44,672 bases of DNA, from NCBI RefSeq assembly GCF_021555155.1, contig NZ_JAKGBU010000039.1:1-44672 (forward strand). The letters run 5' to 3'. Both the position numbers and the translations under genes were made by a program. Numbering within the stretch: the first letter of the stretch is position 1; every line of letters starts with the position of its first letter. The notes below the pieces were generated by a model. That model had not been told where the DNA came from. It searched no databases and saw only the letters and a program-made list of their open reading frames with translations. Source of the stretch: Rhizobium alarense. Its GTDB lineage: Bacteria > Pseudomonadota > Alphaproteobacteria > Rhizobiales > Rhizobiaceae. Shown here one piece after another: positions 1 through 44,672 of the stretch.

Positions 1-1881
1 TCCAAACCAAGACCCGGTGCCCCGATCGACGCGGAACCGTTCCGGCGGGCGCTGACGGGCTGCATCCGTTCGATTGCCGGCGATCCGGAGATAGAGGTGA
101 GCTTCGCCAACGAACGGCCCGGCATGACCGGCGAGCGGATGCGGTTGCCGGAGATTTCCAAGCGGCCGACGCGCGAGGAACTCGCGGTCACGCGCGGGCT
201 CGGCGATTCCATGGCGTTGCGCAAGGCCTGCCACGATGCCCGCATCCACGCGACCATGTCGCCGCAGGGTGCCGACGCGCGTGCCATTTTCGATGCCGTC
301 GAGCAGGCGCGCGTCGAAGCGATCGGCGCCACGCGCATGAGCGGCATGGCGGCCAATCTCGGTTCGATGCTCTCGGAAAAATATGCCAAGGCGAATTTCG
401 GGGCGATCAGCCGGCAGGCCGATGCACCGCTCGAGGAGGCCGTCGCGCTGCTCGTCCGGGAGAAGCTGACCGGCACGAAGCCGCCGGCGTCGGCGGGCCG
501 GGTGCTCGATCTCTGGCGCGATTTCATCGAAGAGAAGGCCGGCCGGGACATGCAGGGCCTGTCGGCCGCTCTTACCGACCAGCAGGCCTTCTCCCGCGTC
601 GTGCGCAACATGCTCGCCTCGATGAATGTCGCCGAACAGTACGGCGATGACGACGTCGAGCCCGACGACCAGGACAGCGAGACCGACGAGGACCAGCCGC
701 GCAGCGACGAGCAGGACGACAGCACCTCCGAGGAGGAGGCGGGCGACGACGCCGCGCCGGCGGACGAGAACGAAACCTCCGACGACCAGATGGACGAAGG
801 CGAGATGGACGGCGCGGAAATATCCGACGACGATCTCGTCGATGACGACAGCGACGACAGTGAGACGCCCGGTGAGGTGCGCCGTCCGAACCATCCGTTC
901 TCGGATTTCAACGAGAAGGTCGACTATACGGTTTTCACCGAGGAGTTCGACGAGACGATTACTGCCGAGGAGCTTTGCGACGAGTCGGAACTGGACCGTC
1001 TGCGCGCCTTCCTCGACAAGCAGCTCGCCCATCTGCAGGGCGCCGTCGGGCGGCTGGCGAACCGGCTGCAGCGCCGATTGATGGCGCAGCAGAACCGATC
1101 CTGGGAATTCGATCTCGAAGAAGGCTACCTGGACACCGCACGGCTGCAGCGCATTGTGATCGATCCGATGCAACCGCTTTCCTTCAAGCGGGAAAAGGAC
1201 ACGAATTTCCGCGACACGGTGGTGACGCTGCTGATCGACAATTCGGGTTCGATGCGCGGGCGGCCGATCACCGTCGCCGCCACCTGCGCCGATATCCTCG
1301 CCCGGACGCTGGAGCGTTGCGGCGTCAAGGTGGAGATCCTCGGCTTCACCACCAAGGCTTGGAAAGGCGGGCAGTCGCGCGAAAAATGGCTTGCCGGCGG
1401 CAAGCCGCAGTCGCCGGGTCGGCTTAACGACCTTCGCCATATCGTCTACAAGTCGGCGGATGCGCCCTGGCGGCGGGCGCGCCGCAATCTCGGCCTCATG
1501 ATGCGCGAGGGGCTGCTCAAGGAGAACATCGACGGGGAGGCGCTGATTTGGGCGCACAACCGGCTGCTGGCGCGTTCCGAACAGCGGCGCATCCTCATGA
1601 TGATCTCGGACGGCGCTCCGGTTGACGACTCGACGCTGTCGGTCAATCCCGGAAACTACCTCGAGCGTCATCTGCGGGCAGTGATCGAGCAGATCGAGAC
1701 GCGCTCACCCGTCGAACTGCTGGCGATCGGCATCGGCCACGACGTCACGCGCTACTATCGCCGTGCCGTCACGATCGTCGACGCGGACGAACTCGCCGGC
1801 GCCATGACCGAGCAGCTTGCGGCCCTCTTCGCCGACGAGGGTGCGTCGAGGAGGACCGGCCGTATGCGCCGGACCGCATGA
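1..1881 (+). CDS. cobT: Cobaltochelatase subunit CobT (5' end outside window)
   Basis: CobT is part of the CobNST complex that inserts cobalt into hydrogenobyrinic acid a,c-diamide in aerobic cobalamin synthesis, in the cytoplasm. The frame is open from base 1 and the residues before the first in-window start candidate (GTG at 97) read as CobT, so the true start lies upstream; 626 residues are visible. The N-terminal half is the CobT domain. A long Asp/Glu-rich stretch at about residues 215-290 is typical of the family. The C-terminal von Willebrand A domain carries the metal-binding MIDAS motif DNSGSM (around residue 410) and a later MMISDG segment. The stop codon overlaps an in-frame ATG of the next gene (ATGA), although that gene probably starts further down. 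cobS would be expected upstream. Confidence 0.95.
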
Positions 1882-1940
1882 GGGGTCTTGCGGAACGCAC
1901 GGCACCGAGGATACGCGCGAGCGACAGAAGGCGGCCTCAT

Positions 1941-2942
1941 GTGAAGCCCGTCTCCTTGCTCCTCGCCGCGACAGTTCTTGTCTCAATCGCCTTGGGCGCC
2001 ACGCGCGCGGAGGATACGGCCGTTCCGGTCACCAGCCGCGTTATCGCCCAGTTCGCGATCGGCAACGACCGCAAGAATTTCGGCGCGCTGGAATTCATCG
2101 GCGGTGTCACCTATTCCTCGACCAATCCGCTGCTCGGCGCGATGTCCGGCATCCGCTTCGGCGAGGACCGGCAGACCTTCCTGGCGATTCTCGATACCGG
2201 CCACTGGCTGACCGGCAAGGTCGTGCGGGACAGGGAAGGCCGGATCGAGGCGCTTTCCGACGTCACGGTTGCCTCGATGATGGCAGAGGACGGGCGCGCG
2301 CAGATGTTCAAGGGCCTGGTGGATGCCGAAGGGCTTGCGCTTTCCGGTGACCGCGTCCTCGTCAGCTTCGAGCAGAGGCACCGGATAGACGAATATGGCG
2401 GGGCCGATTTCGTTGCGAAGCCGCCGGTCGGCAGCCTCGACATCCCGTTCGACCGGAGCGAACTGAGGAGCAACCAGGGCCTGGAGGCTCTTGCGGTCGC
2501 GCCTGCGACCTCTCCCCTCGGCATGGTGCCGGTCGTTGTCGCCGAGCGCAGCCTTGACGAGAACGGCGACCTCTACGCGGCGGTCCTCGAAGGACCGATG
2601 CGCGGCGAATTCCGCGTGCGGCGGCAGGATCCGTGGGACGTCACGGATGCAGCGTTTCTGCCCGACGGCGACCTGCTGCTGCTTGAAAGACGCTTTCGCC
2701 TTTCCGACGGCGTCGGCATGCGCATCCGCCGCATCGCCGGCGAAGATATAGAGCCGGGAGCCGTCGTCGACGGCGACGTGCTGATCGATGCCGACATGAG
2801 CCATCAGATCGACAACATGGAGGGGCTTGATGTCGTCGTCATGCCGGACGGAGACATCCGGATCATCGTCGTTTCGGACGACAACCACTCCATTCTCCAG
2901 CGCAATCTGATGCTGGAGTTTCGCCTGACGAACGGCGACTGA
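1941..2942 (+). CDS. Exported esterase-like/phytase-like beta-propeller protein
   Basis: This matches the 'esterase-like activity of phytase' family (PF13449), predicted secreted beta-propeller proteins whose substrate is mostly unknown. An ATG at 1878 overlaps the cobT stop, but the GTG at 1941 is preferred because it gives a clean signal peptide: a basic start (MKP), a hydrophobic core LLLAATVLVSIALG and a cleavage-like site after ATRA. From the GTG the protein is 333 residues. Conserved family patches are visible: LEFIGGVTY near the start, FLAILDTGHWLTGK and DAEGLAL in the first half, and NMEGLDV near the end. It follows cobT on the same strand but has no evident link to cobalamin. The assignment to the family is firm; an enzymatic activity is not demonstrated by sequence. 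Confidence 0.8.
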   Translation: MKPVSLLLAATVLVSIALGATRAEDTAVPVTSRVIAQFAIGNDRKNFGALEFIGGVTYSSTNPLLGAMSGIRFGEDRQTFLAILDTGHWLTGKVVRDREGRIEALSDVTVASMMAEDGRAQMFKGLVDAEGLALSGDRVLVSFEQRHRIDEYGGADFVAKPPVGSLDIPFDRSELRSNQGLEALAVAPATSPLGMVPVVVAERSLDENGDLYAAVLEGPMRGEFRVRRQDPWDVTDAAFLPDGDLLLLERRFRLSDGVGMRIRRIAGEDIEPGAVVDGDVLIDADMSHQIDNMEGLDVVVMPDGDIRIIVVSDDNHSILQRNLMLEFRLTNGD

Positions 2943-3035
2943 CGTTCGGGCTGCTTCGCAGGCTCTCAAGTCTCCTGCCGAATGAAAACGACCGGGTGGC
3001 GTACCCGGCCGGTCTCGGTGACAAATGTTGCCGGG

Positions 3036-3683
3036 TCAGGCCGCCTTGCCCGCTCCGCCCACGCCGGGCATGGGCTTCAGCGTGCTCATCAGCGCGCCAT
3101 AGGGCAGCAGCATGAGCACGCCGACCATAACCTTGACGCAGAAATCGCCGAGCGCCCAGGAGATCCAGCGCGGCGCCTCGAACGCAAGCGCGCCGAAGAG
3201 CGGCGCGCTGCCGATCGCGAAGTCGTCGTTCGGCCCGAAGACGACGAAGGCCGGCGCGAAGGCGAAGGAGAAGAACAGGGCCGTGTCGAGTGCCGAGCCG
3301 ATCAGGGAGGCGATCAGCGGCGCCCGCCACCAACTTTGGCGGCGCAGCCTGTTGAACACGGATATGTCGAGAAGCTGGCCGGCGAGGAAAGCGGAGCCGG
3401 AGGCGATCGCGATGCGGGGCGCGGCAACGGCGAAGGAGAAGATCACGGCGACGGCGAAGCCGGCGGCAACGACCCGCCGTGCGACGCGCGGGCCGAACTG
3501 GCGGTTCGTCAGGTCGGTGATCAGGAAGGCGACCGGATAGGTGAAGGCGCCGTAGGTCAGCAGATCCGCGAGGTTGATACCCGCAAATGTACCCGGCAGC
3601 GGATATTGCACGAGGATGTTCGAAGCGACGACGACAAGCGTCATCAGGAGGATATAGACGAGGGTCGTGCGGTTCATTCGCAT
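3036..3683 (-). CDS. yhhQ: Queuosine precursor transporter (YhhQ family)
   Basis: This is a 215-residue, about six-helix inner-membrane protein of the COG1738/DUF165 family. E. coli YhhQ imports 7-cyano-7-deazaguanine (preQ0) for tRNA queuosine synthesis. The family hallmark LTYGAFTYPVAFLITDLTNR is present at about residues 41-60, followed by hydrophobic segments and a further conserved WALGDF stretch near the C-terminus. The start ATG is preceded by AGGA with a 7-nt spacer. It lies downstream of rpmB on the same strand with a 115-nt gap that holds a terminator-like hairpin and a possible regulatory pseudoknot. The neighbouring gene on the other side is convergent. The family assignment is secure; whether preQ0 or preQ1 is the preferred substrate cannot be read from sequence. 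Confidence 0.92.
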   Translation of the reverse strand: MRMNRTTLVYILLMTLVVVASNILVQYPLPGTFAGINLADLLTYGAFTYPVAFLITDLTNRQFGPRVARRVVAAGFAVAVIFSFAVAAPRIAIASGSAFLAGQLLDISVFNRLRRQSWWRAPLIASLIGSALDTALFFSFAFAPAFVVFGPNDDFAIGSAPLFGALAFEAPRWISWALGDFCVKVMVGVLMLLPYGALMSTLKPMPGVGGAGKAA

Positions 3684-3709
3684 TTTTTTATCCTGGGAGA
3701 TGCCACCAG
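3680..3709 (-). promoter_or_regulatory. Possible H-type pseudoknot (preQ1-I-like) over the yhhQ start
   Basis: Read on the minus strand, CTGG (3709-3706) can pair with CCAG (3696-3693). The nine-base loop between them contains GCAT (3703-3700), which can pair with ATGC (3683-3680) formed by the start codon and the next base. An A-rich linker (GAT then A's) joins the two, and the AGGA ribosome site overlaps the 3' side of the first stem. A short stem, loop, A-rich tail and tail-to-loop pairing in front of a queuosine-precursor transporter is the plan of preQ1-I riboswitches. However, the first stem has only 4 bp and the loop lacks an obvious match to the conserved aptamer loop, so this may be coincidence. 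Confidence 0.3.
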
Positions 3710-3726
3710 CTGGAGGACGACGACGG

Positions 3727-3769
3727 CTTCAAAACATCAAGGCCTGGCCGGATGCCGGACAAGCCTTGA
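3727..3769 (-). terminator. Hairpin downstream of rpmB, possible terminator
   Basis: On the minus strand TCAAGGC (3769-3763) pairs with GCCTTGA (3743-3737), and inside this stem CCGG pairs with CCGG around a short loop. The hairpin is followed by TGTTTTG, a short and interrupted U-run. It lies 30 nt past the rpmB stop and before yhhQ, so it could end the rpmB transcript or act as a leaky attenuator in the yhhQ leader. Confidence 0.5.
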
Positions 3770-3798
3770 GCAAAGTCGCACGGGACGAAAGCGTCGGA

Positions 3799-4089
3799 TC
3801 AGGCGGCTTCGGCGGTCTTCTTGGCGATCTGGCGGCGCAGCAGGCGGGCACGCATCGACAGCTCGGTCTCGTCGGCCTTCAGGAGGAAGGCGTCGAGGCC
3901 GCCGCGGTGTTCGACAGAGCGAAGGGCTGCAGCGGAGACGCGAAGGCGGAAACGCTGGCCGAGCGCGTCGGAGATCAGCGTGACGTTGCACAGGTTCGGC
4001 AGGAACTTGCGCTTGGTCTTGTTGTTCGCGTGGCTCACATTGTTGCCCGACATGACGCCTTTGCCGGTCAATTCGCAACTACGGGACAT
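3799..4089 (-). CDS. rpmB: 50S ribosomal protein L28
   Basis: L28 is a component of the large ribosomal subunit. The 96-residue length is right for alphaproteobacterial L28. The N-terminus [11 protein letters not shown], the basic segment [15 protein letters not shown] and the C-terminal [13 protein letters not shown] are family hallmarks. There is no zinc-binding CxxC pair, so this is the zinc-independent form. The start ATG is preceded by AGGT with a short spacer. It is a single-gene unit with its own strong sigma-70-like promoter about 90 nt upstream, divergent from the DUF3108 gene. Confidence 0.97.
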
Positions 4090-4178
4090 GGTACACCTAT
4101 TTTTCTTGCGGTTTGGACAATACGCTTCCGGTGCCGTGCCCGGCCGCAGTCCATCTGGCCTTATTGGAAAGTTGCGGT

Positions 4179-4207
4179 TCTATAGTCATACCGGACGGTG
4201 GCGTCAA
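4179..4207 (-). promoter_or_regulatory. Sigma-70-type promoter of rpmB
   Basis: On the minus strand TTGACG (4207-4202) and TATAGA (4184-4179) are separated by exactly 17 bases. This predicts a start near 4172 and an rpmB leader of about 83 nt. Strength and placement suit a ribosomal protein gene. Confidence 0.75.
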
Positions 4208-4370
4208 GCCAAACCTGCAGCGCTGCTGGAAATCGGTTGCAAACTGGCGCCTTATCCAGGCATTAGAGCAGGCAGGACCACAGGTGCTGAACCATGCGAG
4301 GCGCAGAAATGCCGCAAAGAACTTCTATGCGCCCCAAAGTCCCTTCTGTCACCCGTGGAGCCGTTGCAGC

Positions 4371-5144
4371 ATGAAATTGCGGTCCGTCGCAGCAGCCATC
4401 GTCACGATCGCGCTCGGCCTTGCGCCGATCACGGGGCGGGCATCCTCCGCCGAGCACCAGACGGACTACAGCATCCGCCTGTCCGGCCTTCCCGTTGCCA
4501 TCGCATCCTTCCGATCGGAGTTTTCCGGCAACCGGTACACGATTTCCGGCAGCATGAGTTCCGCCGGGCTTGCCGACATCCTGGCGAGCACACGCGGCAC
4601 CACCGCCGTCAGCGGCACGGTCGGCCGCAACGGATTGCGGGCATCGAAATACTCGATGACCTACCAGAGCGGCAAGCGCGGGCGCAGGATCGATGTCACC
4701 TTCCGCAACGGCAATGTCGTGCGGGCGAGCATGGTGCCGGAGCGGCGCAAGCCCGAGAACTGGATTCCCGTCACCTCCCGCGACATGCGATCCGTGCTCG
4801 ATCCGATTTCCGGCCTGATCTTTCCCGCCGATGCACGGGTCTGCCCGCAGACGCTGCCGATCTTCGATGGGGAATCGCGCATGGATATCAAGCTGACGCC
4901 CAAGGGGTCGAAGCCCTTTTCGACACAGGGATTCGAGGGCGAGGCGCTCGTCTGCGGCATCCGCTTCATCCCGAAGTCGGGCTATCGCAAGGGGCGCCAC
5001 GACGTCGAGTACCTGCGCAAGCTGAGCACGATGGAAATCTGGTTTGCCAAGGCGGACGGTGTCAATGTATATGCTCCTGTCTTCGCACGCATCCCGACAT
5101 CGCTCGGCCCCGTGACCGTCTCCGCGACACGTTTCGGCGACTAG
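4371..5144 (+). CDS. Exported DUF3108 domain protein
   Basis: A protein of unknown function in the DUF3108 family, predicted periplasmic or outer-membrane associated. The ATG at 4371 is chosen over an upstream in-frame ATG at 4113 because it begins a signal peptide (MKLRS, hydrophobic VAAAIVTIALGLAPI, then a cleavage-like GRASSAEH) and because the sequence before it overlaps the rpmB promoter region and does not look coding. That gives 257 residues. The mature part is beta-rich, starting with YSIRLSGLPVAIASF, a typical DUF3108 opening, and has two cysteines (in ARVCPQ and ALVCGI). It is divergent from rpmB. The sequence shows no catalytic motif. Confidence 0.85.
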   Translation: MKLRSVAAAIVTIALGLAPITGRASSAEHQTDYSIRLSGLPVAIASFRSEFSGNRYTISGSMSSAGLADILASTRGTTAVSGTVGRNGLRASKYSMTYQSGKRGRRIDVTFRNGNVVRASMVPERRKPENWIPVTSRDMRSVLDPISGLIFPADARVCPQTLPIFDGESRMDIKLTPKGSKPFSTQGFEGEALVCGIRFIPKSGYRKGRHDVEYLRKLSTMEIWFAKADGVNVYAPVFARIPTSLGPVTVSATRFGD

Positions 5145-5198
5145 GCCGACCGGAATCGACGGTTCGCCGTCGGGATGCCTGTCACTGGAGGGTTGGGC

Positions 5199-6098
5199 AT
5201 GAGGTTACGGGCAACCCTGATCGGGTTCACCGCCATTCTGATGTGGGCGCTGCTGGCGCTCTTCACCGCCGCATCGGGGAAAATTCCGCCGTTCCAGCTT
5301 TCGGCCATCTGCTTCCTGATCGGCAGCTTGCCGGGCATTGCCGTTCTGATAGCGCGGCCCGGACGCCTGGCGCTGCTGAGGCAGCCGGCAAAGGTCTGGT
5401 TCGTCGGCGTCGCCGGCCTGTTCGGCTATCATTTCCTCTATTTCACGGCCCTGCGCAACGCCCCGGCGGTGGAGGCGGGACTGATCGCCTATCTCTGGCC
5501 GCTCTTCATCGTCGTGGGTTCCGCCATGCTGCCGGGCGAGCGGCTGCGCTGGTACCATGTGGCGGGGGCGCTTGCCGGTCTTGCCGGCACGACGCTGATC
5601 GTCGGCCGCAACGGCATCGATTTCGACGGCGCCTATGCGATCGGTTATGGAACAGCGTTCCTCTGCGCCTTCACCTGGGCGGGTTATTCACTCGTCACCC
5701 GCCGGTTCGAGGCGGTCTCGACCGATGTGGTGACCGGCTTCTGCCTCGCCACGTCCGTGTTGTCGCTGCTATGCCATCTCGCGCTCGAGACAACCGTCTG
5801 GCCCGCGACCGGGTTCGAGTGGTTCGCGGTGCTTGGTCTCGGTCTGCTCCCCGTTGGCGCGGCCTTCTATGCCTGGGACTTCGGGGTCAAGAACGGCGAC
5901 ATCCAGATTCTCGGTGCGGCGAGCTACGCCGCGCCCTTGCTGTCGACCCTCATCCTCGTCACGGCAGGTTTCGCGGAACCGTCCTGGCGGATCGCTGCGG
6001 CCTGCCTGCTCGTCACCGGCGGAGCGATCGTCGCCGCGCAGGACATGATCTTCCGTCGCCGGCCGGCGACGGGTGACGCCGTAGCGGAACGCGTCTAG
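5199..6098 (+). CDS. EamA-family (DMT superfamily) metabolite exporter
   Basis: An integral membrane transporter of the drug/metabolite superfamily with two EamA repeats of five helices each. The arrangement resembles the YddG aromatic amino acid exporter group, but the substrate cannot be assigned. The ATG at 5199 is preferred to the ATG at 5175 because GGAGG sits 8 nt before it; the protein is then 299 residues. Helix-rich segments run the full length, with the typical end-of-repeat ALRNAPAVEAGLIAYLWPLF in the first half and AFYAWDFGVKNGDIQILGAA in the second. Its TAG stop codon lies inside the RIME repeat that follows, so the last codons may have been set by insertion of the repeat. Confidence 0.88.
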   Translation: MRLRATLIGFTAILMWALLALFTAASGKIPPFQLSAICFLIGSLPGIAVLIARPGRLALLRQPAKVWFVGVAGLFGYHFLYFTALRNAPAVEAGLIAYLWPLFIVVGSAMLPGERLRWYHVAGALAGLAGTTLIVGRNGIDFDGAYAIGYGTAFLCAFTWAGYSLVTRRFEAVSTDVVTGFCLATSVLSLLCHLALETTVWPATGFEWFAVLGLGLLPVGAAFYAWDFGVKNGDIQILGAASYAAPLLSTLILVTAGFAEPSWRIAAACLLVTGGAIVAAQDMIFRRRPATGDAVAERV

Positions 6099-6201
6099 AG
6101 TATTTCCGGTGAAAACGGGATCACTGGAAATACTCTAGAGTTTTGTTTTTACCGCATTATCCGACGTCGAAGCGATTCCGCTTCGACTGGAAATGCTCTA
6201 G
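6095..6201. repeat. Rhizobium-type intergenic mosaic element (RIME1-like)
   Basis: A 107-bp palindromic element between two convergent genes, bounded by CTAGAG and CTCTAG. The first half is a 17-bp inverted repeat with one mismatch (6095-6111 against 6122-6138) around GTATTTCC/GGAAATAC. The second half has a 9-bp stem, GTCGAAGCG against CGCTTCGAC (6166-6174 and 6179-6187), and ends with TGGAAATGCTCTAG. Length, palindromes and the GGAAAT-CTCTAG ends match RIME1 repeats, known from many intergenic sites in Rhizobiaceae. As RNA it would fold into two hairpins and could stop transcription from either side. Confidence 0.85.
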
Positions 6202-6626
6202 CCGGGCGTCCCCGGCCGCCAGCCGGCAGGCGCCATCTCGAAGGACGCGAAATCGAAGCCGGGCGCGACGGTGCAGCCGACGAGGGTCCAGTCACCGAGC
6301 GGTTCCGCCGACTGCCAGGCATTGGCCGGCACCACGCCCTGCGGCCGCTGGCCGGCGGCGATATCGGGTCCGAGCACGAGCGTCTCGACCGCGGTTCCGT
6401 CTGCAGAGAGCATCAGCGCCAGAGGATCGCCGGCATAGTGATGCCAGATCTCCACCGCGTCGGTTACCCGGTGCCAGTGTGATTGCTCACCTCTTTCCAG
6501 CAGATAGTAGATCGCTGTTGAGTGGCCACGCATGCCGCCCCGGGAATCGCGAAATGTTTCCACATACCAGCCGCCTTCTGGATGACGCTGCATGCCGAGC
6601 GTTTCGATGATCACACGCGCCTCCAT
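6198..6626 (-). CDS. Cupin family protein (DUF985/cupin_5)
   Basis: A small (142-residue) beta-barrel protein of the cupin_5 family, function unknown. Family marks are LGMQRHPEGGWYVETFR at the start, IYYLLERGEQSHWHRV and EIWHHYAGDPL in the middle (the His cluster that can bind metal), and GWTLVGCTVAPGF-like strands near the end (here DWTLVGCTVAPGF). The start ATG overlaps the gloB stop codon (TGATG), so the two genes are translationally coupled. Its TAG stop is supplied by the adjacent RIME repeat. The pairing with glyoxalase II hints at a role in aldehyde or sugar detoxification, but that is only inference. Confidence 0.85.
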   Translation of the reverse strand: MEARVIIETLGMQRHPEGGWYVETFRDSRGGMRGHSTAIYYLLERGEQSHWHRVTDAVEIWHHYAGDPLALMLSADGTAVETLVLGPDIAAGQRPQGVVPANAWQSAEPLGDWTLVGCTVAPGFDFASFEMAPAGWRPGTPG

Positions 6627-7396
6627 CAGAAACGATCCTTGCGGGCCCGAATTTCTGCGAAGACCTCGTGATTAGCGGCGTCGGCGAGGTCGAGATGGCG
6701 CCGGATCTCGGGATCGCCGGCGCGCAGGAAGGGGTTGGTCGCCTTTTCAAGAGCGATTGTCGTCGGGGCCGTGAAGCGACCGGCGGCGCGGGCCTCCTCG
6801 ATCGCTGCCGCCCTTGCGACGAGGTCGGCATTGCCCGGGTCGATCGTCAGCGCAAAGCGGGCATTCGACAGTGTGTATTCGTGGCCGAAAAAGACCGCGG
6901 TGTCGTCCGGCAGGAGGGCGAGCTTCGATAGGGAGCGCCACATGTCGGCCGGCGTCCCCTCGAACAGGCGGCCGCAGCCGAGGGCGAACAGCGTGTCGGC
7001 CGCGAAGAGCAGCCGGTCCTTCGGAAGATGATAGCAGATATGGCCCGCCGTGTGGCCGGGTGTCCAGATAACGTCCACAGGATGTCCGGCGAAGTCGAAA
7101 CGGTCGCCATCGTCGACGGGCCGGTCGAGGCCGGGGATGCGTGTCGCCTCCCGCTTAGGCCCGATGATCTCCGCGCCGAATCTCTGCTTCAGGGGGAGAT
7201 TCGCCTCGACATGGTCGGTATGGTGGTGCGTCGTGAAGATATGGGTGAGGTTCCAGCCGCGGCGGATGAGTGCGTCGACCACGGCATTCTCCTCCGGGGC
7301 GTCGATGCTCGCCGTCGCGCCCGTTGCCGGTTCGTGGACCAGGACGCCGAAATTGTCGCTGCGACAGGGAAAGAGTTCAATTTCGAGCGTGGTCAT
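6626..7396 (-). CDS. gloB: Hydroxyacylglutathione hydrolase (glyoxalase II)
   Basis: A cytoplasmic metallo-beta-lactamase-fold enzyme that hydrolyses S-D-lactoylglutathione to D-lactate and glutathione, the second step of methylglyoxal removal. The dinuclear metal site is fully visible: THHHTDH at about residues 56-62, TPGHTAGH near 113-120, FAADTLF near 131-137 and FFGHEYT near 168-174. The 256-residue length is normal for GloB, including the C-terminal HAGH domain with RAGDPEIR. The gene is divergent from a methyltransferase-like gene 89 bp away and overlaps the cupin gene downstream by one base. Confidence 0.96.
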
Positions 7397-7485
7397 GCAG
7401 TCTCCGCCGGTTCGTTTTCCATTGTCGAGGCGAATGTAGGGGTTGCGGCCTTGAAGTCCAACGGTCGGTCGCTAACATCTGCGGC

Positions 7486-8235
7486 ATGCACGCCGACATC
7501 GTCGACCTTCGAGAATTCTATTATTCGGCCCTCGGCCGGCTCGCCGAACATTCGATTGCCATGGCGCTTTCTGCCATCTGGGCACGCATGCCGGAGGAGA
7601 GGCTGGTGGGTCTCGGCTATGCCGTGCCTTATCTGGACCGGTTCAGAGCCGATACCGAGCGAACCTTCGCCTTCATGCCGGCGGGGCAGGGGGCGGTCAA
7701 CTGGCCGCTCGGCGAACTCTCCACGACAGCCCTTGTCTTCGATGAGGAACTGCCGCTTCCGGACGCGTCGATCGATCGGGTCTTGATGGTTCATTCGCTG
7801 GAATTTGCGGAAAACCCGCGCGAGACCATGAAGGAACTCTGGCGCATCCTGGCGCCCGGCGGCAGGCTCGTCATCGTTGTGCCGAACCGGCGCGGCGTCT
7901 GGGCCCGGATGGAACACACGCCTTTCGGCTCCGGCCGGCCCTATTCACGCCGCCAGCTGACGCATCTCCTGCGCGAGACGAATTTCACGCCGGGCGCGAC
8001 GGCAGAGGCACTGTTCTTCCCGCCCTCGAAGCGGCGCAGCGTGCAGAAGCTGGGCGGAGGCTTCGAGCGGATGGGGCGGCTGCTCTGGCCGCTTTTTTCC
8101 GGCGTCATCGTCGTGGAGGCGCAGAAGCGTCTCTATCAGGGCCTGCCCGTCGCTGCCCGCGCGTCGCGTCGCGTCTTCGTGCCGGTGATCGCACCGCAGG
8201 GCGTGCCGACGACGCGCGGCAGTGCCGCGTCATAG
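7486..8235 (+). CDS. Class I SAM-dependent methyltransferase-like protein
   Basis: A 249-residue protein with a Methyltransf_11-like fold. The region after the N-terminal helices reads RLVGLGYAVPYLDRF, in the place of the SAM-binding glycine loop, so the usual GxGxG is altered. Later motifs are better kept: DASIDRVLMVHSLEF, then ELWRILAPGGRLVIVVPNRRG (motifs IV-V) and a typical YSRRQLTHLLRETNF. The ATG at 7486 was chosen because earlier in-frame codons overlap the divergent gloB promoter region. This gene next to gloB is a common arrangement in rhizobia. The substrate is unknown, and SAM binding itself is uncertain given motif I. Confidence 0.82.
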   Translation: MHADIVDLREFYYSALGRLAEHSIAMALSAIWARMPEERLVGLGYAVPYLDRFRADTERTFAFMPAGQGAVNWPLGELSTTALVFDEELPLPDASIDRVLMVHSLEFAENPRETMKELWRILAPGGRLVIVVPNRRGVWARMEHTPFGSGRPYSRRQLTHLLRETNFTPGATAEALFFPPSKRRSVQKLGGGFERMGRLLWPLFSGVIVVEAQKRLYQGLPVAARASRRVFVPVIAPQGVPTTRGSAAS

Positions 8236-8339
8236 GGCTCGACAAGCCGCCGCAACGCCGCTAATCCCACCACGAGACCCGCCATGGCCGCCCTTCGCGG
8301 ATGTCGCGGTCGCGAGATCGCACGGCGGAAGGTGCACAT

Positions 8340-9269
8340 ATGTCAGGGCAGCAGTTCGATAAAATCGCTCTCATCGGTATCGGTCTCATCGGCTCCTCCA
8401 TCGCCCGCGCTGTCCGGCAGAAGGGTCTTGCCGGCGAGGTGGCGATCGCCACGCGCAGCCAGCCGACGCTGGACCGGGCGCGCGCGCTCGATCTTGGCAC
8501 GTCCTATACGCTTGATGCAGGCGAGGCGGCGAAAGACGCGGATCTCGTCATCGTGTCCGTTCCCGTCGGCGCGTCAGGAAGTGTGGCGGAGGAGATCGCC
8601 CCGCATCTGATGCCGGGTGCGATCGTCACCGACGTCGGATCCACCAAGGCCTCCGTCGTCGCGCAGATGCTGCCGCACATGCCGCGCAACGTGCATTTCA
8701 TTCCGGGCCATCCGCTTGCCGGCACCGAGCATTCCGGTCCGGATGCCGGCTTCCCGGAACTCTTCCAGGGCCGCTGGTGCATCCTGACGCCCGTGCACGG
8801 CACCGACAAGGCGGCGAAGCGGAAGCTCGCGACCTTCTGGGAAGCGCTCGGCTCCAAGGTCGACGAGATGGACACGGAACACCACGACAAGGTGCTCGCG
8901 ATCGTCTCGCACCTGCCGCACATCATCGCCTACAACATCGTCGGCACCGCCGACGACCTGGAGACGGTCACGGAATCCGAGGTGATCAAGTACTCGGCCT
9001 CCGGCTTCCGCGATTTCACGCGCCTGGCGGCGTCCGATCCGACCATGTGGCGCGATGTCTGCCTGCACAACAAGGACGCCATTCTGGAGATGCTCGCCCG
9101 CTTTTCGGAAGACCTCGCCTATCTGCAGCGGGCGATCCGCTGGGGCGACGGCGAAAAGCTCTTCGACCTCTTCACCCGCACCCGTGCCATTCGCCGGTCG
9201 ATCATCGATGCAGGCCAGGACACGGCGGCGCCGAATTTCGGCCGTCCCGCCGACGGATCCAAATCCTGA
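8340..9269 (+). CDS. tyrC: Prephenate/arogenate (cyclohexadienyl) dehydrogenase
   Basis: Oxidative decarboxylation of prephenate or arogenate in tyrosine synthesis, using NAD(P), in the cytoplasm. The Rossmann motif GIGLIGSS lies at residues 12-19, followed by DLVIVSVPVG and the family block VTDVGSTKASV. The PGHPLAGTEHSG segment is the classic substrate-site signature. The C-terminal helical dimerisation domain contains HLPHIIAYNIV and SGFRDFTRLAASDPTMW. There is no fused chorismate mutase or ACT domain. The ATG at 8340 with GGAAGG upstream is preferred to the earlier ATG at 8301; length is then 309 residues, normal for rhizobial TyrC. Confidence 0.94.
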   Translation: MSGQQFDKIALIGIGLIGSSIARAVRQKGLAGEVAIATRSQPTLDRARALDLGTSYTLDAGEAAKDADLVIVSVPVGASGSVAEEIAPHLMPGAIVTDVGSTKASVVAQMLPHMPRNVHFIPGHPLAGTEHSGPDAGFPELFQGRWCILTPVHGTDKAAKRKLATFWEALGSKVDEMDTEHHDKVLAIVSHLPHIIAYNIVGTADDLETVTESEVIKYSASGFRDFTRLAASDPTMWRDVCLHNKDAILEMLARFSEDLAYLQRAIRWGDGEKLFDLFTRTRAIRRSIIDAGQDTAAPNFGRPADGSKS

Positions 9270-9272
9270 TGT

Positions 9273-10277
9273 TCAGAGCGGCGGCAGAACGCCGAGCGGG
9301 ATCACGCCCATATAGATCGTCCCCTCGGTCACGGTCAGATTGACGCCGGCGTTCCGGCCGTCGCCGGAAAGTGCCGTTACGGTGTCGGCGATGTTGTCGA
9401 CAAGGTCGCGTTCCTGCGGAAACACCTTCGCGGCAACGGACCGCCACGCCGCGATGTCCCGCATGTCGAGTTCGAAGCTGCCGGAGAGCAGTCCGTTCGC
9501 GTCGAAGGCGAAGGTGCCCGACAGCGTTGCCGCGACGCCGTCGCCAAGATCGAGCGAGAGGCGGCGAAGGTCGCCGCGAAGAGCCGCAGAGGCAATGTCT
9601 CGGGGCATGCGGCCCGCGAGCCAGCCTGCAGCATCCGCCACCGTCAGGTCCGCCTCGGCGTCAACCGTGGGCAATGCTTCGTCGCCGATCCGGAACAGCA
9701 GGTCGTCGAAGCTCACGGCGGCATCCAGCGCCTTTGCATTGCGGCGCAGGTGTGCCTCCCCGTGCCGCGCCTCGAAGCGCGCGCGATTGCCCGAAAGGCC
9801 GCCGGCGATGCCGCCGTGCAGGCCGTCATGCGCCAGCGAGCCGCGGTCGAGGCCGTCCGTGCCGGCAACGCCGCTCGCCTGCATCAGATCCCAGTCCGCG
9901 CTGACGATGAGGCCGGGCGAGACCCGCAGCTGGGCCGGACCATCGACCTCGACGACCGCATGGCCCGGCCGGTAGACCTGCGCCGCCGAGCGGAGGGCGC
10001 CGAGCGTCAGGGACGTTCCGGAGCCGCTGTCATCGATCCGGACGGAATCGCAGAAGACGCCGATGCGAAAGGGAAAGCCACGCAGGTCGAGATTGGGGCA
10101 GGCAACGACGACGGGACCGCTTTCGTCTGCGAAGCGCTCCTCGAGCAGTGTTCTGACCTTGCCCGCTCCATAGAACCAGGCACCCGTATAGAGCACCGCG
10201 ACGGCAACGACGCCGATCGTCAGCCCTTTCAGCCGTCGGCCATAGGGACTGGCGATCTGCTGTTCTGAAACGGCCAT
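9273..10277 (-). CDS. DUF2125 domain membrane-anchored protein
   Basis: A protein of unknown function conserved in Alphaproteobacteria. From the ATG at 10277 (GGAGA just upstream) it has 334 residues; an earlier in-frame ATG at 10340 has no such site. A single hydrophobic segment, LTIGVVAVAVLYTGAWFY, near residues 18-35 anchors it, with the rest predicted periplasmic. The mature part is built of repeated beta-strands of the type seen in AsmA-like or DUF2125 proteins, with FPFRIGVFCDSVRI and LDLGDGVAATLSGTFAFDANG as clear family blocks; two cysteines (VVACPNLDL and GVFCDS) could form a disulfide. It is convergent with tyrC, with only three bases between the stop codons. Confidence 0.85.
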   Translation of the reverse strand: MAVSEQQIASPYGRRLKGLTIGVVAVAVLYTGAWFYGAGKVRTLLEERFADESGPVVVACPNLDLRGFPFRIGVFCDSVRIDDSGSGTSLTLGALRSAAQVYRPGHAVVEVDGPAQLRVSPGLIVSADWDLMQASGVAGTDGLDRGSLAHDGLHGGIAGGLSGNRARFEARHGEAHLRRNAKALDAAVSFDDLLFRIGDEALPTVDAEADLTVADAAGWLAGRMPRDIASAALRGDLRRLSLDLGDGVAATLSGTFAFDANGLLSGSFELDMRDIAAWRSVAAKVFPQERDLVDNIADTVTALSGDGRNAGVNLTVTEGTIYMGVIPLGVLPPL

Positions 10278-10381
10278 GCTGGTCTCCGCAAGGTGGCGAG
10301 GCAAAGGTGATTTGGTTATATCTTTCGAAAGAGCGGCCAATTGCGGCGGCTTTTCGATGATGGCGGCAGGTACGCTTGGAT

Positions 10382-10921
10382 ATGAACGAGAATTGGGTTT
10401 TCGGCTACGGTTCCCTCATGTGGAATCCCGGTTTCGAGGTCGAAGAGAGCCTTCCTGCCCATCTCCACGGCTATCGCCGCTCGCTGTGCGTCCGCTCCTG
10501 GGTCCATCGCGGCACGGAACAGGATCCGGGTCTCGTGCTCGGTCTGGATCGCGGCGGATCCTGCCGCGGCATGGCCTTCCGCGTTTCGCCTGACAGCTGG
10601 CCGGCCGTGCTTGCCTATCTGCGCGAACGCGAACTGGTCACGCATGTCTATCGCGAACGGATCCTGCCAGTATCGCTGCCGGGCGGCGTCCGCAGGCCGG
10701 CGCTCGCCTATGTGATCGACCGCGGGCATCGGCAATATGCCGGGGCCTTGGCCACGGCGGAGGCAGCGGAAACGGTCAGCCGGGCTGTCGGCAGATCCGG
10801 GCCGAACATCGACTATGTGACGAATACGCTCGCCCATCTGCGCGACATGGGCATCCGCGATCACTGGCTCGAGGAGGTTGGCCGCATGGCCGCGGCCTTC
10901 AGTGCCGGCCTGGGATCATGA
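10382..10921 (+). CDS. Glutathione-specific gamma-glutamylcyclotransferase (ChaC-like)
   Basis: ChaC enzymes cleave cytosolic glutathione to 5-oxoproline and Cys-Gly. The N-terminal signature WVFGYGSLMWNPGF and the following GYRRSLCVRSWVHRGT are diagnostic, as is RGMAFRV and the later RELVTHVYRE region that holds the catalytic Glu area. The C-terminus GPNIDYVTNTLAHLRDMGI is also typical. From the ATG at 10382 it is 179 residues; a TTG two codons earlier has a slightly better-placed AGG, so the exact start is open. It is convergent with plsC and the two reading frames overlap by 6 bp. With gloB nearby it adds to a glutathione theme, though the genes are not in one operon. Confidence 0.9.
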   Translation: MNENWVFGYGSLMWNPGFEVEESLPAHLHGYRRSLCVRSWVHRGTEQDPGLVLGLDRGGSCRGMAFRVSPDSWPAVLAYLRERELVTHVYRERILPVSLPGGVRRPALAYVIDRGHRQYAGALATAEAAETVSRAVGRSGPNIDYVTNTLAHLRDMGIRDHWLEEVGRMAAAFSAGLGS

Positions 10922-11707
10922 AGTCTCGCGCAGGCGCAGTTCGGCAAGGCGGGTCGCGGCGGTTTCGGGAAGCGGAACGTGCGGATTGGCCTCGGCGGTT
11001 TCGATGAGCAGCCGGTCGCTGGCGCTCTCCATGACCTCGATCAGATGGGCGAGAAAGGCGTCCGGATCCATGCCGGGCGCGACCGGCGGCAGAATGCGGA
11101 CCTTGAAGTGGCCGGGGAAGCGCAGGAACTTCCGGCGCGGCCAGAAAAGGCCGGGATGCATCACGACGGGCACGACCGGCACCTTGAGATCGCGATAGAG
11201 TCGCGCGATGCCGTATTTGTATTCGGGCGGTGCGCCCGGCGGACGGCGGGTGCCTTCCGGATAGATGATGAGTTGGCGCCCGCTCGCCATTTCGCGCTTC
11301 GTGCGCTCCATGACTTCCGCCATGATCTTGCCGCGCGCGCCGCGATTGACCGGTACCATGCGCTGCTTGAGCACGTACCAACCAAAGAGCGGGATCCATG
11401 TGAGCTCGCGCTTCAGGATGTAGAAGGGATCGTCAAGCCAGGGCAGGAGTGCGTAAGCGTCCCAGAAGGACTGGTGCTTGGGGGCGAAGATGTAGCTGCT
11501 CTTCGGGATGTTCTCGAGGCCTTCGATCTCGAAGGTGGCGCCGACGATGACCTTGAAGAGCCAGTGGTTCGTCCTCACCCAGTTCTTCGGGACGATGTAG
11601 GCCTTCTTGCGCGGCAGGAGGAAGTAGACCGGCGTCAGCACGACCATCTGGGCGATGAGATTCAGGTAGAACGCGATATTGAACAGTACGGAACGTACGA
11701 CGATCAT
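10916..11707 (-). CDS. plsC: 1-acyl-sn-glycerol-3-phosphate acyltransferase
   Basis: Inner-membrane acyltransferase of phospholipid synthesis, converting lysophosphatidic to phosphatidic acid. The HX4D catalytic motif is KHQSFWD (around residues 77-83), and the glycerol-phosphate-binding motif is YPEGTRRPPG near residue 148. An N-terminal hydrophobic stretch (FNIAFYLNLIAQMVVLTPVYFLL) anchors it. The 263-residue length is typical. It is the last gene of a minus-strand run ftsE-ftsX-ydcF-plsC, 75 bp after the ydcF stop, linking lipid supply with envelope and division functions. It could act on other lysolipids, such as lyso-ornithine lipid, as rhizobial OlsA does, but the direct context favours PlsC. 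Confidence 0.88.
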   Translation of the reverse strand: MIVVRSVLFNIAFYLNLIAQMVVLTPVYFLLPRKKAYIVPKNWVRTNHWLFKVIVGATFEIEGLENIPKSSYIFAPKHQSFWDAYALLPWLDDPFYILKRELTWIPLFGWYVLKQRMVPVNRGARGKIMAEVMERTKREMASGRQLIIYPEGTRRPPGAPPEYKYGIARLYRDLKVPVVPVVMHPGLFWPRRKFLRFPGHFKVRILPPVAPGMDPDAFLAHLIEVMESASDRLLIETAEANPHVPLPETAATRLAELRLRETS

Positions 11708-11782
11708 CGGGCAGGACTTCTCCGCGGCATTGCCGCCTGCCTACACGGTTGCCGCCGTTTTCGCAAACGGCGTTCAGGCAGA

Positions 11783-12493
11783 TCAGTCGAGCGAGGCCTG
11801 GCGCGCGGAATCCTGGCGAAGGCCGGTGGACCAGCCGGTTCCGGTCAGATCGCGCAGCGTCGCCAGCGAGTACTTCATGTATTCCGACAGCATGGTCTTC
11901 ATCACCATCGGCTCCGAGAGCCAGTTGCGGCTCTTCAGGTCTGAATTGACCACCGGATAGGAGATGAAGTCGGTCTTCCTGTCGCTACGCCTCAGTTCGA
12001 GAAGGCTGCGCGGCATATGGTAGTTGTTCGTGACGACAAGCACGTGGCGGTAGCCGTGGTCGCTGATCCACTTGGCGGTTTCGTTGGCGTTGCCGATCGT
12101 GTCCAGCGCATCGTAGCCGATGTCGATGCAGCACTCGAAGAGCGACGACGAACTTTGCGTGAATTTGCGGATCTGGGTGCTGCTCGTCGTCGGGTGCACG
12201 CCGCTGATCAACAGACGCTGGCCGACGCCCTTGTCAAGCAGTTCGATCGCCTGATCGATACGCTGGAATCCGCCGGTCAGCACGACGATCGCGTCGGCCT
12301 TGGGATCGTCGGGCGGCTGCATGCTGGCGACCGTCTCCGCGAAATACAGGAAGCCACCGACCACAATCGCGAGGCAGAGCAGCATTACCGACAGGAAGAC
12401 GCGCACCAGACGGCGCAGCGGACGAATCCGCCACCGCCTGCCAACCGGTGCATGACCGGACATGTCCGTCCCGGACTCGCCCATCGCCTTCAT
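11783..12493 (-). CDS. YdcF family membrane protein (DUF218)
   Basis: A bitopic protein with a DUF218/YdcF Rossmann-like domain on the periplasmic side; E. coli relatives (ElyC/SanA/YdcF) affect envelope integrity. The ATG at 12493 has GAAGGA just before it, while an in-frame ATG at 12535 has a poorer site; the former gives 236 residues. A basic N-terminus (GRRWRIRPLRRLVR) precedes a transmembrane helix LSVMLLCLAIVVGGFLYF. Domain marks are ADAIVVLTGGFQRIDQAIELL, LLISGVHP, ANETAKWI and VTNNYHMPRSLLEL. It lies between ftsX and plsC, a common rhizobial order. The biochemical activity is not known. Confidence 0.88.
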   Translation of the reverse strand: MKAMGESGTDMSGHAPVGRRWRIRPLRRLVRVFLSVMLLCLAIVVGGFLYFAETVASMQPPDDPKADAIVVLTGGFQRIDQAIELLDKGVGQRLLISGVHPTTSSTQIRKFTQSSSSLFECCIDIGYDALDTIGNANETAKWISDHGYRHVLVVTNNYHMPRSLLELRRSDRKTDFISYPVVNSDLKSRNWLSEPMVMKTMLSEYMKYSLATLRDLTGTGWSTGLRQDSARQASLD

Positions 12494-12547
12494 GATTCCT
12501 TCGTAGCCGAGGATTGCGGCGAGGTGTAGTCGCATTTTCTTGCGTCG

Positions 12548-13558
12548 CTACCCATTGGGCAATCCATCGCTGCGGGCCGGATCGGACCGGATCTGGTCTA
12601 TCTCGTAGATCGTGCGCATGACCGTGAAGCGGGCCGTGAGCGTCGTCAGGGTGGCGATGACGACCATGGTTGCCGCGATGCCGAGGTAACCGGTAAACCC
12701 CATGGAGAAGGTGCCGAAGAGAGCCGTTGCCTGGTCGCTCTGGGGCGTTGCCAGCGACCGGGACTGCCAGTAGCCGGCGATCGCGAAAAAGAGCGCGGCC
12801 AGCGCGCCGCCCGCAAACGACCCTTTGAGGCTGATCTTGAGGAAGTGCTTCTGGAATTCGGAGGCGACGAAACCCGCCTCCGCGCCGACGAAATGCAGCA
12901 CTTCGACGATGTGCCGGTTGCCGGAAAGTGCGCCGCGCGTCGCGAAGACGACTGTCAGCACCATGGCGGAGAAGACGAGGACGAGCACGCCGGTGCCGAT
13001 CATCGCGGTCGTGCGGGCCATGGCAACGAGCCGGTCGACCCAGGTGCGATGGTCATCGAGCGTCGCGCCCGGTACCTTTTCCGCAAGCGCCGTCCGGATC
13101 GCCGCGAAATCGGGCGGGGACTGTTCGTCGATCGTGATGACGACGAGGCGCGGCACGGGCAGTTCGTCGAGATTGAGGCCTTCACCGAGCCATGGCTCAA
13201 GCAGGCGGGCCGTGGCTGCCCTGTCGACGATCTGACCGTCGCGCGTACCGTCGAAGGTCAGCGCCAGATCGCGCGCGTCGCGCAGGGCCGCATCCATGTC
13301 GACGGTCTCGTCCGGCATGATCTGGATGGTGATCTCGCGGGAGATTTCGCTCTGCCAGCTCGCCGCCGTCGCCCGCACCATGCTGACCGCGCCGAACGTG
13401 AGGCAGGCCAGGAAGGCCATGATGGCGATGACGAGCATCAGCGCATTGCCCGAAACATTCGACGGTGGCACGATCGGCGCGGTTGGCCGCACCTGCATCG
13501 GCGGGCGCCGCTCCGCCGCAGAGGGCGTCGTCGGATGGGACGGCTGGTCGTCAGTCAT
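12548..13558 (-). CDS. ftsX: Cell division protein FtsX
   Basis: The membrane partner of FtsE; FtsEX is an ABC-type complex that activates septal peptidoglycan hydrolases. This 336-residue protein has an extended Pro-rich cytoplasmic N-terminus, a first helix LMLVIAIMAFLACLTFGAV at about residues 40-58, a periplasmic domain of roughly 115 residues, then three further helices in the C-terminal half (IGTGVLVLVFSAMVLTVVFA, a second near AALFFAIAG, and YLGIAATMVVIATLTTL). The invariant C-terminal block VLHFVGAEAGFVASEFQKHF is present. The start codon overlaps the ftsE end by 8 bases, so the two are co-translated. Confidence 0.95.
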   Translation of the reverse strand: MTDDQPSHPTTPSAAERRPPMQVRPTAPIVPPSNVSGNALMLVIAIMAFLACLTFGAVSMVRATAASWQSEISREITIQIMPDETVDMDAALRDARDLALTFDGTRDGQIVDRAATARLLEPWLGEGLNLDELPVPRLVVITIDEQSPPDFAAIRTALAEKVPGATLDDHRTWVDRLVAMARTTAMIGTGVLVLVFSAMVLTVVFATRGALSGNRHIVEVLHFVGAEAGFVASEFQKHFLKISLKGSFAGGALAALFFAIAGYWQSRSLATPQSDQATALFGTFSMGFTGYLGIAATMVVIATLTTLTARFTVMRTIYEIDQIRSDPARSDGLPNG

Positions 13559-14210
13559 AGATATCGAGCCTCCCCTGTGAGAGGATCATGCGGCGTGCGT
13601 CGATCTGGTCCATCAGCGACAGATCGTGGGTGGCGATGACGACGGCGGTGCCGAGCCGGTTGAGTTCGAGGAAGAGGCTCAGCAGACGGCGCGCCATCGG
13701 CGGGTCGACATTGCCCGTGGGCTCGTCCGCCAGCAACAGTTCCGGCCGGTCGATCAGGGCACGGGCGATCGCCGCGCGTTGCTTCTCGCCGCCCGAAAGA
13801 ACCGGCGGCAGCACATTGATCCGTTCGCCGAGTCCGACCCATTTCAGCAACTCCAGCACATCGGCCCGGTAGGACGATTCCTCCTTGCCGCGCACCCGCA
13901 GCGGCAGTGCGACATTCTCGTAGGTCGTCAGATGGTCCAGCAGGCGAAAATCCTGGAAGACGATGCCGATCCGACGCCGCAACATCGGCAGTTCTTCGCG
14001 CGGGATCGTCGATATGTCTCGGTCGAAGGAGCGGATGAGGCCGCGGGTCGGCTGCAGCGACAGGAAAAGCAAACGCAGCAGCGTCGTCTTGCCGGCACCC
14101 GACGGACCGGTCAGGAACTGGAAGGAGCGTCCGGGGATGTCGAAGGTGAGGTCGCGGAGGATCTCCGGGCCCATCCCATAGCGCAATCCGACATTCTCGA
14201 AATGAATCAA
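13551..14210 (-). CDS. ftsE: Cell division ATP-binding protein FtsE
   Basis: The cytoplasmic ATPase of FtsEX. Walker A is GPSGAGKTT, the Q-loop lies in VFQDFRLL, the ABC signature is LSGGEKQRA, Walker B is LLLADEPTGNVD and the switch His is in IATHDLS. The frame is open to an ATG at 14282, but a TTG at 14210, preceded by AGGT with a 7-nt spacer, yields LIHFENVGLRYG at the N-terminus and 219 residues, which is the usual size for rhizobial FtsE. I therefore prefer the TTG. It heads the operon ftsE-ftsX-ydcF-plsC and is divergent from a membrane protein of unknown function. Confidence 0.93.
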   Translation of the reverse strand: MIHFENVGLRYGMGPEILRDLTFDIPGRSFQFLTGPSGAGKTTLLRLLFLSLQPTRGLIRSFDRDISTIPREELPMLRRRIGIVFQDFRLLDHLTTYENVALPLRVRGKEESSYRADVLELLKWVGLGERINVLPPVLSGGEKQRAAIARALIDRPELLLADEPTGNVDPPMARRLLSLFLELNRLGTAVVIATHDLSLMDQIDARRMILSQGRLDIYD

Positions 14211-14303
14211 CGGTGTTACCTGATTTTCCGCGCCTGGTTCGGCCTGCTGCCTGATCGCGAATCGCATGGAATCTAGGCCCATCCAAGGCCGGTTTCCAAA
14301 GCA

Positions 14304-14320
14304 TTAACCAATATGGTTTA
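14304..14320. promoter_or_regulatory. Imperfect palindrome in the ftsE/unknown-gene divergent region
   Basis: TTAACC, five bases, then GGTTTA forms a near-perfect inverted repeat about 95 bp upstream of the ftsE TTG and 78 bp upstream of the divergent gene. TTAACC is also the core of CtrA half-sites (TTAA-type) in Alphaproteobacteria. Without a second properly spaced TTAA this is only a candidate operator. Confidence 0.25.
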
Positions 14321-14397
14321 CGATTCGTAAGGATTCGATTCAATGCCCGTTTTTCACGGGTGACGCGTGCATCCGCCAATGCCGAGGGAGGTCGTTC

Positions 14398-15072
14398 ATG
14401 GGTGCTTTCCGCTTCAGGAGCGACGGCGATGCGAACCGGGTCGATCTCATTCCCCCGACCGTCCGGAACGCCGCGATTGCCCGGCCCCAGCACCGGTTCG
14501 AGGTGGTCGACGCGCATTTCGTCGTGCTGGTCCCTCCTTCCGACCGCAGGCCAAGGCAGGCACCGAACGACAATCGACGCGGCAGCGTATCGACGGACCT
14601 CGCGGGCCGGACGGTCTCGCTTCTGTCTCTCGGGGCGGCAACCGCGGCGCGTCTTGCCGAACGTCTTCTGCAAATGCTGCCGGCACAGGTCTTCACGAGT
14701 TTCGTCCTGATCCTGTCGCTCACTGTCTTCCTTGTGTGCGGCGGCTTTTCCCTTCTCAGGGAGGCGATCGCCGGTCGTGCCGCACCTCTCGAGATCGTCG
14801 GACTTTCCCATGTCGTGCGGGATCGCGACGGCATGAAGGTGATCACCGTGCGGGGCGGCGTTCGCAACAACACGTCCGGCAGCCTCGCGGTGCCGGATCT
14901 CCTCGTCGCGATCGACCGGCCGGACGCCGCTCTTTCGACGCGGGTCACGTCTGCCGAAGCGGTGTTGCCCGCCGGAGGGGAGCGCCGTTTCACGGTGACG
15001 CTTCCCTATGCCGGCGGCGCGCTGCCGAAAGTGACGGTTTCCTTGATCTCGGCGGATGCCAAGACCCGGTGA
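14398..15072 (+). CDS. Unrecognised bitopic membrane protein
   Basis: I do not recognise this 224-residue protein with confidence. The first about 90 residues are polar and basic and predicted cytoplasmic, with no CxxC zinc ribbon, although genes at this position beside ftsEX in rhizobia often encode an MJ0042-type zinc-ribbon/DUF3426 protein. One transmembrane helix, VFTSFVLILSLTVFLVCGGF, lies near residues 101-120. The C-terminal about 95 residues look like an FxLyD/DUF3426-type beta-sandwich: VITVRGGVRNNTSGSLAVP followed by alternating strands and RRFTVTLPYAGG. A DUF3426-like protein that has lost its zinc ribbon is the best guess. It ends 66 bp before hpt on the same strand. Confidence 0.75.
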   Translation: MGAFRFRSDGDANRVDLIPPTVRNAAIARPQHRFEVVDAHFVVLVPPSDRRPRQAPNDNRRGSVSTDLAGRTVSLLSLGAATAARLAERLLQMLPAQVFTSFVLILSLTVFLVCGGFSLLREAIAGRAAPLEIVGLSHVVRDRDGMKVITVRGGVRNNTSGSLAVPDLLVAIDRPDAALSTRVTSAEAVLPAGGERRFTVTLPYAGGALPKVTVSLISADAKTR

Positions 15073-15138
15073 CTGTGCTAAGCGCGGGAAAACGCGCTCG
15101 GATCGAGCGTCCGTCGAGCAAAACCGGAGCAAGTCGCG

Positions 15139-15684
15139 ATGCACATCGTCCGCGGAAAGAAGATCGACACCCTTTATAGCGCGGAGCAGATCGCTGCCCG
15201 CAACGCGGAACTGGCGACCCAGATCAAGGAAGGTCCGACCGAGGACCTGCTGGTCATCTCCGTGCTCAAGGGCTCCTTCATCTTCGCGGCCGACCTGATC
15301 CGCGCCATGCATTCGACCGGCATGGCGCCGGAAGTCGAGTTCATCACACTGTCGAGCTATGGGGCCGGAACGGTCTCCCAGGGCGTCAGGATCATCAAGG
15401 ACATCGATAGCGATGTGCACGGACGCGACATCCTGTTGATCGACGACATCCTGGAATCGGGCCGCACGCTGCGGTTCGCCAAGGAACTGATGCTGGAACG
15501 CGGCGCGCGCAACGTGACGATCGCAGTTTTGCTCGACAAGCGGGTCAAGCGCCAGACGGAGCTCGAAGCGGACTATGTCGGCTTCGAATGCCCGGACTAT
15601 TTCGTCGTCGGCTACGGCATGGATGTTGCCTATGCCTTCCGCGAGCTTCCCTTCGTCGGCATCGTCACGGGCGACGCCGAATAG
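15139..15684 (+). CDS. hpt: Hypoxanthine phosphoribosyltransferase
   Basis: Purine salvage enzyme that condenses hypoxanthine (and often guanine) with PRPP to give IMP or GMP. The PRPP-binding motif is DILLIDDILESGRTL at about residues 96-110. The flexible-loop segment ITLSSYGAGTVSQG and the base-binding VGFECPDYFVVGYGMD near the C-terminus are standard for the family. The 181-residue length is typical. The start is the ATG following GAGCAAGTCGCG; no strong purine-rich site is visible. It is followed by a response-regulator gene after a 135-bp gap. Confidence 0.95.
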   Translation: MHIVRGKKIDTLYSAEQIAARNAELATQIKEGPTEDLLVISVLKGSFIFAADLIRAMHSTGMAPEVEFITLSSYGAGTVSQGVRIIKDIDSDVHGRDILLIDDILESGRTLRFAKELMLERGARNVTIAVLLDKRVKRQTELEADYVGFECPDYFVVGYGMDVAYAFRELPFVGIVTGDAE

Positions 15685-15819
15685 TCGCACCTGCAAATCC
15701 TCTCCCCGGCCGTTTACCGATCGCAAAGAAAAGTCTGGTCTCTTCGGGACCGGGCGGGCTTTGCACATGCGGTGGAGACACCGCGAACCGGCCGCATGAG
15801 CGGCATGAAAGGGGGATTG

Positions 15820-16179
15820 ATGGCCAGGATCCTGATCGCCGAGGACGAGGACTCCTTGCGCATCTTTGTCGCACGGGCCCTGCGTCTCGACGGGCACGAG
15901 ACGGTCGAGGCGCCTGACGGCGCCGCCGGCCTCGAGGCACTCGATCGGACGACCTTCGACCTCCTGCTCTCCGACATCCGCATGCCGGTGATGGATGGCA
16001 TCGAGCTTGCCCACAGGGCGCATTCCAGCCACCCGGGCATGAAGATTCTGCTGATGACCGGCTACGCGGAACAGAGGGAGCGGGCGGACGACCTCAACGG
16101 CAAGATCGTCGACGTGGTCAGCAAGCCCTTCAGCCTGCCGGATATCCGCACGGCCGTCGCCCGCGCGCTCGCCGCCTGA
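15820..16179 (+). CDS. CpdR-type single-domain response regulator
   Basis: A 119-residue receiver domain with no output domain. Phosphorylated residue is predicted as Asp52 (LLLSDIRMP), with the acidic pair at EDED near residues 8-11 and the conserved Lys in VSKPFS. Segments ILLMTGYAEQRERADDLN and KPFSLPDIRTAV closely follow CpdR, the phosphorelay target of CckA/ChpT that controls ClpXP proteolysis of cell-cycle regulators. Rhizobia carry two CpdR paralogues; this could be CpdR2, so no symbol is given. The protein ends in ALAA, similar to C-terminal ClpXP tags. The ATG with AGGGGG just upstream is preferred over an in-frame ATG 16 codons earlier. Confidence 0.85.
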   Translation: MARILIAEDEDSLRIFVARALRLDGHETVEAPDGAAGLEALDRTTFDLLLSDIRMPVMDGIELAHRAHSSHPGMKILLMTGYAEQRERADDLNGKIVDVVSKPFSLPDIRTAVARALAA

Positions 16180-16189
16180 TCGTTGCCCG

Positions 16190-18853
16190 TTACTGCAGGC
16201 CGAGCAGCCGCTCCAGATATTGCCGTTCGAGACCCGGCGTCATGCCGGTGCCGAGGCGGCGGCGGATTTCTTCGAGGATCTCGCGCGCCCGCTGGATGTC
16301 GATCTCTTCCGGGATCTGCGTGCGGCCGTCGTAATCCGGACCGTGGGCCGAGGTCGGGCGTTCGCGGCCGAGCGGATCGCGCCCGTTGCGGCCTGCCTGC
16401 GGCATACCCTGGCCGGGACCCTGGCCCTGACCCATCATCGCCTGCATCTGGCTCATCATGTCCTGCGCACCCTGGCGCAGTGCTTCCAGTGCGCGGCCCT
16501 GGCTGCCGACGGCGGATTCACCCTGGCCCTGGCCGAGTGATTCGGCTGCGCCATTCATTTCGCGGCCGGCCTGGCCAAAACCCTTGCCGGGTTCGATGCC
16601 CATGCCCTTGAGCGCCTGCTCCAGTTCGCCGAGCTGCTTGGACAAGGCTTCCTGCTGGGCCTTCAGGTCTTTCAGCGCCTGTCGCAGCTCCTCGGCTGTC
16701 ATGCCGTCGGTCGGCGATTGCTGCTCGCCGTCCTGCTGCTGCTCGCCGCCGTCGCCCGGCTGCTGATCGAAGAGCTCCTCCCCGTCCTCGCCTTGCGGAT
16801 CACCGCGCTGCATGCGATCGCGCAGCGCCTGATCGTAGTTGAAGGTCTGGTCCATCAGCTGCTGCTGCTGCTGCATGAGTTCGCCGAGCTTGTCCATCTG
16901 CTGGCGCATCGCGTCGTTCTGCTGGCCCTGCTGCTGTTGCATGCGGCCGGCCTGCAGGTTGTTCATCATGCGCTGCATTTCGGAGAGCAGCTGACGGGCC
17001 TGATCCTTGGCGCCGGAGCGGGCGAGGTTCTCGATCTGGTCCATCATGCGCTGCAAATCCTGCTGGCGCAGAATCTGGCCCTGCTGCTGCGCGTTCTGCT
17101 GCATCTGCCCGTTCTTTTGCGCCTGGCGCGCGAGCTCCTCCATATAGGCCTGCATCGCTTCGCGCAGTTCCTTCATGAGCTCGGCGATCTCCTCGTCGGA
17201 GGCGTTGCGCTCGAGCGCGTCGGCGAGCGCCTGCTGCGCATCGCGCAGGCGCCGGTCGGCGAGCGACAGGTTGCCGTCCTCGATGCCGAGGGCGATCTCC
17301 CAGAGATAGTCGGCTGCTTCCCGCAACTGGTCGTCGTCGCGTGCCAGCCGCATGCGCTCCTGCGCGGATTTCAGAAGCAGGTAGTGCGTGAGATTGGGTA
17401 TCGTTTCCTCCGGCCGGATCATCAGCGCGTCGCTGAGCGCGATCGCATGCGGCAAACGGTTGGCGTCGAGCGCGAAGACCTGGCGCTGCTCCGCAACCGA
17501 AGCCGCCAGGGGTTCGAAGAAGTTCTTCGCCGGGAGGATCATCTCCTGTGGCTGGCTGCGCCCCTCCTGGCCGGCCGCATCGCGCGCGACCAGCGTGACC
17601 TTGACGCGCTTGCCGGAAAGCGGGTGTTCGGAGAGATTGCGGCTCGTCGTGCCCTTGGCATCGCGTGCATTGCGGCGCGGCAGGTCCAGGCGGTACTCGG
17701 GCGCGGGATAGAGCGGTCGGGCGTCCTTCTTCGGCTCGTCCGCCGGCACGATTTCGGCCCAGGCATTCTGGATGCCGTAGTCGTCCTTGGCGAGGAAGCT
17801 GATCTCCAGCGCGGCGGCGACCGTCGTCTTCGGCAGGCCGTCGAAAGCGATTTCGGGCACACGGTCGGGGATGATCGAGAAGGACCAGCTGCGGCCATCG
17901 ACATTCAGTTCGCCGCCGCGGGTGATCTTGTAGGTGAGCGTCTCGGTCGTCGTCTGGCCGGCCGTTGCCGCGGGTTCGGGCTTTGCCGCCGCTGTTTCGG
18001 CATCCGCTTCGCCGGCGTCGTCGTCGGTGGCGTGCTCTTCGGGCTCTTCCTCCTTCGGGCCGATGACGATCGGTTGTACCGCTTCGCCCGTCTTGAAGGT
18101 GACCGGGCGATCCGTGTCGGATCCGGTGATGCGGACCGTCAGTTCGCTGAACTGCGGTATGCGAATTTCGCCGGCCGGCGCTTCCGCGCTGCCCGTCAGG
18201 AAGACAGGCGCGCGTCCGGTATAGGCCGGCGGTGTCACCCAGGCGTCGATGCGCACATCGGGCTGCTCCTCCGCCGGCGCGCGAACGGCGACGATGTCGG
18301 ACAGCAGGCCGCCGCGGTTGGAATAGGAGAAGGCGAAGGCGACGGCGACGAGCAGCAGCGGGACGGCGCGCAAGGCATTGCGGTCATGGCTTGCGATATC
18401 GGGCTGCGGCAGGCCGGCCTGGAGCGCGCCGATCATCCGGGCCATGCGGCTCTGGTGCTCCCGCCAAAGCGCCTCGGCCATCGGGCCGCCACCGGCCGGC
18501 CGATCCTCCTGGACCCGGATCGCCTGGTGCTTCAGACCGTTGCGGCGCTCGAGCAGGCGATCGGCTTCATCGACGCTCGGCCAAACGGTGTGCGGCAGAC
18601 GGGCCAGAAGGACGGCAAGCGCGACCGCAAATGCGCCGAGCGTGGCAAGATGCAGCCAACCCGGCACGTGGCGGAAAAAGCCGAACCAGGTGACGCCGAG
18701 GAAAATGGCGACGAGCAGCACGAGCGGTAACAGGCGGGGAAGGAGGGCTTCGGCGAAGAGCACGGCACGGGCAAGGGACCGCTTCAACCGAAGTGTGCGG
18801 GACAAGTCGGCAAAGGAGTTGGGTGCGGGGTGCCTGCTTTCGTTGACCGTCAT
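16190..18853 (-). CDS. TIGR02302/DUF4175 family large membrane protein
   Basis: An 887-residue alphaproteobacterial protein of unknown function. Two hydrophobic segments near residues 38-83 (LLPRLLPLVLLVAIFLGVTW and LATLGAFAVALAVLLA) and one near residue 165-180 (VPLLLVAVAFAFSY) anchor it. A large extracytoplasmic beta-rich region follows, with VTPPAYTGRAPVFL at its start and an acidic linker near residue 270. From about residue 560 it becomes helical and extremely rich in Gln, Met, Glu and Gly, with Q-runs such as MQQQQQLMDQ, consistent with coiled coil or disorder. It ends with GTGMTPGLERQYLERLLGLQ, the conserved tail. It lies 172 bp downstream of lysA on the same strand and is convergent with the CpdR gene. 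Confidence 0.9.
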   Translation of the reverse strand: MTVNESRHPAPNSFADLSRTLRLKRSLARAVLFAEALLPRLLPLVLLVAIFLGVTWFGFFRHVPGWLHLATLGAFAVALAVLLARLPHTVWPSVDEADRLLERRNGLKHQAIRVQEDRPAGGGPMAEALWREHQSRMARMIGALQAGLPQPDIASHDRNALRAVPLLLVAVAFAFSYSNRGGLLSDIVAVRAPAEEQPDVRIDAWVTPPAYTGRAPVFLTGSAEAPAGEIRIPQFSELTVRITGSDTDRPVTFKTGEAVQPIVIGPKEEEPEEHATDDDAGEADAETAAAKPEPAATAGQTTTETLTYKITRGGELNVDGRSWSFSIIPDRVPEIAFDGLPKTTVAAALEISFLAKDDYGIQNAWAEIVPADEPKKDARPLYPAPEYRLDLPRRNARDAKGTTSRNLSEHPLSGKRVKVTLVARDAAGQEGRSQPQEMILPAKNFFEPLAASVAEQRQVFALDANRLPHAIALSDALMIRPEETIPNLTHYLLLKSAQERMRLARDDDQLREAADYLWEIALGIEDGNLSLADRRLRDAQQALADALERNASDEEIAELMKELREAMQAYMEELARQAQKNGQMQQNAQQQGQILRQQDLQRMMDQIENLARSGAKDQARQLLSEMQRMMNNLQAGRMQQQQGQQNDAMRQQMDKLGELMQQQQQLMDQTFNYDQALRDRMQRGDPQGEDGEELFDQQPGDGGEQQQDGEQQSPTDGMTAEELRQALKDLKAQQEALSKQLGELEQALKGMGIEPGKGFGQAGREMNGAAESLGQGQGESAVGSQGRALEALRQGAQDMMSQMQAMMGQGQGPGQGMPQAGRNGRDPLGRERPTSAHGPDYDGRTQIPEEIDIQRAREILEEIRRRLGTGMTPGLERQYLERLLGLQ

Positions 18854-19025
18854 CAGTCCTCGTCCCGTTCGCGCCGCAGGGGAGGACCGTGCATGCCCTC
18901 ACGGTTCGAAAGGATAACACTGTTTGTGGCGAAGACGAGGGCAGCGGCGGAAATCCCGCGACGCTGCACTGCAAATATATGTGAATGGAGCTTGCGAGAC
19001 AGGCCGTGCCGGGTCCCGCGTAGCG

Positions 19026-20294
19026 TCAGGCAAGCCAGTCGGGCGTCGAATCGAGGCCGATGAGGTCGTCGTAGCGCGGCCGCGGCCGAATCACGTGGAA
19101 GCGGTCGCCCTTGACGAGAACCTCGGGAACCAGCAGGCGCGAGTTGTATGTGCCCGCCTGAACGGCGCCATAGGCGCCCGCAGAACCGACGGCGATCAGA
19201 TCGCCGGGCTTCGGCATGGCCATCTCGCGATCGAGAGCCAGATAGTCGCCGGTCTCGCAGACGGGGCCGACCACATCCGCCTTGATGCGTGGCGCACTGG
19301 CGGCGGAAAGGCGGACCGGCTGGATCTCGTGCCAGGCCTCGTAGAGCGTCGGGCGGATCAGGTCGTTCATCGCGGCATCGACGATGACGAAGGTCTTCTC
19401 GCCGGCGTCCTTCACATAGATAACCTCGGTCACCAGGATACCCGCATTGCCGACGATGAGGCGTCCGGGCTCCGTCACGATCCTGCAGTTGAGGTCGCGA
19501 AGCTGGTTCTTGACGATCGCGGCATAGGCGTCGGGCAGCGGCGGCGGCTGGTTGTCGGTCTTGTAGGGAATGCCGAGGCCGCCGCCGACGTCGACATGAT
19601 CGATGGTATGGCCGTCGGCGCGGAGCGTGTCGACCAGCTCCCTGAGCAGCTTGAAGGCGTCGTCGAAGGGCTGCAGCTCGGTGATCTGGCTGCCGATATG
19701 CATGTCGATGCCGGTCACCCTGATGCCGGAAAGCGTCGCCGCATGGGCATAGACGGCGCGGGCACGCTCCCACGAGATGCCGAACTTGTTTTCCTTCTTG
19801 CCGGTCGAGATCTTCGCATGGGTCCGCGCGTCGACGTCCGGGTTGATGCGGAAGGAAACATGCGCCTTCCTGCCGGCCTTCACGGCGCGGGCATTCAGGA
19901 CCTCGAGCTCCGGTTCGGACTCGACGTTGAAGCAGTAGATGCCGGCCTCAATTCCAAGATCCATCTCGCGCGGCGTCTTGCCGACGCCGGAGAACATGAT
20001 GCGCGAGGCAGGCACGCCGGCGGAAAGCGCGCGGCGAAGTTCGCCTTCGGACACGACGTCGATGCCTGCACCCAGCCGGGCGAGCGTCTTCAACACCGCC
20101 TGGTTGGAATTCGCCTTCATGGCATAGCATACCATGGCGTCGACGCCGTCGAAGGCGCGGGAGAACACCTCGTAGTGGCGTTCGAGCGTTGCCGTCGAAT
20201 AGACATAGAAGGGCGTGCCGACGGTCTCGGCGATCTCGGGGACCGGCACATCCTCGGCGAAGAGAATGCCGTCGCGATAGTCGAAATGGTTCAC
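19026..20294 (-). CDS. lysA: Diaminopimelate decarboxylase
   Basis: Last step of lysine synthesis: meso-diaminopimelate to L-lysine, PLP-dependent, cytoplasmic. The PLP lysine is Lys60 in CYAMKANSN. GIDVVSEGEL follows, and HVDVGGGLGIPY is the phosphate-binding glycine loop. The cross-dimer catalytic Cys lies in GPVCETGDYLA. At 422 residues it is full length for alpha-barrel fold III decarboxylases. It follows lptM by 12 bp, so argH-lptM-lysA is probably one transcription unit. Confidence 0.96.
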   Translation of the reverse strand: MNHFDYRDGILFAEDVPVPEIAETVGTPFYVYSTATLERHYEVFSRAFDGVDAMVCYAMKANSNQAVLKTLARLGAGIDVVSEGELRRALSAGVPASRIMFSGVGKTPREMDLGIEAGIYCFNVESEPELEVLNARAVKAGRKAHVSFRINPDVDARTHAKISTGKKENKFGISWERARAVYAHAATLSGIRVTGIDMHIGSQITELQPFDDAFKLLRELVDTLRADGHTIDHVDVGGGLGIPYKTDNQPPPLPDAYAAIVKNQLRDLNCRIVTEPGRLIVGNAGILVTEVIYVKDAGEKTFVIVDAAMNDLIRPTLYEAWHEIQPVRLSAASAPRIKADVVGPVCETGDYLALDREMAMPKPGDLIAVGSAGAYGAVQAGTYNSRLLVPEVLVKGDRFHVIRPRPRYDDLIGLDSTPDWLA

Positions 20295-20306
20295 GGGTCT
20301 GGTCCG

Positions 20307-20498
20307 TCAGAGAAGGGGATCGAGGATGAAGGGCCGGTCCTCGACGTCCGCCAGCGCATCGCCGGATGTGTCGGTTCCCGAGCGGGCGACCGGTTCGGCG
20401 CCGGGCGCGTCGAGGTCACCCTTGCGGCCGCAGCCTGACAGCACGGCAGCCGTCATGGCGATGGCGACGACCAGTCTGCCGATGTCACTGAAGGTCAT
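20307..20498 (-). CDS. lptM: Small LptM-like lipoprotein
   Basis: A 63-residue lipoprotein. The signal peptide has a hydrophobic core LVVAIAMTAAVL and a lipobox LSGC with lipidated Cys23. Right after the cysteine comes GRKGDLDAP, matching the CG-x-KG-x-L motif of LptM (YifL), which in E. coli helps LptD reach its native disulfide state in the outer membrane LPS translocon. A longer in-frame ORF exists upstream, but the ATG at 20498 is the only start that puts the signal peptide at the N-terminus. It lies between argH and lysA, as yifL lies near lysine genes in other proteobacteria. Confidence 0.85.
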   Translation of the reverse strand: MTFSDIGRLVVAIAMTAAVLSGCGRKGDLDAPGAEPVARSGTDTSGDALADVEDRPFILDPLL

Positions 20499-20604
20499 GC
20501 GGGATACCTCGATGCCGGACGTGTCGAAATTGTCGTTTTCTCTTAGCGAAAAGGCTGCGGCTTGTGCACCCTCATTCTTCTGATGAGTCCTGCACGGATT
20601 TCGA

Positions 20605-22008
20605 TCAGAGCCGCTCGCGCCACCAGGCGATCTGCTGACGCACACCGGACGGAGCCGTGCCGCCGAAGGAGGTCCGGCTCGCGACCGACGCCTCGACGGT
20701 CAGCACGTCGTAGACCCTGGCGGAGATCGACGCATGGATCGACCGAAGGTCCTCCAGCGAAAGCTCCGCCAGCTCGCAGGATTTCGCCTCCGCCATGGCG
20801 ACGGCGCGGCCGGTTGCGTGATGGGCATCGCGGAAGGGGAGGCCCGCCTCGCGCACCAGCCAGTCGGCGAGATCGGTCGCCGTCGAGTAGCCCGAGCCCG
20901 CAGCCGCTTTCATCCGGTCCGTGCGTACCGTCAGGTCGCGGACCATGCCGGTCATGGCGGCTATCGCGAGTTCCAGGCTCTCGGCAGCGTCGAAGACCTG
21001 TTCCTTGTCCTCCTGCATGTCCTTGGAATAGGCGAGCGGCAGGCCCTTCATCACGGTGAGCAGCGCAACCAGCGAGCCGTTGATGCGGCCCGTCTTGGCG
21101 CGCACCAGTTCGGCTGCGTCCGGGTTCTTCTTCTGCGGCATGATGGAAGAGCCGGTCGAGAACGAATCCGAAAGCCGTATGAAACCGAACTGCGGCGTCG
21201 ACCAGATGACGATTTCCTCGGCGAGACGGGAAAGATGCGTCGCGGCGATCGCGGCGACGGACAGGAATTCCAGCGCGAAATCGCGGTCGGAGACCGTATC
21301 GATGGAGTTGCGGGTGGGCTCGCGGAAGCCGAGCGCCGACGCGGTCATGTGGCGGTCGATCGGATAGCCGGTTCCGGCAAGCGCGGCAGCGCCGATCGGG
21401 CTCTCGTCGAGCCGCTCGATCGCGTCGCGAACCCGCGAGCGGTCGCGGCCGAACATCTCCACATAGGCCATGCAGTGGTGGCCGAATGTCACGGGCTGGG
21501 CGGTCTGCAGGTGCGTGAAGCCCGGCATGACGGCCGCGGCATGTTCCTCGGCACGGTCGAGGAAGGCACCGATCAGGCCCGTCAGCAACCGCTCGGTCTT
21601 CTGGAGCTCTTCCTTGACCCAGAGGCGGAAGTCGAGCGCCACCTGATCGTTGCGCGAGCGCGCGGTATGCAGCCGGCCGGCCGCCGGACCGATCAGCTCG
21701 GCAAGCCGCGCCTCGACATTCATATGGATGTCTTCCAGGTGCCGGGAGAATTCGAAAGCGCCCGATTCGATCTCTGACAGGATCGTGTCGAGGCCGTGAA
21801 CGATCTTGTCTTTATCCTCGGCCGAAATGATGCCCTGATGCGCGAGCATCGTTGCATGCGCCTTCGAGCCGCGGATGTCCTGTGCGTAGAGCTTCTTGTC
21901 GAAACCGATCGAGGCATTTATCTCCTCCATGATCGCATCCGGTCCGGAGGCAAAGCGACCGCCCCACATCTGGTTGGAGGAACGCGTGTCAGAGGTGCCG
22001 TCAGCCAT
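20605..22008 (-). CDS. argH: Argininosuccinate lyase
   Basis: Cleaves argininosuccinate to arginine and fumarate, the final step of arginine synthesis. The fumarase/aspartase signature [11 protein letters not shown] lies near residue 275, and the substrate-binding [11 protein letters not shown] and [11 protein letters not shown] blocks are in place. The ATG at 22008 gives 467 residues, the normal length; the frame extends upstream but that part overlaps the divergent tlpA. Only 23 bp separate the argH and tlpA start codons, so the promoters must lie inside or right at the edge of the opposite gene. Confidence 0.96.
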
Positions 22009-22031
22009 GGGATGCCTATCTGGAGAATGAG

Positions 22032-22712
22032 ATGACAGTAACGAAGACGCTGGGTCTGCCGAAGGCGAGGCTCGTCGCGCTTGCCGGCGTCGCCGGGCTT
22101 CTTGCCGGTGCGGCAGCGGTATACGTGATCGAGAGCCGGTCTGGCAATGGTGCGGTGGCGACGGATGCCGGGGCGCAGCAATGCCCCGCGACGGCGGCAC
22201 TCGCCGAGCGGCTGGCGCCGCTCTCCACCGGGCAGGTCGCGGCCATGATGACGGTGGCGGAACATCGGCCTCTGCCGTCGCTTGCGTTTAAAGGCCCGGA
22301 CGGCACCGGCAGGACGATCGCCGACTTTTCCGGCAAGACGCTGCTCGTCAATCTCTGGGCGACCTGGTGCGTGCCGTGCCGCGAGGAGATGCCGGCGCTG
22401 AACGCATTGCAGAAGGAACTCGGCAGCGACCGGTTCGAAGTGGTGGCGATCAATATCGACACGGGTTCCGACGAGAAGCCCAAGGCATTCCTCGAGGAAA
22501 CGGGCGCGACTGATCTCGCCTATTACCGCGACAACTCCCTGGGCGTCTTCAACGCGCTGAAGAAGGAAGGCCTCGCCTTCGGCCTGCCGGTGACGCTTCT
22601 GATGGACGATACCGGGTGCCTCGTGTCGGCGATGAACGGTCCCGCCGCCTGGGACGGCGCGGATGCCAGGGCGCTCATCCGTGCGGCCGTGGAGAGACCG
22701 CCGGCGAGCTGA
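22032..22712 (+). CDS. tlpA: Thiol:disulfide interchange protein TlpA
   Basis: A membrane-anchored periplasmic thioredoxin-fold reductase, used in rhizobia for cytochrome oxidase copper-centre assembly. A single N-terminal helix ([20 protein letters not shown]) is followed by an AlkC/TlpA-type thioredoxin domain. The redox motif is WCVPC (Cys113/Cys116). A further cysteine at position 51 and one in DDTGCLV could form the extra disulfide seen in Tlp[13 protein letters not shown] holds the cis-Pro. GGAG lies just before the ATG. It is convergent with cysA, the two stop codons forming TGATCA back to back. Confidence 0.93.
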
Positions 22713-23735
22713 TCAGGCTGCCGCGTAGACGCGCGGGCGGCGGATCACCAGCGAGCCGCGCCCGCCCGCCCTGCCGGGAAACTCCGGCGACGTATCGAAC
22801 TCGACGGTGCCGCCAGCGGTCGTGAGCGCCACCACCCGCTTGGAATCGGGGCGGTCGATGACCCGGATGATCGTCGCGGCAATGCCCTGATCGTCTTCGT
22901 GCCAGACGACGTCGGCCGGGCGGAACAGCAATTGCGCCTTGCCATCGTTGATGCCCGGTGCATCGAAGGGAATGTCTTGCACGAAGGCTCTGCCGTCGCG
23001 CACCTGCGCATCCAGGTGATTGGCATCGCCGAGGAAGTTCATGACGAAGGCATTTGCCGGATTGCGGCAGACCTGCTCGGGCGCGCCCTGCTGGACGATC
23101 CTGCCCTTGTCGAGAATGACGACGCGGTCGGCGAGGTCGAGCGCCTCTTCCTGGTCGTGCGTGACGAACAGGGTTGTGATGTTGAGCTCCTCGTGGATCT
23201 TGCGAAGCCAGCGGCGCAGGTCGCGGCGCACATTCGCGTCGAGCGCGCCGAAGGGTTCGTCGAGCAGGAGAACCTTGGGATCGACGGCAAGCGCGCGGGC
23301 AAGCGCCACGCGCTGCCGCTGGCCGCCGGAGATCTGGCCGGGGAACCGATCGCCGAGACCCTTGAGCTGAATCAGATCCAGAAGCTCCTCGACCCGCTCG
23401 GCGATCTCGACCGAAGACCGCCTGACCTTCGAGACTTTCATGCCGAAGGCAATGTTCCCCGCGACCGTCATGTGCGGAAAGAGCGCATAGTGCTGGAAGA
23501 CGAAGCCGACACCGCGCTCGCGCACCGGAATGTCGGTCGCATTCTCGTCACCGAAATAGATGGCGCCGCCATCGGCGAATTCGAGTCCGGCGACCATGCG
23601 GAGGATCGTCGTCTTGCCTGAGCCGGAAGGACCGAGGAGCGCGACGAGCTCGCCACTGTCGATCTCGAGTGACACGCCGTGGACGGCGCGGAAGGTATCG
23701 AAGGTCTTGACGACGGTGTCCAGGGTGATCTTCAC
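22713..23735 (-). CDS. cysA: Sulfate/thiosulfate ABC transporter ATP-binding protein
   Basis: Cytoplasmic ATPase of the sulfate importer. Walker A is GPSGSGKTT, signature ISGGQRQRVALARAL, Walker B LLLDEPFGALD and switch VTHDQEEALDLADR. The C-terminal about 100 residues form a TOBE-like domain (LFRPADVVWHEDDQG) typical of CysA. The GTG at 23735 is the start: it overlaps the cysW stop (GTGA) and gives 340 residues starting with KITLDTVVKTF. The frame is open far upstream, but that part has no resemblance to the family. Confidence 0.95.
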   Translation of the reverse strand: MKITLDTVVKTFDTFRAVHGVSLEIDSGELVALLGPSGSGKTTILRMVAGLEFADGGAIYFGDENATDIPVRERGVGFVFQHYALFPHMTVAGNIAFGMKVSKVRRSSVEIAERVEELLDLIQLKGLGDRFPGQISGGQRQRVALARALAVDPKVLLLDEPFGALDANVRRDLRRWLRKIHEELNITTLFVTHDQEEALDLADRVVILDKGRIVQQGAPEQVCRNPANAFVMNFLGDANHLDAQVRDGRAFVQDIPFDAPGINDGKAQLLFRPADVVWHEDDQGIAATIIRVIDRPDSKRVVALTTAGGTVEFDTSPEFPGRAGGRGSLVIRRPRVYAAA

Positions 23736-24625
23736 GGTCTTGTCTCCGCGGTTGGCTCGACGCCGGCAAGCGAGGCGGGGCGGCTGCGTCGTCCCGCTCC
23801 CTGGCGCTCCAGGGCAACCTTGGCCACCAGCGTCACGATGGCGAGCAAGGCAAGGATCGACGCTGCGGCAAAGGCGCCGACGGCATTGTAGTCGTGATAG
23901 AGAAGCTCGATGTGCAGCGGCAGGGTGTTGGTCTGGCCACGGATATTGCCCGAGACGACCGACACGGCGCCGAATTCGCCCATGACACGCGAGTTGCAGA
24001 GCACGATGCCATAGAGCAGCGCCCACTTGATGTTTGGCAGCGTCACCGAGAAAAAGGTGCGCCAGCCGGAAGCGCCGAGCGACGTCGCCGCCTCCTCGAG
24101 GTCGCGGCCCTGCGCCTGCATCAACGGGATCAGTTCGCGTGCGACGAAGGGCGCCGTGACGAACATGCTGGCAATGACGATGCCCGGCAGCGCGAAGAGA
24201 ATCTTGATCTCGGCCGACTGCAGCATGGGGCCGAACAGTCCCTGCAGACCATAGACGAAAAGATAGGCGACGCCCGCGACGATCGGCGAAATGGAGAAGG
24301 GAAGCTCGATGACGATGGTCAGCAGCCGCTTGCCGCGGAAATCGAACTTGGTGATCGCCCAGGCGGCGGCCACACCGAAGACGGTGTTGATCGGCACGGC
24401 GATCAATGCCGTCACCACCGTCAGCAGGATCGCATGGCGTGTGTCCGGTTCGGCGATGGTCTTTGCGAAATAGCCGATACCGAGCGAAAAGGCCTGCGCG
24501 CCGATGACCACGAGCGGGGCGATGACGACGATTGTGACAAGGACCAGCACGATGGCGAGCAGCGTTCGGCGAAAGCGCGGATTGTCGCCCACCCGCGGCG
24601 GGCGCTTTGTCGCGTGATTGGCCAT
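23732..24625 (-). CDS. cysW: Sulfate ABC transporter permease CysW
   Basis: Inner-membrane permease, about six helices, 297 residues. The CysW-specific text includes SLGIGYFAKTIAEPDTRHAI at the start, ELPFSISPIVAGVAYLFVYG in the second helix region and the EAA loop EEAATSLGASGWRTFF. A later NSRVMGEFGAVSVVSGNIRGQ is near-universal in the family. The start follows the cysT stop by 2 bases and the end overlaps cysA by 4. Confidence 0.95.
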   Translation of the reverse strand: MANHATKRPPRVGDNPRFRRTLLAIVLVLVTIVVIAPLVVIGAQAFSLGIGYFAKTIAEPDTRHAILLTVVTALIAVPINTVFGVAAAWAITKFDFRGKRLLTIVIELPFSISPIVAGVAYLFVYGLQGLFGPMLQSAEIKILFALPGIVIASMFVTAPFVARELIPLMQAQGRDLEEAATSLGASGWRTFFSVTLPNIKWALLYGIVLCNSRVMGEFGAVSVVSGNIRGQTNTLPLHIELLYHDYNAVGAFAAASILALLAIVTLVAKVALERQGAGRRSRPASLAGVEPTAETRP

Positions 24626-24627
24626 CG

Positions 24628-25470
24628 TCAGCCCTTTACCGTGTAGCGCAGGGCACGTGCTTGCAGCAGGTTGGTGACGGCGAGCATCGTGAAGGCGGCA
24701 AGCAGCATGACCGAGGCGATCGCTGCCGAGGCGGGATAGTCGTATTCCTCGAGCCGGATGAAGGCGAGAAGTGCCGTGATCTCCGTCTCGAACGGCTGGT
24801 TGCCGGCTATGAAGATGATGGCGCCGAATTCGCCGAGACTGCGGGCGAAGGCAAGCGACACGCCCGCCAGCAGCGCCGGGGCGAGAAGCGGCAGGATGAC
24901 GCGCAGGAAGATCGACCAGTCCGTCGCTCCGAGCGTCTGGCCAGCCTCTTCCAGCGCCGGGTCGAGCTCTTCCAGAACGGGCTGAACGGTGCGCACGATG
25001 AAGGGAAGGCTGGTAAAGGCCATGGCGATCATGATGCCAAGCGGCGTATAGGCGACCTTGATGCCGATCGCGTCAAGCGGTGCTCCGAACCAGCCGTTGG
25101 TCGCGAACAGTGTCGTCAGGGAGATGCCGGCGACGGCCGTCGGCAGCGCGAAGGGCAGATCGACCAGGGCGTCAACCAGACGTCGGCCTGGGAAACGGTA
25201 GCGTACGAGGATCCAGGCAAGCGCGAGGCCGAAGACCAGGTTGAACACGGTCGCGGCGAGCGCCGAGAGAACGGTCACACGATAGCTGGCGATCGCCCGT
25301 TCTGAGGATATGATGCGCCAGTAGTCCTCCGGGCCGAGGCTCGCGGCCTTGAAGATCAACGCCGCCAGAGGCAGCACCACGATGATCGCGACATAGACGA
25401 GGGTGATGCCGAGCGTGAACGGCAGTCCGGGCAGCACGCGCCGTTTCAAGATGATTGTCCTCTCCAACAT
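24628..25470 (-). CDS. cysT: Sulfate ABC transporter permease CysT (CysU)
   Basis: The second permease of the importer, 280 residues, about six helices. Marks are VLPGLPFTLGITLVYVAIIV at the start, DLPFALPTAVAGISLTTLF, the EAA loop EEAGQTLGATDWSIF, and SLGEFGAIIFIAGNQPFETE. It starts 50 bp after the sbp stop and stops 2 bp before cysW. With sbp, cysW and cysA it completes a sulfate importer. Confidence 0.95.
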   Translation of the reverse strand: MLERTIILKRRVLPGLPFTLGITLVYVAIIVVLPLAALIFKAASLGPEDYWRIISSERAIASYRVTVLSALAATVFNLVFGLALAWILVRYRFPGRRLVDALVDLPFALPTAVAGISLTTLFATNGWFGAPLDAIGIKVAYTPLGIMIAMAFTSLPFIVRTVQPVLEELDPALEEAGQTLGATDWSIFLRVILPLLAPALLAGVSLAFARSLGEFGAIIFIAGNQPFETEITALLAFIRLEEYDYPASAAIASVMLLAAFTMLAVTNLLQARALRYTVKG

Positions 25471-25520
25471 GCGACGGGCAAAAGCCGCGGCCGACGATAT
25501 CGCTCGCAGGTGTCGACTTT

Positions 25521-26504
25521 TTATCGGCTGCCGTAGATGCTGTCGAGAATTCCGCCCTCGGCAAAATGTTCCAGCGATATCTTGTCCCAGCCGCCGAATA
25601 CGTCGTCGACATTGACGAGGCGCACGTCGGGAAACTGGCTCTTGAATTCAGCGGTGACGGCATCGTTGTGGACGCGATGGCCGAAATCGGCGGCGATGCG
25701 CTGACCCGTCTCGGTGTAGAGGAAGTCGAGATAGGCCTTGGCCAGGTCGCGGCTGCCCTTGGCATCGGCGACCTTGTCGACGATCGCGACCGGGAACTCG
25801 GCGAGCAGCGAGACGGACGGGACGACGCTCTGGAACTTGTCCTCGCCGTATTGCTTGGCGATCGCCTTCGTCTCTGCCTCGAAGGTGATGATCACGTCGC
25901 CGATCTCGCGTTCCACGAAGGTCGTCGTGGCTGCGCGGCCGCCGGTGTCGAAGACCGGCACGTTGCCGAAGATCCTGGCGACGAAGTCTTTCACCTTTTC
26001 CTGATCGCCCCCGAAGGCCTCGATGGCATAGGCCGTGGCCGCCAGATAGGTGTAGCGCGCGTTGCCCGAGGTCTTCGGGTTCGGGAAGATGACCTTCACG
26101 TCGTCGCGGACGAGATCGCTCCAGTCCTTGATGTTCTTCGGATTTCCGGCGCGCACCAGGAACGACGGGAAGGAATAGAAGGGCGAGGCGTTGTTGGGGA
26201 ATTTCGACTGCCAGTCTGCGGCGACGAAGCCGTTCTTCACGAGGAAGTCGATGTCGGTCACCTGGTTGAAGGTCACGACGTCCGCCTCGAGACCCTCGAC
26301 GATCGCGCGCGCCTGCTTCGACGTGCCGCCGTGCGACTGGTCGATGGTGACGCCCGGGTGTTCCTTGATGAAGGCCCCGTTCTCGGCCGCGAATATCTCG
26401 CGCGCAATGTCGTAGGAGGCGTTGAGCAGCGTGTCGGCGGCGCGGGCGGACAGCGGTGCAGCGAACGCGAGGACGGCGGCGCCGATCAGGAGCAGTTTTT
26501 TCAC
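25521..26504 (-). CDS. sbp: Periplasmic sulfate-binding protein
   Basis: The solute-binding protein of the sulfate ABC importer. A GTG start with GGAGA 6 nt upstream gives a signal peptide (MKKLLLIGAAVLAFAAPLSARA) and 327 residues; an earlier ATG in frame lacks the signal at its N-terminus. The mature protein begins DTLLNASYDIAREIF, and contains SHGGTSKQARAI, NPKTSGNARYTYLAA and GHRVHNDAV, all standard for CysP/Sbp proteins. It leads the operon sbp-cysT-cysW-cysA. The sequence cannot distinguish a sulfate from a thiosulfate preference. Confidence 0.93.
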   Translation of the reverse strand: MKKLLLIGAAVLAFAAPLSARAADTLLNASYDIAREIFAAENGAFIKEHPGVTIDQSHGGTSKQARAIVEGLEADVVTFNQVTDIDFLVKNGFVAADWQSKFPNNASPFYSFPSFLVRAGNPKNIKDWSDLVRDDVKVIFPNPKTSGNARYTYLAATAYAIEAFGGDQEKVKDFVARIFGNVPVFDTGGRAATTTFVEREIGDVIITFEAETKAIAKQYGEDKFQSVVPSVSLLAEFPVAIVDKVADAKGSRDLAKAYLDFLYTETGQRIAADFGHRVHNDAVTAEFKSQFPDVRLVNVDDVFGGWDKISLEHFAEGGILDSIYGSR

Positions 26505-26548
26505 GGGAAGTCTCCGGACGTCAGATGCGATTTGCCGGGAGCCTATCG

Positions 26549-26629
26549 CCTCGAGGATTTTCAACCGAGGCACCAGCGGCCAGCAGGCCGCTGCCGCGCG
26601 GAAAATCTTTCTCCCGGGAGCGTTTTATA
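26549..26629 (-). promoter_or_regulatory. Hairpin-rich leader of the sulfate-import operon
   Basis: On the minus strand a TATAAA (26629-26624) could be the -10 box, although no good -35 is seen. It is followed by a perfect 10-bp palindrome CTCCCGGGAG (26611-26620), then a strong hairpin with an 8-bp perfect stem CAGCGGCC/GGCCGCTG and a four-base loop (26574-26593), then a 5-bp stem CCTCG/CGAGG (26549-26570). The gene starts 45 nt further on. This could be a structured 5' leader controlling sulfate uptake, possibly comparable to the sul1 RNA motif reported upstream of alphaproteobacterial sulfate transporter genes. No SAM-II core was recognised. Confidence 0.35.
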
Positions 26630-26644
26630 CGGAATGTGCCGCAG

Positions 26645-27517
26645 TCAGCGGGTCGGCACCGGCACGTCGCCGCGATAGTCGTAGAAGCCGCGGCCGGACT
26701 TGCGGCCGAGCCAGCCGGCCTCGACATATTTGACGAGCAGCGGACAGGGCCGATATTTCGAATCCGCGAGGCCTTCGTAAAGGACCTGCATGATGGACAG
26801 GCAGGTGTCGAGGCCGATGAAGTCGGCGAGCTGGAGCGGCCCCATCGGATGGTTCGCGCCGAGCTTCATGGCGGTGTCGATCGCCTCGACCGAGCCGACG
26901 CCTTCGTAAAGGGTGTAGATCGCCTCGTTGATCATCGGCAGCAGGATGCGATTGACGATGAAGGCGGGGAAGTCTTCCGCGACGGTGACGGTCTTGTCGA
27001 GCTTTGCCACGAACTCCTTGGCGGCCCGGAACGTCTCTTCCTCCGTGGCGATGCCCCGCACGAGTTCCACGAGCTTCATCACCGGAACGGGGTTCATGAA
27101 GTGAATGCCCATGAAGCGTTCCGGCCGGTCCGTGGCGGACGCGAGACGGGTGATCGAGAGCGACGAGGTATTCGTCGCCAGCATCGCCTCCGGCTTGAGC
27201 ACGGCGCAGACCTGTCCATAGATCTTGCGCTTGATGGTCTCGTCTTCGGTTGCCGCCTCGATCACAAGGTCTGCCGGGGAGAGATCGTTGATGTCGTTCG
27301 AACCCTTGATCAGTGACAGCGCCTTCTTGCGGTCCTCGTCCGTCATCTTGCCGGAGGACACCTGCCGCGCGAGATTGCCATGGATGGTCGCAAGGCCCGC
27401 CTCGATCCTTTCGGAGGAGAGATCGTAGATCTGAACCTTGTAGCCGGCTGTCGCGCAGACATGCGCGATGCCGCATCCCATTTGACCCGCTCCGACAATT
27501 CCGACGTACTTGATCAT
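26645..27517 (-). CDS. 3-hydroxybutyryl-CoA dehydrogenase
   Basis: Oxidises 3-hydroxybutyryl-CoA to acetoacetyl-CoA with NAD(P), part of beta-oxidation and butanoate/PHB metabolism. The Rossmann motif is GIVGAGQMGCGIAH at residues 6-19. LATNTSSLSIT, RFMGIHFMNPVPVMKLVE (with the catalytic His) and FIVNRILLPMINEAI are the standard 3HCDH blocks, ending in GRGFYDYRG. The 290-residue length is the single-function form, without a crotonase domain. It lies downstream of etfB-etfA, but a terminator-like hairpin separates them, so hbdA may be made partly from read-through. In rhizobia this gene is often annotated hbdA. Confidence 0.93.
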   Translation of the reverse strand: MIKYVGIVGAGQMGCGIAHVCATAGYKVQIYDLSSERIEAGLATIHGNLARQVSSGKMTDEDRKKALSLIKGSNDINDLSPADLVIEAATEDETIKRKIYGQVCAVLKPEAMLATNTSSLSITRLASATDRPERFMGIHFMNPVPVMKLVELVRGIATEEETFRAAKEFVAKLDKTVTVAEDFPAFIVNRILLPMINEAIYTLYEGVGSVEAIDTAMKLGANHPMGPLQLADFIGLDTCLSIMQVLYEGLADSKYRPCPLLVKYVEAGWLGRKSGRGFYDYRGDVPVPTR

Positions 27518-27565
27518 CTGGTTCGCTGCCCTGTTTGTCGTGTTCGGCTGCCCCGTTGCGGCGGC

Positions 27566-27598
27566 AAAAAGAAACCGGGCTGGATCGACCAGCCCGGT
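27566..27598 (-). terminator. Intrinsic terminator after etfA
   Basis: On the minus strand ACCGGGCTGG (27598-27589) pairs perfectly with CCAGCCCGGT (27583-27574) around a five-base loop, followed by TTTCTTTTT. This is a standard rho-independent terminator, placed 70 bp after the etfA stop and 49 bp before hbdA. Confidence 0.85.
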
Positions 27599-27667
27599 GA
27601 AGTGATAAAGCGGCGCGGCGGCAAATGCCAGCGGTTATTCGTCGCGGGTAGCGCGGCCGAGGGCGGG

Positions 27668-28597
27668 TTACAGGGCCTTTTCGAGCTCCGGCAGGGCTTC
27701 GAAGAGGTCGGCGACGAGGCCATAGTCGGCGATCTGGAAGATCGGGGCTTCCTCGTCCTTGTTGATGGCGACGATGACCTTCGAATCCTTCATGCCGGCA
27801 AGGTGCTGGATGGCACCGGAGATGCCGCAGGCGATGTAGAGCTGCGGAGCGACGACCTTGCCTGTCTGGCCGACCTGCCAGTCGTTGGGGGCGTAGCCTG
27901 CATCGACGGCGGCGCGCGACGCGCCGACCGCCGCGCCGAGCTTGTCGGCGACCGGAAGGATCACTTCCTTGAACTTCTCCGACGAGCCGAGCGCACGGCC
28001 GCCGGAGATGATGATCTTCGCAGAGGTCAGTTCCGGACGATCGGACGAGGAGAGCGCGTCCGCGACGTGGGTCGAGAGGCCGGGATTGGCGGCAGCCGGG
28101 ATGGTCTCGACCACGGCGTTGCCGCCTCCGGATGCGGCGGCGAAGGAGGCGGTGCGCACGGTGACGACCTTCCTGGCATCCGTCGACTGCACGGTCTGGA
28201 TGGCATTGCCGGCATAGATCGGCCGCTTGAACGTGTCCGGCGAGACGACCTCGGTGATCTCGGAGACCTGCGCGACATCGAGCAGCGCCGCGACGCGCGG
28301 CATGACATTCTTGCCGACCGACGTCGCAGCCGCGACGATCGCATCGTAGTTGCCGGCAAGCGACACGATGAGGGCTGCCAGCGGTTCGGCGAGGTTGTTG
28401 GCGAGGCTGGCGTCCTCGGCGAGCAGCACCTTGGAAACGCCCGCCAGCTTTGCGGCGGCCTCGGCGGCAGCCTTCGCGCCGGCGCCGGCGACCAGCACGT
28501 GCACGTCCGAGCCGATCTGCGCGGCCGCCGTCAGCGCCTTGGCGGTCTGGTCGGAAAGGGTTGCGTTGTCGTGATCTGCCAGAAGAAGAATGGCCAT
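27668..28597 (-). CDS. etfA: Electron transfer flavoprotein subunit alpha
   Basis: With EtfB it carries electrons from acyl-CoA and other dehydrogenases to ETF:ubiquinone oxidoreductase. The C-terminal FAD domain shows [53 protein letters not shown] and [10 protein letters not shown], the family signature. The 309-residue length is right. The ATG lies 25 bp after the etfB stop and the gene is followed by an intrinsic terminator. Confidence 0.96.
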
Positions 28598-28622
28598 GTG
28601 TCTGATCTCCTATCCGTTCCGC

Positions 28623-29372
28623 TTACAGCACGCCGGCTTCGGTCTTGAGCTTCTCGACGAGCTCGGCGACCGACTTGACCTTGACGCCCGCCTTGCGGCC
28701 GGACGGCTCCTCGGTCTTCAGAACCTTGAGACGCGCCGTGGTGTCGACGCCGAAATCGGCCGGGCTCTTCTTGTCGAGCGGCTTCTTCTTCGCCTTCATG
28801 ATGTTCGGCAGCGAGGCGTAGCGCGGCTCGTTGAGGCGAAGGTCCGTCGTGACGACCGCCGGAAGCTTGACCTCGATGGTCTGCAGGCCGCCGTCGACCT
28901 CGCGCGTGACCTTGGCCGCGCCGTCGCCGATTTCGATCTTGGAGGCAAACGTGCCCTGTGCCCAGCCGAGCAGCGCCGACAGCATCTGGCCGGTCTGGTT
29001 CGAATCGTCGTCGATCGCCTGTTTGCCGACGATGATGAGGCCGGGCTGTTCGGCCTCGGCGACACCCTTCAGGATCTTGGCCACGGCGAGCGGCTCGACG
29101 GCATCGTCGGTCTCGACGAGCACGGCGCGGTCGGCGCCCATGGCGAGCGCGGTGCGCAGCGTCTCTTCCGCCTTCGCCGGACCGATCGACACGACCACCA
29201 CTTCTTCCGCCTTGCCCGCTTCCTTCAGCCGCAGCGCCTCTTCCACGGAGATCTCGTCGAAGGGGTTCATCGACATCTTCACATTGGCAAGCTCGACGCC
29301 CGAGCCGTCCGGCTTCACGCGGATCTTAACGTTGTAGTCGACTACCCTTTTCACAGGGACTAAGATCTTCAT
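28623..29372 (-). CDS. etfB: Electron transfer flavoprotein subunit beta
   Basis: The 249-residue beta subunit, starting [19 protein letters not shown]. The AMP-binding part has GADRAVLVE and [20 protein letters not shown]; the C-terminal [20 protein letters not shown] is the ETF-beta signature. An in-frame ATG exists upstream at 29471, but the ATG at 29372 gives the normal N-terminus. A well-formed promoter lies about 130 bp upstream, so etfBA need not depend on the rhomboid/adenosyltransferase genes before it. Confidence 0.96.
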
Positions 29373-29506
29373 GGCTTCCTTCCTTCCAATGTCCGCGGGG
29401 AAAATGCGCCTTTCGGCAGCGGCCCGATTGTCGGTTGGCGACATCGATACGCGTTTTTCCCCCAATTTCAACGTCGCGGACGGTCTCCCGGCACGAAAAT
29501 CCCGGC

Positions 29507-29535
29507 TGTATAAATTACCTTTACGTCAACGTCAA
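29507..29535 (-). promoter_or_regulatory. etfBA promoter with overlapping MerR-type operator candidate
   Basis: On the minus strand TTGACG (29535-29530) and TATACA (29512-29507) are 17 bases apart, a good sigma-70 promoter predicting a start near 29500 and a leader of about 130 nt. Across the -35 and spacer, the plus strand reads TTTACGTCAACGTCAA (29520-29535), with two ACGT cores in a near-palindrome. That resembles, from memory, LiuR-type MerR operators (TTTACGTnnACGTAAA) of branched-chain/fatty-acid catabolism, and the position between the boxes suits a MerR activator. Confidence 0.65.
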
Positions 29536-29556
29536 TGAATTGCGCGTGCCGCCGCC

Positions 29557-30342
29557 TTAGCGGCCCCAGTGGGTTGGCGGGACCGATGCCTTGCGGTGCG
29601 GCACCGGGCTTTCTCCGAGCGTGATTTCCTTATGCCGCACGGCCTCGGGACTGACGATCGTGCGGTCGAAGAGTGGGACGCCGCGGCGGCGCAGGACGAG
29701 CACGAGGACGGCGCCGACCAGGATGCCACCGACATGGGCGCCCCAGGAGATGCCGCTGCCGCTGTCGACGACGAGCATGTAGAACTGCTGTCCGATCCAG
29801 AAGGCGAGCGGAATGACGGCGGGAAGCGGCAGGGGAAAGCGGAAGAGCACGAGAACCCAGACCCGTACTTTCGGGTGAAGCAGGAAATAGGCTGCCACGA
29901 CCCCGCTGACGGCTCCCGACGCGCCGATCAGCGGTGCTTCCGAATCGGGCTCGACCAGTCCGTGGAACAGCGCGCCGCCGGCCGCGCAGAGCAGATAGAA
30001 GACGAGATAGCGGAAATGGCCAAGGGCGTCCTCGACATTGTCCCCGAACACCCACAGGAACAGCATGTTCGAGGCGAGATGCATGAAGTCGCCGTGCAGG
30101 AAGGCATAGGTGATATAGGTTGCGTCCTCGGGGACGATGACGAGGCTCGGTTCGAGATCGGCATAGTCGAAGGCGACGGCCGGGATATAGCCGAGGCCGA
30201 CCACCGTCGCATCGCTGAAGGCCTGGGTGGAGGCAAGGCCGGTCACCAGCCAGACGACGACATTGGTGAGGATCAGCCCGAGCGTGACATATTGCAGCTT
30301 GATGTATTTCAGGGAGTTCGCGTCGTGCAGCGGTATGAACAT
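29557..30342 (-). CDS. Rhomboid family intramembrane serine protease
   Basis: A polytopic membrane protease, 261 residues from the ATG at 30342 (MFIPLHDANS). The catalytic Ser142 lies in LIGASGAVSG and the catalytic His203 in SWGAHVGGILVG, so the dyad is intact. The loop-1 and helix-2 region HGDFMHLASNMLFLWVFGDNVED is a clear rhomboid signature. A polar C-terminal tail of about 40 residues follows the last helix. It lies between the adenosyltransferase (33 bp upstream) and etfB. The substrate is unknown. Confidence 0.93.
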   Translation of the reverse strand: MFIPLHDANSLKYIKLQYVTLGLILTNVVVWLVTGLASTQAFSDATVVGLGYIPAVAFDYADLEPSLVIVPEDATYITYAFLHGDFMHLASNMLFLWVFGDNVEDALGHFRYLVFYLLCAAGGALFHGLVEPDSEAPLIGASGAVSGVVAAYFLLHPKVRVWVLVLFRFPLPLPAVIPLAFWIGQQFYMLVVDSGSGISWGAHVGGILVGAVLVLVLRRRGVPLFDRTIVSPEAVRHKEITLGESPVPHRKASVPPTHWGR

Positions 30343-30375
30343 CGATCTCCGTCCCCGCGAGGTCCGGCCCAATCC

Positions 30376-30954
30376 TTACCTGCTTTTTCCCGGAACCCAA
30401 AGCACATCCGCGCGGCCCTTGCCGTTGGCGTAGCGTGCCGCCACGAAGAGCAGGTCCGACAGGCGATTGACATAGGCGATCGCCTGTCGGGAGACGGTTT
30501 CCCCATCGAGGCGGGACAGTTCCACCATGCGCCGCTCGGCGCGGCGACAGACGGTGCGGGCGACATGGAGGGCCGCGGCGGCTGGCGTTCCACCCGGCAG
30601 CACGAAGGAACGCAGCGGGTCGAGTTCGCCGTTCATGCGATCGATCTCGGCTTCGAGCCTGTCGACCTGCCGCTGCACGATGCGCAGCGGCTCATGGGAC
30701 AGCGGTTCGCCCGTCTCGGGTGTCGCGAGGTCGGCGCCGAGATCGAAGAGGTCGTTCTGGATCGTGGCCAGCAGGTCATCGAGCCCGGTCAGGTCGGCGA
30801 GGTGCAAACGGGCGGCGCCGATCAGCGAATTCGTCTCGTCGACATCGCCATAGGCCTCGACGCGTGCGTCGTCCTTGCGTCGCCGCGGGCCGGAGACGAG
30901 CGCGGTGGTCCCGTCGTCCCCGGTGCGGGTGTATATCTTGTTCAGCTTGACCAT
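30376..30954 (-). CDS. Cob(I)yrinic acid a,c-diamide adenosyltransferase (PduO type)
   Basis: Transfers the adenosyl group of ATP to cobalt of corrinoids, making adenosylcobalamin. This is the PduO-type ATR (192 residues), not the CobA/BtuR type. Motifs: TRTGDDGTT near residue 9 (ATP binding), YGDVDETNSLIG, LPGGTPAAAALHVARTVCRRAER and YVNRLSDLLFVAARY. The ATG at 30954 gives the standard N-terminus MVKLNKIYTRTG. It is 17 bp after a small two-helix protein gene and before the rhomboid gene. Together with cobT at the window start, it shows the organism makes its own B12. Confidence 0.94.
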   Translation of the reverse strand: MVKLNKIYTRTGDDGTTALVSGPRRRKDDARVEAYGDVDETNSLIGAARLHLADLTGLDDLLATIQNDLFDLGADLATPETGEPLSHEPLRIVQRQVDRLEAEIDRMNGELDPLRSFVLPGGTPAAAALHVARTVCRRAERRMVELSRLDGETVSRQAIAYVNRLSDLLFVAARYANGKGRADVLWVPGKSR

Positions 30955-30971
30955 GCCGCTCCCCCGGCTGC

Positions 30972-31178
30972 TCAGGACGGCCGCCCGCCGCCCGTGACCC
31001 ACAGCGTGAGCATGATGAGGATGATGGCGATGGCCTGCAAGACCACGCGGGCCTGCATGAGCTTGTTCGAGGTGCTGCCGCTTCCTCCCTTGGCCATGTT
31101 GACCAGACCGCGCACCAGAACGATCGCGACCAGACCCATGACGAGCAGCGTCAGAAAGGTGAGAACGGAGGATGACAT
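30972..31178 (-). CDS. Small twin-transmembrane-helix protein (HIG1-like)
   Basis: A 68-residue protein of two helices, VLTFLTLLVMGLVAIVLVRGL and VVLQAIAIILIMLTLWVTG, joined by a short basic loop containing NKLMQARV. This is the pattern of the 'twin transmembrane helix small protein' / HIG1-N family found in Alphaproteobacteria; in mitochondria HIG1 proteins associate with respiratory supercomplexes. The ATG at 31178 follows AAGGAA and is preferred to one nine codons earlier. It heads the set with the adenosyltransferase, rhomboid and ETF genes. Confidence 0.85.
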   Translation of the reverse strand: MSSSVLTFLTLLVMGLVAIVLVRGLVNMAKGGSGSTSNKLMQARVVLQAIAIILIMLTLWVTGGGRPS

Positions 31179-31288
31179 GCCGGAAGTTCCTTCTGGTGTT
31201 TCCATCCTTCAAATAGGGAGTTTTACAAAAATGACACGTGAAATCTGCCGATCCGGCTGCAACGCACGGCAGCGGCGGTACCGGCCTG

Positions 31289-32137
31289 TCATCCGAGCCT
31301 GCCGATGATCCGGTAGAAGAGGTCGGCGGGCAGCAGCTTCTTCAGGAGCACGCCCTGCCGTGCCGGCCTCGTCACGACGTAGTGCGCCCGCGGATCGCGC
31401 GCCGTCAGTGCGTGACGCAGGACGTCGTAGACGGCGTCGGGACCGAGCTTGCCGCGGGCCGGCGGACTTTCGCCGCGCAGTCGCCGCAACTGGCGCTGGT
31501 ATTCCTCGCGGTGGACCGAGTTCTCGATGTCGATGTTCTTCTCGACATGGGCCAGCGCATTGGCGGTGAAGCGCGATTCGATCGGGCCGGGCTCGATCAG
31601 GCTGACATGCAGGCCGCTGCCGGCGAGTTCCATGCGCAGCGTGAGCGACAGGCCCTCGAGCGCGAATTTAGAAGCATTGTAGGCACCGCGCCAGCGATAG
31701 GGAACGATGCCGAGGATCGAGGAGCACTGCACGATGCGCCCATGGCCCTGCGCGCGCATCGCCGGGATCACGCGCCGCGTCAGATCATGCCAGCCGAACA
31801 CATTGGCTTCGAACTGCTGCCGCAATGCTTCGACCGGAAGATCCTCGACCGCTCCGGGCTGGCCATAGGCACCGTTGTTGAAGAGCGCATCGAGACGTCC
31901 GCCCGTGCGGGAAAACACATGCTCGACGAGCGCCGCGATCGATTCCGGCTTCGTATAGTCCATCAGCACGCATTCAATGTCGCCATCCTCGAGTGGCGTG
32001 CGGTCCTCCTCGCGGCGCACGGTGGCAAAGACGCGCCAGCCGTCGGCCTTCAGGGCCTGCGCGCAATGGGCGCCGATGCCGGAGGAACATCCGGTGACGA
32101 TAATGCTTCTGTTTGCGGCAGACGGATTGGCTGACAT
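31289..32137 (-). CDS. Short-chain dehydrogenase/reductase
   Basis: A classical SDR oxidoreductase. The cofactor motif is TGCSSGIG near residues 15-22; the next basic residues (ATVRREED) suggest NADP preference. NNGAYGQPGAVED replaces the usual NNAG, a variant seen in the COG4221/COG0300 group. The active site has SSILGIVP and YNASK. PGPIESRF follows. It is 282 residues from the ATG at 32137 (AGGAAAG upstream). The substrate is unknown. It is divergent from the yihY-like gene. Confidence 0.9.
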   Translation of the reverse strand: MSANPSAANRSIIVTGCSSGIGAHCAQALKADGWRVFATVRREEDRTPLEDGDIECVLMDYTKPESIAALVEHVFSRTGGRLDALFNNGAYGQPGAVEDLPVEALRQQFEANVFGWHDLTRRVIPAMRAQGHGRIVQCSSILGIVPYRWRGAYNASKFALEGLSLTLRMELAGSGLHVSLIEPGPIESRFTANALAHVEKNIDIENSVHREEYQRQLRRLRGESPPARGKLGPDAVYDVLRHALTARDPRAHYVVTRPARQGVLLKKLLPADLFYRIIGRLG

Positions 32138-32240
32138 GGCTTTCCTGTACAAATCCGCCGAGCTTTCCCATATTCACGGCTCGCATACAATTGCGTCCGG
32201 CGAGGGAAAGCGCGGGCGTCGACGGAAACGGACATCGATA

Positions 32241-33182
32241 ATGCCCTCAGCCATTCGCGTCACCTACAAGGTTCTCTTCGATGCGATCTGGCATTTTTCC
32301 GAGGACGACGGCTGGGCCATGGCCAGCCACGTGGCGCTGTCGACGCTGCTCGCGATCTTCCCCTTCCTGATCTTCGGGACGGCGCTCGGCTCGTTTCTCG
32401 GCGCCGACCAGTTCGCCGACACCGCCGTGCATCTGATCTTCGACACCTGGCCGGAATCGATCGCCGAGCCCATATCGCGCGAGGTCGTCGCGGTGCTGAC
32501 GATCCCGCGCGGCGGCCTGCTGACGGTCTCTGTGCTGGCGGCCGCCTATTTCGCCTCGAACGGCGTCGAGGCGTTGCGCGTGTCGCTCAACAGGGCCTAC
32601 CGGGTCGCCGAGACCCGCTACTGGTATGTCACGCGGCTTGCGAGCCTCGGCTTCGTCGTCGTCGGCGTCCTGGCGCTGGCGGTCATCAGCATCGTGCTCG
32701 TCGCGGCACCGCTCGCCGTCAGGGCGACCGATCAATGGTTGCCCTGGCTCGGCTATCTCTATTCGTGGATCGACGGCTGGGGGCTCTTCGGCACGATCGC
32801 CATGCTCTTCGCCGGCCTGCTGATCGCCCATCTCTGGCTGCCGGCCGGCCGGCGCAAGGTGGCCGACGTGCTTCCTGGCATCGTCGTCACGCTTGCCGCC
32901 TGGGGCGTCGGCGCCTATGCCTTCGCCTCCTATCTCACGACCTTCGCCAACTATGTGTCGACCTATGCGGGCCTCGCGTCGATCATGATCGCCCTCGTCT
33001 TCCTCTATATCGTCGGTGTGATCTTCATTCTCGGCGCGGAGATCAATGCCGCGCTCTTGAAGTTCCGCGTCAAGCATCTCGTCCTCGACCGGCTGCGCGG
33101 CAGGCGGTCGTCCGGCGTCGACGAACCCTCAATGGAGGACGAGGCCATCGCGCGCGAACAGGGTGCGAAGGCCGGCCGGTGA
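32241..33182 (+). CDS. YihY/BrkB family inner-membrane protein
   Basis: A 313-residue polytopic protein of the YihY/virulence factor BrkB family, formerly but wrongly linked to RNase BN. About six helices; family marks are HVALSTLLAIFPFLIFGTAL near the start, VEALRVSLNRAYRVAETR in the middle and YAGLASIMIALVFLYIVGVIFILGAEINAAL near the end. The ATG at 32241 is preceded by GGA; longer in-frame starts upstream overlap the divergent SDR gene. The function is unknown; some members were proposed as transporters or lipid carriers. Its 3' end overlaps the gluQRS 3' end by 54 bp on the other strand. Confidence 0.88.
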   Translation: MPSAIRVTYKVLFDAIWHFSEDDGWAMASHVALSTLLAIFPFLIFGTALGSFLGADQFADTAVHLIFDTWPESIAEPISREVVAVLTIPRGGLLTVSVLAAAYFASNGVEALRVSLNRAYRVAETRYWYVTRLASLGFVVVGVLALAVISIVLVAAPLAVRATDQWLPWLGYLYSWIDGWGLFGTIAMLFAGLLIAHLWLPAGRRKVADVLPGIVVTLAAWGVGAYAFASYLTTFANYVSTYAGLASIMIALVFLYIVGVIFILGAEINAALLKFRVKHLVLDRLRGRRSSGVDEPSMEDEAIAREQGAKAGR

Positions 33183-34025
33183 AAGGCCTGCTGCGCGATA
33201 GGCGGCGATGCCGGTATCCCGGTTGCTCTTCGACAGCTTCCGGCCGTCGGAGCCGCGCACGAGGCCGTGATGGCGATAACGCGGTTCGGGCAGGTCGAGC
33301 AGGCGCTGCAGAAGGCGATGAACGGAGGTGGCATGGAAAAGGTCGACGCCACGCACGACGTCCGTCACTCCCTGCAGCGCATCGTCAATGGTGACGGAGA
33401 GGTGGTAGCTCGACGGTGCATCGGGGCGTGACAGGATCACGTCGCCCCAGCGCTGCGGTTCCGCGACGACCGTGCCGCTCTCCCCAGCAGGCCCCCGGCC
33501 GCCTTCCTGCCAAGTGAGCCTGCCGCCCGTCGCTGCAATCGCGGCGTCCATGTTGAGCCGCCAGGCATGCTGGCGCCCTTCCGCGATCCATGCGCCGGTC
33601 AGCGAAGCATCGAGCGATCGCTCCTCGGTCGGATAAAGCGGCGCGCCGTCCGGATCGCGTGGCCACGGCCGGCCTTTCGCCTCCTTGGACGCCACAAGGT
33701 CACGGATCTGGCCGCGGCTGAGGAAGGCCGGGTAGACGAGGCCGAGCGCCCGCAGGCGGTCGAGCGCCTGCTGGTAGAGGTCGAAATGCTCCGACTGGCG
33801 GCGCACCGGCGTCTCCCAGCCGAGTCCGAGCCAGCAAAGGTCGCGCAGGATCGCCTCCTCATATTCCGGCCGGCAGCGAGCCTGATCGATGTCTTCGATC
33901 CGCAACAGGAAGCGTCCGCCGCAACCGTCCGCAAGTGCATGGTTCAGCATGGCGGAATAGGCGTGCCCGAGGTGCAGGAGGCCGTTGGGACTCGGGGCGA
34001 AGCGGAAGACGCGCGTCTTTGACAA
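33129..34025 (-). CDS. gluQRS: Glutamyl-Q tRNA(Asp) synthetase
   Basis: Adds glutamate to queuosine at position 34 of tRNA-Asp. It is a GluRS catalytic core without the anticodon-binding domain, as the family requires (about 300 residues). FAPSPNG followed by HLGH (HIGH motif) is at the N-terminus and KLSKS (KMSKS) near residue 260. WRLNMDAA and VVRGVDLFHATSVHRLLQ are typical. The TTG at 34025 is preceded by AAGGA with a 7-nt spacer and gives 298 residues; an ATG at 34073 is an alternative with a weaker site. With yhhQ, this is the second queuosine-related gene in the window. Confidence 0.93.
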   Translation of the reverse strand: MSKTRVFRFAPSPNGLLHLGHAYSAMLNHALADGCGGRFLLRIEDIDQARCRPEYEEAILRDLCWLGLGWETPVRRQSEHFDLYQQALDRLRALGLVYPAFLSRGQIRDLVASKEAKGRPWPRDPDGAPLYPTEERSLDASLTGAWIAEGRQHAWRLNMDAAIAATGGRLTWQEGGRGPAGESGTVVAEPQRWGDVILSRPDAPSSYHLSVTIDDALQGVTDVVRGVDLFHATSVHRLLQRLLDLPEPRYRHHGLVRGSDGRKLSKSNRDTGIAAYRAAGLSPAGLRTLFARDGLVLH

Positions 34026-34114
34026 AGATCGTTCCTTGGGCTTTTGTGGCGCAAACCGGCATCGAACGGCCATAGCGGCTTGCCAGGAAACGAGGTGCCG
34101 GAAAAGAGACTGCC

Positions 34115-34765
34115 ATGCAACTGCATATGATCAGAACCGATGCCGATGTCGCGGCCGGACTCGTCGATCTCGCGCTGCTCGATCCCCGCCTGTTCGTGAT
34201 CATCGACAAGGCAGGGCCGGTTCCGTTGCGCCGGCTCGACCCCGGCTATCGTGGACTGGCGGGCATCGTCGTGTCGCAGATGGTGTCGCGTGCAAGCGCG
34301 GATGCGATCTGGCGCAAGCTCGAGGCGCTTGCCGGCGACGTCACACAGCATCACGTGCTCGGCCTTACCGACGAGGACTGTCGCGCGGTCGGATTGTCCC
34401 GGGCCAAGGCGGATACGCTGCGGCGGCTTGCCGAAAGCGTCGACAGCGGCGCCGTCGACCTCGACGCGATCTGTCACCTCGACGCGCCGGTCGCCGTTCG
34501 CGCCCTAACCCAGGTCAAGGGCATCGGTCGCTGGACGGCAGAAGTCTACCTGCTGTTCTGCGCCGGTCATCCCGATATCTTCCCGTCCGGCGACGTGGCG
34601 CTGCAGAACGCGGTCGCCCATGCGCTGGGTCTGGCGGTGCGTCCCACCGCGGCCGAACTGGACGAAATCGCCGCGCGCTGGTCGCCCTGGCGCGGCGTCT
34701 CGGCACGGCTTTTCTGGGCCTATTATGCGCGCGTGATGCGCCGCCAGGGGGCGCCGCTTGCGTGA
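34115..34765 (+). CDS. DNA-3-methyladenine glycosylase II (AlkA type)
   Basis: Base-excision repair enzyme of the HhH-GPD superfamily that removes alkylated purines. The helix-hairpin-helix is LTQVKGIGRWTAEVYLLF near residue 128-145, and the catalytic Asp lies in FPSGDVALQNAV. The N-terminal half (SQMVSRASADAIWRKLE) also fits the superfamily. At 216 residues it lacks the extra N-terminal domain of E. coli AlkA, as do many bacterial AlkA homologues. It is divergent from gluQRS by 89 bp. Confidence 0.92.
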   Translation: MQLHMIRTDADVAAGLVDLALLDPRLFVIIDKAGPVPLRRLDPGYRGLAGIVVSQMVSRASADAIWRKLEALAGDVTQHHVLGLTDEDCRAVGLSRAKADTLRRLAESVDSGAVDLDAICHLDAPVAVRALTQVKGIGRWTAEVYLLFCAGHPDIFPSGDVALQNAVAHALGLAVRPTAAELDEIAARWSPWRGVSARLFWAYYARVMRRQGAPLA

Positions 34766-34823
34766 GGCTTGCGGGCTTGCCGAGGGGAAGGCGAATCTTC
34801 TGTTTTTGCTTTTTCTTTCCGGC

Positions 34824-34853
34824 TTCACAATGCTGTAACAACGCGCCTAATAT
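34824..34853 (+). promoter_or_regulatory. Promoter candidate for the HNH gene
   Basis: TTCACA and TAATAT, separated by 18 bases, predict a start near 34860 and a leader of about 30 nt before the HNH gene. The -10 box is good and the -35 moderate. A T-rich run just upstream could end alkA transcription. Confidence 0.5.
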
Positions 34854-34888
34854 AGAAGTGCAGATGCCGAATCGCTCAGGAGAAGCCC

Positions 34889-35446
34889 TTGACGATTTCT
34901 GTTTCACCACAGGCCCTGCCAGCGCTGGTACTGAATGCTGACTACAGGCCGCTGAGTTATTATCCCTTGTCGCTTTGGTCTTGGCAGGACGCGATCAAGG
35001 CGGTTTTTCTTGACCGCGTCAACATCATCGCCGAATACGAGCATTCGGTGTCTTCCCCGAGTTTCACGATGCGCCTGCCGAGCGTTGTGTGCCTCAAGAG
35101 TTACGTGCAGCCCTCGCGCCACCCGGCCTTCACCCGGTTCAACGTGTTTCTGCGCGACAGGTTCGAATGCCAATATTGCGGTACGCCGGACGACCTGACC
35201 TTCGACCATGTCATCCCCCGCGCTCATGGCGGCGAGACGACCTGGTGCAATGTCGTGGCGGCCTGTTCGCCGTGCAACCTGAGAAAAGGCAGCAAGCTGC
35301 CGAAACAGGCGGGCATGTTCCCGCATCAGAAGCCCTATCAGCCTACGGTTCAGGATCTGCACAACAACGGGCGACTGTTTCCACCCAACTATCTGCATGA
35401 AAGCTGGATGGACTATCTCTATTGGGACGTCGAACTTCAGCCGTGA
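34889..35446 (+). CDS. HNH endonuclease
   Basis: A 185-residue protein with an HNH/McrA-like nuclease domain in its second half. CQYCGTPDDLTFDHVIPRAH has the first zinc CxxC and the DH of the active site, and CSPCNLRKGSK the second CxxC plus the N/K part. The N-terminus has a conserved LVLNADYRPLSYYPLSLWSW block. The start is a TTG with GGAGAAG just upstream; no ATG fits the family N-terminus. This protein is widely conserved as a single housekeeping-like gene in Alphaproteobacteria; its target is unknown and no restriction methylase is adjacent. Confidence 0.92.
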   Translation: MTISVSPQALPALVLNADYRPLSYYPLSLWSWQDAIKAVFLDRVNIIAEYEHSVSSPSFTMRLPSVVCLKSYVQPSRHPAFTRFNVFLRDRFECQYCGTPDDLTFDHVIPRAHGGETTWCNVVAACSPCNLRKGSKLPKQAGMFPHQKPYQPTVQDLHNNGRLFPPNYLHESWMDYLYWDVELQP

Positions 35447-35448
35447 TC

Positions 35449-35510
35449 CGTCGTCCCGGCACAACGCGGAAGCCCGGCGCATGCACCGCCCGTGCTTCCG
35501 GGGCACGACG
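35449..35510. other. Imperfect inverted repeat between convergent genes
   Basis: CGTCGTCCC (from 35449) pairs with GGGG-c-ACGACG (to 35510), and inside it GGAAGC (35468-35473) pairs with GCTTCC (35494-35499). There is a bulge of about ten bases and no T-run on either side. It could be a factor-independent stop or mRNA 3' end for the HNH and dsbB transcripts, which converge here. Confidence 0.35.
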
Positions 35511-35541
35511 TTCTGCGACAGGGTGACGACACATGCGGTGG

Positions 35542-36051
35542 TCAGGCGGCCTTTGCGCGCGCGCCCGTGAAGGCGATCGCCGCGAGGACGAGGCTGACGA
35601 TGACGTTCCATCCCGCGAAAGACAGGCCGAGCAGGCGGAAGGATGCCTCGGTGCAGGACGGACCATGCTTGGCATTGAGGTCGGAGAGCAGGTCGCCCGC
35701 GTTCTGCGTCACGCCCTGGGCCGAGGTGGCGCAGGTCGCCGGTCCTTCCCAGAAGCTCCATTCTACGCCGGCGTGATAGACGCCCATGCCGGCGCCCACG
35801 AGCATCATGATGCCGGCGATGCCGAGCAGGCCCCTGGTCAGCCATGCGGGGCCGCCGAGTGCGGCCGAGGCCGTCGCGGCAAGCGCCACCGGTATGCCGT
35901 AATAATAGGGATCGCGCTGCAGCAGGCAGAGCGCGCAGGGGATGTAGCCGCCGATATGCTCGAAGCCGAGCGCGCCGCCGACGGTTGCGGCCATGCCGGC
36001 GGCAAGCAGCGCCGCAACAGCGGTGTAAGGGCGGGAAGGGCAAATCGTCAT
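35542..36051 (-). CDS. dsbB: Disulfide bond formation protein B
   Basis: Inner-membrane quinone-dependent oxidoreductase that reoxidises DsbA. About four helices; the redox pair in the first periplasmic loop is Cys39-Cys42 (IPCALCLLQRDPYY) and the second pair is Cys107 (PATCATS) and Cys133 (GPSCTEA). LAMTGYI-type text is absent but the CxLCxxQR hallmark is clear. The 169-residue length is normal. It is convergent with the HNH gene. No dsbA is seen in the window. Confidence 0.92.
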   Translation of the reverse strand: MTICPSRPYTAVAALLAAGMAATVGGALGFEHIGGYIPCALCLLQRDPYYYGIPVALAATASAALGGPAWLTRGLLGIAGIMMLVGAGMGVYHAGVEWSFWEGPATCATSAQGVTQNAGDLLSDLNAKHGPSCTEASFRLLGLSFAGWNVIVSLVLAAIAFTGARAKAA

Positions 36052-36173
36052 CGTGAACGCCTGGACAAAAGCGCGGCCCGGCTGCCGGCTGCGCCTTTCT
36101 TATCAGGTGGCCATACCATGTAAATCACCGCACGGATTTGTGATCGGGTGTTTTGCTCCCTTGCAAATGCGGA

Positions 36174-36201
36174 TTGACCTCGCCGAAAACCATCGTGTAA
36201 A
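36174..36201 (+). promoter_or_regulatory. Promoter of tRNA-Leu
   Basis: TTGACC and TGTAAA are 16 bases apart and predict a start near 36208, about 20 bases before the tRNA. This is the only good sigma-70-like site in the gap between dsbB and the tRNA. Confidence 0.6.
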
Positions 36202-36228
36202 CGGCAAGGGCTACTCGCATAGCTCCGT

Positions 36229-36313
36229 GCCCCATTGGCGGAACTGGTAGACGCGCTCGACTCAAAATCGAGTTCCGAAAGGAGTGCTGGTTCGATTCCG
36301 GCATGGGGCACCA
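36229..36313 (+). tRNA. tRNA-Leu (CAA)
   Basis: An 85-base class II tRNA with encoded CCA. The acceptor stem is GCCCCAT/ATGGGGC with discriminator A. The anticodon arm is CTCGA-loop-TCGAG with the loop CTCAAAA, giving anticodon CAA (codon UUG). The long variable arm and the T arm (GCTGG-TTCGATT-CCGGC) are in place. It is a single tRNA; no integrase or att-like repeat of its 3' end was seen beside it. Confidence 0.97.
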
Positions 36314-36338
36314 ATATCAAATTCAGTTCGGTCGCGCC

Positions 36339-36367
36339 GCGGCCCGATCGCCGATAGCGGCCCGATC
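36339..36367. repeat. Short direct repeat downstream of tRNA-Leu
   Basis: GCGGCCCGATC occurs twice, at 36339-36349 and 36357-36367, in the 167-bp gap between tRNA-Leu and the convergent LysR gene. A small hairpin TCGAGCA-TTGC-TCGA follows. Nothing else is evident in this gap. Confidence 0.4.
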
Positions 36368-36480
36368 CTCGAGCATTGCTCGACCGCGTGACAACGCGCC
36401 GTCGTCGAGAAGCCATACGGCCGGGCGGCCGTCAGGAAGGCGCTGTCCGCGCTTCATGGCCAAGCCCGGGCGGCAAGAGG

Positions 36481-37377
36481 CTATCCATTGGCGCCGGGCG
36501 ATGGAACTGCGGCAAACCCCTTCAACCAGTCGCGGAACTGCCGCATCGCGGCGGTGGGCTCGCGCGACTGAAGGCGGGTGAGCCAGTAGCTGCCGCGGGA
36601 CGTGTAGATGCGGAACGGCTGGCGGATCGCGCCCGAAGCGAGCTGGCGCGAAAACATCAGGGGCGGGCAGAGTGCCACGCCGGCGCCCTGCAGTGCCGCC
36701 TCCATCATCGCAAGCGTCGAATCGAAAACGATGCCCTTGACGACCGGGTTGGTGCTGACCGCGCCCGCTGCCTTCAGCCAGCTCGCCCACTCGTCGGTTC
36801 GGTAGGAGCGCAAAAGCGTTTCCTGGGCGAGGTCGTCGGGTGATTTCAGCCTGCGGGCGATCTCCGGAATGCAGAGGGCGGTCAGCGGCGCGTCGAGCAG
36901 GCGTTCAGCGTCGGTGTCGTGCCAGGCGCCGTTGCCGAAGCGGATGGCGAAGTCGAGACCCTCGGCCGCGATGTCGACGCGGTTGTTGTTGGTGGAAAGG
37001 CGAAGGTCCACGAAGGGATGCTTCTCGTGAAAGGAGGGCAGGCGCGGCAGCAGCCAGCCGACGGCGAAGGTTCCGACACAGCCGACCGTCAGCACCTCCC
37101 GCAGGTGCCCGCCCTGGAAACGCTCCAGCATGTCGGCCACCCGGTCGAAGCTGTCGCGCAGCACCGGCAGCAGCGCCTCGCCCTCCGCCGTGATCATCAG
37201 GCCGCGCGGCAGACGCTTGAAGAGCGGGACATTAAGCCGTTTCTCGAGCAGTTTGACCTGATGGCTGACGGCTGCCTGCGTGACGCAAAGCTCGATCGCC
37301 GCCCGCGTGAAGCTCAGGTGGCGGGCGGAGGCCTCGAAGGCGCGAAGGGCATTGAGGGGAAGGTGAGGCCGGACCAT
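36481..37377 (-). CDS. AmpR-like LysR family transcriptional regulator
   Basis: A 298-residue LysR-type regulator. The N-terminal winged helix has LNALRAFEASARHLSFTRAA and VTQAAVSHQVKLLEKRL; the effector domain follows. Several blocks track AmpR, the beta-lactamase/muropeptide regulator: LLPVLRDSFDRVADMLERF, the VGTFAVGWLLPRLP segment, STNNNRVDIAAEGLDFAIR, RSYRTDEWASWLKAAG and GSYWLTRLQSR. Many database entries of this type are labelled GcvA-like. No ampC lies in the window. It is the last gene after an amino acid importer operon, 84 bp after the ATPase gene, on the same strand. Its target and ligand are unknown. Confidence 0.85.
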   Translation of the reverse strand: MVRPHLPLNALRAFEASARHLSFTRAAIELCVTQAAVSHQVKLLEKRLNVPLFKRLPRGLMITAEGEALLPVLRDSFDRVADMLERFQGGHLREVLTVGCVGTFAVGWLLPRLPSFHEKHPFVDLRLSTNNNRVDIAAEGLDFAIRFGNGAWHDTDAERLLDAPLTALCIPEIARRLKSPDDLAQETLLRSYRTDEWASWLKAAGAVSTNPVVKGIVFDSTLAMMEAALQGAGVALCPPLMFSRQLASGAIRQPFRIYTSRGSYWLTRLQSREPTAAMRQFRDWLKGFAAVPSPGANG

Positions 37378-37461
37378 GGCTGCCCTCGAAAAATGGAGAC
37401 CGTTCCGGGTACCACGGCTTGCCGGAGGCGCGCAAATTCCGTCGGCGACGGATCCGCCGCC

Positions 37462-38187
37462 TCAGTGCACGCCGAGGAACTGGCGCAGCTCGGGCGTCTG
37501 CGGGCTGGCGAAGACCGCCTCCGGCGGCCCGATTTCGTGGACGCGGCCCTGATGCATGAAGACGACGCGCGAGCAGACGTCGCGGGCGAACTTCATCTCG
37601 TGCGTCACCATCATCAGCGTCATGCCTTCGGCGGCAAGCTCGCTCACCACCGCCAGCACCTCTGCGACGAGTTCGGGATCCAGCGCAGACGTGATCTCGT
37701 CGCAGAGCAGCGCGATCGGCTGCATGGCGAGCGCGCGGGCGATCGCGACACGCTGCTGCTGGCCGCCGGAGAGTTCGTCCGGATAGGCGTCGAACTTGTG
37801 ACCGAGGCCGACACGCTCCAGCATCCTGCGCGCCATTGCCTCGGCCTCGGGCTTCGGCACCTTCTTCACCACCATCTGCGACAGCATGACATTTCCGCCG
37901 GCCGTCAGGTGCGGGAAGAGGTTGAACTGCTGGAAGATCATGCCGACCTTGAGCCGCAGCGCCTTGAGGTGCAACTCGTCGGGAAGCAATTGCGCGCCGG
38001 CAACCGCGATGGAACCGCCGTTGATCGTCTCCAACCCGTTGATGCAGCGAAGCAGCGTCGACTTGCCCGAGCCGCTCTTGCCGATGATCGCAATGACCTC
38101 GCCCGGCTCGACGTCGATATTGATGCCCTTCAGAACCTCGTTGTCGCCGAAGCTCTTGCGGACCTCAGTGATTTCGATGAGCGACAT
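37462..38187 (-). CDS. Polar amino acid ABC transporter ATP-binding protein
   Basis: ATPase of a PAAT-family importer (GlnQ/HisP type), 241 residues. Walker A is GKSGSGKST, signature LSGGQQQRVAIARAL, Walker B ALLCDEITSALDPE and switch MVTHEMKFARDV. The unusual C in Walker B (LLCDE, where most have LLFDE) is common in the family. The first 23 bases overlap the end of the upstream permease gene. It is followed by the LysR gene. Confidence 0.93.
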   Translation of the reverse strand: MSLIEITEVRKSFGDNEVLKGINIDVEPGEVIAIIGKSGSGKSTLLRCINGLETINGGSIAVAGAQLLPDELHLKALRLKVGMIFQQFNLFPHLTAGGNVMLSQMVVKKVPKPEAEAMARRMLERVGLGHKFDAYPDELSGGQQQRVAIARALAMQPIALLCDEITSALDPELVAEVLAVVSELAAEGMTLMMVTHEMKFARDVCSRVVFMHQGRVHEIGPPEAVFASPQTPELRQFLGVH

Positions 38188-38824
38188 TGAGCTTCCTTTC
38201 GAGGATCTGGCTCGATTTCGACAGCGGCCAGCAGAGCGCGAAATAGATGAGCGCCACGAGGCCGTAGACCGTGAACGGCTGGAAGGTGGCGTTGGTGACG
38301 ACGGTGCCGGCCTTGGAGAGCTCGACGAAGCCGATGATCGAGGTCAGCGCCGTGCCCTTTACCACCTGCACCGAAAAGCCGACGGTCGGCGGGATCGCGA
38401 GCTTGAGTGCCTGCGGCAGGATGACGTAGCGCATCTGCTGCAGGTAGCCCATGCCCAGGCTGGCCGAGGCTTCCCATTGCCCCCTGACGATCGACTGTAC
38501 GCAGCCGCGCCAGATCTCGGCCAGGAAGGCCGCTGTCCAGAGCACGAGTGCGACGCCTGCCGCAAGCCAGGCGGGCACGTCGATGCCGAAGAGGCCCAGG
38601 CCGAAGAAGGCGAGGAAGAGCTGCATCAGGAGGGGGGTGCCCTGGAAGAGCTCGACATAATATTTCGCGAGGAACCGGCCGATGCGGGCACGACCGATGC
38701 GCATGAAGAGCAGCAGCAGGCCCACCATGCCGCCGCCGGCGAAGGAGACGAGCGACAGCACGATCGTCCAGCGGGTGGCGAGCAGCAGATTGCGCAGGAC
38801 GTCCCAGAGCGTGAACTCGATCAT
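38165..38824 (-). CDS. Polar amino acid ABC transporter permease
   Basis: A 219-residue HisMQ-type permease with about five helices. The N-terminal TRWTIVLSLVSFAGGGMVGLLL, the YYVELFQGTPLLMQLFLAFFG block and the EAA-like loop EASASLGMGYLQQMRYVILPQAL are diagnostic. Its start overlaps the preceding permease stop by 4 bases, and its end overlaps the ATPase start, so all three are translationally coupled. Confidence 0.93.
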   Translation of the reverse strand: MIEFTLWDVLRNLLLATRWTIVLSLVSFAGGGMVGLLLLFMRIGRARIGRFLAKYYVELFQGTPLLMQLFLAFFGLGLFGIDVPAWLAAGVALVLWTAAFLAEIWRGCVQSIVRGQWEASASLGMGYLQQMRYVILPQALKLAIPPTVGFSVQVVKGTALTSIIGFVELSKAGTVVTNATFQPFTVYGLVALIYFALCWPLSKSSQILERKLNVAHRNH

Positions 38825-39492
38825 CGCGCAGTCCTCCGCGGGAAGATCGTCGATCCGACGAGCGCCATCGCCTGCCTGAGCAGGATCGCCAGCATGAGAT
38901 AGATGATCGTCGTCACGAAATAGGCCTCAAAGGCACGGAAGGAGCGCGACTGGATGAAGTTCGCCGCGAACGTCAGATCCTCGGCTGCGATCTGCGAGAC
39001 GACGGCGGAGCCCAGCATGACGATGATGACCTGCGAGGAAAGCGCCGGCCAGATCCGCTGCAGGGAGGGCACCAGCACGACATGCCAGAAGGTCTGGAAC
39101 GGCGTCATGGCAAGGCTCGCGCCGGCCTCGAACTGGCCCTTCGGCGTCGCCTGGATGCCGGCGCGGATGATCTCGCAGCTATAGGCGCCGAGATTGACGA
39201 TCATCGCGATATTGGCGGCCGTCAGTTCGCCAAGCTGCAGACCGAGCGACGGCAGGCCGAAAAAGATGAAGAAGAGCTGGATCAGGAAGGGCGTGTTGCG
39301 GATCAGTTCCACATAGGTGGCGACGACCGGGCGCAGCCACGGCGGCCCCAGGGCGCGCACCCAGGCGCAGGCGATGCCGAGTGCAATGCCGGCGACCGCA
39401 CCGATCGCGATCAGCTGGATCGTGATGCGTATGCCCTTCAGGAGCACCGGATAGTATTCAAGCAGCCAGGCAAAATCGAACTGATAGGCCAA
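38821..39492 (-). CDS. Polar amino acid ABC transporter permease
   Basis: The second HisMQ-type permease, 223 residues. Marks are LLKGIRITIQLIAIGAVAGI, TYVELIRNTPFLIQLFFIFFG and the EAA-like loop EAGASLAMTPFQTFWHVVLVP. It lies 69 bp after the substrate-binding protein gene. With its partner it probably forms a heterodimeric channel. Confidence 0.93.
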   Translation of the reverse strand: MAYQFDFAWLLEYYPVLLKGIRITIQLIAIGAVAGIALGIACAWVRALGPPWLRPVVATYVELIRNTPFLIQLFFIFFGLPSLGLQLGELTAANIAMIVNLGAYSCEIIRAGIQATPKGQFEAGASLAMTPFQTFWHVVLVPSLQRIWPALSSQVIIVMLGSAVVSQIAAEDLTFAANFIQSRSFRAFEAYFVTTIIYLMLAILLRQAMALVGSTIFPRRTAR

Positions 39493-39561
39493 GTGTCAGC
39501 GCCCCTGCACCGTTGGAAATGGCGGATGCCGCCCTGCCCTTCGGCCTGACGGCACAGGCGG

Positions 39562-40356
39562 TCAGAGGTCGGCCGGTATCTTGTCGCCGAGCCATTTCTC
39601 TGCGATGGCGCTGAGCGAACCGTCGGCTTTCGCCTCGGCGATGATGGCGTTGACCTTCTCCGTCAACGCCGGCTCGTTCTTGTTGAGGCCAATGTAGCAG
39701 GGCGAGTTCTTGATGAGGAACTTCATCTCCGGCCGCTTCGGCGGATTTTTCGCCAGGATTGCGGCAGCGACGACATTGCCCGTGGCGACGACTTCGACCT
39801 GGCCGGAGAGGAAGGCGGAGATCGTGCCGTTGTTGTCCTCGTAGCGCTTGATCGTTGCGTCGGCGGGCGCGATCTTCGTCAGTTCGAGATCCTCGATCGC
39901 ACCGCGCGTGACACCGATCGTCTTGCCGGAGAGATCCTCGGCATTGCTGACCGCCACGTCCGCCGGCGCGAAGACGCCGTTGAAGAAAGGTGCGTAAGCG
40001 GAGGTGAAGTCGATCACCGCCTCGCGTTCGGCATTCTTGCCGAGGCTCGAGATCACCAGATCGACCTTGTTCGTCTGGAGATAGGGGATCCGGTTGGCGC
40101 TCGTGACCGGCACGAGTTCCGCCTTCACGCCGAGCTTTTCGGCAATGAGGTTCGCCATGTCGATGTCGTATCCCATCGGGGCCATGTCGGTGCCGACGCT
40201 GCCGAAAGGCGGGAAATCCTGCGGCACGGCAACGCGCAGGACGCCGCGCGACGTGACGTCCGCCAGGGCGTCTGCACGGGCCGGAGCCGGCGCGAGGAGC
40301 GGCGAGGCGAGGAGGACAGCGGCGCCGAGCAGGGCGAGAACGTGACGTCTTTGCAT
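39562..40356 (-). CDS. Polar amino acid ABC transporter substrate-binding protein
   Basis: Periplasmic binding protein of the SBP_bac_3 family, 264 residues. A signal peptide (MQRRHVLALLGAAVLLASPLLAPAPARA, with an RR pair) precedes a mature domain that starts LADVTSRGVLRVAVPQDFPPFG. MGYDIDMANLIAEKLGV, KVDLVISSLGKNAEREAVIDFT and LSGKTIGVTRGAIEDLEL are standard. AAAGGGA precedes the ATG. It is the first gene of the importer operon (binding protein, two permeases, ATPase, LysR gene). The exact amino acid is not predictable. Confidence 0.92.
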   Translation of the reverse strand: MQRRHVLALLGAAVLLASPLLAPAPARADALADVTSRGVLRVAVPQDFPPFGSVGTDMAPMGYDIDMANLIAEKLGVKAELVPVTSANRIPYLQTNKVDLVISSLGKNAEREAVIDFTSAYAPFFNGVFAPADVAVSNAEDLSGKTIGVTRGAIEDLELTKIAPADATIKRYEDNNGTISAFLSGQVEVVATGNVVAAAILAKNPPKRPEMKFLIKNSPCYIGLNKNEPALTEKVNAIIAEAKADGSLSAIAEKWLGDKIPADL

Positions 40357-40690
40357 GGGAATCCCTTTCCGATGAACACGGAATGGACAAAAGCAAGCTT
40401 CGTGCCACCTCCCGTATCCGGTGCATTTGTATGCGCAAGACGTGGGTTATTGGATACAATCCGATCAGAAAGCCAATCGCGTCCACCAAACTGCCTATTG
40501 TTTAGGCGAGGCTGGCAGAGGCGCCGGAGCCGGCATCTATTCGCGGAAGAGACCGGATTAAAGCTGCGGCCTGTGAGCGCTTGATGCTACAGTGGCGGGC
40601 ATCGCGCGGATTTCCGGCCCGCCGGAACTGATCAATCCTGCTTTGGCCTGCACCGAAGCAATCTTCTTCGCGCAAGGACGAAACGTTCAC
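40357..40690. other. Gene-free divergent regulatory region
   Basis: About 330 bp between the divergent amino acid importer operon and the first transglutaminase gene. It must hold both promoters, but I find no convincing -35/-10 pair. It contains an inverted repeat TTGTAT (40427-40432) and ATACAA (40454-40459), 21 bases apart, that could be an operator. No small ORF with a good ribosome site is evident. Confidence 0.45.
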
Positions 40691-41581
40691 ATGACGATCT
40701 TTTCCGTCCATCACACCACCCGGTATGAATACAAGCGTCGCGTCTCCTTCGGCGACCATCGCCTGATGTTCCGGCCGCGCGATGCCTATGATCAGACGCT
40801 GCTCTCCGCCGAGCTGAAGGTCGATCCCGAGCCGGAAAACGTCCGCTGGATTCTCGATGTCTTCGGCAATTGCGTCGCGATCGTCGGTTTCGACAAGCCG
40901 TCGAAGCATCTGCACTTTGAAACCCATATCCGTCTGGATCACACGCCGCATGTTTCCCTGGAACTCCAGATCGACGACGATGCGCTGTCCTATCCCTTTC
41001 GCTATGACGGCGAGGAACTCGCGGACCTCCTTCCGACGATACGCCGCCACTATGACGATGCCGCGGACGAGGTCGGCAACTGGGCGCGGCAGTTTCTGAG
41101 CGGCGGCCGGAGCACGGATACCGGTCATCTCCTGATGACCCTCTGTTTTGCCATCCACGAGAGCTTTGCCTACGCCCGGCGCGCGGAGCGCGGCACGCAG
41201 ACGCCGCAGACGACACTGAAACTCCGGCGCGGGACCTGCCGCGACTTCGCACTCCTGATGATGGAGGCCGTCCGCGCGCTGGGCTTCGCGGCGCGGTTCG
41301 TGACCGGCTACGTCTATGTCGCCGATCGGGACGGTTCGACGACACTGGGCGGCGGCTCGACGCATGCCTGGTGCCAGGTCTACCTGCCGGGCGCCGGCTG
41401 GGTGGAGTTCGACCCGACAAACGGCATCGTCGGAAATCGCGATCTTATCCGGGTCGCCGTCGCACGTGATCCGAGACAGGCAGTGCCGCTCTGGGGAAGC
41501 TATGACGGTGACGCCGCCGATTTCGAGGATATGACGGTGCAGGTGAATGTCACCACGCAGCCGGTTCCGGTTGCAGCCTGA
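40691..41581 (+). CDS. Transglutaminase-like cysteine-protease-fold protein (complete triad)
   Basis: A 296-residue protein with an N-terminal Bact_transglu_N domain (VHHTTRYEYKRRVSFGDHRL) and a C-terminal transglutaminase core. The catalytic triad is intact: Cys183 (RGTCRDFALLM), His225 (STHAWCQVYL) and Asp241 (EFDPTNG). Such proteins may be proteases or amidases rather than cross-linkers. The ATG at 40691 has AAGGACG upstream; an earlier start at 40592 lacks such a site. A second, similar protein lies 153 bp further on. No alpha-E or ATP-grasp partner genes are in the window. Confidence 0.9.
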   Translation: MTIFSVHHTTRYEYKRRVSFGDHRLMFRPRDAYDQTLLSAELKVDPEPENVRWILDVFGNCVAIVGFDKPSKHLHFETHIRLDHTPHVSLELQIDDDALSYPFRYDGEELADLLPTIRRHYDDAADEVGNWARQFLSGGRSTDTGHLLMTLCFAIHESFAYARRAERGTQTPQTTLKLRRGTCRDFALLMMEAVRALGFAARFVTGYVYVADRDGSTTLGGGSTHAWCQVYLPGAGWVEFDPTNGIVGNRDLIRVAVARDPRQAVPLWGSYDGDAADFEDMTVQVNVTTQPVPVAA

Positions 41582-41734
41582 CGCGTCGACGTTCCACCCG
41601 GCGGAACCCTCTGATTTCCGCCGCGTTGTAAGCCGGCGGACGTAAGCGGTGCATGTCCTGGATCCGACCATCGCGGTTTGCGCGGGGGTGGGGCCAGCCG
41701 CCCGCATCTGTTCTCACACATGAAAGGCGGCCCC

Positions 41735-42616
41735 ATGAAGATCCATGCCGGTTTCACCCTGGCCTATGAATGCAAGCATCCGACACCGATGCTGCTCGCC
41801 CTCAACATCCATCCGTCGCGGCGCGTCGACTTGCTGACCGAGCAGGTTCTCGTTTTCGATCGCAACATCGATGCGTGGGGCTATACGGACGTCTTCGGCA
41901 ATGCCTGCACGCGGATCGTCGCGCCGGCCGGCCTGACGACGATCTCCACATCCTTTGATATCTATGACAGCGGCCAGCCCGATATCGTTCCCGAGGATGC
42001 CGTGCAGCATCCGATCAACGACCTGCCGGACGAGGTGCTTGTCTTTCTGCTCGGGAGCCGCTACTGCGACACCGATCGCCTTGCGGATTTCGCCTGGACC
42101 CGGTTCTCTCAGGTGCCGCTCGGCTGGCCCAAGGTCCAGGCGATCTGCGATTTCGTGCACAATCACATCACCTTCAGCTACCAGAACGCCGACTCGTTGC
42201 GGACCGCCCATGGGGGCTATGTCGATAGGACGGGCGTTTGCCGGGATTTCGCGCATCTGGCCGTCACGCTCTGCCGTTGCATGAACATCCCCGCGCGTTA
42301 TTGCACGGGCTATCTGGGCGACATCGGTGTTCCGGTGGATGTCAATCCGATGGATTTCAGCGCCTGGTTCGAGGTCTATCTCAGCGGGCGGTGGCACACG
42401 GTCGATGCACGGCACAACAAGCCGCGGATCGGGCGCATTCTCATGGCGACCGGCCGTGACGCGACCGATGTGGCCCTGTCGACAACCTTCGGACCGACCA
42501 TTCTCTCCCGGTTCGAAGTCGTTACCGACGAAATTCCGAACGGTGACGCGCCGGACGGCCAGGCCGCGGTCGCGTCGACGGCCACATACACGACGCAGGA
42601 TTGCCGCACCGCTTGA
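41735..42616 (+). CDS. Transglutaminase-like protein (catalytic His replaced by Ser)
   Basis: A 293-residue relative of the previous gene product with a different N-terminus ([20 protein letters not shown]). The core keeps Cys169 in [12 protein letters not shown] and Asp224 in TVDARHN. Where most relatives have a His before AW, this protein has Ser209 ([11 protein letters not shown]). It continues [24 protein letters not shown], typical of this subgroup. The ATG at 41735 follows AAAGGCGG; an ATG five codons upstream is an alternative. It may be inactive or use another residue, or this may be a normal variant of the subgroup. Confidence 0.88.
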
Positions 42617-42671
42617 CATTCGGCTGCAACCGACCGACTTCAGGGCGCATCCGGGAACAAGGAGACTTGCC

Positions 42672-43433
42672 ATGAGCGAGACGGCACGCACGACGATCGA
42701 CCAGGCGGAAGTCGACCGCTTCTCGGCGATGGCCGCCGAATGGTGGGATCCGACGGGCAAGTTCAAGCCGCTGCACAAATTCAACCCGGTGCGCCTTGCC
42801 TATATCCGCGACCTGGCATCGGCTCACTTCGACAAGGACCCGAAGGCGCATCGGCCGCTCGAAGGCCTGCGCGTGCTGGATATCGGCTGCGGCGGCGGAC
42901 TGCTCTCCGAGCCAATGGCCCGCATGGGTGCGGAGGTTTTGGGCGCGGACGCGTCGGAGAAGAACATCGGCATCGCCAGAACGCATGCCGCCGGCAGCGG
43001 GGTTGCGGTCGATTATCGCGCCGTGACGGCGGAGGCGCTGGCCGAGGCCGGTGAGACCTTCGATATCGTGCTGAACATGGAGGTCGTCGAACACGTTGCG
43101 GACGTGGACTTCTTTTTGACGACCTGCGCCTCGATGGTGCGGCCCGGTGGCATGATGTTCGTCGCCACCATCAACCGGACGCTCAAGGCTGCGGCGCTCG
43201 CCATCTTCACCGCCGAGAATGTCCTGCGCTGGCTGCCGCGCGGCACGCATCAGTACGAAAAACTGGTGCGCCCCGAGGAGATCGAAAAACCGCTCGCCGC
43301 GTCCGGTCTTGCCGTGACCGATCGGACGGGCGTCTTCTTCAATCCGCTGTCCAGCCAGTGGAACCTGTCGAAAGACATGGACGTCAACTACATGCTGGTT
43401 GCCCGCCGTGCGCCGACCGGCACGCCTGACTGA
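42672..43433 (+). CDS. ubiG: Ubiquinone biosynthesis O-methyltransferase
   Basis: Catalyses both O-methylations of ubiquinone synthesis with SAM. Motif I is [20 protein letters not shown] near residues 69-88. The N-terminal [21 protein letters not shown] and the later [30 protein letters not shown] and [14 protein letters not shown] are UbiG hallmarks. It is 253 residues from an ATG with AAGGAG 7 nt upstream. It is convergent with the DUF3291 gene. Confidence 0.96.
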
Positions 43434-43446
43434 GGCAGCGCGCGGG

Positions 43447-44031
43447 TCAAACCCTCAGATCCTTGACCGCCTCAAGAAGATCGGTCTGTGTCGAAGCGTT
43501 CCGGGCCGCGATTTCGCGTATGCGGGCGCGGTCGATCGCCGCCGCGGCACCGGACGGGTCGTAGGGCTGTTTGAAGGTGAAGGCGTACGGCGAGGGGCCG
43601 TGATCGTCGAGATGTTCAAGCCGCGCGGCGCCTTCCGCCCAGTCCGGATACCGGCCGGCGGGTGTCCACCACAGCACCAGGGGCGGCCAGGTCTGCTTTC
43701 GGTTCCAGTGCCGTGCGTGTTTCAACGCATCGGCATGGACGCCGTCATAGCTGAAGGCCATCAGGCTTTCGATGTCGCGCCAGAGCGACAGCTGCGATGG
43801 CGCGCTGTCGAAGCCGCTGTCCTTGATGTAACGCGGAAAGACCTGCGGTCCCCAGCTTCGCGGCCCGGGTTCTCCGGCATAGCCGGAGCGGCCGACGAAG
43901 CCCTCGGCCCGCCGTGCAGCCTCGAAGTTGAACGGTTCGCGGAGGCGGAATCCGTCGATCGCCGGATCGTCGAAGGGTGCGACATGCAGTCCGAAATTGT
44001 AGAGCGCCAGATGATAGGCCGGCCCGTCCAT
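43447..44031 (-). CDS. DUF3291 domain protein
   Basis: A 194-residue protein of unknown function in the DUF3291 family (ferredoxin-like/ABM-type fold). Marks are HLALYNFGLHVAPFDDPAIDG near the start, FVGRSGYAGEPGPRSWGPQ, SLWRDIESLMAFSYDGVHAD and TWPPLVLWWTPAG. Its start overlaps the stop of the DUF1178 gene (TGATG), so the two are translationally coupled. It is the last gene in this minus-strand run. Nothing in the sequence shows its role. Confidence 0.88.
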   Translation of the reverse strand: MDGPAYHLALYNFGLHVAPFDDPAIDGFRLREPFNFEAARRAEGFVGRSGYAGEPGPRSWGPQVFPRYIKDSGFDSAPSQLSLWRDIESLMAFSYDGVHADALKHARHWNRKQTWPPLVLWWTPAGRYPDWAEGAARLEHLDDHGPSPYAFTFKQPYDPSGAAAAIDRARIREIAARNASTQTDLLEAVKDLRV

Positions 44032-44459
44032 CAGTTGACGTCGTCGGGAAGGACGGGCAGCGGGGCGATTTCGATGCCTTCCTCGATGAGGGCCTTCGCG
44101 TCCTCGGCGCTCGCCTTGCCGATCAGCCCGCGCTGCTCCGCCTCGCCGTAGTGGATCTTTCGGGCCTCCTCGGGGAAGCGCTCGCCCACGTCGTCGGCAT
44201 TGGCGCGGATCTGCGTGACGATCTCGCGCAGCTTGCCGACCATTTCCGACTGCTGTGCGTTCATCACGAGTTGCCGGCGCTCGTCTTTCCTGCGCGCCGT
44301 CGCGACCGACGGGGCCATCAGGCGCTTCGATACGCTTTCCGAGTTGCAGACCGGGCAGCTGACCAGACGCATCGCCGTCTGCCGGTCAAAGTCGCTTGCC
44401 GACTTGAACCAGCCATCGAAGTCATGACCGTTGTCGCAAACGAGGCCGTAGAGGATCAC
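44031..44459 (-). CDS. DUF1178 family zinc-ribbon protein
   Basis: A 142-residue protein of unknown function. The N-terminus ILYGLVCDNGHDFDGWF and SCPVCNSESVSKRLMAP form a likely zinc ribbon (cysteines in VCDNGH and SCPVC). The C-terminal VGERFPEEARKIHYGEAEQRGLIG is the family signature. It starts with GTG, overlapping the stop of the nitrilase-family gene (GTGA), and its stop overlaps the DUF3291 start. This chain of overlaps suggests one operon, nitrilase-DUF1178-DUF3291. Confidence 0.9.
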   Translation of the reverse strand: MILYGLVCDNGHDFDGWFKSASDFDRQTAMRLVSCPVCNSESVSKRLMAPSVATARRKDERRQLVMNAQQSEMVGKLREIVTQIRANADDVGERFPEEARKIHYGEAEQRGLIGKASAEDAKALIEEGIEIAPLPVLPDDVN

Positions 44460-44672
44460 GCGGCTGCTCCTGCGCCGACCGTGGCGGGCTGGTCAAGCGT
44501 GAAGGGGCGGCCGTTCTTCAGGTTCGGAATCTTGTCGTGCGCCGCCTTTACCGCCTGAATGTCGACGTCGGCAAGAACGACCGTTTCGCCGGTGCCACCG
44601 GCCGACGCGACCACACGCCCCCAGGGGTCGACGATCATCGAATGACCGAAGGTTTCGCGCCCGTCCTCGTGC
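44456..44672 (-). CDS. Carbon-nitrogen hydrolase (C-terminal part; N-terminus outside window)
   Basis: The final 71 or so residues of a nitrilase-superfamily amidase, frame open to the window edge. TFGHSMIVDPWGRVVAS and GETVVLADVD are the usual last strands of the NIT1/NIT2 group, which includes deaminated glutathione amidase. The catalytic Glu-Lys-Cys residues lie outside. The last codons overlap the DUF1178 start. Confidence 0.88.
   Translation of the reverse strand, partial: HEDGRETFGHSMIVDPWGRVVASAGGTGETVVLADVDIQAVKAAHDKIPNLKNGRPFTLDQPATVGAGAAA

Follow-up and report, generated by a model that had tools for sequence, protein, structure and literature searches.

A probable preQ1-I-like riboswitch with a start-codon pseudoknot in front of yhhQ in Rhizobium alarense and its relatives

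The window, the whole stretch of 44,672 nucleotides of Rhizobium alarense DNA that was analysed (contig NZ_JAKGBU010000039.1), carries on its minus strand the gene yhhQ preceded by rpmB, with a short gap between them that contains a GC-rich hairpin and most of a 30-nucleotide element running into the yhhQ start. The features of the locus are as follows.

3799-4089, minus strand: rpmB (ribosomal protein L28), the upstream neighbour of yhhQ on the same strand (TIGR00009)
3737-3769, minus strand: GC-rich hairpin between rpmB and the element (inverted repeat in the sequence)
3680-3709, minus strand: whole element, 30 nucleotides, 5' CUGGUGGCAUCUCCCAGGAUAAAAAAAUGC 3' (sequence and match to the covariance model R1)
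3036-3683, minus strand: yhhQ, queuosine precursor (preQ0/preQ1) transporter of the VUT family, 215 amino acids (profile matches)

The yhhQ reading frame scores 93.8 bits against TIGR00697 (cut-off 50.95) and 80.6 against PF02592 (cut-off 27.2), bearing out the queuosine-precursor transporter assigned by an earlier sequence-only reading of this DNA, and lies under the cut-off of the stricter NF008406 equivalog (114.5 vs 252). The rpmB gene is directly upstream of yhhQ in Sinorhizobium meliloti too. The hairpin is possibly the rpmB terminator, and if it does end rpmB transcription then yhhQ requires its own promoter in the short gap. The terminator scan did not flag this hairpin, and the promoter scan returned no sigma-70-like site. 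Similar inverted repeats followed by T-runs are seen in several relatives (uncounted).

The minus strand from 3709 to 3680 reads CTGG TGGCATCTC CCAG GATAAAAAA ATGC as DNA and CUGG-UGGCAUCUC-CCAG-GAUAAAAAA-AUGC as RNA, with the 3' end formed by the yhhQ start codon and one further base. Its parts, from the 5' to the 3' end, are two predicted helices (P1 and P2), a loop and an A-rich segment (L3).

3706-3709, minus strand: P1 helix, 5' strand CUGG, motif positions 1-4 (constant across the 186 loci, out of 194, matching the locus pattern, which itself requires CUGG and CCAG)
3697-3705, minus strand: nine-nucleotide loop UGGCAUCUC, positions 5-13 (U5 and C13 the same in all 29 alpha and gamma forms)
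3700-3703, minus strand: P2 helix, 5' strand GCAU, positions 7-10 (complementary to 3683-3680; covariation)
3693-3696, minus strand: P1 helix, 3' strand CCAG, positions 14-17 (same basis as the 5' strand)
3691-3694, minus strand: Shine-Dalgarno-like AGGA overlapping the P1 3' strand (sequence; putative role)
3684-3689, minus strand: A-rich L3, positions 21-26 (AUG preceded by six A in 183 of 186 motif loci)
3680-3683, minus strand: P2 helix, 3' strand, the AUG and the next base C (C in 87 of 87 distinct leaders with a GGCAU loop)

The anatomy given in the sequence-only reading, a 4-bp stem with a GCAT loop complementary to ATGC, an A-rich linker and AGGA on the stem, is all present. P1 of the window copy is 4 bp long as read from the sequence, with the bases outside CUGG and CCAG unpaired. 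A pattern built on the element and its relatives occurs once in the window and in none of 100 shuffles with three mismatches allowed. The folding energy of the window leader is no better than that of shuffles (z = 0.69), which is unsurprising with a P1 stem of only 4 bp, and is likewise non-significant for the UC loop form described below and for the Escherichia coli leader. The covariance model R1, built from 20 element forms of which the window form is one, gives a single match in the genome of the window, the element itself (49.5 bits, E 4.9e-10).

In the GTDB family yhhQ is present in 188 of 199 genomes, and R1 matches 176 of the 199, one match apiece, covering 98 of the 109 sampled genera. 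The 11 family genomes that have no yhhQ give no R1 match, and the element is tied to the presence of yhhQ with a Fisher probability of 3.7e-12 (uncorrected for kinship). Twelve yhhQ genomes are R1-negative; two of them (G101 and G173) carry a variant with a longer linker, and in ten neither an R1 match nor the variant was found. Five of these ten leaders were read (G123, G161 and the loci L038, L062 and L091) and all are without the element, the remainder being G004, G006, G092, G110 and G167. Locus-by-locus reading covered 90 family loci, 87 of which have the element immediately at the start of yhhQ: the window's own locus, 29 of 29 closest relatives and 57 of 60 more diverged family loci. 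L038, L062 and L091 are the three that lack it. A named set has the element in 77 of 80 loci (L202-L204 are without it), distributed over Shinella, Rhizobium, Agrobacterium, Ensifer, Sinorhizobium, Ciceribacter, Mesorhizobium, Aminobacter, Aurantimonas and Pseudochrobactrum. In S. meliloti Ak57 it precedes yhhQ and scores 51.6 bits with R1. Outside the family R1 matches none of 288 alphaproteobacterial genomes under the stricter filters of large searches, no such element is visible by eye in 29 yhhQ leaders of alphaproteobacteria outside the family (including L115), and the exact pattern (loops U-K-S-CAU, 3-base linker) has no match in viral contigs. The information per position is 1.82 bits within the motif, 0.06 from -60 to -11 and 0.66 over the next 45 coding bases, calculated from 109 rows selected with the motif pattern, a choice that in part builds in the invariant columns; 13 of 122 rows with non-standard length or a short flank are omitted.

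The 186 loci fitting the pattern reduce to 154 distinct leaders after removal of repeats, and these differ in the loop in a way that tracks the base following the AUG. Leaders with the GGCAU loop (U-GG-CAU), the form of the window, have C after the AUG in 87 of 87 cases, and those with the GCCAU loop (U-GC-CAU) have G in six of six, whereas the 61 leaders with the UCCAU loop (U-UC-CAU) have A in 38, C in 15, U in eight and G in none. By their complementarity the GG and GC loops are G-C and C-G versions of a predicted fourth P2 pair with the start-codon context, and the UC loop is the version without it. G is absent after the AUG in all 61 UC-loop leaders although it could pair with C7; by analogy with E. 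coli, the UC group perhaps avoids the fourth pair because C7 would be needed for a triple.

In a maximum likelihood phylogeny built by a quick method from 122 YhhQ proteins, in which support is weak for 54 of 119 inner branches, the loop type requires at least four changes. The base after the AUG requires at least seven changes within the UC group (31 rows, spanning length 7.8) and none within either the GG group (85 rows, length 24.3, about three times the UC branch length) or the GC group (six rows, length 3.1). At the UC rate about 22 changes would be expected in the GG group, giving a crude Poisson probability of 3e-10 that is to be read as an order of magnitude only, with group spanning paths that overlap. 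Counted as pairs in the alpha forms alone the covariation is weak, its score being reached by 35 of 500 shuffles, since all other columns are invariant. Conservation and covariation of loop and tail across orthologues, the check proposed in the sequence-only reading, are both found, the former in the loci read around yhhQ and the latter as the loop-dependent base after the AUG.

A strong translation initiation site, composed of AGGA and an A-rich spacer and serving high expression with no switching, would account for part of this anatomy. A-rich spacers favour initiation, and AGGA placed 7 nucleotides before an AUG is a good initiation site. The 5' half of the element (CUGG and most of the loop) is, however, equally conserved in the pattern-selected rows, and AGGA is lost in four GC-type leaders (L055, L069, L124 and L126) that keep P1, indicating that service as a ribosome-binding site is not the sole reason for the conservation of P1. 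The rule relating the loop to the AUG context is also unexplained by a plain start site, and pairing of the AUG should hinder initiation. On these grounds this explanation is rejected as very improbable.

The yhhQ leader of E. coli carries a type III preQ1-I riboswitch for which a preQ1 KD of 57.9 nM, a structure and reporter data are reported (PMC10622847), the structure being PDB code 8FZA (PMC11625349). In E. coli K-12 the leader reads UUGGG-UUCCCUCAC-CCCAA-linker-AAAAAGG, and a gamma-type element is recognizable by eye in 28 of the 31 yhhQ leaders examined, one from E. coli and 30 from genomes of another class of the same phylum, which were taken to be gammaproteobacteria. The E. coli type III riboswitch and the rhizobial element have in common yhhQ as the gene, a nine-nucleotide loop, loop-tail pairing, a G-C floor pair, a U after P1, a C before the P1 3' strand and an A-rich L3. 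The UC form of the loop, UUCCAUCAC, found in Mesorhizobium-type genomes, equals the E. coli loop at eight of nine positions. The lone difference is a C in E. coli replaced by A in the UC form, and its partner in the tail changes from G to U, so that the P2 tail is AAGG, the Shine-Dalgarno sequence, in E. coli and AAUG, containing the start codon, in the rhizobial element. This near-identity, with its single mismatch compensated in the tail, largely answers what the sequence-only reading had named as its weak point, a short stem and an unmatched loop; the stem stays short.

U5 and C13 of the element are equivalent to U6 and the specificity base C14 in E. coli, whose roles in the riboswitch are described in PMC10622847, and A24-A26 are equivalent to A25-A27, of which A27 contacts preQ1 (PMC10622847). 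The mapped E. coli contact positions G5-C15, U6, C14 and A25-A27 are all kept at the equivalent sites. The window form differs from E. coli in the upper part of the loop, where GG replaces UC (U7 and C8 becoming G6 and G7) and the gatekeeper A13 is replaced by U12, placing U rather than A before the specificity C. It also has the extra fourth P2 pair to the base after the AUG and a P1 of 4 bp.

A combined alignment, A2, of 15 alpha and 14 gamma forms places these correspondences side by side. G4, U5, C13 and C14 are invariant in all 29 forms, as are A19-A23 of the alignment, and the seven core pairs are paired in 99.5% of 203 cells, consistent with the pairing of an H-type pseudoknot. The covariation score of the core pairs is 0.429, a value reached by none of 500 shuffles (mean 0.114) and above the slid controls (at most 0.134). 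Three core pairs change on both sides. Percent paired, double-change cells and covariation score all exceed every one of the 500 shuffles and every slid version, and two further measures, the counts of pairs and of pair types, stay within the range of the shuffles (438 of 500 as high for the core pairs, 434 to 478 over the analyses with and without the fourth P2 pair). Addition of the fourth P2 pair (7/26) gives 90.1% of 232 cells paired, with 22 of 29 forms not forming 7/26. In P1, two of the four pairs have both bases exchanged between the alpha and gamma sets, and the P1 covariation derives from this comparison because P1 is invariant within the alpha set; pair 9/24 may have changed only once, between alpha and gamma. 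Alignments A2 and A3 use 181 of the 186 alpha loci, omitting five with a loop one base longer. A2 holds 14 of 20 gamma forms, with L131, L136 and four others left out, and its P1 pairing is slightly flattered because the outermost P1 pair is mismatched in the omitted L132 and L138-L140. The gamma extraction missed L137, L144, L145 and L157; in L137 the element is present and one base longer. The E. coli leader is not retrieved by R1 as one match (best piece 5.5 bits), and R1 is therefore a model of the alpha form only.

The one-to-one correspondence with a proven E. coli RNA bears on a second explanation, in which the inverted repeat CTGG-N9-CCAG is a DNA operator through which some repressor protein controls yhhQ. 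Its palindromic form, strong conservation and location at the gene start would fit an operator. An operator nevertheless gives no account of the loop-dependent base after the AUG, of the near-constant A-run and spacing to the AUG, or of the E. coli match, and it was rejected, its probability being judged only marginal.

The class to which the element belongs can be considered mark by mark. P1 of preQ1-I RNAs is described as 5-6 bp (PMC10622847) and is 4 bp here, while the closing G-C pair, the following U, the specificity C and the A-rich L3 of this class are all present. The UU that follows the P1 5' strand in type III is UG in the window copy and in the GG and GC loops generally, and UU in the UC group (61 of 154 leaders). 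The AC preceding the P1 3' strand is UC in the window copy, with A at that position in 83% of the 109 rows. The loop pairs with AAUG instead of the AAGG of type III, which is equivalent with one compensatory change, and the location in front of yhhQ is shared with type III (87 of the 90 loci read). The window copy lacks two type III sequence marks and the pairing with a Shine-Dalgarno sequence and is for this reason described as a preQ1-I variant and not as a type III member. Type II riboswitches (Bacillus subtilis, T. tengcongensis) resemble the element in the H-type pseudoknot, the A-rich L3 and, for most alpha copies, the AC before the P1 3' strand, and the P2 of B. subtilis type II is described as all Watson-Crick (PMC11625349). 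Their tail, unlike that of the element, hides two Shine-Dalgarno bases or drives a terminator, and their genes are queT and the queCDEF operon rather than yhhQ.

Searched with Rfam release 15, the window leader has no preQ1 match at E <= 10 (one chance hit), the whole window gives only one tRNA at the gathering threshold, and 15 relatives give 25 matches, none to a preQ1 family. The E. coli K-12 yhhQ leader (L093:4080-4280), used as a control, matches no family at E <= 10, and the Rfam negatives are given no weight because a proven riboswitch is equally missed. RF00522 is the Rfam PreQ1 family for preQ1-I RNAs (PMC2258182, PMC3766115) and appears not to cover the E. coli type III member. This exposes a gap in Rfam, in which both the rhizobial group and the E. 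coli type III member are missed.

The element is thus, with good confidence, a translational preQ1-I-like OFF riboswitch closest to type III in which P2 would be formed between the loop and the start codon; the ligand, the OFF sign and the block of initiation at the AUG are what we infer from the conserved anatomy and the aptamer match. The divergent alphaproteobacterial form of a minimal translational preQ1/preQ0-type switch put forward in the sequence-only reading gains support from the conservation and covariation described above. To judge from the alignments, the aptamer is retained while the P2 partner moves from the Shine-Dalgarno sequence to the start codon. At low preQ1, P1 would be only marginally stable and the tail single-stranded, allowing the ribosome to use AGGA and the AUG and YhhQ to be made. 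At high preQ1 the ligand would sit on the G4-C14 pair, form Watson-Crick hydrogen bonds with C13 and be held by U5 and the L3 adenine A26, locking the loop GCAU onto AUGC so that initiation on the importer mRNA would be blocked, with AGGA partly buried in P1 at the same time. PreQ1 would in this way repress its own importer in a feedback loop. A similar principle is described for H-type pseudoknot riboswitches acting by direct occlusion, in which the ligand locks a pseudoknot holding initiation signals (PMC10907184); those described there hide the ribosome-binding site, whereas the element would hide the AUG, with AGGA only partly within P1.

The same fold could instead serve another ligand (preQ0, queuine or another 7-deazapurine), with a ceiling in window-type copies unlike that of type III. 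The GG and GC forms replace E. coli U7 and, in the case of GG, also C8, bases of the pocket and its ceiling, and YhhQ is reported to import preQ0 with preference (PMC10622847). The floor, specificity and minor-groove bases that read preQ1 are nevertheless all kept, and the E. coli riboswitch that precedes yhhQ favours preQ1 about 138-fold (PMC10622847). The gene content of the genomes points both ways: 47 of the 178 motif genomes encode QueF but lack QueC, so that preQ0 or preQ1 would be what they import, but 78 of the 178 have neither. Overall a ligand other than preQ1 is considered unlikely, although clearly less so than the operator or the plain start site.

The genome of the window encodes QueF, QueC and TGT. 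With QueF and QueC called from matches at E <= 1e-15 in the 199 family genomes, the 178 element-bearing genomes (including the two variants) comprise 52 with both genes, the 47 with QueF and no QueC, one with QueC only and the 78 with neither, and many bacteria of the family seem to depend on imported queuosine precursors. The ten remaining yhhQ genomes have both genes in two cases and neither in eight, and the 11 genomes without yhhQ have both in six and neither in five. QueF is absent from eight of the ten element-less yhhQ genomes vs 79 of the 178 element-bearing ones (p 0.046, uncorrected for kinship), and loss of the element tends to accompany loss of QueF. This would be expected if obligate salvagers gained little from repression, yet the genomes with neither gene that keep the element are numerous. 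Queuosine is reported to be needed for the symbiosis of S. meliloti, and in a HeLa-cell assay preQ1 supplied with the medium rescues its queC and queF mutants (PMC3568095). If preQ1 is bound, the aptamer reaches a species for which the available text of that study names no preQ1 uptake route (PMC3568095).

Type III is placed almost exclusively in gammaproteobacteria by the introduction of the E. coli study and in 'proteobacteria' by its discussion (PMC10622847), and in proteobacteria by the 2024 preQ1 review (PMC11625349). It is described as hiding the Shine-Dalgarno sequence (PMC10622847), and the term 'start codon' has no occurrence in either the review (PMC11625349) or the E. coli paper (PMC10622847). 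In different bacteria yhhQ is stated to be under various classes of preQ1 riboswitches, with McCown et al. 2014 and RegPrecise as the sources cited (PMC5372724). Binding of preQ1 by the element would extend a type of aptamer described as the smallest in nature to the 98 of 109 sampled family genera in which R1 finds it. Titles and abstract beginnings found by literature searches disclosed neither an alphaproteobacterial yhhQ riboswitch nor a preQ1 platform at a start codon, with an alphaproteobacterial sequence being possible in the set of McCown et al. 2014, who are said to have defined type III.

Taken jointly, the observations tip slightly in favour of a distinct preQ1-I subtype of the Rhizobiaceae and their relatives with the start codon as its platform, one base-pair swap away from type III and either descended from it or ancestral to it. 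The GG form (the window, Agrobacterium and Sinorhizobium) would have a rebuilt pocket ceiling and a fourth P2 pair reaching into codon 2, and may differ in ligand preference or strength of control, and the loci L239-L241 would link the two platforms. Should the element bind preQ1, it would show that one base-pair swap within an aptamer is enough to move an expression platform from the ribosome-binding site to the start codon.

Three loci have the element in a different register. They form one branch, L239, L240 and L241, with leaders that recur in L069, L124 and L126, and the element's AUG is not in the yhhQ reading frame there. The next AUG in frame comes 13 bases later, and the tail AUGGA(G) is located at Shine-Dalgarno distance from this start, which is assigned from the frame alone. 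The arrangement resembles the gamma platform and is a possible bridge between the start-codon and Shine-Dalgarno platforms.
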